Positions 1-64,000 of a stretch of DNA of 64,000 nucleotides are shown here, one piece after another. The DNA is from Prosthecomicrobium sp. N25 (GTDB lineage: Bacteria > Pseudomonadota > Alphaproteobacteria > Rhizobiales > Ancalomicrobiaceae). A model generated the notes under the pieces. It was not told the origin of the DNA. It saw only the letters and a list, made by a program, of their open reading frames with translations, and did no database searches. The position numbers and the translations under genes were made by a program. Positions within the stretch are counted from its first letter, which is position 1; each line of letters starts with the position of its first letter. The DNA lies in the NCBI RefSeq assembly GCF_037203705.1, contig NZ_JBBCAT010000006.1, positions 186,001 to 250,000 of the forward strand. The letters run 5' to 3'.

Positions 1-965
1 CGGCCCCTGCGGCTCCGGCCCCGGCACCCGCCCCCGCCCCCGCCGCGGCGGCGCCCTCCGGCGGCATGCCGCCGGCCCCCTCCGCCGCCAAGCTGATGGC
101 CGAGACCGGCGTCGCGGTGGCGGAAGGATCCGGCAAGCGCGGCCAGGTGCTGAAGGGCGATGTCCTCGCCGCGATCGACACCGCCGCGAAGGCGCCCGCA
201 CCCGCCCCGGCCCCCGCCCCGGCGGCGCCGCCCGCCCCGCGCCCGAGCCCGGCTGCCGACGACGCCTCCCGCGAAGAACGGGTGCGCATGACCAAGCTGC
301 GCCAGACGATCGCGCGCCGCCTGAAGGACGCCCAGAACACCGCCGCCATTCTGACGACGTTCAACGACGTCGACATGTCGTCCCTGATGGCGATCCGCAA
401 CCAGTATAAGGATCTCTTCGAGAAGAAGCACGGCGTGCGCGTCGGCTTCATGGGCTTCTTCGTCAAGGCCTGCGTAGCGGCCCTGAAGGAGATCCCCGCC
501 GTCAACGGCGAGATCGACGGGCAGGACGTCATCTACAAGAACTACTACCACATCGGCGTCGCCGTCGGCTCCGACAAGGGCCTGGTCGTGCCGGTCGTGC
601 GCGACGCGGACAGGCTGTCGATCGCCGGCGTCGAGAAGGTTATCGGCGACTTCGGCCGCCGCGCCCGCGACGGGCAGTTGAAGATCGACGACATGACCGG
701 CGGCACCTTCACGATCTCGAACGGCGGCGTCTACGGCTCGCTGATGTCGACCCCGATCCTCAACGCGCCCCAGTCCGCCATCCTGGGCATGCATCGCATC
801 GAGGACCGTCCGGTCGTCCGCAACGGCCAGATCGTCGTCCGCCCCATGATGTACCTGGCCCTCTCCTACGACCACCGCATCATCGACGGCAAGGAGGCCG
901 TGACCTTCCTGGTGCGCGTCAAGGAGATGATCGAGGATCCGCAGCGCCTGGTGATGGACATCTGA
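1..965 (+). CDS. sucB: Dihydrolipoamide succinyltransferase E2 (OdhB/SucB), 5'-truncated
   Basis: E2 core of the 2-oxoglutarate dehydrogenase complex; it moves the succinyl group from lipoate to CoA in the TCA cycle. The reading frame is already open at base 3 and runs through an Ala-Pro linker, so the first Met at 66 is internal and the lipoyl domain lies left of the window. After the linker come a peripheral subunit-binding domain (about 30 residues around [12 protein letters not shown]), a second Ala-Pro linker, and the trimer-forming catalytic domain ending with the acyltransferase motif DHRIIDG near the C terminus. It is followed by an SDR gene and lpdA (E3), a usual alphaproteobacterial order, which favours the succinyl- over the acetyltransferase. 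Missing 5' end is due to the window only. Confidence 0.95.
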
Positions 966-998
966 TGTCCGGCCTGTATCGGCGGGGAGGGATCGCGC

Positions 999-1745
999 AT
1001 GTCTGACCGGGTTCTCGTCGTCACCGGCGGGAGCCGCGGGATCGGACGCGCCACCGTGCTCCTGGCGGCCGAGCGCGGCTACGACGTCGTCTTCTCCTTT
1101 GTGAGCGACAAGGCGGCCGCGGACTCCCTCGTCGACGCCGTTTCCAAGGCCGAGCGGACCGCCGTCGCGGTCCGGAGCGACATCGGCGTCGAGGCCGACG
1201 TCCTGGCCCTCTTCGCCGCGGCCGACCGGCTCGGCACCCTCGCGGGTCTCGTCAACAACGCCGGGGTGCTCGACCTCCAGGCGCGGGTCGACGAGATGTC
1301 GGTCGCGCGCCTCGAACGGATGATGCGCATCAACGTCATCGGCACGATCCTCGCGTCACGGGAAGCCGTGAAGCGCCTGTCGACCCGTCACGGCGGCAGG
1401 GGCGGCGCGATCGTCAACCTGTCATCCGCCGCCGCCGTGCTCGGCGCGCCCGGCCAGTACGCCGACTATGCCGCCTCCAAGGGCGCCATCGACACCTTCA
1501 CGCTCGGCCTCGGCCGCGAGGTGGCCGCGGAGGGCATCCGCGTCAATGCCGTCAGGCCGGGCCTGATCGACACCGACATCCACGCCTCCGGCGGCATCCC
1601 GGACCGCATCGCCCAACTCCGCGACACGATCCCGATGAAGCGCGAGGGAACCGCCGAGGAATGCGCCCGCGCCATCCTCTGGCTCCTGTCCGACGAGGCG
1701 AGCTATTCGGTCGGTGCGGTCCTGCCGGTCACCGGCGGCCGATGA
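999..1745 (+). CDS. SDR family NAD(P)-dependent oxidoreductase
   Basis: Classical short-chain dehydrogenase of 248 residues, the normal family length. The N terminus has the dinucleotide-binding glycine motif TGGSRGIG, then NNAG at the end of beta-4, a catalytic Ser in VNLSSAA, and the YxxxK pair in YAASK; the C terminus ends PVTGGR like FabG-type enzymes. A GGGAGGG run about 10 bases before the ATG serves as ribosome binding site. It sits between sucB and lpdA and is probably co-transcribed with them. This neighbour is common in the order, but its substrate is not known from sequence; FabG-like reduction of a 3-oxo compound or sugar is possible. Confidence 0.9.
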   Translation: MSDRVLVVTGGSRGIGRATVLLAAERGYDVVFSFVSDKAAADSLVDAVSKAERTAVAVRSDIGVEADVLALFAAADRLGTLAGLVNNAGVLDLQARVDEMSVARLERMMRINVIGTILASREAVKRLSTRHGGRGGAIVNLSSAAAVLGAPGQYADYAASKGAIDTFTLGLGREVAAEGIRVNAVRPGLIDTDIHASGGIPDRIAQLRDTIPMKREGTAEECARAILWLLSDEASYSVGAVLPVTGGR

Positions 1746-1834
1746 CGGGTCTCCATATACGGATTGCCGGGTCGACGGCGCGGCCGAGGCCGCGCTAGAC
1801 GGGCGCCAGAAGCAGTGCGAAAGGCAGGAAGGTC

Positions 1835-3232
1835 ATGGCCTACGATCTCGTCGTCATCGGAACCGGCCCGGGTGGCTACGTCTGCGCGATCCGTGCGGCC
1901 CAGCTCGGCCTCAAGGTGGCGGTCGTCGAGAAGCGCAAGACGCACGGCGGCACCTGCCTGAACATCGGCTGCATCCCGTCCAAGGCCCTGCTCCACGCCT
2001 CCGAGCTGTTCGACGAGGCCGGCCACGGCTTCGCGGTGCTCGGCATCAAGGCAACGCCGGAACTCGACCTGCCCGCGATGATGAAGCACCGCGAGGACAC
2101 GGTGCGGTCGAACGTCACCGGCATCGACTTCCTGATGAAGAAGAACAAGATCACGGCCCACCACGGCACAGGACGCATCGTCTCGGCCGGCCAGGTCGAG
2201 GTCACCGCCGAGGACGGGTCGAAGCAGGTGCTGGACACCAAGGCGATCGTGATCGCCACCGGTTCCGACGTCGCCCGGCTGCCCGGCATCGAGATCGACG
2301 AGAAGCAGGTCGTCTCCTCCACCGGCGCGCTGGAACTCGACAAGGTCCCGGGCCGGCTCGTCGTCGTCGGCGCCGGGGTGATCGGCCTCGAGCTCGGCTC
2401 CGTCTGGCGCCGCCTCGGCTCCGAGGTGACCGTCGTCGAGTATCTCGACCGCATCCTGCCCGGCATGGATCTCGACGTCGCCAAACAGTTCCAGCGCCTT
2501 CTCGAAAAGCAGAAGTTCGCCTTCCGCCTGTCAACCAAGGTGACGAAGGTCGAGAAGGCCGGCGACTCCCTGAAGGTGACGGTCGAGCCGGCGGCCGGCG
2601 GCGAGCCCCAGGCGATCGATGCCGACGTGGTGCTGGTCGCCATCGGCCGGGTCCCCTACACGGCCGGCCTCGGCCTGGAGGAGGTCGGCGTCGCCAGGGA
2701 CAATCGCGGCCGGGTCGAGATCGACGCCCACTTCCGCACCAGCGTGCCCGGCATCTACGCCCTCGGCGACGTCGTGAAGGGCCCCATGCTCGCCCACAAG
2801 GCCGAGGACGAGGGCGTGGCGGTCGCCGAGATCCTCGCCGGCCAGGCGGGCCACGTGAACTACGACGTCATCCCGGGCGTGGTCTACACCATGCCGGAGG
2901 TCGCCTCCGTGGGACGCACCGAGGAGGAGCTGAAGGCCGCCGGCATCGCCTACAAGGCGGGCAAGTTCCCCTTCACCGCCAACGGCCGCGCGAAGTCGAC
3001 CCGCCATACGGACGGCTTCGTCAAGGTGCTCGCGGACGCCGCGACCGACCGGGTGCTGGGGGTCCATATCATCGCGGCCGGCGCCGGCGAGATGATCCAC
3101 GAGGCGGCGGTGCTGATGGAGTTCGGCGGCTCCGCCGAGGACCTCGCCCGCACCTGCCACGCCCACCCGACCATGTCGGAGGCCGTCAAAGAGGCGGCCC
3201 TGGCGGTCGACAAGCGCCCCATCCACATGTGA
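1835..3232 (+). CDS. lpdA: Dihydrolipoyl dehydrogenase (E3)
   Basis: FAD-dependent E3 subunit that reoxidises dihydrolipoate with NAD+. The 465-residue length is standard. The FAD motif GTGPGGY lies at residues 9-15, the redox-active disulfide is C41-LNIG-C46, a second GxGxxG motif (GAGVIGLE) marks the NAD domain, and the C-terminal His-Glu dyad is in HAHPTMSE. The ATG at 1835 is preceded by AAGGCAGGAAGGTC, a good ribosome binding site. Third gene of the sucB-SDR-lpdA group; it probably serves the 2-oxoglutarate complex, although one E3 may also serve others. Confidence 0.97.
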
Positions 3233-3268
3233 GGCGGGCGCGCGTGCGCCCCGCGGCACGGCCGGAGG

Positions 3269-3739
3269 TCAGTTCTCCACCCGCTCCATCTCGTAGGTGA
3301 CCTGGCGCGGTTCCAGCGGCACGCGCAGGAACCGGGTGGTGACGCTGAGTCTGAGGCGCCCGTTCGCGGGCGCCTCCACCGTGATGGCCCGCTCGACCCG
3401 GTCCTCCCGGTAGGCGGCGACGAGCCCGAGCCGGTCGGCCCGGGACCCGGTCCAGGCCGCGGGGATGGCCTGCCAGGCGCATTCGTAGCGGAGGCAACGC
3501 ACCCTGAGGGCGATCTCGGCCCTCGGCTTGCCGGCGTCCTGCTCGCGGCAGTCGACGCGGATGTCGGCCGCGATCACGTCGCTGCCCTCCACCGGCGCCA
3601 CGTTGCGCCAGGCCCCGGCGAATCGGGCCGCGTCGCAGGCGGCGTCGGTCGACCCGGCGCGCTCGGGCGTCAGGCCCAGCGTGAAAACGAGGAACCCTGC
3701 GGCGGCGACGCCGGCGGCTCCGATCCCATGACGTCTCAT
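3269..3739 (-). CDS. Hypothetical secreted protein
   Basis: 156-residue protein not recognised. The N terminus (MRRHGIGAAGVAAAGFLVF) looks like a Sec signal peptide, so the mature protein is probably periplasmic. The mature part has four cysteines, two of them close together (RCLRYECAW), and alternating hydrophobic/charged stretches suggestive of beta strands. The start codon has a GGGGAGAG ribosome binding site. It converges on lpdA with a 36-base gap and stands alone. No domain can be named. Confidence 0.6.
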   Translation of the reverse strand: MRRHGIGAAGVAAAGFLVFTLGLTPERAGSTDAACDAARFAGAWRNVAPVEGSDVIAADIRVDCREQDAGKPRAEIALRVRCLRYECAWQAIPAAWTGSRADRLGLVAAYREDRVERAITVEAPANGRLRLSVTTRFLRVPLEPRQVTYEMERVEN

Positions 3740-3849
3740 CGTGGCTCTCCCCGGTTCTTAGGTCCGGTTGGCGGGGAGAGTGGACCGGGCTGCGTGAATG
3801 CCCCGGGAAATGCGCGTTCAGTTTCGGTTCATGCGGCCGCCCCTTCGTG

Positions 3850-3873
3850 AAAAAGGCGCCCGGAGGCGCCTTT
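3850..3873 (-). terminator. Rho-independent terminator of the small secreted-protein gene
   Basis: Perfect 6-bp stem GGCGCC with a 4-nt loop, flanked by A5 on the + strand and TTT on the other side. Read leftward it gives stem-loop plus TTTTT, 17 bases after the stop codon of the 56-residue gene at 3891-4061. Confidence 0.75.
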
Positions 3874-3890
3874 CGCGACCGGCCGGGGGC

Positions 3891-4061
3891 TCAGTTCTTC
3901 ACGGTGGCCGGTGCCTGAGCCGGAGGCGGGGCCTCGGCTGTGGTGATGGGCTGGGCGGGCTTCGACTGGGCGTTGACGTTGTGCCCGCAATCGGCCAGGG
4001 CGGCCGAGGCGGAGAGCGCGAGCCCCAGGCCCGCAGCGACGACGGATGCTGTCCGGATCAT
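3891..4061 (-). CDS. Small secreted protein (56 aa), hypothetical
   Basis: Short gene found from its signals: a GAGGAG ribosome binding site 8 bases before ATG, a 56-codon frame and a terminator 17 bases after the stop. The product begins with a Sec signal peptide (hydrophobic to ALSASAALA, cleavage after about residue 23) and leaves a mature peptide of about 33 residues with one Cys (ADCGHN) followed by a Pro/Ala-rich tail. The Cys is not in a proper lipobox, so it is more likely secreted than a lipoprotein. Function unknown. Confidence 0.55.
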   Translation of the reverse strand: MIRTASVVAAGLGLALSASAALADCGHNVNAQSKPAQPITTAEAPPPAQAPATVKN

Positions 4062-4180
4062 CGATCGTTCTCCTCGCAGAAAGGCGCGGGATCGGGGAAG
4101 CCGACCCCGCGGTTGTCAGCCTAGCATCATCCGCCCCGCCCTGGCCATCCGCCCGCTCATCACGTCTGCGCCGGCAGCCG

Positions 4181-5188
4181 TCACGGGACCGCCGTGAGCC
4201 GGTAGCCCGACCGGCGCAGCAGGGCGACGAGGCCCTCCTCGCCGACGAGGTGCAGGGCCCCGACCGCCAGGAACGCGTTGCCGCCGTCGATCAGCGGACG
4301 CGCGGTCGCGGCCATCGCGTGGTTGCGGCGGAAGGACGCGTTGCGCAACAGGCCCTCCGCGAAGCCCGACCCGCCCTCGGGCGGCCTGAACAGGGCGACC
4401 GCCGTCGCCCACAAAAGTCCGACCCGGCCGCTCCGATAGAGCGCGACGGTCGTCTCCTGCAGGTCCTCGAGCCGCGGCCCCGCGGCGACCAGCGCCCGCA
4501 GGAAGGCGATCTGCTCCGCCTCGCTCATCGCGTCGATGGCCTGGAACTGGTCGATCACGGTTTCCAGGTCGACCACCGGCTTGCCGGCCGCCTTCGCGCG
4601 CTTGCCGATGGCGATGTCGAGGAAGTCGACCCCGGCGATCCACCGCTGCAGTTCGCAGGGCGGATACATCAGGAGCCCGAAGGAGAGGATCCAGGGCTTC
4701 CAGCCCATCACCGCCCAGCCCGGGATGCCGCGCCGCTCGACCTCCGCCTTGACGGCCGCCCAGGCCTCCGGCCCGATCACGCCCGCGAGCGTCCGGCCGT
4801 CCTGGTAGACCATGGCCGTGAGGCCCTCGCCATAGGCGGCCCGGGCCAAGGCCGGGTCGAGCACATTGGTGTTCTCGAGCGCCACCACCCGCGCCCCGTC
4901 GAGCGCCCGGGCCCGGGCGGGCGGCAGGTCGAGGATGCGCGGATCCGACAGATGGGCGGTGCCGAGCAGCCACGAGGGGGCCGCCCCGTTCGGCGGGTCG
5001 ATGCGCCAGAAGCCCGCCTCCCCGTTCTCGACCGCCGCGCCGCTCGCCAGGATCGCCGCATGCTGCACCGGATCGGCGGTCTTCATCTCGGCCAGCAAGT
5101 CGCGCCCGCCGCAGACCGGCGGGGCGGCCTCGGCCGGCGCCGACAGGAGGGCGGCGACGATCAGCGGAAGAAGGCGCAGGGCGCGCAT
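4181..5188 (-). CDS. TraB/GumN family protein
   Basis: 335-residue protein of the TraB/GumN (YbaP) family, a divergent group proposed to be metal-dependent hydrolases related to the Tiki fold; its role in bacteria is unclear. Seen here: an N-terminal signal peptide (MRALRLLPLIVAALLSAPAEA), the GTAHL motif about 75 residues in, a conserved ALEN motif about 40 residues later, and a C-terminal VGALHLVGEEGL block that repeats the first motif, as in the family. It lies 18 bases downstream of xerC on the same strand and may be co-transcribed with it, but no functional link is evident. Confidence 0.85.
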   Translation of the reverse strand: MRALRLLPLIVAALLSAPAEAAPPVCGGRDLLAEMKTADPVQHAAILASGAAVENGEAGFWRIDPPNGAAPSWLLGTAHLSDPRILDLPPARARALDGARVVALENTNVLDPALARAAYGEGLTAMVYQDGRTLAGVIGPEAWAAVKAEVERRGIPGWAVMGWKPWILSFGLLMYPPCELQRWIAGVDFLDIAIGKRAKAAGKPVVDLETVIDQFQAIDAMSEAEQIAFLRALVAAGPRLEDLQETTVALYRSGRVGLLWATAVALFRPPEGGSGFAEGLLRNASFRRNHAMAATARPLIDGGNAFLAVGALHLVGEEGLVALLRRSGYRLTAVP

Positions 5189-5206
5189 GGGACGCCTCCG
5201 GGACGG

Positions 5207-6148
5207 TCAGGCACGGGGATGGGTCTTGCGATAGATCTCGATCAGCCGCGCGGTGTCGACCCCCGTATAGACCTGGGTGGTGGACAGGCTGGCATGCCCG
5301 AGCAGTTCCTGGATCGAGCGCAGGTCCGCCCCGCCGGCCAGCAGGTGGGTCGCGAAGGAGTGCCGGAGCGCGTGCGGGGTGGCGCTGTCCGGCAGGCCGA
5401 GCGCCCCGCGCAGCCGCTCGACGGCCAGTTGCACCACCCGCGGCGACAAGGGTCCGCCCTTCACGCCGACGAAGAGCGGCCCCTCCGGCTCGAGCGGCCA
5501 GGGACAGAGCTTCAGGTAGTCGAGCACGCCCCGCCGGATCGCCGGCAGGATCGGGACCACCCGGGTCTTGCCGCCCTTCCCCGTCACCCGCAGGCTCTCG
5601 GCGGCGATCGGCGCGGCGGCCCGCGTCAGCGCCAGGGCCTCGGAGATGCGCAGTCCCGCCCCGTAGAGGAGGCCCAGAACGGCGGCATCGCGCGCGGCCA
5701 CCCAGGGCTCCTCGGCGAGGCTCTCGCGGGCGTCGACGAGCCTGAGCGCCGGCCCGGCCTCCAGCGGCTTTGGGAGCGACTTCCCCGGCTTTGGCGCGCG
5801 CACGGCCGCGAAGGGCGCCGCGTTGACCCCGTCCCGCCGCTCCAGGAAGCGCACCAGGGACCGGACCCCCGCGAGCGCGCGGCCGAGCGAACGCGCCTCG
5901 AGTCCCTCGTGCCGGCGGCGGGCCAGGAAGGCGCGGACGTCGGCGGGCCGGAGGTCGGAGAGCGCGGCGATCCGGGGCGGCTCCCCCAGGTGCCCGGTCA
6001 GGAAGGAGAGGAACTGGCGCGCGTCGCGCTCGTAGGCCTCCAGGGTCTTGGGCGAATAGCGCCGCTCGGCCCCCAGGTGGCGGAGCCAGTCCTGGACGGC
6101 GGCGGCGAGGTCCGGCGCGGCGATGAGGAGAGGAGCCTGACTGGTCAT
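5207..6148 (-). CDS. xerC: Tyrosine recombinase XerC
   Basis: Site-specific tyrosine recombinase that, with XerD, resolves chromosome dimers at dif. The product is 313 residues with an N-terminal SAM-like core-binding domain (AVQDWLRHLG through the arm) and a C-terminal catalytic domain. Catalytic residues visible: Arg in GAGLRISEAL, Lys in GKGGKTR, HxxR in HALRHSF, His in LLGHASL and the nucleophile Tyr in TTQVYTGVD. ATG at 6148 begins MTSQAPLL; the frame stays open further upstream but that part lies under priA and has no family similarity. It is divergent from priA with only 54 bases between, typical of the order. Confidence 0.93.
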   Translation of the reverse strand: MTSQAPLLIAAPDLAAAVQDWLRHLGAERRYSPKTLEAYERDARQFLSFLTGHLGEPPRIAALSDLRPADVRAFLARRRHEGLEARSLGRALAGVRSLVRFLERRDGVNAAPFAAVRAPKPGKSLPKPLEAGPALRLVDARESLAEEPWVAARDAAVLGLLYGAGLRISEALALTRAAAPIAAESLRVTGKGGKTRVVPILPAIRRGVLDYLKLCPWPLEPEGPLFVGVKGGPLSPRVVQLAVERLRGALGLPDSATPHALRHSFATHLLAGGADLRSIQELLGHASLSTTQVYTGVDTARLIEIYRKTHPRA

Positions 6149-6202
6149 GGCCGCATCTTCCGGGCACGTGATGAACGGCCCATTACCGCCTATCTTCCCC
6201 TC

Positions 6203-8452
6203 ATGCTCCCGCCCCGTCCGAATCGCCCCCCTGCCCCCATGGACGAAACCGACCTCCTCTTCGCCGACCCCGCCCGACCGGACCGCGACGTGGTCCCGGT
6301 TGTGGTGCCGGTCGCGATCGGCACGGCCTATTCCTACAAGGTGCCTCGCGGCATGACGGTGCGCCCCGGCTCGATCGTCACCGTGCCGCTCGGGCCGCGC
6401 GAGGTGATCGGCGCGGTCTGGGACGACGAGCCGGGCGGGGAGCCCGTCGGCCACAACCGGCTCCGGCCGATCGCCGGCGTCTTCGACGCCCCGCCCCTCG
6501 ACCCCACCGTGCGCCGCTTCGTCGACTGGGTGGCGCACTACTACATGATGCCGCGCGGCATGGTCCTGCGCATGGTGCTGCGCGCGCCCGAGGCGCTGGA
6601 GCCGGAGCCCCCGGTCCGCGGTGTCCGCCTGGCGGGCCCGCCGCCCGAACGCCTGACGCCGGCCCGGCGCCGCGTGCTCGAGGCCCTGGAGGGCGGCTTC
6701 GCCTGGTCGCGTGTCGGCCTCGCCGCCTCCGCGGGCGTCTCCGCCTCCGTCGTCGACGGCCTGATCGCCTGCGGCACCCTCGAACCCGTGGACCTGATGC
6801 CGGGCCGGCCGGCGCAGATCCCGGAGCCCGACTACGCGCGGCTTGAACTCTCCGCCGACCAACGCGAGGCCGCCGGCGTCCTCACCGAGGCGGTCCGGGA
6901 CGGCGGCTTCAAGGTCCTGCTGGTCGACGGCGTCACCGGCTCCGGCAAGACCGAGGTCTATTTCGAGGCGATCGCCGAGACGGTCCGACGGGGCCGCCAG
7001 GCCCTCGTGCTTCTGCCCGAGATCGCGCTGACCGCCGAGTTCATCGACCGCTTCGAGGCCCGGTTCGGCTCGAAACCGGCCGAGTGGCACTCGGAGATCA
7101 GCGCCCGGCAGCGCGCCCGCACCTGGCGCGGCGTCGCGACCGGCGAGATTCGCACCGTCATCGGCGCGCGTTCCGCCCTGTTCCTGCCCTACCCCGACCT
7201 CGGCCTGGTGGTCGTCGACGAGGAACATGACGGCGCCTACAAGCAGGACGAGGGCGTCGTCTACCATGCCCGCGACATGGCCGTGGTGCGCGGCCGCCTG
7301 GGCGGCTTCCCGGTCGTGCTCGCCTCCGCGACCCCCTCGATCGAGAGCCGGGTCAACGCCGATCTCGGCCGCTACCGCCGGCTGGTCCTGCCGGCGCGCG
7401 TCGGCGGCGCGCAACTCCCCGAGATCACCACCGTCGACCTGAGGCGAAACGGCCTGCCGCGCGGCCGCTCCGTCGCACCGCTGGTCGAGGCGGCCGTCAA
7501 CCAGGCGATCGGGCGGGGCGAGCAGGCGCTCCTCTTCCTGAACCGCCGCGGCTACGCGCCGCTGACCCTCTGCCGGAGCTGCGGCCACCGCTTCCAGTGC
7601 CCCGACTGCTCGACCTGGCTCGTCGAGCACCGGTTCCGCGGCGTGCTCGCCTGCCATCATTGCGGCTACACCATCCGCAAGCCCGAGGCCTGCCCGTCCT
7701 GCGGCGACCTCGACAGCCTCACCGCCTGCGGGCCCGGCGTGGAGCGCGTCGCCGAGGAGGCCGCCGCGCTCTTCCCCGAGGCCCGCCGGCTCGTGCTCTC
7801 CTCCGACCTCCCCGGCGGCACCGGCCGCCTCAAGGACGAACTCGCCGCGGTCGCCCGCGGCGACGTCGACATCGTCATCGGCACGCAGCTCGTCGCCAAG
7901 GGGCACAATTTCCCGCGCATGACGGTCGTCGGCGTGATCGACGCCGACCTCGGCCTCGCCCACGGCGATCCGCGGGCGGCCGAGAAGACCTTCCAGCTGC
8001 TCCAGCAGGTGACCGGCCGCGCCGGCCGCGCCGGCGGCGAGGCGCACGGCTACCTGCAGACCCACGCCCCCGAGCACCCGGTTCTGCGCGCGATCGTCTC
8101 CGGCGACCGCGAACGCTTCTACCGGACCGAGATCGAGGAGCGCATGCGGGCCTTCATGCCGCCCTTCAGCCGGCTCGCCGGCATCGTCGTCTCGGCCGAG
8201 GGGCGCGATCCCGCCCTCGGCGCCGCCCAGTCGCTGGCGCAGGCGATTCCCCCCTCCGACACGATCAGGGTCCTCGGCCCGACCGAGGCCCCTATTGCCG
8301 TCGTGCGCGGCCGGCACCGCTTCCGCTTCCTGGTCATCGCCCCGCGCAACGCCGACCTGCAGGCCTACCTCGCCGGCTGGCTCGGCGCCCGCCGCTGGGG
8401 CCAGGGCGGCGTCAAGGTCCACGTCGACATCGACCCGCAGAGCTTCCTGTGA
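6203..8452 (+). CDS. priA: Primosomal protein N' (replication restart helicase PriA)
   Basis: 3'-5' helicase that reloads the replisome at stalled forks. The 749-residue product has the N-terminal 3'BD domain (VVPVAIGTAYSYKVP), Walker A GVTGSGKTEVYF, the DEEH box in VVVDEEHDGAYKQ, a Cys-rich zinc-binding insertion with four CxxC pairs (CRSCG, CPDC, CHHC, CPSC) and the motif VI region VTGRAGRAG. Two starts are possible: ATG 6203 and ATG 6239 (737 residues, close to E. coli length); neither has a strong ribosome binding site, so the 5' end is uncertain by 12 codons. The frame is open far upstream, but that part overlaps xerC and is not coding. Confidence 0.95.
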   Translation: MLPPRPNRPPAPMDETDLLFADPARPDRDVVPVVVPVAIGTAYSYKVPRGMTVRPGSIVTVPLGPREVIGAVWDDEPGGEPVGHNRLRPIAGVFDAPPLDPTVRRFVDWVAHYYMMPRGMVLRMVLRAPEALEPEPPVRGVRLAGPPPERLTPARRRVLEALEGGFAWSRVGLAASAGVSASVVDGLIACGTLEPVDLMPGRPAQIPEPDYARLELSADQREAAGVLTEAVRDGGFKVLLVDGVTGSGKTEVYFEAIAETVRRGRQALVLLPEIALTAEFIDRFEARFGSKPAEWHSEISARQRARTWRGVATGEIRTVIGARSALFLPYPDLGLVVVDEEHDGAYKQDEGVVYHARDMAVVRGRLGGFPVVLASATPSIESRVNADLGRYRRLVLPARVGGAQLPEITTVDLRRNGLPRGRSVAPLVEAAVNQAIGRGEQALLFLNRRGYAPLTLCRSCGHRFQCPDCSTWLVEHRFRGVLACHHCGYTIRKPEACPSCGDLDSLTACGPGVERVAEEAAALFPEARRLVLSSDLPGGTGRLKDELAAVARGDVDIVIGTQLVAKGHNFPRMTVVGVIDADLGLAHGDPRAAEKTFQLLQQVTGRAGRAGGEAHGYLQTHAPEHPVLRAIVSGDRERFYRTEIEERMRAFMPPFSRLAGIVVSAEGRDPALGAAQSLAQAIPPSDTIRVLGPTEAPIAVVRGRHRFRFLVIAPRNADLQAYLAGWLGARRWGQGGVKVHVDIDPQSFL

Positions 8453-8690
8453 CGCGCCGCCCGGGTCCGGCCCCGAGGGCGGCCCGGCCCCCTCGCGAGG
8501 CTGACGTTAGACTTTCGGAAATGTCGCATCGCACCATGTTGCGTGGCCAGACCCCGTGTGCTAGGACACGCCCGGCTTCGGGAATTCGGCCCGTTCCTTC
8601 GGATGTCCCGACCAAAAAGCCGAACAATATCAAGGGCGTGCGAAGGTAGCAAACCTTCTCCCGCCCGAATTGGCGTGGGGGTCGTCGCCC
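8453..8690 (+). promoter_or_regulatory. Intergenic region expected to hold the atp operon promoter
   Basis: 238 bases with no gene between priA and atpH. A weak -35/-10 pair can be read: TTGCGT at 8539-8544 and TAGGAC 17 bases further (8562-8567). The GGGGG run at 8677-8681 is the likely ribosome binding site of atpH. The promoter call is tentative; only the placement before the operon supports it. Confidence 0.3.
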
Positions 8691-10780
<2,090 letters not shown>

Positions 10781-10850
10781 TCCCGCAAGTCCGCGCCGCT
10801 CCTCCGGGCGGCGCGGCCCCTAGGCCTCTTCCGGGAGCTTCGACGGCCCG

Positions 10851-13179
<2,329 letters not shown>

Positions 13180-13256
13180 TCCGGCCGCGACGACCCGAAA
13201 CGGCAAGGAGCGGTCGCCCGTCTTGGCGGCCGCCGTCATGAAGGCGGATGGAGCCG

Positions 13257-13676
13257 ATGGCTGAAGCGTTCAAGTTCGAGCTGGTCTCCCCCGAGCGGCT
13301 CCTCATGTCCGAGGACGTCGCCCAGGTGGTCGTCCCGGCCTCCGAGGGCCAGTTCACCATGCTTCGGGGTCACTCCCCCTTCATGTCGACCATCCGCCCC
13401 GGCGTGATCGAGGTGACCCGAGAGGCCGGCAAGATCGCACGCATTTTCGTGCGCGGCGGCTTCGCGGAGGCTTCGCCGACCAGCCTGACGATCCTCGCCG
13501 AGCGCGCGATCCCGGTCGAGGAACTCAGGGCCGACGTGATCGCCCGGGAAATCCAGGACGCCTCCGAGGACGTCGCCGACGCCCAGACCGACGAGAAGCG
13601 GCGCCTCGCCCAGGAGAAGCTGGACCAGCTCCGCGAAGTCCAGGCCGTCCTCGGCAACGTGGGTTCGGCGCACTGA
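13257..13676 (+). CDS. atpC: ATP synthase F1 subunit epsilon
   Basis: Rotor subunit with inhibitory function. The N-terminal beta-sandwich begins FKFELVSPERLL and includes the EGQFTMLRGHSPFMS block; the C-terminal helical hairpin (QDASEDVADAQTDEKRRLAQ) is complete. Two in-frame ATGs lie 9 bases apart (13248 and 13257); MAEAFKFEL at 13257 matches family N termini best and gives 139 residues. Last gene of the operon, followed after 27 bases by a strong terminator. Confidence 0.95.
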   Translation: MAEAFKFELVSPERLLMSEDVAQVVVPASEGQFTMLRGHSPFMSTIRPGVIEVTREAGKIARIFVRGGFAEASPTSLTILAERAIPVEELRADVIAREIQDASEDVADAQTDEKRRLAQEKLDQLREVQAVLGNVGSAH

Positions 13677-13703
13677 CGGACACGGCCTGACCGGAATCCG
13701 ACG

Positions 13704-13731
13704 ATGCCCGGGACCTCCCGGGCATTTTCGT
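13704..13731 (+). terminator. Rho-independent terminator of the atpHAGDC operon
   Basis: Nine-bp perfect stem ATGCCCGGG / CCCGGGCAT with an ACCT loop, followed by TTTTCGT. It sits 27 bases after the atpC stop codon. Confidence 0.88.
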
Positions 13732-13770
13732 GTTCGCGCAGTCCCGACCGGGTTCTCCGGCCCGCCGTCC

Positions 13771-14073
13771 CTACCGCGCCGCCTTGTGGTCGCCGTGGGC
13801 CCGCTTCTCCGCCGTGTCGCGGCCGACGATCTTGGAGAACATGCTGTCGGGCTCGTGCAGCAGCGCGAGCTGGCGGTCCTCGAACTCCTCGAAGAACTCG
13901 TCCCAGCTGATCTCCACCAGGTGGCCGTGCTCGGAATTCGGCGCGTCGGGGAACATGATGCGGATGATGCCGACGTCGCCGCCCTTGTGGGTCCGGTCGA
14001 CGGCCGCCGGCTTGCCGCCGTGCTTCTCGGCCCACTTGCGGATCTGGTCGTGGTCGGTGGTCACTTCGGCCAT
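13771..14073 (-). CDS. Conserved small soluble protein of unknown function
   Basis: 100-residue acidic protein without signal peptide or membrane segment. It begins MAEVTTDHDQIRKWAEKHGG and has a central ISWDEFFEEFED block. Small proteins of this pattern are widespread and are sometimes annotated, wrongly, as glucan branching enzymes; the length alone rules that activity out. A GGGAG ribosome binding site precedes ATG 14073; the much longer upstream open frame is a shadow of the next gene. Monocistronic and convergent with the atp terminator. Function unknown. Confidence 0.7.
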   Translation of the reverse strand: MAEVTTDHDQIRKWAEKHGGKPAAVDRTHKGGDVGIIRIMFPDAPNSEHGHLVEISWDEFFEEFEDRQLALLHEPDSMFSKIVGRDTAEKRAHGDHKAAR

Positions 14074-14360
14074 GGCAGGCTCCCGGATCGCTGCGCGGCG
14101 CGGAGGCCCGGCCGCAAGGTCGGAGGTCGGCCGGCCCGTGCCACGGACCCGGCGCCCCATCGCTGCGAGAACCGTCGAGCCGCGGCGCCGGTTCCCGCCG
14201 CCCGGGACCTTGCTCGCCGCTCCCTTGCACGCAAGACGTACGCGACGCCCCCCCGCGGGAGCCGTCCCGAGATGACCCGGCCTCCGGCTCGCCACGCCCC
14301 GGCGGAACGCCAGGGCCCGTGTTCTGTCACAGCCTGCGGAATGGGTCCGCCTCCGAGCCG

Positions 14361-15521
14361 TCAGGCCGGCAGCGCACGCTCCACGAGCCGCACCCAGTAG
14401 GACGCCCCATACGCGAGCGCCTCGTCGTCGAAGTCGTAGTCCGGGTGGTGCAGGTAGGCGCTGTCGCCGTTGCCGACGAAGATGAACGCCCCGGGCCGGG
14501 CCTCCAGCATGAAGGCGAAGTCCTCCGACCCGAGCTCCGGCGCAGCCGCGGTATCGACCTTGTCGACCCCCGCCACCTCGCGCGCCACCTCGGCCGCGAA
14601 CGCCGCTTCGCGCACGTCGTTGACGAGCACCGGATAGTCCCGCTGGTAGTCGACCGCCGCGCGCACCCCGTGCGCCGCCGCCGTGGCCTCGACGATCCGG
14701 CGCAGTCGGCCCTCGACATGATCGCGCACGACCCGGTCGAGCGTCCGCACGGTCCCGACCAGACGGGCCGTCTGCGGGATCACGTTGTCTGTATGGCCGG
14801 CGTTGAAGCAGGTGATGGAGACGACCGCCGACGCGATCGGGTCGATCGTGCGGGAGACGATCTGCTGGAGCGCCTGCACGATCGCGGCACCGGCCAGGAC
14901 CGTGTCGGCGCAGAGGTGCGGCATGGCGGCGTGGCCGCCGACCCCCTCGAGGTCGATCACGATCGTGTCGCAGGAGGCCAGGAAGGGGCCGCTCCGGATC
15001 GCGAACCGCCCGACCGGCAGGCCCGGCACGTTGTGCATGCCGTAGACCGAGCGGATGCCGAACCGCTCCATCAGCCCGTCCTCGATCATGGCGCGCGCCC
15101 CCGCGCCCCCCTCCTCGGCCGGCTGGAAGATCATCACCGCGCTGCCCGCGAAATTCCGCGTCTCGGCCAGGTGCCGGGCCGCCCCGAGCAGCATGGCCAT
15201 ATGGCCGTCGTGCCCGCAGGCGTGCATCCGGCCGGGCACCGCGGAGGCCCAGGGCTTGCCGGTGGTCTCCAGGATCGGCAGGGCGTCCATGTCGGCCCTG
15301 AGGCCGATCGCGGGACCGGGCGCCCGCCCGCGGATGACCCCGACCACCCCCGTCCGGCCGACCTGCGTGACCACCTCGTCGACCCCGAAGGACCGGAGGT
15401 GCTCGGCCACGGCCGCGGCCGTGCCCTGGACGTCGTAGAGCAGTTCGGGCGCGCGGTGGAAGGCGCGGCGCCAGGCCGTCATCTCGGGGGCCAGTTCCTC
15501 GAAACGGTTCACGATCGGCAT
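14361..15521 (-). CDS. M20 family amidohydrolase (hippurate hydrolase-like)
   Basis: 386-residue metal-dependent amidohydrolase of the M20D group, which removes acyl groups from N-acyl amino acids (hippurate, N-acetyl-amino acids, IAA conjugates). Metal and catalytic residues visible: ADMDALP, the ACGHDGHMA block, the PAEEGGAGA glutamates, HNVPG, and a late GSEDFAF Glu. No signal peptide, so cytoplasmic. It lies 95 bases downstream of an acyl-CoA synthetase on the same strand; the pair could release and activate an aromatic or fatty acid, but this is inference. Confidence 0.9.
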   Translation of the reverse strand: MPIVNRFEELAPEMTAWRRAFHRAPELLYDVQGTAAAVAEHLRSFGVDEVVTQVGRTGVVGVIRGRAPGPAIGLRADMDALPILETTGKPWASAVPGRMHACGHDGHMAMLLGAARHLAETRNFAGSAVMIFQPAEEGGAGARAMIEDGLMERFGIRSVYGMHNVPGLPVGRFAIRSGPFLASCDTIVIDLEGVGGHAAMPHLCADTVLAGAAIVQALQQIVSRTIDPIASAVVSITCFNAGHTDNVIPQTARLVGTVRTLDRVVRDHVEGRLRRIVEATAAAHGVRAAVDYQRDYPVLVNDVREAAFAAEVAREVAGVDKVDTAAAPELGSEDFAFMLEARPGAFIFVGNGDSAYLHHPDYDFDDEALAYGASYWVRLVERALPA

Positions 15522-15616
15522 GGGCCCATCTCCGTCGGCAACGCTTCAGTATCGCCCGGACGGGACCCCTAGCCAATCCGGAGCCCTGCGGAGCCCGGCA
15601 CGTATCGGGCGGCCGC

Positions 15617-17122
15617 TCAAGGGGGAGACATATCCCGCAGCGCGCGGCGAAGGACCTTGCCGGAGGCCGTCCGGGGCAGTTCCTCGAGCACGACCCAGGC
15701 CCGCGGACGCTTGTAGTCGGCGAGATGCCGGGCCGCGTGGCCGGCCAGATCATGCTCGGTCGCGGTCATGCCGGGATGCAGAACCAGGAACGCGGTGACG
15801 AGACTGACGTCCCCGGCCGGCACCTCGGTCACCGCCACCTCGGCGACCGCGGGATGCAGCGCCAGGGCCCGCTCGACCTCTTCCGGCGCGACCCGGTACC
15901 CGAAGGCGTTCATCTGGTCGTCGGCCCGACCCTCGTACCAGAGATAGCCGTCCTGGTCGAAGCGGGCGAGGTCGCCGGTGACGAACCAGTCGCCCCGGAA
16001 CGCGGCCGCCGTCTCCGCCGGCAGGCCCCAGTAGCCGAGCATCAGCCCCGGGTCGGACCGGTGGACGGCGAGGAGCCCGGTCGTGCCCGAAGGCGCCGGG
16101 TCCGGGCCGCCCTCCGCCGGCAGGACCGCAACGCGGCGGCCCGCCTGCGGCTTGCCGGGCGAGCCCGGCCGAGTCGGCACCTCCGGCCCGGAGGAGACGT
16201 AGGTCGAGATCTCGCTCATCCCGAGCGCCTCGTAGAGGGGCCGGCCCGTCCGGGTCGTCCAGTCCTCGTGCAGCCCCGCCTTCAGGGCCTCGCCGGCCAC
16301 GAGCCCGTGGCGGAGCGCCGGCATCCGCTCGGGGGTGACAGCCGCATATTTCAGGATGCGCCGGTAGAGCCCCGGCACGGCCGCGAAGAGCGTCGCGCCC
16401 GTCGCCTCGATCAGGTCGGGCCAGGCCTCGGGCGGGCGCTCGCCGAGATGCACGATCGCGGTCGCGCCGGCGACCCACGGGTCCATCAGCCCGGCACCGA
16501 GCGTGTAGGTCCAGTTGAAGGCCCCCGCATGGAAGAGCCTGTCCTCGGCGGTCAGCCCGTACCACCCGCGCACCATGGGCGCGCGCCCCAGGATCACCCG
16601 CTGGGCATGCAACACGCCCTTGGGCCGGCCGCTCGTGCCTGAGGTGTAGACCAGGAATGCCGGGTCGTCCCGCTCCGTCTCCGCGAAGTCGGCGGGCGAA
16701 AGGCCGCTCTCGGCCACGAGGCCGGCTTCGACCACGCCTGCCCGGCCCGCATCCGCCGGCAGCGCTCCGGAGCCGTCGTGCACCACCAGGGCGGCGCGGC
16801 TGTCGGCCAGGATCCAGCCGGCCTCGTCGGCGGTCAGCTGGGTCGAGGTCGGGATCGGCACGAAGCCGCCCGCGATCGCGCCGAAGAACAGGACCGGAAA
16901 GCGGGACGTGTTGCCGACGCGCAGGAGCACCCGGTCCCCCCGCGCGAGCCCGGCGGCGCGGAAGGCAGCCGCCGCCGACAGGACCGCCGTCGCGGCCCTC
17001 GCATAGGTCCACGTCTCGACGATGCGCGCCTGTGCGCCTTCGGCGACCAGGAGCGCCGTCTTGCCGGGCGATCGTCCGGCAGCCGCAAGGCAGTGGCGGG
17101 CGAGGTTGAGGGGCTCGGGCAT
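15617..17122 (-). CDS. AMP-dependent acyl-CoA synthetase/ligase
   Basis: 501-residue member of the ANL superfamily that activates a carboxylic acid through acyl-AMP to acyl-CoA. Signature P-loop LVYTSGTSGRPKGV, the YEALGMSE core motif, the hinge WFVTGDLARFDQDGYLWYEGR, and the C-terminal catalytic Lys in TASGKVLRR are all present. ATG 17122 (MPEPLNLARHC) fits family N termini; the longer frame upstream is Arg-rich and unlikely. The gene group and length resemble benzoate/medium-chain type ligases, but the substrate is not decided by what is visible. Confidence 0.9.
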   Translation of the reverse strand: MPEPLNLARHCLAAAGRSPGKTALLVAEGAQARIVETWTYARAATAVLSAAAAFRAAGLARGDRVLLRVGNTSRFPVLFFGAIAGGFVPIPTSTQLTADEAGWILADSRAALVVHDGSGALPADAGRAGVVEAGLVAESGLSPADFAETERDDPAFLVYTSGTSGRPKGVLHAQRVILGRAPMVRGWYGLTAEDRLFHAGAFNWTYTLGAGLMDPWVAGATAIVHLGERPPEAWPDLIEATGATLFAAVPGLYRRILKYAAVTPERMPALRHGLVAGEALKAGLHEDWTTRTGRPLYEALGMSEISTYVSSGPEVPTRPGSPGKPQAGRRVAVLPAEGGPDPAPSGTTGLLAVHRSDPGLMLGYWGLPAETAAAFRGDWFVTGDLARFDQDGYLWYEGRADDQMNAFGYRVAPEEVERALALHPAVAEVAVTEVPAGDVSLVTAFLVLHPGMTATEHDLAGHAARHLADYKRPRAWVVLEELPRTASGKVLRRALRDMSPP

Positions 17123-17210
17123 GTCGGTCTCGGGGCGGGCGGCGGCCGATCGGCGCCGGGGTGGCGCAGGCCGCGCCGGGCGGAACGCCTGCACCCGGCT
17201 CGTTCGAGCC

Positions 17211-17462
17211 TCAAGCGATCTTGTTGACGCCCGACATGCTCTTGGCAAGCTTGGCCTTCGCTTGCTCCTGCACGCGCGCGACGGCCTTTTTGATCGTCAG
17301 GTTGACCATGCTCGAGCCGTTGTCGGTGAACTGGCTCGCGAACGTGTTGGCCGCGACCGCGATGGCGTCCGCGGCGTCGCGGCCGGCCTGCCGGTTCAGC
17401 AGGCTCGCATATTTGGGCGTATAGAACTGCGGCCGGTACTTGGAGATCCCGGTCAGGGCCAT
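17211..17462 (-). CDS. Hypothetical protein (83 aa)
   Basis: Not recognised. An 83-residue basic protein with a mixed N terminus (MALTGISKYRPQFYTPKYAS) and a long helical C-terminal part that ends in MSGVNKIA. No signal peptide. A GAAGG ribosome binding site lies 8 bases before the ATG, and codon use matches neighbouring genes, so it is probably real. It is 88 bases upstream of the acyl-CoA synthetase on the same strand and may share its transcript. Confidence 0.6.
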   Translation of the reverse strand: MALTGISKYRPQFYTPKYASLLNRQAGRDAADAIAVAANTFASQFTDNGSSMVNLTIKKAVARVQEQAKAKLAKSMSGVNKIA

Positions 17463-17537
17463 GGCTGAACCTTCACGCTACCGGCCAGGATCGCACGGCG
17501 CAGGTTGATCAAAGGTTAACCCGGCCCCTCGAGACGC

Positions 17538-18419
<882 letters not shown>

Positions 18420-18618
18420 CGTGATCTCGCTCTCTCCGGCGCCGTCCGCGTCCAATCGGCCATTCCGGTGAATGGGCGCGTATCCTAGCGCGCTCCGTCA
18501 GGCATACAAGCCTCGCCGGCCTTGCGCCAGCACGCAAATCGTCTGAGATCGGCCCCGGAAGGCTGCGCCCGCGGCCGCGGTCCGGGTCCCTTGCCCGCCG
18601 GGGGGCTGCTCCGGGCGA

Positions 18619-18648
18619 GAAGGCCGGCGATCCTTCGCCGGCCCTTTT
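18619..18648. terminator. Stem-loop between etfA and the HBD gene, probable terminator
   Basis: Nine-bp perfect stem GGCCGGCGA / TCGCCGGCC with a TCCT loop. The stronger T run (CTTTT) is on the + strand; leftward, after etfA, it is followed by only TTCTC. It lies 22 bases past the etfA stop and most likely ends the etf transcript, weakly bidirectional. Confidence 0.5.
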
Positions 18649-18669
18649 GCTGCGGTGCGACAGTCCGCC

Positions 18670-19614
18670 TCAGCGGCCCGTCTTGGCGAGCTCGGCGGCG
18701 AGCTCCGGCAGGGCCTGGTAGAGGTCCGCCACGAGGCCGTAGTCGGCCACCTGGAAGATCGGCGCCTCCTCGTCCTTGTTGATCGCCACGATCACCTTGC
18801 TGTCCTTCATGCCGGCGAGGTGCTGAATGGCCCCCGAGATGCCGACCGCCACGTAGAGCTCCGGCGCCACCACCTTGCCGGTCTGCCCGACCTGCCAGTC
18901 GTTCGGCGCGTAGCCGGCGTCGACGGCCGCCCGCGATGCCCCGATGGCCGCCCCGAGCTTGTCGGCCACGGGCTCGATGTAGGTGGTGAAGTTCTCCCGG
19001 CTCTGCATGGCGCGGCCGCCGGAGACGATGATGCGGGCGGACGTCAGCTCCGGCCGGTCGGACTTCGATAGCTCCTCGCCGACGAAGCGCGACAGCCCGG
19101 CATCCGTCGCGGCGCCGACCGTCTCGACCGGCGCCGAGCCGCCGGTCCCGGCCGCCGGGAAGGCGGCGGTGCGGACCGTCACGACTTTCTTGGCGTCCGT
19201 CGACTGCACGGTCTGGATGGCGTTGCCGGCGTAGATCGGTCGCTCGAACGTGTCCGCCGAGACGACCTTGGTGATGTCCGACACCTGCATGACGTCGAGC
19301 AGCGCGGCGACGCGCGGCATGGCGTTCTTGCCCGCCGAGGTGGCCGGGGCCACGATCGCGTCGTAGCCGCCCGCGAGCGAGACGATGAGGTCCGCGAGCG
19401 GCTCGGCCAGCCCGTGCGCCAGCGCCGGCGCATCGGCGTGCAGCACCTTGGCGACGCCCGCGAGGCCGGCGGCCTCCTGGGCGGCCGCCACAGCGCCGGA
19501 GCCGGCGACCAGCACGTGCACGTCGCCCCCCATGGCGACGGCCGCCGACAGGGCCTTGTGGGTCGCGTCCTTGAGCGAGGCGTTGTCGTGCTCGGCGACG
19601 AGAAGGATGGTCAT
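18670..19614 (-). CDS. etfA: Electron transfer flavoprotein subunit alpha
   Basis: 314-residue FAD-binding ETF subunit that carries electrons from acyl-CoA dehydrogenases to ETF-ubiquinone oxidoreductase. The N terminus MTILLVAEHDNASLKD and the C-terminal FAD domain (LYVAVGISGAIQHLAGMKDS and IVAINKDEEAPIFQVADYGLV) are diagnostic. ATG 19614 has a GAGGAGAG site; it follows etfB by 11 bases, so the pair is one operon. The methylsuccinyl-CoA dehydrogenase at 23447-25132 is one likely electron donor. Confidence 0.97.
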   Translation of the reverse strand: MTILLVAEHDNASLKDATHKALSAAVAMGGDVHVLVAGSGAVAAAQEAAGLAGVAKVLHADAPALAHGLAEPLADLIVSLAGGYDAIVAPATSAGKNAMPRVAALLDVMQVSDITKVVSADTFERPIYAGNAIQTVQSTDAKKVVTVRTAAFPAAGTGGSAPVETVGAATDAGLSRFVGEELSKSDRPELTSARIIVSGGRAMQSRENFTTYIEPVADKLGAAIGASRAAVDAGYAPNDWQVGQTGKVVAPELYVAVGISGAIQHLAGMKDSKVIVAINKDEEAPIFQVADYGLVADLYQALPELAAELAKTGR

Positions 19615-19625
19615 CGGCTCTCTCC

Positions 19626-20375
19626 TCAGATCACGCCGGCTTCGGACTTGAGCTTGCTGACGAGCTCGGCGACGGAGCTCACCTTCACGCCCGCCTTGCG
19701 GGCCGAGGGCTCGACCGTCTTCAGGACCTTGAGGCGCGGCGCGACGTCGACGCCGAAGTCGGCCGGCGTCTTCTCGTCGATGGGCTTCTTCTTGGCCTTC
19801 ATGATGTTGGGCAGCGACGCGTAGCGCGGCTCGTTGAGGCGCAGGTCGGTCGTCACGATCGCCGGCATCTTCAGCGACACCGTCTGCAGGCCGCCGTCGA
19901 CCTCGCGGGTGACCGCGGCGGTCTCGCCCTCGATGACGATCTTCGACGCGAAGGTCCCTTGCGCCCAGCCGAGCAGGGCCGCGAGCATCTGGCCGGTCTG
20001 GCCGCAATCGTCGTCGATCGCCTGCTTGCCGAGGATGACGAGGCCGGGCGCCTCGGCGGCCACGACCCCCTTGAGGATCTTGGCGACCGCCAGCGGCTCG
20101 ACGGTCTCGTCGGTCTTCACCAGGATGCCGCGGTCCGCCCCCATGGCGAGGCCGGTGCGCAGCGTCTCGGACGCCTGTGCTGGGCCGATCGACACGACGA
20201 TCACCTCGGTCGCCTTGCCGGCCTCCTTGAGCCGGAGCGCCTCCTCGACGGCGATCTCGTCGAAGGGATTCATCGACATCTTGACGTTGGCGAGGTCGAC
20301 GCCCGATCCGTCGGCCTTGACGCGGATCTTGACGTTGTAGTCGACGACCCGCTTCACGGGCACCAGTATCTTCAT
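19626..20375 (-). CDS. etfB: Electron transfer flavoprotein subunit beta
   Basis: 249-residue AMP-binding ETF subunit. Family features visible: [20 protein letters not shown] at the start, the [17 protein letters not shown] block, and [17 protein letters not shown]. The conserved partner-recognition segment appears as [11 protein letters not shown] near residue 190-200 (here [12 protein letters not shown]). ATG 20375 is preceded by GGCGGAGAG. First gene of etfBA. Confidence 0.97.
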
Positions 20376-20568
20376 GGCTCTCCGCCCTGCTTTCGCTCGC
20401 TTCGGTCCGTGGCTGCCTGGAAGGCGGCCTCCCGACGTCCCGGATACACGGGAACGGGCCGGACCGACTTTGCCGAACCCGACTTCGAAACGCGGCCGGA
20501 CGCTACTGACGGCACCTTTCCAAGTCAATCGGCCGAAAGGACGCCGACGCCGCGGCCGATCCGCCGGC

Positions 20569-21276
20569 TCAGGCCGGAATGTCGAGCTTGGGCTGCCGGT
20601 CGAGCAGCATCACCCCCGGCCGGCGGAAGACGAGCACCAGGATCGCCCCCGCGATCAGCCCGCCGACATGGGCCCACCACGCCACCGTGTCGTCCGGCTG
20701 GATCGCCACATTGTAGAACTGGAACGCGATCCAGGCGCCGAGCGCCACCCAGGCCGGAATCGACAACGGAATGCGGCCGAGCGCCAGGACCCAGAGCTTC
20801 ACGTGCGGGTGGAGCAGGAGATAGGCGGCCACGATGGCGGCGATCGCCCCCGAGGCGCCGATCAGCGGCAGCCCGGAGGTCGGATGCGTGGCGATGTGCA
20901 CGATCGCCGCGAAGGCCGCCGCCACCAGGTAGAAGAGCAGGAACCTGACATGCCCGAAGGCGTCCTCGACATTGTCCCCGAACACCCAGAGGAACAGCAT
21001 GTTGCCGAGGAGATGCATGAAGTCGCCGTGCAGGAACGCGTAGGTGACCAGCGTCAGCGGCGCCGGCACGATCTCGTAGATCGCCGGCAGCCGGCGCGAT
21101 CCCTCCACCACGCTCGGGATGACGCCGAACGAGACCGAAACCGCCTGCGCGACCCCTTCCACGGCGCCGTAGTTGACCGCCACGTGGATGAGACACGTCA
21201 CCGCGATCAGCGTCCATGTCACGTAGGGCCGCAGGACATGGCGAAGCGGGTTCGTGTCGTGGAGGGGAAGGAACAC
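20569..21276 (-). CDS. Rhomboid family intramembrane serine protease
   Basis: 235-residue polytopic membrane protein. The catalytic Ser is in GASGAIAAI and the catalytic His in [10 protein letters not shown]; the loop/TM2 block [20 protein letters not shown] is typical. About six hydrophobic segments are visible. GTG 21276 gives the usual N terminus ([11 protein letters not shown]); an ATG 20 codons further upstream is possible but yields an atypical Arg-rich extension. Substrate unknown. It is separate from the exosortase module and shows no rhombosortase traits. Confidence 0.9.
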
Positions 21277-21375
21277 GGGGGCCGGGTCTCCGGAGCGCGG
21301 GCGACCGCAGTGTAGTGACTGCCGCCCCCCGCGCAAGCCGACGGGAGCCAGACGGCGGTCCCCGTCCGCGCGGCC

Positions 21376-21954
21376 CTATCGGTTCTTGCCCGGCACCCAC
21401 AGAACGTCGCGCGTCCCCTTGTCGTTGACCCAGCGGGCCGCCACGAAGAGGAAGTCGGACAGGCGGTTCATGTAGTGGAGCGCCGGTGTCCCGACGACTT
21501 CCCCCGGCTCCGCCGCCAGGTGGACCATCAGCCGCTCGGCCCGCCGCGCCACGGTCCGCGCCTGGTGGAGCGCCGCCGCCGCCGCGGAGCCGCCCGGCAG
21601 CACGAAGGAGCGCAGCGGCTGCAGGTCCTTGTTGAGTTCGTCGATCTCGCTCTCGATCCGGGCGACCTGTGCCTCCGTGACGCGGATCGGCTCCCACTTC
21701 AGCTCGCGGCCCTCCGGGGTCGCGAGGTCGGCGCCGAGGTCGAAGAGGTCGTTCTGTATGCGCCCCAGCATGGCGTCGACGACCGGATGCGCCTCGGCGG
21801 TATGGAGCCGCGCCAGCCCCACCGTGGCGTTGGTCTCGTCGACCGTCCCGTAGGCCTCCACCCGGAGGTCGTATTTTGGCCGCCGCTCGCCGGTCGAAAG
21901 GCCCGTGGTGCCGTCGTCGCCGGTGCGGGTGTAGATGCGGTTCAGGACGACCAT
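21376..21954 (-). CDS. Cob(I)alamin adenosyltransferase, PduO type
   Basis: 192-residue ATP:cob(I)alamin adenosyltransferase making adenosylcobalamin. The N-terminal ATP-binding segment IYTRTGDDGTTGL, the VEAYGTVDETNA helix, and the LPGGSAAAAALHQARTVARRAER signature are complete. GGAGG lies 8 bases before ATG 21954. It is 17 bases downstream of the HIG1-like gene on the same strand. Adenosylcobalamin is needed by ethylmalonyl-CoA and methylmalonyl-CoA mutases, which fits the methylsuccinyl-CoA dehydrogenase gene nearby. Confidence 0.93.
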   Translation of the reverse strand: MVVLNRIYTRTGDDGTTGLSTGERRPKYDLRVEAYGTVDETNATVGLARLHTAEAHPVVDAMLGRIQNDLFDLGADLATPEGRELKWEPIRVTEAQVARIESEIDELNKDLQPLRSFVLPGGSAAAAALHQARTVARRAERLMVHLAAEPGEVVGTPALHYMNRLSDFLFVAARWVNDKGTRDVLWVPGKNR

Positions 21955-21971
21955 CGGGGATTCCTCCGGGT

Positions 21972-22163
21972 TCAGCGGCCCATCAGCCAGATGGTGATCA
22001 TGATGATGACGATCGCGCCGAACTGCAGCAGGACACGCGCGCGCATCAGCTTCTGCGACAGGTTCGGACTGCCGCCGCGCGCCATGTTGAAGAGCCCCCA
22101 GACCAGCACGATGCCGACGGCGCCGATCGCGAAGGGCACGAGATTGTAGAACAGGATCGCCAT
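21972..22163 (-). CDS. Twin-transmembrane protein, HIG1-like
   Basis: 63-residue protein with two hydrophobic segments (about residues 3-25 and 45-61) joined by a short basic loop (MARGGSPNLSQKLMRARV). This is the layout of bacterial HIG1-domain twin-transmembrane proteins, which are thought to relate to respiratory-complex assembly in mitochondria; the bacterial role is not settled. Likely co-transcribed with the adenosyltransferase. Confidence 0.75.
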   Translation of the reverse strand: MAILFYNLVPFAIGAVGIVLVWGLFNMARGGSPNLSQKLMRARVLLQFGAIVIIMITIWLMGR

Positions 22164-22318
22164 GCAGGACGGACTCGGCTGGCGTGGACGGGCGGCCGGC
22201 TGGCCGGTCGGATGCGGACGTTGACCATGGGACGGGCCCGCCCGCAAGGGGCGACGTCCGATACGGCCCGAACGCGCGGGCGGATCGCGCGCTCCCGCGT
22301 CACCCGGTCACGGCGGCG

Positions 22319-23158
22319 TCACTGCTCGGAGTCGGAGACGCGCCCGAGGCCCCAGACGAGCAGCCTGTCCGGCAGGACGCGTCGCGCCCAGCCCATCAAC
22401 ACGGTCGGGGTCGTGACCGCATAGTAGGGCCGCGGGTTCGGGCTCTCCAGCGCGTGGATCAGCTTGGCCAGGACCGCCTCGGGCGGCAGCTTGAAGCGGT
22501 TCGCCCCGCCCTTCGCCATGCGCTCGAGCCGGCGCCGGTAGACCTCCCGGTGCGCCGACCCCTCGATGTCGATGGTGGCGTGGAAGCGCGCCATGGAGTG
22601 CTCGACGAAGCGCGACGCGATCGGCCCCGGCCGGATGGTGGAGACCCGGATGCCCGAGCCGTCGAGCTCCTGCCGGAGCGTATCGGTCAGCCCTTCCAGG
22701 GCGAACTTGGAGGCGATGTAGGCACCCCGGTACTTCAGCGCCACGATCCCCAGGATCGACGAGCACTGCACGATCCGCCCCGAGCCCCGCGCCCGCATGG
22801 CCGGAACGACACGACGTGTCAGGTCGTGCCAGCCGAACAGGTTCGCCTCGAACTGCGCCCGAAGGAGATCGGTCGATAGGTCCTCCAGGGCCCCAGGCTG
22901 CCCGTAGGCGCCGTTGTTGAAGAGGGCGTCGAGCCGCCCGTCGGTGCGCGCCAGCACGGCGTCGGCTGCGGCCGCGATGCTCGCCGGGTCAGCGTAGTCG
23001 AGATGTACCGTTTCGAGACCGAGCCGATCCAGGGCGGCCAGGTCCTCGGGCTTGCGGGCCGTCGCGAAGACGCGCCAGCCGCGGGCCTTCAGCCCGAGGG
23101 CGGCGGTGCGGCCGATGCCGGACGAACAGCCGGTGACGAGGACGGAGCGGAGGGTCAT
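22319..23158 (-). CDS. SDR family oxidoreductase
   Basis: About 279 residues. Cofactor motif VTGCSSGIGR at the N terminus, NNGAYGQPG at the position usually held by NNAG, catalytic Ser in CSSILG and Tyr-Lys in YIASK. Groups with alphaproteobacterial SDRs of unknown substrate. Neither ATG 23158 nor GTG 23164 has a clear ribosome binding site; the ATG overlaps the stop codon of a possible short upstream frame (23155-23322), which could provide translational coupling. Confidence 0.88.
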   Translation of the reverse strand: MTLRSVLVTGCSSGIGRTAALGLKARGWRVFATARKPEDLAALDRLGLETVHLDYADPASIAAAADAVLARTDGRLDALFNNGAYGQPGALEDLSTDLLRAQFEANLFGWHDLTRRVVPAMRARGSGRIVQCSSILGIVALKYRGAYIASKFALEGLTDTLRQELDGSGIRVSTIRPGPIASRFVEHSMARFHATIDIEGSAHREVYRRRLERMAKGGANRFKLPPEAVLAKLIHALESPNPRPYYAVTTPTVLMGWARRVLPDRLLVWGLGRVSDSEQ

Positions 23159-23322
23159 GGGCACGTCCGGGCGGGGGGTGCGGAAGCCGGGACGAGACCA
23201 CGATCGCGGGCCGCCATCAAGCCGCGCGGGGGCCCCGGAAATGACAAGAGCCGGTCGGTGGGACCGACCGGCTCCGTCATGGAGTATGCAATGACCGTGT
23301 GAATGTTTTCTCGCACAGTCAT
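23155..23322 (-). CDS. Possible 55-codon leader ORF upstream of the SDR gene
   Basis: Begins ATG 23322 (or GTG 23316, better spaced) after GAAGGAAGG and ends with TGA overlapping the SDR start codon (ATGA). Product starts MTVRENIHTVIAYSM; no known domain. It contains the 12-bp inverted repeat at 23248-23274. Codon use is less GC3-biased than in nearby genes, so it may be a leader rather than a protein gene, or not translated at all. Confidence 0.3.
   Translation of the reverse strand: MTVRENIHTVIAYSMTEPVGPTDRLLSFPGPPRGLMAARDRGLVPASAPPARTCP
23241..23279. repeat. Long inverted repeat (hairpin)
   Basis: Perfect 12-bp stem GAGCCGGTCGGT / ACCGACCGGCTC with a GGG loop (23248-23274), extended by an outer ATGAC/GTCAT arm after a small bulge. 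There is no T run on either side, so a regulatory or RNA-processing hairpin is as likely as a terminator. It lies between the acyl-CoA dehydrogenase stop and the SDR start, in a 282-base gap otherwise without a clear gene. Confidence 0.6.
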
Positions 23323-23446
23323 CCTTCCTTCACAACACGAAAGCTTCCGGACGGTTAATCCGAGGGGCCCCCGAGTCCGGCATTCCGTTAACCTTGGAGC
23401 ATAGTTTTATTTGAATGCTTGATATGCTGGGGACGCGGCCGGGCGA

Positions 23447-25132
23447 TCAGTTGGCCCCGTCGAGCAGCCGTCGCGCGATCACCTGGGCCTGGATCTCGGC
23501 CGCCCCCTCGAAGATGTTGAGGATGCGGGCGTCGCAGAGCACGCGGCTGACCGGGTACTCGAGCGCGAAGCCGTTGCCGCCGTGGATCTGCAGGGCGTTG
23601 TCGGCGGCCGCCCAGGCGACGCGCGCGCCGAGCAGCTTGGCCATGCCGGCCTCCAGGTCGCAGCGCTTGTCGTGGTCCTTCTGGCGCGCCGCGAAATAGG
23701 TGAGCTGGCGGGCGATCATGACCTCGACCGCCATCATGGCGAGCTTGTCGGCCACCCGCGGGAACTCGATCAGCGCCTTGCCGAACTGGACGCGGTCCTG
23801 GGCATACTTGAGCCCGAGATCGAGCGCCGACTGCGCCACGCCGACCGCCCGGGCGGCCGTCTGGATGCGCGCGGACTCGAAGGTCTGCATGAGCTGCTTG
23901 AAGCCCTGCCCCTCGACGCCGCCGAGCAGGTTGCCGGCCGGCACCTCGAAGCCGTCGAACGCGATCTCGTATTCCTTCATGCCGCGGTAGCCGAGCACCT
24001 CGATCTCCCCGCCCGACATCCCCTTGGCCGGGAACGGCTCCGCGTCCGTGCCTCGCGGCTTCGGCGCGAGCAGCATGGAAAGGCCCTTGTAGCCGGGCTC
24101 CGCCGGATTGGTCCGCACGAGCAGCGTCATCAGGTCGGCGCGCACCGGATGCGTGATCCAGGTCTTGTTGCCGCTGACCTTGTAGACGTCGCCCTCGCGC
24201 ACCGCCCGGGTGCGCAGGGAGCCGAGGTCAGAGCCGGTGTTGGGCTCGGTGAAGACCGCCGTCGGCAGAACCTCGCCCGAGGCGATGCGCGGCAGCCACT
24301 CGGCCTTCTGCTCCTCGGTCCCGCCGCCGAGAATGAGTTCGGCCGCGATCTCCGAGCGCGTCCCCAGCGAGCCGACGCCGATATAGGCGCGCGACAGCTC
24401 CTCGGAGACGACGCACATGGACTCCTTGCCGAGCCCCAGGCCGCCGAAGTCCTCGGGAATCGTCAGGCCGAAGACGCCGAGCTCGGCGAGCTTTCCGATC
24501 ACCTCGAGGGGGATGTAGTCGTTCTTCAGGTGCCACTCGTGGGCGTGCGGCAGCACCTCGTCGACCGCGAACTTGCGCATCTCGACCCGGAACTGCGCGA
24601 GCGTGTCGTCGAGCCCGTCCTCGCCGACCGTGAGCTTGCCGGCGTCCCGCCGCATGGCGGCGGTCAGCACGGCGCGGTTCTCGGCCGTGTTGCCGGTGGC
24701 GACGAGCCGCGCGACCTCGGGCGTGTCGAGGACCGCGAGGTCGCCCTTGGAGAGGCCGAGGTCGGACGGGCGAACGATCTCGCCCTGGTTCATCGGAATG
24801 CCGCCCTGGACCTGTTCCAGGTACTCGCCGAAGGCGATGCGGACGATCGCCTCCTCGACGGGCCCGAACTTGCCCTCCGGCTCGAGCCGCTCCGCATAGG
24901 CCGCCATCTCGCGCAGGGCCTCGACGTAAGTCGCCAGCCAGGCGAGGCCATGGGCGGCACGCTGCTCGCGGTCGACCAGGTCCCCGGAAATCCTGCCGCC
25001 GCGCTCGACCCGCGTCCGGACCCGCGCCCGGGCGCTGGCGATGAGCACGTCGAGCGCCTCGACGGCCGCGCGGGCGTCGGCGATGAGGGTAGCCGGGCTG
25101 GCGGCGGGCGAAACGGGCATGGCGAGGGTCAT
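23447..25132 (-). CDS. mcd: Acyl-CoA dehydrogenase family, probable (2S)-methylsuccinyl-CoA dehydrogenase
   Basis: 561-residue acyl-CoA dehydrogenase with a helical N-terminal extension of about 170 residues before the usual fold, the hallmark of methylsuccinyl-CoA dehydrogenase (Mcd), which oxidises (2S)-methylsuccinyl-CoA to mesaconyl-CoA in the ethylmalonyl-CoA pathway. Visible: FTEPNTGSDLGSLRT (FAD/substrate binding), the GFKQLMQTFESAR helix, RVQFGKAL, and the C-terminal QIHGGNGFALEYP and RILNIFEGAAEIQ. Of two close ATGs, 25132 is chosen because GGAGG lies 6 bases upstream; at 25138 the same site touches the codon. EtfAB nearby would take its electrons. Confidence 0.85.
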   Translation of the reverse strand: MTLAMPVSPAASPATLIADARAAVEALDVLIASARARVRTRVERGGRISGDLVDREQRAAHGLAWLATYVEALREMAAYAERLEPEGKFGPVEEAIVRIAFGEYLEQVQGGIPMNQGEIVRPSDLGLSKGDLAVLDTPEVARLVATGNTAENRAVLTAAMRRDAGKLTVGEDGLDDTLAQFRVEMRKFAVDEVLPHAHEWHLKNDYIPLEVIGKLAELGVFGLTIPEDFGGLGLGKESMCVVSEELSRAYIGVGSLGTRSEIAAELILGGGTEEQKAEWLPRIASGEVLPTAVFTEPNTGSDLGSLRTRAVREGDVYKVSGNKTWITHPVRADLMTLLVRTNPAEPGYKGLSMLLAPKPRGTDAEPFPAKGMSGGEIEVLGYRGMKEYEIAFDGFEVPAGNLLGGVEGQGFKQLMQTFESARIQTAARAVGVAQSALDLGLKYAQDRVQFGKALIEFPRVADKLAMMAVEVMIARQLTYFAARQKDHDKRCDLEAGMAKLLGARVAWAAADNALQIHGGNGFALEYPVSRVLCDARILNIFEGAAEIQAQVIARRLLDGAN

Positions 25133-25262
25133 CGGCATCCTCCCGGGCGGCGGCTCCGCCGGCTCTTCGTCACTGTTGCAGCGCGAAAATATGCCGGAGT
25201 CGGCAATCCGCAAGCCGTCCTTTCGGAGGCCTTTCGACGCGGGGCCGCGCCGCCGGGCCGGC

Positions 25263-26147
25263 CTAGCGCCGGCTCGCCAGGGCCACGCCCACAACCGTGA
25301 GCGCCATGCCGGCGATCTGGATCGGCATGAGCGTCTCGCCCAGCACCGCCCAGGCCTGCAGGGCCGCGGTCGGCGGGATCAGGTAGATGAGGGTCGCGGC
25401 CCGCGAGACTTCGCCCCGCCGGATCAGCAGGAGGAGGAGCGCAATGGCGCCGATCGACAGGGCGAGCACCGACCAGGCGAGCGCATAGAAGAGTTCCGGC
25501 ACCGGGTCGAGCCGCATGTCCTCCAGGAGGAACGCCGCCGGCAGCGTCACCAGGAAGGCGCCGGCATATTGCAGCGCCGCGATGGCCCGGAGGTCGCCGC
25601 CCTGGAGATGACGTTTCTGGTAGAAGGTTCCGGCCGTCACCGCCACCATGGCGGCCACGTTCACCGCGACCGGAAGCAGGATCACGCCGAGCGGAGCCCC
25701 GCCGGCCGCCGCGAGCTTTGGCGACAGCGCGATCAGGAGTCCCACGAAGCCGAGCCCGATCCCGGCCCACCGCCAGGCATCGAGCTTCTCGCCCAGGAGC
25801 CGCGGCGCGAGCAGCGCGGTGAGCAGCGGCTGCACGGCGGCGATCAGGGCCGACAGGCCCGCAGGGATGCCGTGCGCGATGGCCCACCACACCCCGCCGA
25901 GATAGATCGCGTGCAGGAGCACACCGGAGACGAGCCCGTGCCGGACCAAGTCCCGGTTGCGCGGCAGCATGACGCCGGAGAGCCGCGCAAAGACGACGAT
26001 CACGACCGTCGCCACCGCGTAGCGAAGCGACAGGAAGGTCAGCGGATCGGCATGCGGGGCCGCATAGCGCGCCACCACCCATCCCGTGCTCCAAAGGAGC
26101 ACGAACACGACGGGCACGAGGGCGAGGCCGAGGCTGCGGAGGGTCAT
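25263..26147 (-). CDS. EamA/DMT family transporter
   Basis: 294-residue inner-membrane protein with about ten hydrophobic segments in two EamA repeats, starting MTLRSLGLALVPVVFVLLWS. The family exports or exchanges small metabolites; nothing here fixes the substrate. It follows the sugar operon genes with an 86-base gap on the same strand and may be read from that transcript, but a link is not shown. Confidence 0.88.
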   Translation of the reverse strand: MTLRSLGLALVPVVFVLLWSTGWVVARYAAPHADPLTFLSLRYAVATVVIVVFARLSGVMLPRNRDLVRHGLVSGVLLHAIYLGGVWWAIAHGIPAGLSALIAAVQPLLTALLAPRLLGEKLDAWRWAGIGLGFVGLLIALSPKLAAAGGAPLGVILLPVAVNVAAMVAVTAGTFYQKRHLQGGDLRAIAALQYAGAFLVTLPAAFLLEDMRLDPVPELFYALAWSVLALSIGAIALLLLLIRRGEVSRAATLIYLIPPTAALQAWAVLGETLMPIQIAGMALTVVGVALASRR

Positions 26148-26233
26148 GCGCCGAGCCCTAGCCGGCCGACGGGTCGACCGCAACCGCGCCCTCGGCATTT
26201 CTCCTGTGCCGCCGCCGACCGCACGCGGCGCGC

Positions 26234-27403
26234 TCAGACCTCCGTCCAGACCCCGCCCGCCCGCGACGACCGGATGGAGGCCGACACGAACCTGAGCCCC
26301 CGCAGCCCCGCGTCGATGCCCGGCACGAGCCCCGCATCCGGCCGGCCTCCGCCGCGCGCCGCCACGATGGCGTCGGCGATCTCGTCGTAGAGGGTCGCGA
26401 AGGCCTCGAGATAGCCCTCCGGATGGCCCGCCGGGATGCGCACCAGCCCCGAGGAGGCCGCGGTCGCGCCGTTGCCGGCCCGCGTCACGATGCGGGTCGT
26501 GTCGCCGAAGGGTGAGTAGAGGAGTTCGTTCGGGTTTTCCTGGCCCCAGCGGATCGAGCCCTTCGAGCCGTAGATGCGGATCCGGAGCCCGTTTTCGTGC
26601 CCGGGCGCGACCTGGCTGACCCAGAGCGAGCCCCGCGCGCCCGAGGCGAAGCGGAGCAGGATCTGGGCGTTGTCGTCGACCGGCCGGCCCTCCACGAAGC
26701 TCGTCAGGTCGGCGGCCAGCGACGCCACCGTGTCGCCGGTGATGAACTCGGCGAGGTTGAACGCATGGGTTCCGATGTCGCCGATGGCGCCGCCCGCGCC
26801 CGAGCGCGCCGGGTCGGTCCGCCATTCCGCCTGCTTGTGGCCCGTGTCCTCGAGCTTCTCGGTCAGCCAGTCCTGCACATATTCGGCCTGCACGGTCCGG
26901 ATCGTCCCGAGCGCCCCGGAGGCGACCAGCGCCCGCGCCTCGCGCACCAGCGGATAGGCCGTGTAGTTGTACGTGACCGCGAAGAGACGCGCGCTCCCCC
27001 GCACCACCGGCTCCAGCGACAAGCCCGCCTCCAGGCTGTCGGCGAGCGGCTTGTCGCAGATCACGTGCAGCCCCGCCTCCAGCGCGGCGCGCGCCGCCGG
27101 CACGTGCACGTGGTTCGGCGTAACGATCACGACCGCCTCGATGCCGTCCGGCCGCCCCGCCTCGCCGGCCATCATGGCCGCGAAGTCGGGATAGCTGCGC
27201 TCGTCCGCCAGCCCGAGCGCCCGGCCGGAGCGCCGGGCCTTCTCGGCACTCGACGAGAGCGCGCCGGCGACCAGCGCGAAGCGCCCGTCGAGGCGGGCTG
27301 CGATGCGGTGCACGGCGCCGATGAAGGCGCCTTCGCCGCCGCCGATCATGCCGTAGCGGACCGGGCGGGCGGCATCCTTCTCCGAAGCGGCTTCGATGGT
27401 CAT
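26234..27403 (-). CDS. Gfo/Idh/MocA family oxidoreductase
   Basis: 389-residue NAD(P)-dependent sugar/inositol dehydrogenase-type protein. The Rossmann motif GMIGGGEGAFIG, the TPNHVH strand end, and the catalytic-Lys motif CDKPL (in place of the usual EKP) are visible; the C-terminal half has the GDIGTHAFNLAEFITG segment with the usual Asp and His. It overlaps the preceding TIM-barrel isomerase by 4 bases (ATGA). Last enzyme gene of the LacI-linked sugar operon. Confidence 0.9.
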   Translation of the reverse strand: MTIEAASEKDAARPVRYGMIGGGEGAFIGAVHRIAARLDGRFALVAGALSSSAEKARRSGRALGLADERSYPDFAAMMAGEAGRPDGIEAVVIVTPNHVHVPAARAALEAGLHVICDKPLADSLEAGLSLEPVVRGSARLFAVTYNYTAYPLVREARALVASGALGTIRTVQAEYVQDWLTEKLEDTGHKQAEWRTDPARSGAGGAIGDIGTHAFNLAEFITGDTVASLAADLTSFVEGRPVDDNAQILLRFASGARGSLWVSQVAPGHENGLRIRIYGSKGSIRWGQENPNELLYSPFGDTTRIVTRAGNGATAASSGLVRIPAGHPEGYLEAFATLYDEIADAIVAARGGGRPDAGLVPGIDAGLRGLRFVSASIRSSRAGGVWTEV

Positions 27404-28461
27404 CGGCCGATCCCCAGGACACGGTTGTTGAGGGACGCATCGGCGCCGGAGGCCGCGAAGTCGTCGAAGGCCTTCTCGGTGACGCGGATGATATGGCTGG
27501 CGATGAAGGGCGCGCCCTCGGCCGCCCCGTCCTCCGGATGCTTCAGGCAGCATTCCCATTCGAGCACCGCCCAGCCGTCGTAGCCGTAGCCGGCGAGCCT
27601 GGAGAAGATGCCCGAGAAGTCGACCTGCCCGTCGCCGACCGACCGGAACCGCCCCGCGCGGTTCAGCCAGGGCTGGAACCCCGAGTAGACGCCCTGGCGC
27701 CCCGTCGGGTTGAACTCGGCGTCCTTCACGTGGAAGGCGTAGATCCGCTCGTGGTAGATGTCGATGAAGTCGAGATAGTCGAGCTGCTGCAGCAGGAAGT
27801 GCGAGGGATCGTAGTTGATCCCGCAGGCCTGGTGCCCGCCGACCGCGTCCAGGAACATCTCGAAGGTCGCCCCGTCGAAGACGTCCTCGCCCGGATGGAT
27901 CTCGAAGCCGACCCGGACCCCGTTCTCCTGCATGGCGTCGAGGAGCGGCCGCCAGCGCCGGCCGAGCTCCGCAAAGGCCGTCTCGATCAGTCCCGCCGGG
28001 CGCTGCGGCCACGGATACAGGAACGGCCACGCGAAGGCACCCGGGAAGGAGACGTGGGCGGTGAGCCCCAGCCGGCGCGAGGCCTGCGCGGCGAGGCGGA
28101 CCTGCTCCTCCGCCCAGGCCCGCCGGGCGGTCGGATTGCCCCGGACGTTAGCCGGCGCGAATCCGTCGAACAATTCGTCATAGGCCGGGTGCACGGCGAC
28201 GAGCTGGCCCTGCAGATGGGTCGAGAGCTCCGTGATCGCGACCCCGTTCCCGGCCGCGATCCCCTTCAGCTCGTCGCAATAGTCCTGCGAGGACGCCGCC
28301 TTGGCGAGGTCGATCAGGCGCCCGTCCCAGGTCGGCACCTGGACGCCCTTGTAGCCGAGCTCGCCGGCCCACCGGGTCATGCCCTCGAAGCTGTTGAAGG
28401 GCGGCGCGTCGCCCGCGAACTGGGCGAGGAAGATCCCCGGTCCCTGGATGGTGGCAGGCAT
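27400..28461 (-). CDS. Sugar phosphate isomerase/epimerase (AP endonuclease 2-like TIM barrel)
   Basis: 353-residue TIM-barrel protein of the xylose-isomerase-like group. Metal-ligand motifs are spaced as in the family: Glu in GFEIHPGED, Asp and His in NYDPSHFLL, HVKD in YAFHVKDAEF, and a late Glu in AVLEWECC. Substrate not known. Members of this fold often work beside Gfo/Idh/MocA dehydrogenases on inosose or 3-keto-sugars; here it is coupled to one by a 4-base overlap. Confidence 0.88.
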   Translation of the reverse strand: MPATIQGPGIFLAQFAGDAPPFNSFEGMTRWAGELGYKGVQVPTWDGRLIDLAKAASSQDYCDELKGIAAGNGVAITELSTHLQGQLVAVHPAYDELFDGFAPANVRGNPTARRAWAEEQVRLAAQASRRLGLTAHVSFPGAFAWPFLYPWPQRPAGLIETAFAELGRRWRPLLDAMQENGVRVGFEIHPGEDVFDGATFEMFLDAVGGHQACGINYDPSHFLLQQLDYLDFIDIYHERIYAFHVKDAEFNPTGRQGVYSGFQPWLNRAGRFRSVGDGQVDFSGIFSRLAGYGYDGWAVLEWECCLKHPEDGAAEGAPFIASHIIRVTEKAFDDFAASGADASLNNRVLGIGR

Positions 28462-28544
28462 GCATTGCTCCCTTGCGCGTCGACATCGTTCTTAGTCGTG
28501 CGGCCGGGCCCGCGGTCCGGCCGCCTGTCTCCGTCCGGCGCGGA

Positions 28545-29717
28545 TCAGGCCGCGGCTGCCGCCGCAGTGCCCGCCGTCGCCAAGGGGTCGACGAGAAGGC
28601 TGCGCAGCTCCGCCTCGCCGAGCGCCGCCGGCCGCTCGCCGCCCTCGATCGCGATCTGCCGCCCCGTCTCGCCGGCCTCGAGGATCGCGTACATCACCTC
28701 GAGGACATGAAGGCCCAGGCGCCCGGACGTACGCGGCGGCCGGCCGGCCCGGATGGCGGCCGCGAACTCCGCGACCCCGAGCATGCGGTAGTTGGCGTGG
28801 AGCGGGTCGGCGTCCGGATGGTTCGGCTTGCCGCAGACCTCCATGCGCGTGTCGATGCCGACCCAGTCGCCGCGCCCCTCCGAATATTCGACGAGCCCGC
28901 CGAAGAAGTTCGGGTCGGGCACGCGCAGCGACCCTTCGGTGCCGTGCAGCTCGATCGGCTTGTGGGCATGCTTGAAGACGTCCCAGGACGCGTCGAAGGA
29001 GACGACGACCCCCGAGGCGAACTCCAGCACCGCGAAGGCCGTCGTCGCCGTCTCGACCAGGATCTTCTCGCCCTTCATGGGCCCCTCGGCGGTGACGAGC
29101 CGCTCCGGCAGGCCGATCTTGGTCATGGCGACGACCCGCCGGACCGGCCCGAGCATCGCCACCAGGGTGGTGATGTAGTAGGGCCCGAGGTCGAGCACCG
29201 GCCCGCCGCCCGGCTTGAAGAAGAAGGTCGGGTTCGGGTGCCAGTGCTCCATGCCGCGCGACATGACGGTCGCGGTGCCGGCCACGATCCGGCCGACCTT
29301 GCCCTCTTCGAGGAGCCGCCGGGCCGTCTGCGCGCCCGGTCCCAGGAACGTGTCCGGCGCCACCGAGAGCGCCAGCCCGCGCGCGTCGGCCTCCTGCACG
29401 AGACGCCGCCCATCCTCGACCGAGACGGTGAGCGGCTTCTCCGAGAAGACATGCTTGCCGGCCGACAGCGCCGCCATCGAGACGGCGAAATGGGCGTTCG
29501 GCACCGTGAGGTTGATGACGGCCTGGATCTCGTCGCTCGCCAGCGCCTCGTCGACCGAGAGAGCGCGCACGCCGAAGCGCTGGCTCTGCCGGGCGGCGGC
29601 CTCCGGCACGATGTCGGCCACGGCGGCGATCTTCACGCCCCGGAACAGGGGCGCGTTCTGCAGGTAGCGGGTCGAGATGTTGCCGGCGCCGATGACGGCG
29701 ATGGTCAGATCGGACAT
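28545..29717 (-). CDS. Gfo/Idh/MocA family oxidoreductase
   Basis: 390-residue second dehydrogenase of the operon. Starts MSDLTIAVIGAGNISTRYL with the GxGxxS cofactor motif; the catalytic Lys is in FSEKPLTV; the C-terminal domain has GGGPVLDLGPYYIT with the expected Asp. ATG 29717 is the first good start. It differs clearly from the 26234-27403 copy, so the two probably act on different intermediates or carbons. The C terminus ends in an Ala-rich tail. Confidence 0.9.
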   Translation of the reverse strand: MSDLTIAVIGAGNISTRYLQNAPLFRGVKIAAVADIVPEAAARQSQRFGVRALSVDEALASDEIQAVINLTVPNAHFAVSMAALSAGKHVFSEKPLTVSVEDGRRLVQEADARGLALSVAPDTFLGPGAQTARRLLEEGKVGRIVAGTATVMSRGMEHWHPNPTFFFKPGGGPVLDLGPYYITTLVAMLGPVRRVVAMTKIGLPERLVTAEGPMKGEKILVETATTAFAVLEFASGVVVSFDASWDVFKHAHKPIELHGTEGSLRVPDPNFFGGLVEYSEGRGDWVGIDTRMEVCGKPNHPDADPLHANYRMLGVAEFAAAIRAGRPPRTSGRLGLHVLEVMYAILEAGETGRQIAIEGGERPAALGEAELRSLLVDPLATAGTAAAAAA

Positions 29718-29737
29718 GGAACAGGGCCTTCTTCGGT

Positions 29738-30493
29738 TCACCAGCGGGCGATGGTCTCGTAGGAGCGGCGCGCGAAGCGCTCCGCGTCGTTCGGCTTGTC
29801 GTGCTCGACGACGAAGAGCCGGGCCGGGGTCTCGGCTACGGCGGCCATGATGGACGGCCAGTCGAGCACGCCGTGGCCGACGTCCGCCCAGCCGTCCTCG
29901 TCGGCGCATTCCCCCGCCGGCGCGATGTCCTTGACGTGGACGGCGACCAGCCGGTCTGCGCGCTTTGCGACCTCCGCGATCGGGTCCGCGCCGCCGCGCA
30001 CGATCCAGGCGAGGTCGGCCTCCCAGACGGCGCCCGGCATGGCGTCGAACATCAGGTCGAGCGGCAGGCGTCCGTCGGCGGTCCGCTGGAACTCCCAATG
30101 GTGGTTGTGCCAGCCGAACCGCAGGCCCTCGCCGGTCACCACTTTGCCGATCTCGGCGAGCTCCCGCCCGAGCGCGGCCCAGCCTTCGGCGTCCTTCTCA
30201 CGCTCGTTCGGCGGCGGCGCCGGCACCAGCGCGATCTCCACGCCGAGCGACTTCAGGAGCGCGGTCGTCGCCCTGGCGTCGGCCCGGAAGCGGTCGAGGC
30301 CGACATGGCAGCTCGGCGCCGTCATGCCGTGCTTGTCCAGGAGCCCGCGCAGCCGGTCCGGCTCGCCGAGAAGTCCGCCGAAGGGCTCGACGAGCCGATA
30401 GCCGATCCTCGCCAGCATGGCGAACTGGTCTTCGAGGGAGGGAATGAAGCGGGCCGAGTAGAGCTGGAACGAAAGGCGGTCGAGAATGCTCAC
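29738..30493 (-). CDS. Sugar phosphate isomerase/epimerase family protein
   Basis: 251-residue TIM-barrel protein, a shorter relative of the 27400-28461 product. Metal-site residues: GWHNHHWEF, EADLAWI, VHVKD and FVVEHDKP. It begins MSILDRLSFQLYSARF. It lies 20 bases upstream of the second dehydrogenase gene and 22 bases downstream of the ABC ATPase, so it is firmly within the operon. Substrate unknown. Confidence 0.88.
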   Translation of the reverse strand: MSILDRLSFQLYSARFIPSLEDQFAMLARIGYRLVEPFGGLLGEPDRLRGLLDKHGMTAPSCHVGLDRFRADARATTALLKSLGVEIALVPAPPPNEREKDAEGWAALGRELAEIGKVVTGEGLRFGWHNHHWEFQRTADGRLPLDLMFDAMPGAVWEADLAWIVRGGADPIAEVAKRADRLVAVHVKDIAPAGECADEDGWADVGHGVLDWPSIMAAVAETPARLFVVEHDKPNDAERFARRSYETIARW

Positions 30494-30515
30494 GGGATCT
30501 CTCCGGTCTCGGATC

Positions 30516-31637
30516 TCAGAGGCGGTCGCCGCTGGCGTCGTCGAAGAGCGACAGCCGGTCGGCGGGGAAGCGGAGTTTCAGGCGGTCGCCGGACGCGACC
30601 CGGCGCTCGCCGTCGAGGCGCACCGACATCGAGACCTTGCGCCCGAGGCGGCACCAGACCAGGCTGTCGGCGCCCATCGGCTCGACCATCTCGACGACGG
30701 CCTCCAGGCCGCCCTCCGGGTCGAGGTCGACATGCTCGGGTCGGATGCCGAGCGTCACGGGCGCAGCGCCCGCCGGCACGCCGGCGGGCTTGTAGCGGTA
30801 GCCGGCGAGCGGCACCGAGATGCCCTCGGCCGCGAAGGTCGTGCCGCCCTCGATGCGGCCGGGGATGAAGTTCATGGCTGGCGAGCCGACGAAGGAGGCG
30901 ACGAAGCGGTTCTGCGGCTCGCGGTAGATCTTGTGCGGCGTGTCGAGCTGCTGGATGACGCCCGACTGCATGACCGCGATCCGGTCGGCGAGCGTCAGCG
31001 CCTCGATCTGGTCGTGCGTCACGTAGATCATCGTGGCGCCGATGCGCGAATGCAGGCGCTTGATCTCGACCCGCAGTTCGGAGCGCAGCTGCGCGTCCAG
31101 GTTCGACAGCGGCTCGTCGAACAGGAAGACCGGCGCCTCCTTGACGAGCGCCCGCCCGATGGCGACGCGCTGGCGCTGGCCGCCGGAGAGCTGCGAGGGC
31201 TTGCGGTCGAGGAGAGGCCCGAGCCGGAGCATGTCGGCCGCCGCCGTCACCCGCTTCTCGATCTCGGCCTTGGGCAGCCCGGCGACCTCCAGCCCGAAGC
31301 TCAGGTTCTGGCGCACCGACATGCGCGGATAGAGCGCGTAGGACTGGAACACCATGCCGATGCCCCGGTCCTTCGGCTCGTCCCAGGTGACGTTGCGCCC
31401 GCCGATCCAGATCTGCCCGGCATCGACGTCCATCAGCCCCGCGATGGCGTTGAGGAGAGTGGACTTGCCGCAGCCCGAGGGCCCGAGCAGGACCAGGAAT
31501 TCCGACTGCGCCACTTCCAGGTCCAGCCCCTTCAGCACGCTGACGGAGCCGAACGAGATGTCGATGCCCCGCACGGACACGTTCGAGGGGCGGATGCCGA
31601 GCACGTCGGCGGGCGAGGGAGCGGTCACGGCGTTCAT
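30516..31637 (-). CDS. ABC transporter ATP-binding protein, carbohydrate type
   Basis: 373-residue ATPase of the MalK/UgpC type. Walker A GPSGCGKST, Q-loop VFQSYALYP, signature LSGGQRQRVAIGRAL, Walker B VFLFDEPLSNLD, H-loop VTHDQIEA, and a C-terminal TOBE-like region from about residue 240. Only 4 bases separate it from the permease gene before it. Energises the importer encoded by the two permeases and the binding protein upstream. Confidence 0.95.
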   Translation of the reverse strand: MNAVTAPSPADVLGIRPSNVSVRGIDISFGSVSVLKGLDLEVAQSEFLVLLGPSGCGKSTLLNAIAGLMDVDAGQIWIGGRNVTWDEPKDRGIGMVFQSYALYPRMSVRQNLSFGLEVAGLPKAEIEKRVTAAADMLRLGPLLDRKPSQLSGGQRQRVAIGRALVKEAPVFLFDEPLSNLDAQLRSELRVEIKRLHSRIGATMIYVTHDQIEALTLADRIAVMQSGVIQQLDTPHKIYREPQNRFVASFVGSPAMNFIPGRIEGGTTFAAEGISVPLAGYRYKPAGVPAGAAPVTLGIRPEHVDLDPEGGLEAVVEMVEPMGADSLVWCRLGRKVSMSVRLDGERRVASGDRLKLRFPADRLSLFDDASGDRL

Positions 31638-31641
31638 GGCT

Positions 31642-32562
31642 TCACCCCTTCACGGCGCCGGACGCGATGCCGCGGACGAACCACCGGCCCGACAGGAAAT
31701 AGACGGCGAGCGGGACGAGGGCGGTCAACATGGTCGCCGCCATCTCGACGTTGTATTCGCGCTCGCCCTGGGTCGAGTTGACGATGTTGTTGAGCTGCAC
31801 GGTCATGGGGAAGTTCTCCCGGCCGGCGAACACGAGCCCGAGCAGGAAGTCGTTCCAGATGCCCGTCACCTGCAGGATCACGGCGACGACCAGGATGGGG
31901 ATCGACATCGGCAGCATGATCTTCAGGTAGAGCCGGACGAAGCCGGCGCCGTCGACGCGCGCCGCCTTGAACAGCTCGATCGGCAGCGAGGCGTAGAAGT
32001 TGCGGAACAGCACCGTCATGACCGGCAGGCCGAAGATCGTGTGGATCAGCACGATGCCCGGCAGCGAGCCGTAGAGCCCGAGCGTCGAGAGGATCCGGAC
32101 CAGCGGATAGACGAAGATCGGATAGGGCACGAAGGCGCCGAGCAGCAGGATGCCGAACAGGATCTTCGACCCGGGCACATTCCAGAAGGCGAGCGCATAG
32201 CCGTTGATCGAGCCGACCGCGATCGAGACGATCACGCTCGGGATCAGGATCTGCACCGAGTTCCAGAAGCCGACCCGAATCCCCTCGCAGGTGAGCCCCG
32301 TGCAGGCCGACGTCCAGGCCTTCACCCAGGCGTCCCAGTTCGCCCGCGACGGCAGCGCGAACAGCGCGCCCTCGCGGATCTCCGGCATGGTCTTCATCGA
32401 CGTGACCACCATGACGTAGAGCGGCATCGCGATGGCGAGCGCGGCGAGGATCAGGACGGCGTAGACGCCGATCATCTCCACGCTGATCCGGCCCGGCTTC
32501 CGGCCTGCCGGCTCGATCGCGCCCGACCGGGCGGGCACGGAGGCGGACGCGGTGGCGCTCAT
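31642..32562 (-). CDS. Carbohydrate ABC transporter permease (MalG/GtsC type)
   Basis: 306-residue inner-membrane permease with six predicted spans and the EAA loop (AARVDGAGFVRLYLKIMLPM). The N-terminal 25 residues are polar and Ala-rich before the first span. ATG 32562 overlaps the stop codon of the partner permease by 4 bases. Resembles the glucose/mannose importer subunit GtsC in layout. Confidence 0.93.
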   Translation of the reverse strand: MSATASASVPARSGAIEPAGRKPGRISVEMIGVYAVLILAALAIAMPLYVMVVTSMKTMPEIREGALFALPSRANWDAWVKAWTSACTGLTCEGIRVGFWNSVQILIPSVIVSIAVGSINGYALAFWNVPGSKILFGILLLGAFVPYPIFVYPLVRILSTLGLYGSLPGIVLIHTIFGLPVMTVLFRNFYASLPIELFKAARVDGAGFVRLYLKIMLPMSIPILVVAVILQVTGIWNDFLLGLVFAGRENFPMTVQLNNIVNSTQGEREYNVEMAATMLTALVPLAVYFLSGRWFVRGIASGAVKG

Positions 32563-33449
32563 GCGTGGCCTCCCTTCAGCGACCGGCGATGCTGCAGGTA
32601 GACATAGGGCGTGAGAACCGCGAGCACGGTCACCAGCATCACCGTGGTGCCCGCGGTGGCGAGGCCAATGTTCTGCCGTTCGAACAGATAGTCGATGACG
32701 AACTTGGCCGGGACCTCGGAGGCGATTCCGGGCCCGCCGTGCGTCATGGCGACCACCAGGTCGTAGAGGCGGACGACCGATATCGACAGGAGCACCACCG
32801 CGGTCGCCAGGCTCGCCTTCAGCATCGGGATGACGATGAACAGGTAGGCCCGCCACTTCGGGATGCCGTCGATCCTGATCGCCTTCCAGATCTCCGCATC
32901 GATGCCGCGCAGCCCGGCGAGCGCGATCGCCATGACGAGTCCGGCCGCGTGCCAGACGGCCGCCAGCACGATCGTGTAGATGACCATCTGCTGGTCCACG
33001 ATCCAGTCGAACCGGAAGTTCGGGAAGCCGAGATCGCGCACTACCTTCTCGATCCCGTTCGCGGGCGTCAGGATCCACTGCCAGGCGAGCCCGGTCACCA
33101 CGAAGGACATGGAGAAGGGATAGAGGTACACGGTCCTGAACAAGCCCTCGCCCTGGATCTTCTGGTCGATCAGGATCGCCAGCAGGAAGCCGATCGCGAT
33201 CGCGATGGCGATGAAGAGCAGGCCGAAGATAACGAGGTTCTGCAGCGAAGTCAGCCAGCGCTCGTTGGCGAACAGGATCTCGTACTGGCGCAGGCCGACA
33301 TACTGGCTGGACGGCAGGATGCGCGAGTTCGTCGTGGAGATCTGGATCGACCAGGCGACGCAGCCGATGTAGACGACGAGGACCACGAGCGTCGCCGGCG
33401 CGAGCGCGATGAAGCCCGGGATGTGGCGCAGGAAACGGCGCGGTTTCAT
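32559..33449 (-). CDS. Carbohydrate ABC transporter permease (MalF/GtsB type)
   Basis: 296-residue permease with six hydrophobic spans. The EAA loop is AIRIDGIPKWRAYLFIVIPM. The segment LVVAMTHGGPGIASEVPAKF is typical of sugar permeases of this class. ATG 33449 (MKPRRFLRHI) has a GAGGCGGA site. Separated from the binding-protein gene by 248 bases that contain a stem-loop just after the latter's stop. Confidence 0.93.
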   Translation of the reverse strand: MKPRRFLRHIPGFIALAPATLVVLVVYIGCVAWSIQISTTNSRILPSSQYVGLRQYEILFANERWLTSLQNLVIFGLLFIAIAIAIGFLLAILIDQKIQGEGLFRTVYLYPFSMSFVVTGLAWQWILTPANGIEKVVRDLGFPNFRFDWIVDQQMVIYTIVLAAVWHAAGLVMAIALAGLRGIDAEIWKAIRIDGIPKWRAYLFIVIPMLKASLATAVVLLSISVVRLYDLVVAMTHGGPGIASEVPAKFVIDYLFERQNIGLATAGTTVMLVTVLAVLTPYVYLQHRRSLKGGHA

Positions 33450-33664
33450 GGGTCCGCCTCTGGTCTCGATGCGGGTTGCCGTCGGTGCGGGGGCTCTTGC
33501 CTCCGGCGCGAGGGGCGCAGGCCCGTTTCGCCGTCGGCCGCGGTCGCCCCGTCGCCGGACCCGCGCCCCATGGCCCCAGGGGCACGGAGGGTCGGGCGCC
33601 GGAGCGCCGCCAAGGCTGGAAACGCAAGCGGGGAAAGGTCTCTGCGGACCGAAGCCCGGACGAT

Positions 33665-33686
33665 CCGGGCGGCATGCGCCGCCCGG
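33665..33686 (-). repeat. Stem-loop downstream of the binding-protein gene
   Basis: Perfect 9-bp stem CCGGGCGGC / GCCGCCCGG with loop ATGC, 11 bases past the stop of the substrate-binding protein gene. No T run follows. Such hairpins between binding-protein and permease genes usually stabilise the upstream message and lower permease expression. The remaining 33450-33664 stretch holds no gene that I can support. Confidence 0.55.
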
Positions 33687-33697
33687 ACCGGGATGCG

Positions 33698-34939
33698 TCA
33701 GATGTCGCTCTTCAGCGCGGCCGCGAACTTGTTGAGGAAGTCGTCGACCGGCATCGAGGGGTTGTTCCAGTATTGCGAGATGACGTCCTCGACCGCGCCC
33801 GTGACGGTGGCGGGCGTCATCAGCTCGACCGCCGGGGCCTGCGCCTTCGGGTCGGACAGGAGCTTCGCGCCGGTCTGCGCGCAGGCGTCGAGCGTGGAGA
33901 CGTCGATGTCGGTGCGGACCGGGACCGAGCCCTTCTTGGCGTTGAACTTGATCTGGGTCTCGGGGTCGAGGAGCGTCTTGGCGAGCACATCCTGCGCGGC
34001 CGTCTGGTCGGCGTCCTTGATCTTCGCGAAGGCGAACACGTCGCCGCCCATCACGTAGCTCGGGCCCACGACCACGCAGCCGTATTCCTTCCCGACCGTC
34101 TGGCCGGCGGCGTTGAACTCGCCCTTGGCCCAGTCGCCCATGAACTGCATCCCGGCCTTGCCGGTGATCACGAGCGCGGTCGCGTCGTTCCAGTTGCGGC
34201 CCTTGGAGCTCGGGTCCGTGTAGTCGCGCATCTTGCCGAAGGCCTCGGCCACCTTGCGGAACTCGGGGCTCTTGACGAGCGCCACGTCGCGCTTGGTGTA
34301 GACGTTGACGAACAGGTCGCGGCTCTGGGCGGCGAGGAGCGAGTTGAAGAGGCCGCGCTCCCAGGTCTTCTGGCTCGCGAAGGCGAGCGGGATCACGCCC
34401 GTGGCCTTGATCTTGTCGAGGGTGGCGAAGAGCTCGTCGATCGTCTTCGGCTCCTTGGCGCCGGCCTTTTCGAGCACGGCCTTGTTGTACCAGAGCCAGT
34501 TCTGGGCATGGATATTGACCGGCACGGCATAGACGTGCCCGTTGCGGGTCACCGCGTCGAGGATCGGCTTCGGAACGATCTTGTCCCAGTTCTGCGCCTT
34601 GGCGAGCGCGTCCATGTCGCGCAGGAGGTCGCCGGCCACGAGATCGTCGAACTGCTTGCCGGTGTTGAACTGCATCGCCGTCGGGGGCTTGCCGCCGACC
34701 ACCCGGTTGATCGCCGCGGTGCGCGCGTTGGCGCCGCCCGCGATGGCGGTATCGATCCAGGTGCCTCCGGCCTTGGTGAACTGGTCCGCGAACACCTTCA
34801 CGGCCGCGGACTCGCCGCCGGAGGTCCACCAGTGGATGACCTCGGCCTTCAGCTCCGCCGCCTGGGCGGGGGTGAAGGCGGCCGCGCCGGACATCAGCGC
34901 TCCGGCGAGGGCGAGGCAGACGGTTCGCTTGGACAACAT
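33698..34939 (-). CDS. Sugar ABC transporter substrate-binding protein, glucose/mannose type
   Basis: 413-residue periplasmic binding protein with a Sec signal peptide (MLSKRTVCLALAGALMSGAA, cleavage after AQA near residue 27). The mature start AELKAEVIHWWTSGGESAAV and the blocks VPVNIHAQNWLWYN and GKAGMQFMGDWAKGEF closely resemble glucose/mannose-binding GtsA-type proteins. GGAGG lies 9 bases before ATG 34939. First gene of the leftward sugar operon; promoter and operator lie in the 106-base divergent gap with the LacI-type gene. Confidence 0.93.
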   Translation of the reverse strand: MLSKRTVCLALAGALMSGAAAFTPAQAAELKAEVIHWWTSGGESAAVKVFADQFTKAGGTWIDTAIAGGANARTAAINRVVGGKPPTAMQFNTGKQFDDLVAGDLLRDMDALAKAQNWDKIVPKPILDAVTRNGHVYAVPVNIHAQNWLWYNKAVLEKAGAKEPKTIDELFATLDKIKATGVIPLAFASQKTWERGLFNSLLAAQSRDLFVNVYTKRDVALVKSPEFRKVAEAFGKMRDYTDPSSKGRNWNDATALVITGKAGMQFMGDWAKGEFNAAGQTVGKEYGCVVVGPSYVMGGDVFAFAKIKDADQTAAQDVLAKTLLDPETQIKFNAKKGSVPVRTDIDVSTLDACAQTGAKLLSDPKAQAPAVELMTPATVTGAVEDVISQYWNNPSMPVDDFLNKFAAALKSDI

Positions 34940-34992
34940 GCTCGTGTTCCTCCCGTTTTCGGTTCTTTGACCGTCCGACTTCAAACGATTGT

Positions 34993-35006
34993 TGAAATCG
35001 ATTACA
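34993..35006. promoter_or_regulatory. LacI-family operator with overlapping promoter
   Basis: TGAAATCGATTACA, an imperfect palindrome around a central CG in the form expected for LacI/GalR regulators (TGtAATCGATTaCA). It lies between the divergent LacI-type gene and the sugar ABC operon. TTGAAA at 34992-34997 and TAGCAT at 35014-35019, 16 bases apart, could form the rightward promoter, so a bound repressor would cover it. Confidence 0.6.
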
Positions 35007-35045
35007 CATACGCTAGCATGGAATGCGTGGGTCGAAAAGAGGTAA

Positions 35046-36209
35046 ATGCCCCCGCCCCGCATGCCGCCGCCCGGCCTCGAGCCGCCCTTTCCACGTCGCG
35101 AGCCCGCACCCGCCATGACCGCCGCCAAGCCCAGCCGAAAGCGCGCCCCCTCCGGGCCCGCCCGCATCGCCGAGGTGGCGAAGCTCGCCGGCGTGTCCGC
35201 CGCCACCGTCTCGCGCGCCCTCGCCAACCCTGAGAAGGTGAGCCCCGAAGCCCGCGAGAAGGTGATGGCCGCCGTCCGGACCACCGGCTACACGCCCAAC
35301 GTCGCGGCCCGGAACCTGCGCGCCCGCAAGAGCCGCATGGTCCTGGTGGTGGTCCCGAACATCGGCAACCCGTTCTTCTCCGAGGTCCTGCGCGGCATCG
35401 ACGAGACCCTCTCGGCCGCCGGCTACGGCCTGATCATCGGCAACATCGGCCAGGACGACGACGAGGGCCGCCGTTTCGTGGACGTCGCCTTCGCGGGCCA
35501 GGTCGACGGCGTGATCCTGCTCAACGGCCGCATCCTGCAGGCCCGCGGCCGCAAGCTGACCGACGCGGCAACCCCCGTGGTGGCCGCCTGCGAGACCATT
35601 CCCGGCGCCCCCATCCCGCAGGTCGAGGTGCAGAACCGCGAGGCCGCCGAGGCGGTCGCCCGCACCCTCCTGGACCTCGGCCACACCCGCTTCGGCTACG
35701 TCGAGGGCCCGCGCGCCAACATCCTGGAGCGCGAGCGCGGCGGCGGCTTCCGGGACGCGCTGGAGCGGGCCGGGATCCCGAAGTCGAGCCTCGTCGTCTT
35801 CCCCGGGGACTTCTCGTTCCGCTCCGGCAGCGCCGCCGCCGAGCGCTTCCTCGCCCTGGCCGAGCGCCCCGGCGCCGTCTTCTGCGCCAACGACGAGATG
35901 GCGATCGGCTTCGTCAAGACCGTCCGGGACGCCGGTCTCCAGGTGCCCCGCGACGTTTCGGTGGTCGGTTTCGATGCAATCGATTTCGCGAGCTACTGCG
36001 AACCGCCCCTGACCACCGTCGTGCAGCCCCGCGGCGCCATCGGGCAGAAGGCCGCCGAGCTCCTGATCGAGAGGATGCGCGGCGGGACGTCCGAGTTGCC
36101 GCCGCACGTGGTGCGCTTCCACGCGACGCTGCGGCCCGGCGGCAGCACGGGCCCGGCGCCCGCCGCCGGACGAGGACGGCCCGCCGCGGAGGCCCTCACC
36201 GAAAGGTGA
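35046..36209 (+). CDS. LacI family transcriptional regulator
   Basis: 387-residue regulator with an N-terminal HTH (RIAEVAKLAGVSAATVSRAL, about residues 40-60), hinge region, and periplasmic-binding-protein-like sensor domain. ATG 35046 follows AAAGAGGT, while the internal ATG 35115 (364 residues, nearer to family length) lacks such a site; the Pro-rich first 23 residues are atypical, so the true start is open. Divergent from the sugar ABC operon, whose control region has a matching operator; probably a repressor released by the imported sugar or a product. Confidence 0.9.
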   Translation: MPPPRMPPPGLEPPFPRREPAPAMTAAKPSRKRAPSGPARIAEVAKLAGVSAATVSRALANPEKVSPEAREKVMAAVRTTGYTPNVAARNLRARKSRMVLVVVPNIGNPFFSEVLRGIDETLSAAGYGLIIGNIGQDDDEGRRFVDVAFAGQVDGVILLNGRILQARGRKLTDAATPVVAACETIPGAPIPQVEVQNREAAEAVARTLLDLGHTRFGYVEGPRANILERERGGGFRDALERAGIPKSSLVVFPGDFSFRSGSAAAERFLALAERPGAVFCANDEMAIGFVKTVRDAGLQVPRDVSVVGFDAIDFASYCEPPLTTVVQPRGAIGQKAAELLIERMRGGTSELPPHVVRFHATLRPGGSTGPAPAAGRGRPAAEALTER

Positions 36210-36307
36210 TGAGGCCCTCCTGACCGCGCCTTGCGCAGTCAGTCGACCCGATGACATCCTCTCAGTCGAATGGATTACGTAAAAATCCAAACAGGAGGAT
36301 GGCCCGA

Positions 36308-36763
36308 ATGGCACGCCTGACCGTGAACGGCGTCGCGCGCGACGTCGACGTCGAACCCGATACCCCTCTGCTCTGGGTGATCCGCGAGCAGCTCGGCCTG
36401 ACCGGTACCAAATACGGCTGCGGCGTCGCCGCCTGCGGCGCCTGCACCGTGATGGTCGACGGTGAGGCCCTGCGGTCCTGTTCCCTGCCCGTCTCGGCCT
36501 TCAACGAAAAGCAGAAGATCGTCACCATCGAGGCGCTATCTCCCGACGGCTCGCACCCGCTCCAGAAGGCCTGGGCGGCCCTCGACGTGCCCCAGTGCGG
36601 CTACTGCCAGTCCGGCCAGCTCATGGCCGCCGCCGCGCTCCTGGCGAAGACGCCGAAACCCAGCGATGCCGAAATCGAGGCGGCGATGACCAACATCTGC
36701 CGCTGCGGCACCTACAACCGCATCCGCGACGGCATCAAGCAGGCCGCCGGCATCGCCATCTGA
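36308..36763 (+). CDS. (2Fe-2S)-binding subunit of xanthine dehydrogenase family enzyme (IorA-like)
   Basis: 151-residue iron-sulfur subunit. The plant-type cluster uses the CGVAACGAC motif plus a later Cys in LRSCSLP; the second cluster uses CGYCQSG and CRCGTY. Two-cluster small subunits without a FAD subunit are typical of the isoquinoline oxidoreductase (IorAB)/aldehyde dehydrogenase branch. ATG 36308 is chosen because AGGAGG lies 9 bases upstream; the earlier in-frame ATG 36299 touches that site. Operon with the molybdopterin subunit (50-base gap). Confidence 0.93.
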
Positions 36764-36813
36764 CCCGCCGATACCGCCGACCGCGATCGATTCGATCCTC
36801 GAGGAGGATTCCC

Positions 36814-38985
36814 ATGGGCATGATCAAGCTTTCCCGCCGCGAGGTCCTGGCCGGCGCCGCTGCTGCGGCCGGCGGACTGACGCTCGGCTTCCACGTCCCC
36901 GATGCCGCCGCCGAGGGCACCCACGACGCCCTCAAGGAGATCAACGCCTGGGTCGTCGTGAAGCCCGACGACACCGTCGTGATCCGCGTCGCCCGCGTCG
37001 AGATGGGCCAGGGCACGCTGACCGGCCTCGCCCAGCTCGTCGCCGAGGAGCTCGAGTGCGACTGGTCGAAGGTCACCACCGAGTACCCGACCCCCGGCCA
37101 GAACGTCGCCCGCAAGCGCGTCTGGGGCAACTTCGGCACCGCCGGCAGCCGGGGCATCCGCGACAGCCACGACTACGTCCGCAAGGGCGGCGCCGCGGCC
37201 CGCATCATGCTCGTCAACGCCGCCGCCGCCGAATGGGGCGTACCGGCCGGCGCGTGCAAGGTGTCCAAGGGCGTCATCAGCCACGAGGCCTCCGGCCGCT
37301 CGACCACCTACGGCAAGGTGGCGTCCGCCGCCGCGAAGCTCGAGGTCCCGCAGGACCCGCCGCTCAAGGACCCGAAGACCTGGACGATCGCCGGCCAGCC
37401 CGTGAAGCGGCTCGACACCAAGGGCAAGCTCGACGGCAGCCAGGTCTACGGCATCGACCTGAAGCTCCCGGGCATGCTCAACGCCGCCATTCGCGACTGC
37501 CCCGTCCCGGGCGGCAAGCTGAAGAGCTTCGACGCTGCCAAGGTGCAGTCCATGCCGGGCGTGAAGAAGGTGATGGCCCTCGACGGCACCGGCGTCGCCG
37601 TCGTCGCCGACACCTGGTGGCGCGCCAAGACCGCCCTCGACGCCCTGCCGGTCGAGTGGGACGAGGGCCCCAATGCCGCCCACGACACCAAAACCTTCAC
37701 GGAGGTGCTGAAGGCCGGCCTCGATGCCCCCGATGCCTTCGTGGGCAACCAGAAAGGCGACGTGAAGGCGGCCGTCTCCGGCGCCGCCAAGGTCGTGGAG
37801 GCCGTCTACGCCTTCCCGCACCAGCACCACGCCACCATGGAGCCGATGAACGCCACCGCGCTCTACACGCCCGACCGGGTCGAGGTCTGGTGCCCGACCC
37901 AGAACGCCGAGGCCGCGCTGGCCACCGCGGTCGCCGCCTCCGGCCTGCCGATCGAGAAGTGCGACGTCTACCGCATCAATCTCGGCGGCGGCTTCGGCCG
38001 GCGGGCGACCAGCCACGACTACGTCCGCCAGGCCGTGCTGATCGCCAAGGAACTGCCGGGCACGCCCGTCAAGCTTCTGTGGTCGCGCGAGGAGGACATG
38101 CTGCACGGCCGCTACCATCCGAGCACCCAGTGCAAGATGGTCGGCGCCCTCGACGCCAACGGCGACCTGGTCGGCCTGCACATGCGCATCTCCGGCCAGT
38201 CGATCCTGGCCGGCGTCAACCCGGCCGGCCTCCAGCAGGGCCGCGACCCGGCCACCTTCCAGGGCCTCAACCCGAGCGGCACCGAAGGCGTCTTCGGCTA
38301 CGCGGTGCCCAATCTCCTGATCGACCACGCCATGCGCAACCCGCCGACGCCTCCGGGCTTCTGGCGCGGCGTCAACAACAACCAGAACGCCTTCTACCTG
38401 GAGAGCTTCATCGACGAACTCGCGCACGCGGCCGGCAAGGACCCGCTCGAGTTCCGCCGCAAGCTCCTCAAGGACAGCCCGCGCCACCTCGCGGTCCTGA
38501 ACGCCGTCGCCGAGCGCGCCGGCTGGGGCACCCCGGCCCCGAAGGGCGTCTACCGCGGCCTCGCCCAGCACATGGGCTACGGCAGCTACGTGGCCGCCTG
38601 CGCGGAGGTCTCGGTGACCGACGGCAAGCTGAAGATCCACCGCATCGTCGCGGCCACGGACTGCGGCCACGCGGTGAACCCGCAGCAGATCGCCGCCCAG
38701 GTCGAGGGCTCCTTCGCGTTCGGCCTCTCCGCCGCCCTGCATGGCCAGATCACGGTCGCCAAGGGCCGGGTGGAGCAGGAGAACTTCGACACCTACGAGG
38801 TGCTCCGCATGGCCGAAATGCCGAAGGTGGAAACCATCGTCATGCCCTCCGGCGGCTTCTGGGGCGGTGTCGGCGAGCCGACCATCTTCGTCGCCGCCCC
38901 GGCGGTCATCAACGCCATCTTCGCGGCCACCGGCAAGCGCTACCGCGCGACCCCGATCGGCACGACGAGGATCGGCCAGGCCTGA
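36814..38985 (+). CDS. Molybdopterin-binding subunit of xanthine dehydrogenase family enzyme (IorB-like), TAT-exported
   Basis: 723-residue catalytic subunit. The N terminus has a twin-arginine signal (LSRREVLAGAAAAAGGLTLG), so the enzyme with its small subunit is sent folded to the periplasm. Cofactor motifs: GGGFGRR, the PPGFWRGVNNNQNAF block and the catalytic Glu in GVGEPTIF. No FAD subunit, so electrons must go to a cytochrome or similar acceptor; the next gene, 4 bases on, encodes a c-type cytochrome (SoxX). Substrate unknown: aldehyde, N-heterocycle or an organosulfur compound are open options. Confidence 0.9.
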   Translation: MGMIKLSRREVLAGAAAAAGGLTLGFHVPDAAAEGTHDALKEINAWVVVKPDDTVVIRVARVEMGQGTLTGLAQLVAEELECDWSKVTTEYPTPGQNVARKRVWGNFGTAGSRGIRDSHDYVRKGGAAARIMLVNAAAAEWGVPAGACKVSKGVISHEASGRSTTYGKVASAAAKLEVPQDPPLKDPKTWTIAGQPVKRLDTKGKLDGSQVYGIDLKLPGMLNAAIRDCPVPGGKLKSFDAAKVQSMPGVKKVMALDGTGVAVVADTWWRAKTALDALPVEWDEGPNAAHDTKTFTEVLKAGLDAPDAFVGNQKGDVKAAVSGAAKVVEAVYAFPHQHHATMEPMNATALYTPDRVEVWCPTQNAEAALATAVAASGLPIEKCDVYRINLGGGFGRRATSHDYVRQAVLIAKELPGTPVKLLWSREEDMLHGRYHPSTQCKMVGALDANGDLVGLHMRISGQSILAGVNPAGLQQGRDPATFQGLNPSGTEGVFGYAVPNLLIDHAMRNPPTPPGFWRGVNNNQNAFYLESFIDELAHAAGKDPLEFRRKLLKDSPRHLAVLNAVAERAGWGTPAPKGVYRGLAQHMGYGSYVAACAEVSVTDGKLKIHRIVAATDCGHAVNPQQIAAQVEGSFAFGLSAALHGQITVAKGRVEQENFDTYEVLRMAEMPKVETIVMPSGGFWGGVGEPTIFVAAPAVINAIFAATGKRYRATPIGTTRIGQA

Positions 38986-38989
38986 TGCC

Positions 38990-39445
38990 ATGGGCCGGGC
39001 CGTCCGGCTCCTCGCGGTCGCGCTCGCCGCGGCTGCGGGCGGAGCATCGCCCGTCCGCGCGGGCGACCGCATCCCCGATTACGTCGTGGTCGGCGACGGG
39101 ATCCCGGCCCCGCTCGAAGGGCGGGCCGGCGACCCTCTCCGGGGCCGCGCCATCGTGGCCGACCGCACGGCCGGGCTCTGCCTGATGTGCCACGCAGCCC
39201 CGATCCCGGAGGTGCGCCAGCAGGGCGACCTGGCGCCGGACCTCGCCGGCGCCGGCTCCCGCTGGACGGCGGCCCAGCTCCGCCTGCGCCTCGTCGACGC
39301 GCGCCGCCTGAACCCGGCCTCGATCATGCCGCCCACTCTGAAGCTCGACGGCCTCGTCCGCGTCCAGGCCCGGTTCCGGGACCGGACCATCCTGGACCCG
39401 CAGGCGATCGAGGACGTCGTCGCCTACCTGGAGACGCTCCGATGA
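38990..39445 (+). CDS. soxX: Sulfur oxidation c-type cytochrome SoxX
   Basis: 151-residue secreted monoheme cytochrome. A signal peptide ends near VRA (residue 24); heme is bound by CLMCH at 64-68 and the likely axial Met is M113 in ASIMPPT. In the Sox system SoxAX joins thiosulfate oxidatively to the Cys of SoxY. The start ATG is 4 bases after the molybdoenzyme stop; overlaps soxY by 4 bases. The full soxXYZA series supports the name over a generic cytochrome c. Confidence 0.85.
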   Translation: MGRAVRLLAVALAAAAGGASPVRAGDRIPDYVVVGDGIPAPLEGRAGDPLRGRAIVADRTAGLCLMCHAAPIPEVRQQGDLAPDLAGAGSRWTAAQLRLRLVDARRLNPASIMPPTLKLDGLVRVQARFRDRTILDPQAIEDVVAYLETLR

Positions 39446-39906
39446 CCGACGCGACGCGCCTGTCCCCGACCCGCCGCAGCCTCGTGCTCCTCGGCGCCGG
39501 CGGCCTCGCCTGGCTGACGGTCCGCCCCGCCCTGGCGACCCCCGACACCATGGCGGCCGGCATCGCCGACTTCACCCGCGGCGTCGCACCCATCCCCGGC
39601 CGCGTCGCCCTCGAGATCCCGCCGCTGGTCGAGAACGGCAACTCCGTGCCGCTCACCATCCGGGTCGACAGCCCGATGACCGAGGCCGACCACGTCGCCA
39701 CCATCGCGGTCTTCAACGAGAAGAACCCGCAGCCCTTCGTGGCCCGGTTCCACCTCGGCCCCTGGTCGGGCCGGGCCGAAGTCGGCACGCGCATCCGGCT
39801 CGGCGACAGCCAGAAGATCGTCGCGGTCGCCGCCCTCAGCGACGGCACCTTCTGGTCCGGCGCCGCCGACCTCGTCGTCACCCTCCCGGCCTGCGTGGAG
39901 AACTGA
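39442..39906 (+). CDS. soxY: Thiosulfate oxidation carrier protein SoxY, atypical C terminus
   Basis: 154-residue sulfur-carrier subunit. It has a twin-arginine-type signal (TRRSLVLLGAGGLAWL) and an Ig-like fold with segments such as ENGNSVPLTIRVDSPM and FNEKNPQPFVARFHLG that are typical of SoxY. The carrier Cys is C151, the only Cys, but the tail is ACVEN rather than the canonical GGCGG. Whether this tail still acts as the swinging arm is unclear. Overlaps soxX (ATGA); 4 bases before soxZ. Confidence 0.88.
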   Translation: MTDATRLSPTRRSLVLLGAGGLAWLTVRPALATPDTMAAGIADFTRGVAPIPGRVALEIPPLVENGNSVPLTIRVDSPMTEADHVATIAVFNEKNPQPFVARFHLGPWSGRAEVGTRIRLGDSQKIVAVAALSDGTFWSGAADLVVTLPACVEN

Positions 39907-39910
39907 GGCC

Positions 39911-40237
39911 ATGCCCCTCGACCGCGCCCTCGTCAACATGCCGCCGAACGCCGCCCGCGGCGAGGTCGTCACCGTCAAGACCCTGATCCGCCACCCGATG
40001 GAATCGGGCTTCCGGCCGGGTCCGGACGGCAAGCTCCTGCCGCGCGACATCATCGCCTCCCTGGTCGCCCGCTACGCCGGCCGCGAGGTCTTCCGCATGG
40101 AGCTCTTCCCCGCCATCGCCGCGAACCCCCTGGTCGCCTTCCCGATCCTCGCGACCGAGACGGGCGAGGTCGAGATTCGCTGGACCGACGAGAAGGGCGA
40201 GTTCCGCGTCGAGCGGAAGACCCTGACGGTGACATGA
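39911..40237 (+). CDS. soxZ: Thiosulfate oxidation carrier complex protein SoxZ
   Basis: 108-residue partner of SoxY with an Ig-like beta-sandwich and no signal peptide, as expected because it is exported bound to TAT-dependent SoxY. Recognisable: KTLIRHPMESGF near residue 25-35, the PRDIIASL segment, and the end GEFRVERKTLTVT. Overlaps soxA by 4 bases. Confidence 0.9.
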   Translation: MPLDRALVNMPPNAARGEVVTVKTLIRHPMESGFRPGPDGKLLPRDIIASLVARYAGREVFRMELFPAIAANPLVAFPILATETGEVEIRWTDEKGEFRVERKTLTVT

Positions 40238-41010
40238 AGGCGGTCGCGGCCGTCCTGGTTCTCGGGCTCGCGGCCTCGGGTCCGGTCCTTGCGGACGGCA
40301 TCGCGCCCGGGGAGCGCCGCTCCGGCGCGGCCTTCATGTCGGAGGAGACCCGCGCCATGGAGGCTGACGACAGCCTCAACCCCGGCATGCTCTGGGTCGA
40401 GGAGGGCGAGGCCCTGTGGCGGACGCCGGCCGGCGCCTCGGGCCGGTCCTGCGCCGACTGCCACGGCGACGCCGCCCGTTCCATGGCCGGCGTGGCGGCG
40501 CGCCACCCGGTCTACGACGCCGCGACGGGAGCGCCGCGAACCCTCGCCGGCAGCATCGCGCAATGCCGGTCGGACCGGCAGGGCGCCCCCCGTCCCGCGC
40601 CCGAGAGCCCCGAGATGCTGGCGCTCTCCGCCTACGTGGCCCGCCAGTCGCGCGGGATGTCGATCACCGCCGGCGAGGACCCGCGCCTCGCCCCGTCCGT
40701 CGAGGCGGGCCGGCGGCTGTTCACGACCAGGATGGGCCAGCTCGCGCTCTCCTGCGCCGACTGCCACGACGACAACTGGGGCCGCCGCCTCGGCGGCGCC
40801 CCGATCCCGCAGGCCCACCCGACCGCCTACCCGCTCTACCGCCTGGAATGGCAGAGCCTCGGCTCCCTGCAACGCAGGCTTCGGAACTGCCTCGCCGGCA
40901 TGCGCGCCGAGCCCTGGCCGGAAGGATCGGACGAAGCCGCCGCGCTCGAGCTCTTCTTGATGGCGCGGGCCCGCGGGATGCCCCTGGAGGCCCCGGGCGT
41001 CCGCCCCTGA
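40234..41010 (+). CDS. soxA: Sulfur oxidation c-type cytochrome SoxA, diheme
   Basis: 258-residue secreted cytochrome with a signal peptide ending near VLA (residue 20). Two heme motifs CADCH (73-77 and 174-178). C111 (IAQCRSD) and C219 (RLRNCLAG) match the conserved Cys heme ligands, the second being the cysteine persulfide of the active site; the C-terminal MARARGMPLEAPGVRP is family-typical. All residues needed for SoxAX chemistry appear kept. Last gene of the operon; no soxB, soxC or soxD is in the window. Confidence 0.92.
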   Translation: MKAVAAVLVLGLAASGPVLADGIAPGERRSGAAFMSEETRAMEADDSLNPGMLWVEEGEALWRTPAGASGRSCADCHGDAARSMAGVAARHPVYDAATGAPRTLAGSIAQCRSDRQGAPRPAPESPEMLALSAYVARQSRGMSITAGEDPRLAPSVEAGRRLFTTRMGQLALSCADCHDDNWGRRLGGAPIPQAHPTAYPLYRLEWQSLGSLQRRLRNCLAGMRAEPWPEGSDEAAALELFLMARARGMPLEAPGVRP

Positions 41011-41013
41011 CGG

Positions 41014-43899
41014 TCAGATCGCGATCCGCCCGAACGTGTCGACCGCGTCGATCCCGGACTGTCCGTCCAGGAAGGCCGGCACGTCCTCCGGTTCGAGCGG
41101 CGGACTGACCAGATAGCCCTGGATCTGGTCGCAGCCGATCCCTTCCAGGAAGTCCCGCTGCCACCGCGTGGAGACCCGTTCGGCCGTCGTCTCGATGCCC
41201 AGGCGGTGTGCGAGGTCGACGAGCCCGATGACGATCGCCTGGTCCTCGGGCGCCTGCTCGATCCGGTCGACGAACGAACCGTCGATCTTGATGCGGTCGA
41301 TCGGGAACTGCTTGAGGTGCATGAGCGACGCGAATCCGGTGCCGAAGTCGTCGAACGCGATCTCGACGCCGAGGGCGTGCAGCCGCGCGAGCGCCGGGCC
41401 GATGCGGTCCACGCCGCGCCCGAGCAGCAGTTGCTCCTTGATCTCGATGGCGAGGTCCGTGGCCGGCACGCCGGCCTCCGCCAGCGCGCTCGACAGGTCC
41501 TCCACCAGCGTGTCGGTCCGGAAATCGGCCGCCGTCACGTTGAAGGCGATCCGCCCGAAGTGGATCCCTTCGGCCCGCCACCGGCGCGCCTGCCCGATCG
41601 CCAGGCGCATCACCATGCGGCCGAGCGCGCCCGAGATGGCGGGGTCCGAGAAGCCTTCGATGAACTGGCCGGGCGTCAGGAGCCCGAATTCCTCGTGGTT
41701 CCACCGCAGCAGCGCCTCGAGGCCCACGACCTCGCCGCTGCGGCCGGCCACGATCGGCTGGTAGACGAGCCGCAGGGCCCCCGTGTCGAGCGCCCGCTCC
41801 AGGTCGGTCCGCAGCCGGGTTCGCCGGTCGATCTCGACGCGCATCTCGGCCCGGAAGAAGTCGTAGCGGTTGCGCCCGGCCGCCTTGGCACGATAGAGGG
41901 CCAGGTCGGCATTCTTCATGAGCTCCGCCGGGCTCTTCGAATCCGACGGATAGACCGCCACCCCGATGCTGGTCGTGAAGCGGCGCAGCTCGGCGCCGAG
42001 GCGCGCCGGCTCCTTCATGGCCTCCACGATGGCGTCGAGCGGCCGAATGATGTCCCGCGCATCCTCCAGGTCCGGGAAGATGGCGCCGAACTCGTCGCCG
42101 CCGAGCCGGGCGAGCGTGTCAGTGCTGCGGATCAGCGGCATGACTCGACGGGCGACCGTCTTCAGAAGTTCGTCGCCCGCGTCGTGCCCGAGGGAGTCGT
42201 TGATCTCCTTGAAGGCATCGAGGTCGAACATGGCCACCGCCACGCTCCTGCCGGTCCGGTTGCCCCGGTCGATCGCGTCGTGGAGCCGCATCTGGAACTG
42301 CACCCGGTTGGGCAGTCCGGTGAGGGCGTCGTGGTTGGCGAGCTGCCAGAGCCTCTGCTCGTAGCTGCGGCGGGCCGAGATGTCCTGCAGGACCAGGATC
42401 AGCGACGAGCGCCCGTCAGCCTCCTGGACCACGCGCCCGGACGCGATCGCCGGGACCGGCTGGCCGTCCCCGCGCTTGAGGTCGAGTTCCACCGGCCCGA
42501 AGCCGTCGCCGCCGGTGGGCTGGGCCGGAAACTCCGTCCCGGCGGGCAGGAGGTCGGCGAGCGTCATCCCCTCGAACGCGGCCGGCGTCAGCTTCAGCAT
42601 GTCGGCGAGGGCGCGGCTCTGCATGAGGATGCGCCCGGAGGCCAGGTCCACGAGCGCCAGCCCCACGGGCGACAGATCGAAGATGGATCGGAAGCGGGCT
42701 TCGCTCGCCCTCAGCGCCGTTTCCGACCGCCGCCGGTCCGTGCTGTCCACCACCGTCGTGACGAAGCCGCCGTCGGGCAGGGGCATCCCGCGCGTCTCGA
42801 GCACCTGCCCCCCGGGCCGGGTGCGCTCGAAGCAGTGCGGCTCGAACCGGCGCGCCAAGGCAAGCCGGACGCCCACCTGCTCGTCGGGGTCGCCTGGGCC
42901 GTACTCTCCCCGCCCGGCATTGTAGCGCAGGAGCGTCTCCAGGCTGGGGGCGGGGCCGGCGAACAGGGACTCGGGGAGATCGAGCACCTCCCGGTAGCTC
43001 CGGTTCCACTTCCTCACCACCAGATCCCGGTCCACGAGGGCGACCCCGCCCGGGAAGTTGTCGAGGATGGCCTGCAGGAGCCCGGAGTTGTCGGCCAGGG
43101 CCTTCTCGGCCATCTTTTGCGACGTGATGTCGGTGAAGGACGTCAGCGCCAGGGCCGGCGGGTCGCCCGCGTCCTCGAACACCGGCTCCGAACTGACCAG
43201 GATCCACCGCAGATCGCCGGTGGGCAGATGGACGCCCATTACCACGTCGTGCTGGGCCGCGCCGGTGCGCAACGCCAGCATGGCCGGGTATTCGTCGCCG
43301 GGAAAGTCGGATCCGTCCTCGCGGACCGCGCGCCAGCGCGGGTCCACTGAGCTCCGCCCCGTGATCTCGGCTTCCGTCAGGCCCAGGATCGCCATCGCGC
43401 CGGCGTTGGCCATGAGGATCCGGCCGGTGCGGTCCTGCAGCACGAGCCCCGCGGAGAGCCCCCGCAGCATCACCGCGCTCACCGCCTCGCTGCGCCGGGC
43501 CTCCGATTCGGCATGCTTCTGAGGCGTGATCTCGGTCCGGATCGCCGTGTATCCGGCGATCTCGTCCGTCTCGTCCCGGAACGGCGCGATCACGGTCGCG
43601 ACCCAGTAGAGCCGCCCGTCCTTCGCCCGGTTGCAGATTTCTCCCCGCCAGACGTCGCCGCCTCGGATGGTCCGGTACAGATCCTCGTAGAAGCGGCCGT
43701 CGTGGACGCCCGACTTGAGGATCCGGTGGTCCGAACCGATCAGTTCCTCGCGGCTGTATCCGCTGATCTCGCAGAAGCGATCGTTCGCGTAGGTGATCCG
43801 CCCCTGCGCGTCCGTCTCCGCCACGATAGAGGCGAGATCGAGCGCCCGGACGAGGCGCTCGGCTCTGGGCGTGACCGATCGTTCCGCATCCGAGGTCAT
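41014..43899 (-). CDS. PAS-GGDEF-EAL cyclic di-GMP signalling protein
   Basis: 961-residue soluble protein. Four PAS domains are visible at about 15-130, 140-262, 265-390 and 395-510 (first with ITYANDRFCEISGYS). GGDEF is intact at 600-604, preceded by an RSTD inhibitory-site motif (591-594). EAL is present at 728-730 with NVTAADF, DDFGTGFASL and KIDGSF, but the usual AEGVE stretch reads AERVS. It may therefore synthesise c-di-GMP, with weaker or regulated hydrolysis. It lies 28 bases downstream of a globin-coupled chemoreceptor gene on the same strand and converges on soxA with a 3-base gap. Confidence 0.93.
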   Translation of the reverse strand: MTSDAERSVTPRAERLVRALDLASIVAETDAQGRITYANDRFCEISGYSREELIGSDHRILKSGVHDGRFYEDLYRTIRGGDVWRGEICNRAKDGRLYWVATVIAPFRDETDEIAGYTAIRTEITPQKHAESEARRSEAVSAVMLRGLSAGLVLQDRTGRILMANAGAMAILGLTEAEITGRSSVDPRWRAVREDGSDFPGDEYPAMLALRTGAAQHDVVMGVHLPTGDLRWILVSSEPVFEDAGDPPALALTSFTDITSQKMAEKALADNSGLLQAILDNFPGGVALVDRDLVVRKWNRSYREVLDLPESLFAGPAPSLETLLRYNAGRGEYGPGDPDEQVGVRLALARRFEPHCFERTRPGGQVLETRGMPLPDGGFVTTVVDSTDRRRSETALRASEARFRSIFDLSPVGLALVDLASGRILMQSRALADMLKLTPAAFEGMTLADLLPAGTEFPAQPTGGDGFGPVELDLKRGDGQPVPAIASGRVVQEADGRSSLILVLQDISARRSYEQRLWQLANHDALTGLPNRVQFQMRLHDAIDRGNRTGRSVAVAMFDLDAFKEINDSLGHDAGDELLKTVARRVMPLIRSTDTLARLGGDEFGAIFPDLEDARDIIRPLDAIVEAMKEPARLGAELRRFTTSIGVAVYPSDSKSPAELMKNADLALYRAKAAGRNRYDFFRAEMRVEIDRRTRLRTDLERALDTGALRLVYQPIVAGRSGEVVGLEALLRWNHEEFGLLTPGQFIEGFSDPAISGALGRMVMRLAIGQARRWRAEGIHFGRIAFNVTAADFRTDTLVEDLSSALAEAGVPATDLAIEIKEQLLLGRGVDRIGPALARLHALGVEIAFDDFGTGFASLMHLKQFPIDRIKIDGSFVDRIEQAPEDQAIVIGLVDLAHRLGIETTAERVSTRWQRDFLEGIGCDQIQGYLVSPPLEPEDVPAFLDGQSGIDAVDTFGRIAI

Positions 43900-43927
43900 C
43901 GTCTCACGTCCTGCCGGCGGGCACGCT

Positions 43928-46075
43928 TCACCTCAACGCCATTCCGAGCCTGAGCCCGCCCCAATGGCGACCGCGGACCGTGATCGGCGTCGAGAGATCC
44001 TTCATCAGCACCGTCCGGCCGCCACCCAGGTCGCGCGGATAGGTCTGGCAAAGGAACGGCTTCGTGTTCCGGGCCGCGGTCAGGCCGGTGCGGTCGTCGA
44101 AGACGCGGCGGTTTCGGCAGTTGGCGTTGTTCCAGACCGGGTCCGCCCCCTGCGGCTGCGAATACTTCCTGTTGTGGCAAGGCAGGTAGCCGTTGCGGTC
44201 GGCCGCGACGCAGAAGATGACGTCCTTGTCGATGTCGAGCGCCGCTTCCAGGTGCCGGGGCAGGACGGTCTCCAGAAGATCGAGCGACCGCGACCGGTGC
44301 TGTTGCGGATTGGTCTGGGGAATCGGGGTCAATTCGATGTCGAAGAGCTGGTCTTCGGTGATACGCCCCTGCTCGAGCGCGGACTCCAGGTCGTTCTGGA
44401 TCTGGTCGCGCAAGGACGCGAGCCGCTCCCGCACACGCTGGTCCGCCCTCTCGGCGTCCTCGATCCGGGACGTGAGCCGCTCCTGGGCGGTGCCGGCGAG
44501 CCCGGAGAACTGGATGCGCAGGCCGAGCGACTGCTCGCCGACCACCTTGGCCGGGACGCGTCCGACGCCCTCGATGTCGATCTCGACGTCCGCCGCAGCG
44601 TCTACGGCGTCGCCCGACGGGGCGTCGACCAGACAGCCGCCGAGCGAGATCTCCACCATGCGGGTCTCCAGCCGCCGCGTCCCCTGGACCAGCGAACAGG
44701 GCCAGCGCACCGGATAGCGGGCGTGTCGCCGGCTGTCCGTGTTGGCGAAGCTGCGGACCGTGACGATGAGGCGGCTCTCCAGATGCTGGAAGATCCCGGC
44801 GAGTTCCGAGGACGTCCCGACCAGCACGCCCTTGGCGCCTTCCGCCGACGCGATGGCGTCCTGGATCACCCCGACGCTCTTCTCGAGCTGCCCGGCCCCC
44901 TGCGCGGCCCGGTGGGCGCTGTCCGTGACCTCCTCCAGCGCGCGCATCTGGCCGCTGGCATTCTCCGACACGCTGCGCGCGACCTGGTCGATACCCTTCA
45001 CGGACTGGCCGATCTGCGCCATCGCGCCCACCGCCACGCGGGTCTGCTCCGCCATGGCGTTGATCTGCGAGGCGATCTCCTGGGTGGCGGCGCCGGTGCG
45101 CTGGGAGAGCTGCTTCACCTCCTGGGCCACGATGGCGAAGCCGCGGCCGAGTTCGCCGGCCCGTGCCGCCTCGATGGTCGCGTTGAGGGCGAGGAGATTG
45201 GTCTGCTGCGCGATTTCGTTGATCAGTTCGACGATCTTGCGCACCTCGTCGGAGGCCTGGCTGAGGCGGTTCATCACGTCGCTGGCCGCCTCCGCCTGCT
45301 GGCGGGCGTCGCCCACCAGGCGCGACGTCTCCTCGGCCTGCCGGCCGACCTCGCGGCTCGAGGCCGCCAGTTCCTCCACCGCCGAGGCGACCGACGCCAT
45401 GCTGGTGCTGGCCGAGCGCGAGCCCCGGTCGACCGTGTCGGCCCCGCCGACCACGCCCTCGATCGCCTGCGCCATGTCGGCCACGACCCGGGTCAGGGTC
45501 TCGGCCTGCTTCTGCATGGCCGAACTGGCGTGCCGCATCTCCTCCTCGATGGACTCCGCCATCTGGTCCAGTTCCTGGCGGCGCGCCTCCGATTCGGTCA
45601 TGTCCACGTAGGCGTCGAGGGCGGCCGCCATATCGAGCAGGATCGCGCGCACGATGCCGCTCGCCAGGACCGCCGGCCGGCTTCCCTCGCCGAGCGCCGC
45701 GTGGAGCATGTGCTCCAGCAGGTAGGAGTAGCTCGCCACGTAGTAGCGGGGCAGAAGGCCGGTCTTGACATGGGCGACGCCGATTCGCCGGGAGCGGTCG
45801 AGCAGGGCCTCGTCGACGGGCGAGCCCAGCAGCTTCGTCCAGTGGCCCTCCTGGGCCTTCTTCAGATGTGCAACCCCGGGGCTCTTGGCGAGGAAGTCCG
45901 CCATGGCCGGGCTTCTCTGCAGGACCGCGTAGAAGCCGTCCAGGATCGGGCCTACGCGAGGCGCGAGCGTCGACCGGAATGTGGCGTGGACAGCCTCCGC
46001 CTGCTCGGGCGCAAGCCCCGTCAGGTGCTCCATGATGTCGGCAGCACCGGTATGGCTCTTCTTTCTGGCGAACAT
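43928..46075 (-). CDS. Globin-coupled methyl-accepting chemotaxis protein with PilZ domain
   Basis: 715-residue soluble receptor without membrane spans. Residues 10-160 form a HemAT-type sensor globin with proximal His H102 ([12 protein letters not shown]); 190-430 is the MCP signalling hairpin with tip [20 protein letters not shown]; 448-530 is a PilZ-like c-di-GMP-binding domain (RRHAR followed by EISLGG); 555-715 is an extra C-terminal domain with conserved-looking NRKYSQP, FDDRTGL and RGRHWGGLR segments, of a PAS/Cache-like kind seen behind other alphaproteobacterial receptors. ATG 46075 is preferred over 46102, which touches its upstream site. Probably senses oxygen; upstream of the GGDEF-EAL gene. 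Confidence 0.9.
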
Positions 46076-46438
46076 CGTCTGAAAACCCCCGTCCGCCCCC
46101 ATTCCTGGTCACCATGCGTAAAATCGGCGTTAAGACGCGATGGAGGCCATGAAGCAATACTGGTCTGGAGATCGCCGACACTCGGCCTTGAAAGAAATGA
46201 CGTAAGGGAATCTGCTGTAGAGTTCCAGAATATTGTTCAACCTGAACACCCACTGTCAATAATACGGAGTACAATCCAGCATTTCTTGGAAGGCGCGCGA
46301 TATCCCGGCTCACGCGAAAAATCTTGCATCGACGGTTCTCCTCCCGCCCGACCTGTGTCATGACGTCGCCCTCGTCCTGCGCTATCGCAAAGCGGGACGC
46401 GCCCGGCCGTCGTGCCGGAGAACGAGGAGAGAGGTGCC
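46076..46438. other. Divergent intergenic region
   Basis: 363 bases between the chemoreceptor and pyruvate kinase genes, clearly richer in A/T than the genes around it (for example 46200-46280). It should hold both promoters. GAGGAGAGAGGTG directly before 46439 is the pyk ribosome binding site. I see no gene, convincing -35/-10 pair or terminator. Confidence 0.5.
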
Positions 46439-47851
46439 ATGCTTCGCAACAGGCGCGCGAAGATCGTCGCCACCCTGGGACCGGCGAGTTCCGATCCCCA
46501 GACGATCGAGAAGCTGTTCCGCGCGGGGGTCGACGTCTTCCGCCTGAATTTCAGCCATGGCAGCCACGACGACCACCGGCGCCGCTACGAGTCCATCCGC
46601 GCCCTCGAGCAGGAGGCGAAGCACCCGATCGCGATCCTCCAGGATCTGCAGGGCCCGAAGATCCGGCTCGGGACGCTGCCCGACGGCAAGGTCCGCCTGG
46701 AGGCCGGCGCCCGGGTCACCTTCGTGCTCGACAAGGCCTCCGCCGACCCGACCCGCCTCCCCCTCCCCCACAAGGAGGTCTTCGACGGCATCATGCCCGG
46801 CCACAAGCTGCTGATCGACGACGGCAAGGTCCGCCTCGTCGCCCGCGGCTGCGGCCACGACTTCATCGAGGCGACCGTCGCCACCGGCGGCGTCATCAGC
46901 GACCGCAAGGGCGTGAACCTCCCCGATACCCTGCTCCAGCTTTCGCCCATCACCGAGAAGGACCGCGCCGACCTCGCCTTCGGCCTGAAACTCGGCGTCG
47001 ACTGGGTCGCCTTCTCGTTCGTGCAGCGCGCTGCCGACCTGATGGAGGCCCACCAGCTGATCGGCGGCCGCGCCGGCGTCATGGCGAAGATCGAGAAGCC
47101 CAAGGCGCTCGCCGACATCGACGACATCCTCCGCCTCGCCGACGCCGTCATGGTGGCGCGCGGCGACCTCGGGGTGGAGATCCCGCCCGAGGAGGTGCCG
47201 GGGGCGCAGAAGGACCTCGTCCGCCTCTGCCGGCTCGCCGGCAAGCCCGTGATCATCGCCACCCAGATGCTGGAATCCATGATCCAGGCCCCTGCGCCGA
47301 CCCGCGCCGAGGCCTCCGACGTGGCCACCGCCATCTACGACGGCGCCGATGCCGTGATGCTGTCGGCCGAGAGCGCGTCCGGCCAGTACCCCCTCGAGGC
47401 GGTCGAGACGATGGACCGCATCGTCTCCCGCACCGAGCGGCACAGCGCCTACCCGGCGATCGTCGAGGCGCTCCACCCCGCCGTCGAGCCCCTCGCCCAG
47501 CATGCCGTCTCGGCGGCCGCCGCAGAGGTCGCCAAGACCATCGGAGCGGCCGGCATCGTCGCCTTCACGTCAACGGGCACCACCGCGGCCCGCATCGCCC
47601 GCCAGCGCCCGGGCCTGCCCATCCTGGCGATCACCCCCAACCTGCCGACCGCACGCCGTCTGGCCTTGCTCTGGGGCGCCTTCAACGTCCGCTCCGACGA
47701 CGTCTCGAGCTACTCCCAGATGGTCGAGGAGGCCGTCAGACACGTGCGCGAGACTGGCTTCGCCCAGCCCGGCGAGTGCGTCGTGGTCGTCGCCGGCGTG
47801 CCCTTCGGTGCGGCGGGATCCACCAACAACCTCCGCGTGGTCACCGTCTAA
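46439..47851 (+). CDS. pyk: Pyruvate kinase
   Basis: 470-residue glycolytic enzyme converting PEP and ADP to pyruvate and ATP. Features: RAKIVATLGPASS at the start, DLQGPKIRLG, the active-site GDLGVEIPPEEVPGAQK region, KPVIIATQMLESM, and MLSAESASGQYP. The C-terminal domain ends GAAGSTNNLRVVTV. ATG 46439 has a strong ribosome binding site; GTG 46412 is less likely. No allosteric-type call can be made. Confidence 0.97.
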   Translation: MLRNRRAKIVATLGPASSDPQTIEKLFRAGVDVFRLNFSHGSHDDHRRRYESIRALEQEAKHPIAILQDLQGPKIRLGTLPDGKVRLEAGARVTFVLDKASADPTRLPLPHKEVFDGIMPGHKLLIDDGKVRLVARGCGHDFIEATVATGGVISDRKGVNLPDTLLQLSPITEKDRADLAFGLKLGVDWVAFSFVQRAADLMEAHQLIGGRAGVMAKIEKPKALADIDDILRLADAVMVARGDLGVEIPPEEVPGAQKDLVRLCRLAGKPVIIATQMLESMIQAPAPTRAEASDVATAIYDGADAVMLSAESASGQYPLEAVETMDRIVSRTERHSAYPAIVEALHPAVEPLAQHAVSAAAAEVAKTIGAAGIVAFTSTGTTAARIARQRPGLPILAITPNLPTARRLALLWGAFNVRSDDVSSYSQMVEEAVRHVRETGFAQPGECVVVVAGVPFGAAGSTNNLRVVTV

Positions 47852-47912
47852 TTCGAGCTCCCGGGCATTCGGACAAGAGGCCGGGGGCCCGAACCACTTG
47901 CCGCTGCCAGGA

Positions 47913-47939
47913 CCGCAATCTTTGCGGGTATTCTTGACA
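47913..47939 (+). promoter_or_regulatory. Palindrome plus TTGACA upstream of the exosortase gene
   Basis: CCGCAA-TCT-TTGCGG (47913-47927), a perfect 6-bp inverted repeat, then 6 bases, then TTGACA at 47934-47939. The same arrangement recurs before the substrate gene at 49569-49594. A fitting -10 is not obvious here, so the promoter may need an activator, or TTGACA may be part of the binding site. Confidence 0.45.
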
Positions 47940-48130
47940 CAAAAGATCTATCAAGGGGCGAGTTACTCTGGAATACCATTGTCAGTCGAGACCTGACGAC
48001 TTGAAGCATATAAACGCTTTTGACTATGGTCATGCCGACAACACATGAGCAATGGCTCATGGACGGGAACCAGAGTACGGGCTTGCCGCTTGATGTGAGG
48101 ATCCACGCTGCGGCGGTTCGGGAGATCGGC

Positions 48131-48970
48131 ATGGCCGCGGTCGCAGACATCAGCCCCGAACCTCGAGATCGCCCCACAACAGCAGCCGCGCTCGATCCCC
48201 GGGTCCTGACGGTCCTGATCGGCGCCGCCTTCCTGAATGCCGAGTTCGGCAACATCTACGATTCCGTCGCCCGCTGGGGCTGGGCAACCGCGCTCTTCGC
48301 CGCCTTCGAGATCAGCGGCATCGTCTGGATCGCGGTGGCGATCCTGCTCGGCCGGCTGGCGCGGCTGCCGGCCCTGCCTCTGTCGGCGGGGGACGTCGTC
48401 GTGTTCGCGGCCGTGGCGGCCCTCGTGCTCTACCCCGTCCCGCAGGCGGCCTGGGCCGGGCTGACGCTGGCCGGTGTCTGGCTCTTGGCGCGGGCCGACA
48501 GGGCGCCTGGTCTCCGCCGGACCGCCTCGCTGGTCCTGGCCCTCGCCTTCGCAGGATTGTGGGGCCGCCTGATCTTCCGCCTGTTCCTGGATCCGATCCT
48601 GCTCGTCGACACTACCCTGGTCGCCTGGGCGGCCGGTCTGCCGTTCAACGGCAACGTCATCGAGGCCGCCGACGGCAAGAGCGTTCTGAAGGTCCTGGAG
48701 GGCTGCTCCTCCTTCGCCAACTTGTCGCTCGCGGTTCTCGGCTGGGTCGCGGCCCGAACCTGGTTCGGCGCGAGCGGCTGGCGGCGCACGCTCCTGTTCC
48801 TCCCGATTTCGATGGCCGCCGTGATGGCGATCAACACGACGCGGATCGCCCTGATCGCACTCCACCCTGATCAGTATGGCCTGCTTCACGGGCCGGTCGG
48901 GACCAGCGTCGCGGGCCTGGCCACGACGATCGCCATCTTCGCGATCTCCATCGCGGGGAACCGCCGGTGA
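48131..48970 (+). CDS. Exosortase/archaeosortase family protein
   Basis: 279-residue integral membrane transpeptidase-like protein with about eight hydrophobic spans. The family triad is visible: Cys C192 in EGCSSFANL, Arg R238 in NTTRIALIAL and His H253 in LLHGPVG, each on the expected side of spans. Exosortases cleave and probably re-attach proteins carrying a C-terminal PEP-CTERM-like tail. Start ATG 48131 has GGGAG 6 bases upstream; earlier in-frame starts (48020 TTG, 48026 ATG) lack a site and give a polar 35-residue extension. Overlaps the next gene by 4 bases (GTGA). Subclass not assigned. Confidence 0.88.
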   Translation: MAAVADISPEPRDRPTTAAALDPRVLTVLIGAAFLNAEFGNIYDSVARWGWATALFAAFEISGIVWIAVAILLGRLARLPALPLSAGDVVVFAAVAALVLYPVPQAAWAGLTLAGVWLLARADRAPGLRRTASLVLALAFAGLWGRLIFRLFLDPILLVDTTLVAWAAGLPFNGNVIEAADGKSVLKVLEGCSSFANLSLAVLGWVAARTWFGASGWRRTLLFLPISMAAVMAINTTRIALIALHPDQYGLLHGPVGTSVAGLATTIAIFAISIAGNRR

Positions 48971-49446
48971 AGCGAGGTTTGGTCGGACTGGTCCTGGTGC
49001 TCCTGTTCTCGGCGGCATCACTGGCCCTGAAGTTCAACGCCGAGGCGAACCAGCCCCCCTCACCGGGTCCGCGCCTGCTGGCTGCGCTCGGGCGCAGCCT
49101 GGAGAGCGCCGGCTACCGCGCCCGCGTCGATCTGCGCGGCGGCCTCGTCGAGGGTGAGTCCCCGGATTGCACCGTGGCCTTCGGGCTGAGCCGCCCGGAG
49201 GGCGGGGACGACGGCTACCTGCTCGAGCGCTATGCGGGCTCCCACCGGATCGCCTACCTGTGGAAGGGGCGGTTCACGGAGAAGCGCCCGGGCATCCGGG
49301 CCCAAATCGAAAGCTACGCCTATCGGCTCATCGCCCCCCTGCGGCTCGGCATCGACCCCAAACCGATCTACCTGGTGTCGATGTCGTCGGGGTGCCGGAG
49401 CGAACTGATCGCGGGTCTGGCTGCGCCGAACGGGGAGGTGTTCTAA
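48967..49446 (+). CDS. Exosortase-associated accessory protein (hypothetical)
   Basis: 159-residue protein anchored or secreted by one N-terminal hydrophobic segment (residues 4-21). The rest is a soluble, probably periplasmic domain with Cys in PDCTVAF and again in SSGCRSELI, which could pair. GTG start overlaps the exosortase stop, so the two are translationally coupled. EpsI-like proteins occupy this position in other exosortase loci, but I do not see clear EpsI motifs; the role is inferred from position only. Confidence 0.65.
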   Translation: MKRGLVGLVLVLLFSAASLALKFNAEANQPPSPGPRLLAALGRSLESAGYRARVDLRGGLVEGESPDCTVAFGLSRPEGGDDGYLLERYAGSHRIAYLWKGRFTEKRPGIRAQIESYAYRLIAPLRLGIDPKPIYLVSMSSGCRSELIAGLAAPNGEVF

Positions 49447-49568
49447 GGTCGCCACCTATATCCGAGAGTATATGTGACCACACCGCAGATTAAATCCATT
49501 CGATAACGAATCCGCCTTTCCGCAGCCGCTCTCCCTGCGGCAAACATGCCACATTTAACCTTGGCATA

Positions 49569-49618
49569 CCGCAGCGCTGCAGATAGGGTTGACATGATCG
49601 GCAAATGCGAACTAAGGT
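49569..49618 (+). promoter_or_regulatory. Promoter of the sorting-substrate gene with upstream palindrome
   Basis: TTGACA at 49589-49594 and TAAGGT at 49613-49618, 18 bases apart, form a plausible sigma-70 promoter 26 bases before the ATG region. Directly upstream is CCGCAGCGCTGCAG (49569-49582), a near-palindrome that ends 6 bases before TTGACA, as at the exosortase gene. Confidence 0.6.
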
Positions 49619-49643
49619 TTAAACATATTAGGAGGATTGAACG

Positions 49644-49871
49644 ATGATCATGCGTGCTGTAGCCGTTGCCGCCTTCCTTGCCGCCAGCTCGACGCTGGCG
49701 ATGGCCGCTGTCGAGGGGCCGAAGGGTGGTGGGACCGGTGGTGGGGTGACCCCGAATATCGGTGGTGGCGAAGGCCCCAAGAATGTCCCCGGCCCGATCG
49801 CCGGCGCTGGCCTCCCGCTCCTGCTCGCCGCTGCCGGCTATGCCGCTTGGCGCCGTCGCAAGGCCTCCTGA
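49644..49871 (+). CDS. Small secreted protein with C-terminal exosortase sorting tail
   Basis: 75-residue protein. A Sec signal peptide ends at AMA (residue 21). The mature region to residue 47 is a Gly-rich linker (GGGTGGGVTPNIGGG). The tail has the tripartite sorting layout: VPGP at 48-51, a hydrophobic span about 54-69, and the basic end RRRK (70-73). AGGAGG lies 8 bases before the ATG. Own promoter and terminator, separate from the exosortase pair by 197 bases. Likely the dedicated substrate of the adjacent exosortase; once processed, only about 26-30 residues would remain outside. Confidence 0.8.
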   Translation: MIMRAVAVAAFLAASSTLAMAAVEGPKGGGTGGGVTPNIGGGEGPKNVPGPIAGAGLPLLLAAAGYAAWRRRKAS

Positions 49872-49894
49872 GCCGAGACGAACTTCGAAATTCG

Positions 49895-49925
49895 AACGCG
49901 CCCGCTTGCGGGCGCGTTTTCGTTT
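49895..49925 (+). terminator. Rho-independent terminator of the sorting-substrate gene
   Basis: Eleven-bp stem AACGCGCCCGC / GCGGGCGCGTT closing on TT, followed by TTCGTTT, 24 bases after the stop. From here to the GntR stop at 50226 (300 bases) I see no gene. Confidence 0.85.
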
Positions 49926-50225
49926 GTGGCTAGGCAGGGCGCACGCGGGCGCGGCAGACCTTCCGGTTTCCCGCGGGCAGAGCCGGGGCGCAAGTCCCGC
50001 GTGCTGGATCGGCGTAGGCCGGGTCGTGGCCGCGACGGCAGGCGCCTGCGGTTCGACCGGAGGCACCGGCCTTCACGGCCGTAACACTTCGGGCTCCCGA
50101 CAAGATCTGCCGGCCGGTCCGTCCGGACCGGGTGCGCGGCCGTCATGATGTAAAGGTCGGCACGCCGGGCGGGCGTTCGCCGGGCGCGACTTGGTCTGAC
50201 GTTCGAAGCGAAGCGGCCGGCAGCC

Positions 50226-50954
50226 TCAGTCGAAGATTTCGTGCCCGTGCGCTTCCACATAGGCGGCGAGGCCGAGCGTGTGCTCGCGCGAAAGGGTCTC
50301 GGCCCGGTCGGTGTCCCGCCGCTCCAGGGCATCGATGATCGCGAGATGGTCCTGCATGGACCGGGTGATGCGGTCGTCCCGGCCGATCGTCAGCTGCCGC
50401 AGACCGCGAACGTGCATCAGGAGGTTGTCGGTCATCTCGCCCAGGAGCTTGGACCCGGAGATGCGGATGATGGTCTGGTGGAAAGTGATGTTCGCGGTCG
50501 AATAGTCGGCCAGGTAGTCGACGGGCTTGTGGCTGTCGTCGAACCCTTCGAACAGCTTGCGCAGGCCGGTGATCTGCTGGTCCGTCGCGTGCAGGGTGAC
50601 GAGCCGCGCCGCCATGCTCTCCAGCGCCGCCCAGGCCTGGATCATCTCGACGATCTCGCGCTGGGTCTTGCGCAGCACCATGATGCCGCGCCGTGGCAGG
50701 GACTTCACGAAGCCTTCCTGCTCCAGCATCGCGATCGCCTCGCGCACCGGCGTCCGGCTCACGCCGAGCCGCTCGGAAAGCTGCCGCTCGTCGATCCACT
50801 TGGGCTCGGAGGTCGAGTAGATGTCCATGTTGGCGATGGCGTGCTTGAGGGCCACGTAGACCTTGGTCTTGTACGTCTGCTCGGGGGCGAAACGCTCGAT
50901 CACCAGGTCGGGCGCCGGTTCGTCGGCCACGGGCCAGCGGGCGGGAGACTTCAC
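50226..50954 (-). CDS. GntR family transcriptional regulator (FadR/FCD type)
   Basis: 242-residue regulator with a winged HTH at about 45-105 (DERQLSERLGVSRTPVREAI) and an all-helical FCD effector domain (residues about 115-235) with the FHQTII and DHLAIIDAL helices carrying the usual metal/ligand residues. GTG 50954 is chosen since GGAGG lies 8 bases upstream. It stands alone between the sorting substrate and the PEP carboxylase-like gene; targets and ligand are not evident. Confidence 0.9.
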   Translation of the reverse strand: MKSPARWPVADEPAPDLVIERFAPEQTYKTKVYVALKHAIANMDIYSTSEPKWIDERQLSERLGVSRTPVREAIAMLEQEGFVKSLPRRGIMVLRKTQREIVEMIQAWAALESMAARLVTLHATDQQITGLRKLFEGFDDSHKPVDYLADYSTANITFHQTIIRISGSKLLGEMTDNLLMHVRGLRQLTIGRDDRITRSMQDHLAIIDALERRDTDRAETLSREHTLGLAAYVEAHGHEIFD

Positions 50955-51092
50955 TCGGGTTTCCTCCTCGATCCGGCCAGTTCTGGACTCTGGCATACAA
51001 GATACATCATAGGCGCCGCCGGCCGCCCTGTCGAGGCGGCCGGGTGCGTCCAATATGCGCGGGACGGAGGAGCGTGCTGCGTTGGGGCGCTG

Positions 51093-53954
51093 CTACCCGT
51101 GGGCGCCGAACTCGAGCGCGATCGCGGCCCCGATCGACAGGATGACCCCGTAGGTCTCCTCCATCGGGTTGATCTTCTCCTCGGTGATGTCGGCGTAGTG
51201 GGAGACCCGGTCCTCCGGATAGGTGCGGGGTTCGTCGAGGGCGTAGCTGCCGATGTCCGTGGCGTTGACCGGGTAGGTGTCCCTGAGCATGGCGATCGCC
51301 TCGGGGATCCGCAGGCTGAACACGAGCTCCATGATGTCCTCCCGGCTGACGTCGTTCCGGGTGGAGAAGCGCGGCACCCGCGCCGCCATCAGGAAGATGT
51401 GCTGCAGGAGCGCGAGCCGGACCGCCTGCAGGAGGGCGATCCGCTCCCGCTCCTCCGCGGCCTCGTCGTCCACGTCGAGGCCCACCATCCCGAAGAGGCG
51501 GTGCAGGTAGATGGCGTCGAGGCGCATGGAGACGGCCAGCGCGTTGATGGCCACCTCGCGGTCGTCGTTCTGCAGGAGCTGCGCGATGTAGAGGCAGGGC
51601 TCGGTGAGATGCTGCTCCGCCTCCGGGTAGGGCCGCGACGACCAGAAGGCCGGATCGTACAGGTTGGCGAAGGCGTTCAGCGTCTTGATCGAGGCCAGCC
51701 GCTTGGAGTGGAGCACGAGGCCGGTCAGGCGGCGCAGCCGGTCCGAGGCCGCATAGATCTCGACGAAGCGGTCCTCCTCGCCCTTGGTGGCGCTGCCGAA
51801 GCCGGCGACCACGTTCACCGGGTATCCGAGCTGCTGCAGCATGGCGTTGTGCGGGATGGCCCGGATGCGCCGGATCTGGTGCACTTCGCCGCCCGAGACG
51901 TCGAACTGCCGGCGCGACTTGCGCGAGCCCGTGTCGTTGAGGAGCCCCTGCGCGAAGGAGCCGAGCGCCCGGTGGTAGGAGCGGTCGTCCAGCAGGGTGC
52001 CGTGGTAGGCGGCGAGCCGGCGGAAGAAGTCGTACGTGAAGTTGGTCCGCTCATAGAGGAGGTCGTCCTCCGCCTTGGCGGCCCAGCCCGCATCGGCCTC
52101 GATGAGGCGCGTCACCGTTGCCAGCGACAGCTCCGGCGTCTCGAAGTGGACGTAGCCGTCGCCGCCCTGGAAGCTCACCTCATGGACGAGGTGGATGCCC
52201 CGTTCGGCGAACTGCCGCCGCGCCCAGGGGCTCATCACGTAGTAGGCGCGATCCTCGAAGCTGGTCGGATGCGCGCCGCGCCCGGCCGATTCGCCGTGTG
52301 TGTCGAAGACCAGGACCTCCACGTCGGTGAGCCCGTGCCGCTCGACCGCGCGGGCGAGATGGCCGTGGACGCGCTCGATGGCGAGCACCGCGGTGATCTG
52401 GCCCATGAATCGGCCCGCATCCGAGAAGCCGGTCTGGATCGCGAGCCGGCCGCGCCGGCGCACCTGCTCGCGATACTCCGGCGTCTCGAACATGACGTCG
52501 AAGAAGCGCGCGGCGCTCTCGAGAGCCTTCGGAGTCTCGAACAGGGGGGAGACGTCGAGCTTTTCGGCGATCCCGAAGAGGCGGGCGAAGTAGAAGGCGC
52601 AGAGCACCGTGGCGGGTGTCTCGCATTCCGCGATCAGGAAGCGGACGGTCGAATCGGCGTCGACGTGCTTCAGGATCTGGGCGGCGAGCAGGAACTGCCG
52701 CATCGCCGTCTTGGTCTCGATGTCGATCGACCCGAAGTTGATGGCGAGCGGCTTGGCCTCCCGCATAAGCGCGCTCAGCCGCTCGATCATCGAGCGGCCG
52801 TTGAAGTGGTCGTCCGAATCGAGGTGCAGGTGGTGACGCAGGGCGTTGTGGAGCTGGGTGGCGTTGATGCGCAGGTGCACCTCGCCGACCCCGAAGGAGA
52901 GCGCCTCCATCTCGCTGGCGAGGGCCAGGAGCTTCACGGCCGTCCCGTCCGAAGCCCGGTCGGCAATGCGCTGCAGGTCCTTGACGAAGGGGGCGATGCG
53001 CACGGCCTTGTTGGGGTAGTCGCCCGTCAGCGCGTTGGCGGCCGCAGTGACGCTCTTCGGGTCGAGGGCGTCGACCGAGAAGCCGGCGAGCGCCCGCTCG
53101 GTCGCCGCACGCGTCCAGGAGAGCCGCGATGCGAGCGCCTCCAGGTCGTCCGCGACGGCGGGCTCCCCGGCCGCCAGGCCCGCGATGCGAGTCAGCTCCG
53201 CCTCGTAGCGGCCGATCTGGCGGATCTTCTCGACGAGACGGAAGCGAAAGGAATCGACCCAGCGGATATCGGTGCGGCCGTCGAGGTCGTAGCCGACCCA
53301 GGTGCCGAGCCCGACATAGCCGATACGGGCGTGACGCCAGTCGGCGTAGCCCTTCTCCTTCAGAATCTCGATCGCGATGGCGTTGAACTCGGCGACCGCC
53401 GCCTTGGCGCTGTCGAGCGCCGCCATGGCGGCCTCGTGTTCGTCGACGAGGGTGATCCGCCGGTCCGGGCCGAGCGGCGCCGACCAGGGGCCCGGATCCT
53501 TCCCGCTGGCGAGCGCGGCGAGCGCCTTGCGCAGCGGCGTGGAGAGCAGGAACGTCGGGTGCGCCGTGAAGACGATGCCGAGCGCCCGCCGCGCGATGCG
53601 CGCCAGCGCCTCGGGGGTGACCGTCTCGTCGCCCAGGAGGGCGAGGATCGCGGCCTTCAGGCGTGCCCGGTTCTCGTCCATGTCGACCGGGCCGACATGG
53701 GCGGCGAGCCGCGCCGCCCTCGCCTCCAGGCTGGTCCGGCATACGTCGGCCGCCAGGGCGAAGAGGTCCTTGCGGGTGATGCGGCCGCCCTCGAGCTGCC
53801 GGGAGAGCTCGAAGGCGAGCTGGCTGACCGCATTGTGCTTCGGCTCGTTGCGCACCCGGTCGCGGCCCGCCGCGAGCCTTTCGCGGCAGAAGTCGGCGAG
53901 CGACGGCTCGGCGGTTCCGACGGCGTCAGGGGTCTTGCCGAGAGGCCGGTTCAT
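51093..53954 (-). CDS. ppc: Phosphoenolpyruvate carboxylase family protein, divergent
   Basis: 953-residue protein of normal PEPC length. Family anchors: TAHPT about residue 130, a FSDAGR segment aligned with YSDSAKDAG, a HGESAGRGAHP segment aligned with FHGRGGSIGRGG, GSRKSRR, and RRIRAIPHNAMLQQLGY aligned with the RAIPWIFAWTQ motif. By this alignment the E. coli active-site residues K546, H579 and R581 read R, D and H, and the C-terminal QNTG is absent (ends EFGAHG). It may be a distinct subfamily with altered regulation or activity. GGAGG is 5 bases before ATG 53954; much longer opposite-strand frames are shadows. Confidence 0.8.
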   Translation of the reverse strand: MNRPLGKTPDAVGTAEPSLADFCRERLAAGRDRVRNEPKHNAVSQLAFELSRQLEGGRITRKDLFALAADVCRTSLEARAARLAAHVGPVDMDENRARLKAAILALLGDETVTPEALARIARRALGIVFTAHPTFLLSTPLRKALAALASGKDPGPWSAPLGPDRRITLVDEHEAAMAALDSAKAAVAEFNAIAIEILKEKGYADWRHARIGYVGLGTWVGYDLDGRTDIRWVDSFRFRLVEKIRQIGRYEAELTRIAGLAAGEPAVADDLEALASRLSWTRAATERALAGFSVDALDPKSVTAAANALTGDYPNKAVRIAPFVKDLQRIADRASDGTAVKLLALASEMEALSFGVGEVHLRINATQLHNALRHHLHLDSDDHFNGRSMIERLSALMREAKPLAINFGSIDIETKTAMRQFLLAAQILKHVDADSTVRFLIAECETPATVLCAFYFARLFGIAEKLDVSPLFETPKALESAARFFDVMFETPEYREQVRRRGRLAIQTGFSDAGRFMGQITAVLAIERVHGHLARAVERHGLTDVEVLVFDTHGESAGRGAHPTSFEDRAYYVMSPWARRQFAERGIHLVHEVSFQGGDGYVHFETPELSLATVTRLIEADAGWAAKAEDDLLYERTNFTYDFFRRLAAYHGTLLDDRSYHRALGSFAQGLLNDTGSRKSRRQFDVSGGEVHQIRRIRAIPHNAMLQQLGYPVNVVAGFGSATKGEEDRFVEIYAASDRLRRLTGLVLHSKRLASIKTLNAFANLYDPAFWSSRPYPEAEQHLTEPCLYIAQLLQNDDREVAINALAVSMRLDAIYLHRLFGMVGLDVDDEAAEERERIALLQAVRLALLQHIFLMAARVPRFSTRNDVSREDIMELVFSLRIPEAIAMLRDTYPVNATDIGSYALDEPRTYPEDRVSHYADITEEKINPMEETYGVILSIGAAIALEFGAHG

Positions 53955-54433
53955 GCTGTCCTCCATCCGATCGCCCGCGCCATCGGCACGGCTGGTGCGG
54001 AACTCCTGCGACGCCCGCCGCACGGGCCGGGCGGATGGCCCGGCGAAGGTCCCCTGCGGTCCGGCACGGAATGCCTCGGACCCGCCCTCGGGCGGGTGGC
54101 TCGGCAGTCCTTGCGAGATCTCGAGGGGCGAGGGCGCGGCCTTCGCTGCAGCGCCATCGGGGCGGCTCGCGAGAAATTCCTTGCAAGGAAGGTGGTAATC
54201 CCAACCCGGCCGCCAGTCACCGGGCAATTCGGCGCCAGCTGCATAAAATGGGTGCGTCACGTTGAAAGGGCATTGGAAGGAATGCCACCCCTCCGCTTTT
54301 GTAATGCCCGCGCGGCGCTTCGCAGGCCCGGTCCCCGCCCCGGTTCCGGCCCGCGCCGAACCAGCCCGCGACCCCCTTGCCTCCCCCCCGGCACCTGTGT
54401 AAGTTCCGCCGCCTGTCGACCGGCCGGTCCTGC

Positions 54434-54523
<90 letters not shown>

Positions 54524-54869
54524 CAAATTCAGATATTGCAGAGACGACTGTGGTTGATTTGGGCTGCTGGCGAATAGTCGGACGCCTCAAACAGTTCTCC
54601 ATCGCGAAAATCGCCGGGCCTTACCGAAGAGACGCGCATTACGACGGTCGCCGCGCTCCGATTCTGCGAAATCTCCAACTCGCATTTCCGTGGTACGGGC
54701 GTCTCCGCGACTGCGTGCTCAATCATCCAGTCGGTTCAAGTCTCGCGGTCCGGTCCGAGCCCCGCCTCGATCCGATCGGAGTGCCGCCCGAAGATCGACA
54801 GACAGCGCTTTCGACATATCCGGAGGCCTCCACCCGGCACACAGTCTGAATCAGCTTCCGGCCGATTTG
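54524..54869. other. Gene-poor stretch 3' of tRNA-Ser
   Basis: Lower GC than the flanking genes. No frame here has a ribosome binding site or a recognisable product. I looked for a second copy of the tRNA 3' end to the right and did not find one. Confidence 0.5.
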
Positions 54870-54902
54870 GGAACCCCACCTGATTCGGTCAGGTCGGGTT
54901 CC
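54870..54902. repeat. Imperfect inverted repeat near the orphan gene
   Basis: GGAACCC-C-ACCTGA / TCAGGT-C-GGGTTCC around TTCGG: 13 paired bases with one C/C mismatch. It lies 57 bases past the stop of the 317-residue gene. No T run follows on either strand, so a terminator role is doubtful; a leftover of a mobile-element end is possible. Confidence 0.45.
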
Positions 54903-54958
54903 GCTCTAGAAGACCGCATTGCGAACACCCGGCCTTCGCGCCCTCCCGCGCCCACTTC

Positions 54959-55912
54959 CTACTGCCCCAGCCGCCGCTTCGCCTCGGCCCATGCTTCGGC
55001 GCGCCACTGGTTGACCTGGCTTACGTCAAGGCCGGCCCCGAGCGCGTCGCCGACTTTCACCCCGGCCTCGGGGATGGGTCCGAGTGACGCCACCAGCGAC
55101 ATTGCTGCCGTCCGCGCCTGATTGAAGACTGTGCCCATGGCGAAGAAGTCCGGCTTGTAGGTATCGAACGGCGGCGCCGGATCGAGGCAGTATTTTGTGA
55201 CGAACAAGCGGTAGGCAGTCTCCAGCGCCTGGCCCATATCGCCACGGATGTGGGCGTTGACGCCGGTGACAAGGCTGGCCACCACCCCGTTCGACCAGCC
55301 CAATATCGAATCGTTGTCTGGCCGGCCTGTACTCATGAAATGCGCACGCCACAGCGGTGAAACCGCGCCGCCGCCGGCCCCCCACGAATCCAGCGCCTGA
55401 TTGTACATGTTGTAGAAGATCGGAATGAAGTGGAGCACAAAGCCCGGCTCCTTGTAATCACGTGCCGCGCTGATCTCGAAGCCCGTGGTGATCTCGTAGA
55501 GCTTAGCGAACCAGTATTTCGTGTCGATGATCGTCGGAATGAAGCGGCCGGTTCGCCCGACCGCACCGACGGTGCGGACAAACCGGCTGGCAACTTCGAT
55601 GCTCTGATGCCTGGTGCGGCTGGCCGCTCTGGCTTCGATCTCGAACGACTTGCTGAAGTCGTTCGGGCACGACGGCTTGGGCGGCGTCCGCGTATCAGGC
55701 AAACCCTTTCCGGCCGTCTGCTCCATGACCTCGTCGCGGATGCGCAGCCAGCGGTTGGCGAGGTCGTGATCCCTCTTGGGATCGAGGGTGCGGGTTATGC
55801 CGGTCCGCTCCCTGAACAGCCTGTTGACCTCCTGGTCGACGTTCGCCCGCACTGCGGCGGGCAGGTTCATGTAGCGTTGCGACCAGACACCGGGAATGTA
55901 GACGTCACCCAT
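54959..55912 (-). CDS. Hypothetical protein (317 aa), orphan in low-GC region
   Basis: Not recognised. ATG 55912 begins MGDVYIPGVWSQRYMNLP; the frame runs 317 residues with no signal peptide and only moderate hydrophobicity. A central segment NAHIRGDMGQALETAY and FVLHFIPIFYNMYNQAL suggest a mainly helical protein. Base composition and codon use are less GC-biased than the window average, and it lies alone between tRNA-Ser and a gene-free kilobase, so acquisition by transfer is plausible. No function is proposed. Confidence 0.6.
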   Translation of the reverse strand: MGDVYIPGVWSQRYMNLPAAVRANVDQEVNRLFRERTGITRTLDPKRDHDLANRWLRIRDEVMEQTAGKGLPDTRTPPKPSCPNDFSKSFEIEARAASRTRHQSIEVASRFVRTVGAVGRTGRFIPTIIDTKYWFAKLYEITTGFEISAARDYKEPGFVLHFIPIFYNMYNQALDSWGAGGGAVSPLWRAHFMSTGRPDNDSILGWSNGVVASLVTGVNAHIRGDMGQALETAYRLFVTKYCLDPAPPFDTYKPDFFAMGTVFNQARTAAMSLVASLGPIPEAGVKVGDALGAGLDVSQVNQWRAEAWAEAKRRLGQ

Positions 55913-57045
55913 GTTCGCCTCGTGAGACTGCCGTGAGCCCGCGCATCGCGCAGGATAGGGACGGGAGAGCGTTTCGGGCTGATGCCGCGAGCACGTCGCG
56001 TGGCCGCCTGTTTGCGTCAGCGCGGTACTGTTGACTAATATAATCAAACAAGCAGAGGCGCAGATCCATAATTCGCATAGTAATCGCTATCATTTACAGT
56101 ACTTACTTTCCAACGTGAATTTCGACACAAGCAGCCCTCCCATGAATGGGCTCGGGAACGTTCAATACACACCCCCAGTGTACCAGTTCCAGCCCGTGCA
56201 ATAATTCACTCATACTGACGAGTTCGTGAACTGATGACGATGATACCGTCGCGCTTACCGGCCAAGGCGTTACTTGCACAAGATGCGGAGTGACCTGCGC
56301 CTCGTTTCCTGGATTGCCGGAAGATCGTCTTCATTTTGAAAGCAGGCGGAGGAAGGCATGCCGGTGGCGAAGGTCTGACGCAGGGGAGCGTTCCTGTCGA
56401 TGACATGACCTCGCCAACGGGGGGAGCACCTCATCTTGGATTGAGACGCGACAGCTCTAAACCGGTTGCTTACGAAGTGCCGGCCAGAAATGCTCTCAGC
56501 GGTATGTGAGCCCACAACTAACAAGGCCGGCGCATGCGCCTGGCTTCATTTGTACCGGGAACTTAGATCAATGCTGAGCTGCCGGTTGGAAGGCGCGGCG
56601 ACGTGCGTCCACCCACAGGCTTCTCGGGCGGTGCTACAGTCCAGCGCATCCCCGTTCCTGTGTAGGCCATGAGCTTTCTGGCCGACAGCCCAACCGGCTG
56701 CGTGCCGGAGGGCACCGCTTCAAGGATAGGCGGCGCGAGGCAGGTGACCCGGAGGAGCCGGGTGACGTAGGACGATGTGAGGCGCGTGTGCACTACCCAT
56801 TCTGAATGCCTGAGGAGTTCCGCTTCCTGGCACGTCTGCACACCGGCTGGCCGAAAAACGAGCTTGGCGAACCAAAATCTGTTCGACAGGCCCGCGACGC
56901 AAGCTCAGGTGATCGCGGCACTCGGAAACCCCGATCCGGTGCGTGGCGGCCCTGCTTCCAAAACCCTCCTTCAATTCGGTCGCCATCTATCGATCCGATC
57001 AGCGAAAGCCGGTATCTCGGGCAAAGCCGGACCGGCAGGCCGGAC
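55913..57045. other. 1.1-kb gene-free, lower-GC region
   Basis: About 1,130 bases with the most A/T-rich sequence of the window (for example 56035-56110). Frames of 60-90 codons occur on both strands, but none has a ribosome binding site, a recognisable product or neighbour-like codon use. It may be decayed mobile DNA; I cannot identify a transposase fragment or terminal repeats. Confidence 0.5.
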
Positions 57046-57357
57046 CTAGGGGATCTCGAGCGACAGGAGCGGCGCATACTGTTGGGCCCCGAATATGTCG
57101 CCATCCCCAGGCGACCCGCTGGGGCGGTCGCGCAGGATCGTGAACTTGATGGCGAGGGCCGGGTCGAAGATAACGAAGTCGGTGATGCGGGCCGGGTCGA
57201 TCCTGTAGAGAGCGGACATGGACTCGCGCGTGATCGCGCCGGAGCCGACCACGCGTCGGTATGTTTCAGGCTCGGAGAAGATCACGTCGAAGGTGATCTT
57301 ATCAGTGCCGGCATTCTTGCTGCGGATCGTCTTGGCAAGGTCGCAGAGCTTCGTCAT
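57046..57357 (-). CDS. DUF4387 family protein
   Basis: 103-residue protein with the DUF4387 pattern: MTKLCDLAKTIRSKNAG at the start, TFDVIFSEPETYRRV in the middle and ALAIKFTILRDRPSGSPGDGDIFGAQQ near the end. The family is usually encoded right after an AtuA-type (DUF1446) protein, as here with a 16-base gap, and is thought to form part of the same enzyme or complex. Last gene of the leftward operon. Confidence 0.85.
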   Translation of the reverse strand: MTKLCDLAKTIRSKNAGTDKITFDVIFSEPETYRRVVGSGAITRESMSALYRIDPARITDFVIFDPALAIKFTILRDRPSGSPGDGDIFGAQQYAPLLSLEIP

Positions 57358-57373
57358 GGGGATCCTCTGGGGC

Positions 57374-58738
57374 TCAGGCGCCGACCTGGGCGATGTGGCA
57401 GGGGAAGACCTCGAGCGGGTCGGCGAGCCCGACCGTGTGGTTCAGGGTCCAGCGATAGGCCGGGCTCGCCCGCATGACCTCGTCGAGCGCGAAGGCCACG
57501 GAGCCTGCCGTGCCCTTCACGTCGGGAAGGCGCGCGTAGAACATCTGCCGGGTACCGGTCATGCAGACCTCCTCGGCCATTGCGGTCGTCGGCGCGATGC
57601 CCTGGACCATGACGCAGAGCTCGTGCGCCGGCCGGTCCCGCTCCGGATCGAGCGGTCCCATGACCCCGTCCCTGCCGTAGACCGTGTAGTGGAGTTGGTA
57701 GTCGGCATTGCCGAAGCGGTCACGGGCCTGCTCCCTGGCCCAGTCGATGACCCGATCGACATTGGCGATCGTGTACGGGTCCCGGATCCCGACGAGGCCA
57801 ACGTAGCGCTCTCCGATCTTGCCCGATCCCTCGAGCTTCACCCGCGTGCCGTCCGAGGGCACGAACTTCGGGCCAGTGACCCGTGTGGTCTTCGGTCCGA
57901 TCTGCTCGTAGCGGCACTCGCTCATGTCCAGGCAGCCGCCCGCGACATATTCGAAGAACGGGTTCGACCGCTCGTACATCGCGTGTCCGGCGACCGACGC
58001 GACGGTACAGCGCTGGTCCGGATGCATGGCTGTGACGCGCACCTCCGTATCGGTGATCTCTCCGAGCACGGTCTCCTTGCCGCCGTAAGGCTCGGCGCAG
58101 AAGGAGGCGCACTCCAGGACCTTGCCGAGATAGTAGGAGAGTGCCTCGGGGTAGCCGGCGCGAATGGCGGGGGCGGCGAAGATCGCCGCGTCGCTCGACC
58201 GGCCTCCTATGATCACGTCGGCTCCCATGTCGAGGAGCTTGATAAAGGGGTGCACGCCGGCGAGGGCGACGATCCGTTCGGTGGCATCCAGTTCCGCGTC
58301 GTCCAGATCGGGACGCGCATCGAGGCCGGTCACCGTCTGTCCAGAGCGCATCCGGGAGCGCAGCCAGTCCTTCTCGATTTCGGAATAGAACCAGCCGAGT
58401 CGGAAGGGGGGCAGGCCATGCTTCGCCGCCAAGCTCCGGATGATGTCGACGTAGAGATCGACCCGGCTGTTGGAACCCGTGTCGCCCGCCGACCCGATGA
58501 TCATCGGTACGCCGCGCGCCCGTGCGGCCAGGAGCATCAGTTCCAGGTCGTGCGTCTGCCACGCGAGAGGGCTGGTGGACGTATCGGAGCCGAGGGGCAC
58601 GGGGCCGACGTCGTCGCTGCCCGAGTCGGCGGCGATGATGTCCGGTGAGGCCTGGACGCCCAGCGCGAAACTGCCCGGCCTCGTCGGTGCGAAACCGAGG
58701 TGTCCGTTGGGGCAGATCATCTTCATCGAGCGAGACAC
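57374..58738 (-). CDS. Acyclic terpene utilization AtuA family protein (DUF1446)
   Basis: 454-residue protein. Visible family blocks: GSDDVGPVPLGSD, GSAGDTGSNSRVD, DVIIGGRSSDAAIFAAPA and AYRWTLNHTVGLADPLE. AtuA was named from citronellol degradation, but many relatives sit in other catabolic or transport operons and the reaction is not firmly established. It lies 24 bases downstream of the sigma-54 activator gene and upstream of the DUF4387 gene. Cytoplasmic; no signal peptide. Confidence 0.88.
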   Translation of the reverse strand: MSRSMKMICPNGHLGFAPTRPGSFALGVQASPDIIAADSGSDDVGPVPLGSDTSTSPLAWQTHDLELMLLAARARGVPMIIGSAGDTGSNSRVDLYVDIIRSLAAKHGLPPFRLGWFYSEIEKDWLRSRMRSGQTVTGLDARPDLDDAELDATERIVALAGVHPFIKLLDMGADVIIGGRSSDAAIFAAPAIRAGYPEALSYYLGKVLECASFCAEPYGGKETVLGEITDTEVRVTAMHPDQRCTVASVAGHAMYERSNPFFEYVAGGCLDMSECRYEQIGPKTTRVTGPKFVPSDGTRVKLEGSGKIGERYVGLVGIRDPYTIANVDRVIDWAREQARDRFGNADYQLHYTVYGRDGVMGPLDPERDRPAHELCVMVQGIAPTTAMAEEVCMTGTRQMFYARLPDVKGTAGSVAFALDEVMRASPAYRWTLNHTVGLADPLEVFPCHIAQVGA

Positions 58739-58762
58739 GGCGCGATTTCCTTCCGGTTTGGT

Positions 58763-59743
58763 TCAGGGCCTGATCTTCAGGCCGAGCTTCAGGATCTGGT
58801 GGCGGAGCGCGTGACGCGTCAGCCCGAGGGCTTCGGCGGCGCGCTGCTGGTTGCCGCCTGCCTCGTCGAGGGCGGCGCGAAGGAGATCGGCCTGGAAGGC
58901 GTGCGTGGCGTCGTGGAAGCTCATCCGACCACCTCGGCGGAGCGGTAGCCCCTCGCCGGCGATGTCGCGCATGACCCGTGCCGGAATGTGCGCGACTTCG
59001 ACGCGGTCGGTCTCCTCCAGGGCCACGATGCGTTCAAGCAGGTGCTGCAGCTCGCGCACGTTGCCGGGCCACGAATAGCGCACCAGGATGTCCTCGACCT
59101 CCGGCGACATGCGGCGGATATCGCGGCCGTAGCGGTCGCTGAGCTGCTGCAGGAAGTGCCGGGCGAGGTACAGGATGTCGCCGCCCCTTTCGCGCAGGGG
59201 GGGCAGGTTTATGGCGACGACCTGCAGTCGATAGTAGAGGTCCTCCCGAAAGCGCCCCTCACGTACCTCGCGGAACAGGATGCGGTTCGTGGCCGCGACG
59301 AAGCGGACGTCGACCGTGATCGGCTGGACCGAACCGATGCGCCGGAAGCTCTGCCGGTCGATCAACGTAAGGAGCTTCGCTTGCAGGACCGGACTGAGTT
59401 CGCGGATCTCGTCGAGGAACAGTGTGCCCCCGTGGGCGGCCTCCACCAGACCGACCTTCTTGCTCGCTGCCCCCGTGAAGGCGCCCCGCTCGTGGCCGAA
59501 GAGCTCGGACTCCACCAGTTCCGTCGGGATCGCCGCGCAATTGATGTCCACGAACGGCCCGGCCGAGCGCTGCGAAAGCTCGTGGATGGCCTGGGCGACC
59601 AGCCCTTTTCCGGTTCCGGTCTCGCCATAGATCAGTACGCAGCGTGCCGGACTGGCGGCGGCCTTCCGAACGAGCCGACGCACGTCCTCGACACCCGGAT
59701 GGCTGCCGAGGATCTGGTCGATGGCGGCCGGGGTCGGGGTCAT
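58763..59743 (-). CDS. Sigma-54-dependent transcriptional activator lacking a sensor domain
   Basis: 326-residue enhancer-binding protein reduced to AAA+ and DNA-binding parts. Walker A GETGTGKG at 40-47, the sigma-54 contact loop GAFTGA at 87-92, Walker B GGTLFLDEI, and a C-terminal Fis-type HTH (NQQRAAEALGLTRHALRHQI). The N terminus starts only about 10 residues before the AAA+ domain, with no receiver, GAF or PAS, as in PspF. ATG 59743 overlaps the stop of the C45 gene by 4 bases. It likely activates its own operon or a linked one through an external signal partner. Confidence 0.92.
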   Translation of the reverse strand: MTPTPAAIDQILGSHPGVEDVRRLVRKAAASPARCVLIYGETGTGKGLVAQAIHELSQRSAGPFVDINCAAIPTELVESELFGHERGAFTGAASKKVGLVEAAHGGTLFLDEIRELSPVLQAKLLTLIDRQSFRRIGSVQPITVDVRFVAATNRILFREVREGRFREDLYYRLQVVAINLPPLRERGGDILYLARHFLQQLSDRYGRDIRRMSPEVEDILVRYSWPGNVRELQHLLERIVALEETDRVEVAHIPARVMRDIAGEGLPLRRGGRMSFHDATHAFQADLLRAALDEAGGNQQRAAEALGLTRHALRHQILKLGLKIRP

Positions 59744-60837
59744 GACGCATGCCCGGCGGAAGCATCGGCGGCCCCTCCCTCGCCGTCGGTCGCGGCATTC
59801 TCCCAGGGCGCGATGCAAGGATTTCCCCGCGCGACCCGGAGCCGCCGGTCGGCGGTGGTGTAGAGGGCGCAGGATACCGTGTGAGCGCCGTCGCCCTCGC
59901 CGTGGCGGCAGAAGCCGGCCGGCCCATGGCTCGCCATGGCGGCCTGAATGGACTCCGGCGTCCCGAGGCCCAGGCCCGAGTCGAAGCGGCTTCTGAGGTT
60001 CGCCAGACGACCTGTAGTCGACGTGAAGGCCGCCGCGGAGACTCGGGCCTCGGTGGCTCGGAGCGGCTCGGCGAGGAAATGGTTCGTCCGGAAGGCCGGC
60101 TCGGACCTGTCGATGCGGGGGCCCTCGGCCAGCAACTCGACGCTCGCCACGGCACCGGAGGCATCCGCGAGAATGAGGCTGCCGCCCCCGGCGTGGCGCA
60201 AGGATCCGATCAGATCGATAGCTTCGGACACTGTCCGGCAGGTGAAGAGGATCCGGGTCATCAGAAGGTAGCGCAGCCAACCGATCTGGTGGCGGGGAGC
60301 CGGGATGGCCGTGTCCGCGAGGGCGAGCCCGGCGCCGTTGATGCCGCTCGAGTAGACGCCCGGAGCCCCGATGGTCCCGACATTCAACACCACGCCGCCG
60401 GGCGCGGTTGGGTCCCGGTGCCGGAAGACGGCCTGGAAATGACGGTGCGGGCCGGAGAGGTCCCGGTTCTTGACGAGGATGGCGCCACCCTCGGGCCGCG
60501 GGCGTGCCCAGGCGGTGCAGCCGTCGCACTCGAACGCGTGCGACAGGATGGAGAGATGAAGGAGGGCGAACAGACGCTCGGGTGCGATGCCGAGGCCGGC
60601 CGCGACGCCGTCGAGCTCGGACATCTCCGGGGCCGCATGCCGGCGCGCAAAAGCCATCTGGCCGGCCAGATAGCGATGGGCCGCTTCCGACTCGATGACG
60701 GTGGCGGCAGCCGAATACCGTGCGTCCAGGACCGCACGCACTTCGGCTGCATCGACGCCCGCGGCGCGCACCTGTGCGGCGCCGCGCTCCGCCGGGGAGC
60801 CTTCCAACTCGATCACGTCGGCCTTGCAGGTATTCAT
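59740..60837 (-). CDS. C45 family autoproteolytic acyltransferase/hydrolase
   Basis: 365-residue Ntn-hydrolase precursor related to penicillin acyl-CoA:6-APA acyltransferase and beta-alanyl-amine hydrolases. The expected self-cleavage site is G106-C107 in CDGCTAWA, giving an N-terminal Cys nucleophile; LVKNRDLSG downstream matches the family pattern. No signal peptide. Coupled by 4-base overlaps to the ABC ATPase before it and the activator after it, suggesting it acts on what the importer brings in, by hydrolysis or transfer of an amide-bound acyl group. Confidence 0.87.
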
Positions 60838-61835
60838 GATCCGCTCACTCCGTGCAGGTGGCAGGACACGCGGTGGCCTGGTGCGACCTCCGTCTCGGCC
60901 GGCGCCATCTGCGCGCAGACCGGCATCGCCGCCGGGCAGCGTGTGTGGAAACGGCACCCGGAGGGCGGCGTGATCGGGGACGGCAGGTCGCCGACGAGGC
61001 GGATCCGCTCTCGGCCCTCCTCGGGGTGGAGTCGCGGGGCGGCGGCGAGGAGCGCGCGCGTATAGGGATGCGCCGGCGCCCGCAGGATGGCGTCGCGCGG
61101 CCCGACCTCGACCAGCTTGCCCAGATACATGACGGCGATGCGGTTCGAGACGCGGCCGACCACCGCCAGGTCGTGGGAGATGAACAGGTAGGTGAGGCCG
61201 GACTCCGCCTTGAAGCGAAGCAGGAGTTCGATGATCTGGGCTTGGATCGACACGTCGAGCGCCGAGACGGGCTCGTCGCAGACCACGAAGTCAGGGTTGA
61301 GGATGAGCGCGCGGGCGATGCCGATCCGCTGGCGCTGACCGCCCGAGAATTGATGCGGGTAGCGGCGCAGGTGGCGGGCGGACAGCCCCACATGGGGCAG
61401 GAACTCCGCCGCTCGTTCCTCGGCGTCGCGCCGCCCCAATCCCTCGTGCAGGCGAAGGGGCAGCCCGACGATCTCACCGACCGTGCGGCGCGGATTGAGC
61501 GAGGCGTAGGGGTCCTGGAAGACGATCTGCATGCGGCGCCGAAGGGGTCGGAACTGCCGTTCCGAAAGGTCCGTTATGTCCTGGCCGTCGAACTGGATCG
61601 TGCCCGAAGACGCTGCGTGGAGTTTCAGGAGCACCCGGCCGAGGGTCGACTTTCCGCAACCCGACTCGCCGATGACGCCGAGCGTCTCCCCTCGGGCGAC
61701 CGTCAGGCTGACGTCCTCGACGGCGCCGACCGCGGCCGGCTTGCGCCCCAGGAGACGCTTGGCGAGCGGCATGGGAAGCGGAAAGCGTTTGACGATCCGG
61801 TCGGCCACCAGCAGAGGGGTAGCGGGGTCACGCAT
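60834..61835 (-). CDS. Dipeptide/oligopeptide-type ABC transporter ATP-binding protein (DppF-like)
   Basis: 333-residue ATPase. Walker [10 protein letters not shown], signature [15 protein letters not shown], Walker [13 protein letters not shown], and the peptide-importer C-terminal extension with [14 protein letters not shown] that holds Cys residues of the oligopeptide family. Overlaps the DppD-like gene by 8 bases and the C45 gene by 4. Confidence 0.94.
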
Positions 61836-62853
61836 CGACCGGCTCCCCGGGACGCACGCAACGAACGGCTCGCCCCGGCCCTGCGGGCGCGAGCGGGACA
61901 GGCGTCCGGCACGCCTCGTCGGCCAGGCCGCAGCGGTCGAAGAAGCGGCAGTGGGCGGGCAGACGGGTCGGGTCGGGAACTTGGCCGGGGATCGGCTGGA
62001 TCGGGCGATCGAGGTCCTCGAGGGAGGGCATGGAAGCGAGGAGGCCGCGCGTATAGGGGTGCAGCGGTCGGTCGATGACGTCCCGGGTCCGGCCCGCCTC
62101 GACGACCTGGCCCGCGTACATCACGAGGACCCGGTCGGAATGCTCGGCGACGACGCCGAGATCGTGGGTGATCAGCACCACGCTCATGCCGAGGTCCCGG
62201 CGCAGGTCGGCGATCAGGTCGAGGACCTGGGCCTGGATGGTGACGTCGAGGGCGGTGGTCGGTTCGTCGGCGATCAGGAGTCGGGGTCGGCAGGCGAGCG
62301 CGATCGCGATCATGATCCGCTGACGCATTCCCCCGGAAAACTGGTGCGGATAGTCGTCGAGCCGCTTCCCGGGGGCGGGGATGCCGACGAGGCCCATGAT
62401 CTCCACCGCGGCCCGGCGAGCCTCCGCCATCGACGCGGCCCGCCCGTGGGCGAGAAGCGTCTCCGTGATCTGGGTGGCGACCGTGAAGGCGGGATTCAGC
62501 GCCGTCAGGGCGTCCTGCATGGTGATGGCGATCTCCCGGCCGCGCAGATCGCGCCGCGCCTCCTCGGACAGGGCGAGCAGGTCGCGCCCCGCGAAGGAGA
62601 GACGGCGCGCCGTCACGGTGCCGGGCGGGCGGACGAGGCCGAGGACGGACAGGAAGGTGACGCTCTTGCCCGATCCGGACTCGCCGACGACGCCGAGGCA
62701 CTCGCCCTCGTTGACGGTGAGATCGAGGCCGTCAACGGCGGTGACCACGCCGCCCCGGGTCGGGAAGGATGTGGTCAGGCCCTCGACCACCAGCAGCGCC
62801 CTGGCAATCTGGCCGTCTTCGGTCCTGAGGTGCGGAACCACGGGGGCGGTCAT
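61828..62853 (-). CDS. Dipeptide/oligopeptide-type ABC transporter ATP-binding protein (DppD-like)
   Basis: 341-residue ATPase. Walker A GESGSGKS, signature [15 protein letters not shown], Walker [13 protein letters not shown], and the C-terminal [14 protein letters not shown] extension. ATG 62853 ([10 protein letters not shown]) overlaps the permease stop by 4 bases. Works with the DppF-like subunit as a heterodimer. Confidence 0.94.
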
Positions 62854-63746
62854 GCCTGGATCCTTGGATCGAAGGCGTCGCGAAGGCCCTGGCTGACGAT
62901 GTTGATGGCAAGCACGAGCGCCAGGATCGCGAGGCCCGGGAAGGTGGAGACCCACCAGGCATCGATCAGGAATTCCCGCCCGTCCGCCACCATGGAACCC
63001 CAGGAGGCGGTGGGCGGCTGCACGCCGAGGCCGAGGAACGACAGGCTCGCCTCGAGGATGATGACTTGCGCGATCCGCACCGTCGCGACCACCACGACGG
63101 GCGAGACGATGTTGGGCAGGATCTCGCGGAGCATGATGTGGCTGCGCGAGGCGCCGAGGGACCGGGCCGCCTCCACATATTCGAGTTCACGCACGGCGAG
63201 CGTTTCGCCCCGCACGATCCGGCAGGGAACGACCCACTCCTTGTAGACGAGCGCGAGCACGATGTTCTGGAAGCCGGGCCCCATCATGGCCATGAGGCCG
63301 ATGGCGAAGATGAGGTACGGGAATCCCAGGAGAACGTCGACGAGGCCGGAGATGAGTCGGTCTGTCGCCCCGCCCAGGTACCCCGCCGCGAGGCCGGCGA
63401 GGACGCCGACCGCCGTCGCGATCGCCACGACGAGCACGCCGACCAGGATGGAGACGCGGGCCCCGTAGATGAGGCGCGAGAGGATGTCGCGCCCGAGGCC
63501 GTCGCAGCCGAGCGGGTATGCCCACTCGCCGCCGAGCCAGGCGGGCGGCTGCAGTCGGCGGAAGAGATCGGCCTCGTTGGGGTCGTGAGGGGCGACGAAC
63601 GGCGCCAGTACGGCCGCGGCCACGAAGGCGACCACGACGAGCGCGGAGAGGACGGCCAGGCGATTGTCCCGGAAATTGGACAGGCCGAGCGCCAGCGGCG
63701 AATCCGCTCTCCCTCCGGCCTCCCTGTCGGCGGTCCCGGCGGTCAC
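62850..63746 (-). CDS. Dipeptide/oligopeptide-type ABC transporter permease (DppC-like)
   Basis: 298-residue permease. Starts with GTG 63746, overlapping the DppB-like stop (GTGA). N-terminal region SNFRDNRLAVLSALVVV, the HPLGTDxxGRD-type motif here YPLGCDGLGRDILSRL, and the EAA loop EAARSLGASRSHIMLREILPN identify the subfamily. Six spans. Confidence 0.93.
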   Translation of the reverse strand: MTAGTADREAGGRADSPLALGLSNFRDNRLAVLSALVVVAFVAAAVLAPFVAPHDPNEADLFRRLQPPAWLGGEWAYPLGCDGLGRDILSRLIYGARVSILVGVLVVAIATAVGVLAGLAAGYLGGATDRLISGLVDVLLGFPYLIFAIGLMAMMGPGFQNIVLALVYKEWVVPCRIVRGETLAVRELEYVEAARSLGASRSHIMLREILPNIVSPVVVVATVRIAQVIILEASLSFLGLGVQPPTASWGSMVADGREFLIDAWWVSTFPGLAILALVLAINIVSQGLRDAFDPRIQA

Positions 63747-64000
63747 AGGCGCACCCGGGGGTTCAAGACGGTGTAGAGGAGGTCGGCGGCGAAGTTCAGG
63801 ACGACGTAGGTGACCGCGTAGAGCAGCACGGCCGCCTGAACGAGCGGGAAGTTGCGGCTGAAGATCGCCTCCACCACCAGCCGGCCGAGGCCGGGCCAAC
63901 CGAACACGGTCTCGACGATCATGTTGCCGCCGAGCAGCGAACCGGTTTCGAGTGCCGCGACGGTCACGGTCGGGATCAGGGCGTTCTTGAGCGCGTGACG
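63743..64000 (-). CDS. Dipeptide/oligopeptide-type ABC transporter permease (DppB-like), truncated by window
   Basis: Only the C-terminal 85 residues are in the window; the frame is open to base 64000. The first visible residues, RHALKNALIPTVTV, are the EAA-loop end typical of DppB, followed by GGNMIVETVFGWPGLGRL and a final span. The rest of the gene, and probably the substrate-binding protein and promoter, lie to the right. Confidence 0.9.
   Translation of the reverse strand, partial: RHALKNALIPTVTVAALETGSLLGGNMIVETVFGWPGLGRLVVEAIFSRNFPLVQAAVLLYAVTYVVLNFAADLLYTVLNPRVRL

Follow-up and report, generated by a model that had tools for sequence, protein, structure and literature searches.

The window, a 64-kb stretch of DNA, carries an exosortase gene, an accessory gene coupled to it and a gene for a small protein with a C-terminal sorting tail, all on the forward strand. 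The features of this module are as follows.

48131-48970, + strand: exosortase, 279 aa, about 8 predicted helices, with C192, N235xxR238 and H253xxxG257
48967-49446, + strand: accessory protein, 159 aa, with an N-terminal span, an alpha/beta domain, Cys68 and Cys143
49630-49635, + strand: AGGAGG, which probably serves as ribosome-binding site for the small tailed gene, read from the sequence 8 nt before the ATG
49644-49871, + strand: 75-aa tailed protein, with a signal peptide at about residues 1-21, a Gly-rich linker (22-47), the VPGPIAGAGLP motif plus hydrophobic stretch (48-69) and an RRRK end
49894-49919, + strand: terminator-like hairpin of 11 pairs (8 G-C), followed by a T-rich stretch

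GGGAG precedes the ATG of the exosortase in the sequence, and a longer reading frame from a TTG start at 48020 is a possible alternative. The GTG start of the accessory gene lies inside the exosortase stop codon, giving an overlap of 4 nt, and the small gene begins 197 nt after the accessory gene, with no sigma-70 promoter detected 5' of it by a promoter scan. As a count, the hairpin behind the small gene is weak evidence, since two such sites were found in the stretch against 1.3 expected in shuffled sequence. The codon bias of the small ORF is also weak (GC by codon position 0.72/0.66/0.72, compared with 0.68/0.53/0.89 for the exosortase).

The 75-aa protein has every part of a tripartite C-terminal sorting signal (motif, hydrophobic span and basic end) together with an N-terminal signal peptide, the latter assigned from its hydrophobicity and by eye. 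A plausible cleavage site, AMA, is separated from VPGP by 26 residues, in line with the 26-30 exposed residues estimated in the initial annotation of this DNA. That annotation had also set the tail apart from the standard PEP type, and the PEP-CTERM model TIGR02595 indeed gave 11.5 bits on it, below the cut-off of 16. The LPXTG anchor model TIGR01167 reached 16.8 bits, above its cut-off of 15.9, over profile positions 14-33 of 34, in a protein that has no LPxTG motif. A tail detector, defined as a signal peptide plus P-x-P, a hydrophobic stretch and a basic end, found no second protein of this kind in the 64 kb, as had been claimed before. The earlier description of the three genes likewise holds, with C192, R238 and H253 intact in the exosortase, a translationally coupled single-span accessory protein and a 75-residue protein composed of a signal peptide, a Gly-rich linker and a VPGP/hydrophobic/RRRK tail.

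Among the 11 neighbouring genes scanned, which include a pyruvate kinase, a GntR/FCD regulator and a PEP carboxylase-like gene, no exopolysaccharide genes were found. Elsewhere in the window, genes for SoxY, SoxZ and a SoxA/TsdA cytochrome c lie in a row (39442-41010), preceded by a pair encoding 2Fe-2S and molybdopterin-binding oxidoreductase proteins (36308-38985), and a PAS-GGDEF-EAL protein (41014-43899) adjoins a single protein that combines protoglobin, MCP signalling and PilZ domains (43928-46102).

The exosortase and its accessory protein

The window protein barely reaches the exosortase/archaeosortase superfamily model TIGR04178, with 23.2 bits against a cut-off of 23, and at E ≤ 0.01 this model matched 12 of 18 aligned exosortases, the window's included. 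In all 18, C192, N235, R238, H253 and G257 are invariant. A structure model built from only three sequences (mean pLDDT 72.8) has about eight long helices; a Foldseek search with this fold returned unrelated membrane proteins (best E 0.12), and PDB sequence profiles gave no exosortase match at E ≤ 1. PF09721 (Exosortase_EpsH) matched neither the window protein nor any other in the genome, and the Cys site reads C-S-S, not the Cys-Xaa-Gly of the EpsH type. Assignment to a named Xrt subfamily was rejected, as none reaches its cut-off in NCBIfam: XrtX gave 18.9 bits of 170 needed, XrtF 18.8 of 90 and archaeosortase B 11.1 of 150, with the weak similarity located around the catalytic residues. Some of the other 17 exosortases weakly matched XrtD, XrtR, CrtC, ArtD or ArtE, judged by E-value and not against cut-offs. 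By these comparisons the window exosortase is a predicted member of a clade that has no name in the family library searched.

An accessory ORF lies directly 3' of the exosortase at 28 of the 28 loci read. A start with exactly 4 nt of overlap with the exosortase stop is available at 17 of them, and ten further loci, with the starts listed, overlap by 8-158 nt; at L119 the start is unsure, and the part read, which lacks the span, lies 25 nt downstream of the exosortase. The second cysteine is invariant in all 18 aligned accessory proteins, and a first alignment of eight showed K22, the first cysteine, P108 and the second cysteine to be invariant throughout. The protein resembles no family closely: the window accessory matched no Pfam or NCBIfam family at E ≤ 10, none of the 18 matched an NCBIfam family at E ≤ 1, and Pfam gave seven families, each weakly matching a single one of the 18 (best E 0.017). 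An identity as EpsI (TIGR02914) was considered and dropped after zero model matches for the 18 proteins, a result to be read with the possibility that TIGR02914 lies outside the NCBIfam release searched. The structure model (three sequences, mean pLDDT 71.8) consists of a long N-terminal helix and an alpha/beta domain. Foldseek against the PDB returned nothing useful with it (best E 0.087), and the nine matches of PDB sequence profiles, headed by a response regulator at E 0.012, were judged to be chance.

Shared tails and a second module in the genome

A search for the tail through the whole genome (G000; 5.95 Mb, 17 contigs) yielded six proteins with the same tail, of 75, 200, 60, 62, 74 and 193 aa (sizes from the best start), four of them within 60-75 aa. 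All six tails share VPGP, A11, G12, L15 and P16. The tail of the 75-aa protein is therefore not a chance feature, as five other proteins of the genome carry it. The other tails from this search, and a second exosortase, are located as follows.

C1:2410294-2410395: tail of the 200-aa protein
C1:27541-27642: tail of the 60-aa protein
C2:616975-617073: tail of the 62-aa protein
C1:268260-268364: tail of the 74-aa protein
C1:995979-996080: tail of the 193-aa protein
C1:1007302-1008141: second exosortase, 43% identical to the window exosortase, on another contig and with its own accessory

The paralogous exosortase scores 19.3 bits with TIGR04178, under the cut-off of 23. Its cluster encodes glycosyltransferases, an NAD-dependent epimerase, a UDP-glucose/GDP-mannose dehydrogenase, a flippase-type protein and a polysaccharide pyruvyltransferase, and the 193-aa tailed protein is encoded about 11 kb away. 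Immediately before the second exosortase in this exopolysaccharide cluster lies a gene for an 832-aa protein without a Pfam match (L014 11669-14167). A third, weak TIGR04178 match (E 0.42) falls in a 376-aa frame at C2:134808-135041.

Standard PEP-CTERM proteins, which the initial annotation had named as counter-evidence if many occurred in the genome, were not found, TIGR02595 giving no match at E ≤ 0.05. At E ≤ 10 there were five matches, three of which were inspected. The single one above the cut-off (E 0.08) was rejected as a PEP-CTERM protein, being antisense to a GroEL-like frame that we take, by eye, to be GroEL. The same annotation had regarded the module as a self-contained system of one enzyme and one substrate; this does not survive at the scale of the genome, which has five more proteins with the tail, six in all, and a second exosortase-accessory pair.

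Co-occurrence of tail and exosortase in related genomes

We surveyed 397 genomes of the order and 385 of the class with a tail profile built from G000 alone and an exosortase profile built from G000, G014 and G003, so that G000 (for the exosortase also G014 and G003) matches by construction. In the order survey, the exosortase was present in 16 genomes (E ≤ 1e-5) and the tail in 23 (E ≤ 0.01). The strong sets are identical, tail matches at E ≤ 1e-5 and exosortase matches at E ≤ 1e-49 both comprising G000, G003, G014, G140, G165 and G316. With G000 omitted, the probability that five of five other tail genomes fall by chance among the 15 other exosortase genomes of 396 is 4e-8, a figure that assumes independent genomes, which is not quite true. 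The other 17 tail genomes have one match each (E 4.9e-5 to 0.009), and G039 is the sole exosortase genome among them. In the class survey, the exosortase occurred in ten genomes and the tail, at E ≤ 0.001, in five (G000, G490, G749, G719 and G731). Both are present in G490 and G749; G719 and G731 have the tail and zero exosortase matches in this survey, and the G731 frame contains an internal stop. In G719 (L127 85-3974), three APAP-type tailed proteins stand in a row, the exosortase profile being blank there at E ≤ 1e-5.

All 25 exosortase genomes were rescanned for the tail at E ≤ 0.05, with at most 150 candidates scored per genome. This gave eight tails in G003, seven in G165, six each in G000 and G014, two in G749 and one each in G140, G316 and G490. 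Six more genomes have one weak tail each (E 0.003-0.035), which in G360 and G298 adjoins the exosortase, and 11 of the 25 had none at this threshold. Standard PEP-CTERM proteins were found at E ≤ 0.05 in just one of the 25, G605, whose 14 matches indicate that the PEP model does detect such proteins when they are present. In a tree of 28 exosortases, a single branch (SH-aLRT 95) sets 10 of the 11 enzymes from tail-bearing genomes apart as one clade, and none of 500 shuffles was as low. The topology was obtained by a quick method without bootstrap and has long branches in other parts. The remaining enzyme, L123, which is the second exosortase of G749, groups elsewhere in the tree and has a small neighbour whose tail is different. 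All seven other modules scanned for context lie near glycosyltransferase, flippase, UDP-glucose dehydrogenase, pyruvyltransferase or Wzz-like genes.

Across genomes the tail reads (V/A)PGPxxGxGLP, followed by a hydrophobic stretch and a basic end. In an alignment of 23 of the 24 matches from six genomes (G003 C17 was left out), P-G-P, G12 and P16 are invariant in all 23 tails, and A11, G14 and L15 are nearly so. The tail is carried mostly by secreted proteins of roughly 150-240 aa in G003, G014 and G165 and by one protein of about 256 aa in G316; in the frames read, two of the 23 (G014 C54:9184 and G003 C68) lack a clear start with a signal peptide. The tail that scores best outside G000 (G014 C54:9178-9279) lies in a frame of 77 residues that has no credible start; the gene may be broken or misassembled. 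No published paper with the motif strings turned up in a search that covered part of the literature and few subscription papers.

Small tailed proteins beside the exosortase

The arrangement of three genes side by side, as in the window, recurs in part of the relatives: a small tailed protein adjoins the exosortase at 12 of the 28 loci read and is absent at the other 16. The initial annotation had named absence of the tail next to homologous exosortases as a refuting result, and on this point the outcome is mixed. The detector found ten of the 12, to which L123 (57 aa) and L145 (cut at a contig end) were added. Within 1.5 kb of the 28 exosortases (81.5 kb) it reported 14 ORFs at these ten loci, compared with 2 ORFs in 332.5 kb elsewhere, one of which is the 193-aa tailed protein; Markov-shuffled versions of the near regions gave a mean of 0.3 ORFs and never more than 2 over 30 runs. 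This enrichment is partly post hoc, because the detector was written after the first examples were known. On the exosortase tree, the adjacency trait requires eight changes.

The locus-adjacent proteins measure 54-126 aa. By eye, their middle parts are of low complexity and have nothing in common besides signal and tail, being Gly-rich in the window and at L144, Lys/Arg/Pro-rich at L071, L117 and L119, and Gly/Asn/His- or His/Pro-rich at L118 and L148. The two extremes measured have 4 and 64 residues between a plausible cleavage site and the motif. The shorter belongs to one of four tandem tailed proteins of 54-62 aa in G269 (L151 5345-6128), which follow the accessory gene directly and have almost no ectodomain. 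Nothing on small exosortase-adjacent substrates was found in the literature searched, and the part of PMC9850573 available to us says nothing about protein size.

Discussion

We propose that the window module is one of two exosortase modules in a small multi-substrate sorting system, whose substrates carry a (V/A)PGPxxGxGLP-hydrophobic-basic tail instead of a PEP tail and would be processed as outlined below, and we hold this reading to be likely. Because five other proteins of the genome share the tail, the module belongs to a small sorting system of a known kind and is not a one-enzyme, one-substrate device. The small products may be genuine cargo, but they may also act as regulators or as primers.

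In a first alternative, the small adjacent proteins would not be cargo but would load or regulate the exosortase-accessory pair, as its subunits or as pseudo-substrates. Their short, low-complexity middles, as small as 4 residues, would suit such a role, and so would the four tandem proteins of G269. However, the same kind of tail is found on the larger secreted proteins of G003, G014 and G165, and 16 of the 28 loci manage without an adjacent small protein, so we regard this possibility as unlikely. We are more sceptical still of a strict division of labour, in which the window exosortase would serve the adjacent 75-aa protein only and its paralog the other tails. Adjacency at 12 loci speaks for it, the two exosortases of G000 are merely 43% identical and could divide the work, and G140 and G490 have no tail match besides that of the adjacent protein. 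Dedicated enzyme-substrate pairs may thus exist in this clade; G000 itself has more tails. Against such a division in G000, all six tails share the same motif residues, nothing seen in the tail sets the adjacent protein apart, and three other tiny proteins (60, 62 and 74 aa) have the same build and are encoded far from both modules. A further reading, in which the small ORF would be spurious or a leftover and the module an orphan copy in decay, away from its exopolysaccharide cluster, is very improbable: the lack of exopolysaccharide genes among the 11 neighbours, the absence of exosortase and tail from G012 and G013 (both other genomes of the genus searched) and the weak codon bias would fit, but the frames are open, the triad is intact, AGGAGG and the hairpin are in place and the conserved tail is full-length.

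For the multi-substrate system, we propose the following hypothetical sequence of events, in which (i) the signal peptide would export the tailed proteins and the tail would hold them in the inner membrane; (ii) Cys192 of the exosortase, helped by Arg238 and His253, would cut on the periplasmic side, at the PGP motif or close to it; (iii) the cut would free the short membrane tail, and the new C-terminus would pass to an acceptor, such as a lipid amine or an exopolysaccharide precursor; and (iv) the accessory protein, whose single span would place its two-cysteine alpha/beta domain in the periplasm, would work with the exosortase, probably by presenting the acceptor or the substrate. Cutting at the tail motif and transfer of the C-terminus are expected from the models put forward for EpsH (PMC1569441) and the archaeosortase (PMC7157517), as far as the portions of these papers at hand describe them. 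The 75-aa protein would then be a locus-linked small substrate, and its processed product a Gly-rich peptide of about 26 residues.

A bolder idea is that the exosortase-accessory pair, in this clade and its neighbours, has a second product besides sorted surface proteins, with locus-linked micro-substrates of little or no ectodomain being cut to short lipid- or glycan-joined peptides that act as exopolysaccharide primers, caps or anchors. We consider this a long shot; if true, the exosortase would be a maker of peptide-conjugate building blocks besides a protein sorter. The system, in which genomes have one to eight tails and some tailed proteins of 54-100 residues adjoin the enzyme gene, offers a minimal case for determining cut site and acceptor by mass spectrometry, and in the literature examined, partly as excerpts, we saw no bacterial exosortase whose product had been defined chemically. 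It also provides an exosortase clade, unnamed in the family library searched, with a matching tail (PGPxxGxGLP) and a constant partner, and annotators could name small genes that now go without a label if the pattern holds more widely.

Among known systems, rhombosortase/GlyGly-CTERM (PMC3237569, 2011) relies on an unrelated enzyme. According to the sections of that paper available to us, enzyme and target are direct neighbours in most genomes that have just one target, a pattern also seen in G140 and G490, and lie far apart in the others, in contrast to G000 with six tails and one of them adjacent. For archaeosortase A (PMC7157517, 2020), the accessible text speculates on a Cys-linked intermediate followed by transfer to a lipid amine, which resembles the route proposed here; that enzyme is archaeal, and a lipid transfer in the present system would follow by analogy only. 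PEP-CTERM/EpsH (PMC1569441, 2006), in the parts of the publication consulted, shares the tripartite C-terminal tail with several substrates per enzyme, an enzyme with Cys, NxxR and HxxxG (in EpsH an 8-helix protein, with six invariant residues in three motifs and a proposed Cys mechanism), the link to exopolysaccharide genes and a gene, EpsI, right after EpsH. In contrast to PEP-CTERM/EpsH, the motif here is PGPxxGxGLP, no protein of the genome matches PF09721, C-S-S replaces the Cys-Xaa-Gly given for EpsH in that source, the accessory matches no model, and genomes have 1-8 tails, several of them on tiny proteins; PEP-CTERM genomes often have twenty or more substrates, as stated in the portion of PMC3237569 at hand. 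The system described here is of the exosortase/PEP-CTERM kind, as an unnamed variant with its own clade, its own tail and a constant partner.
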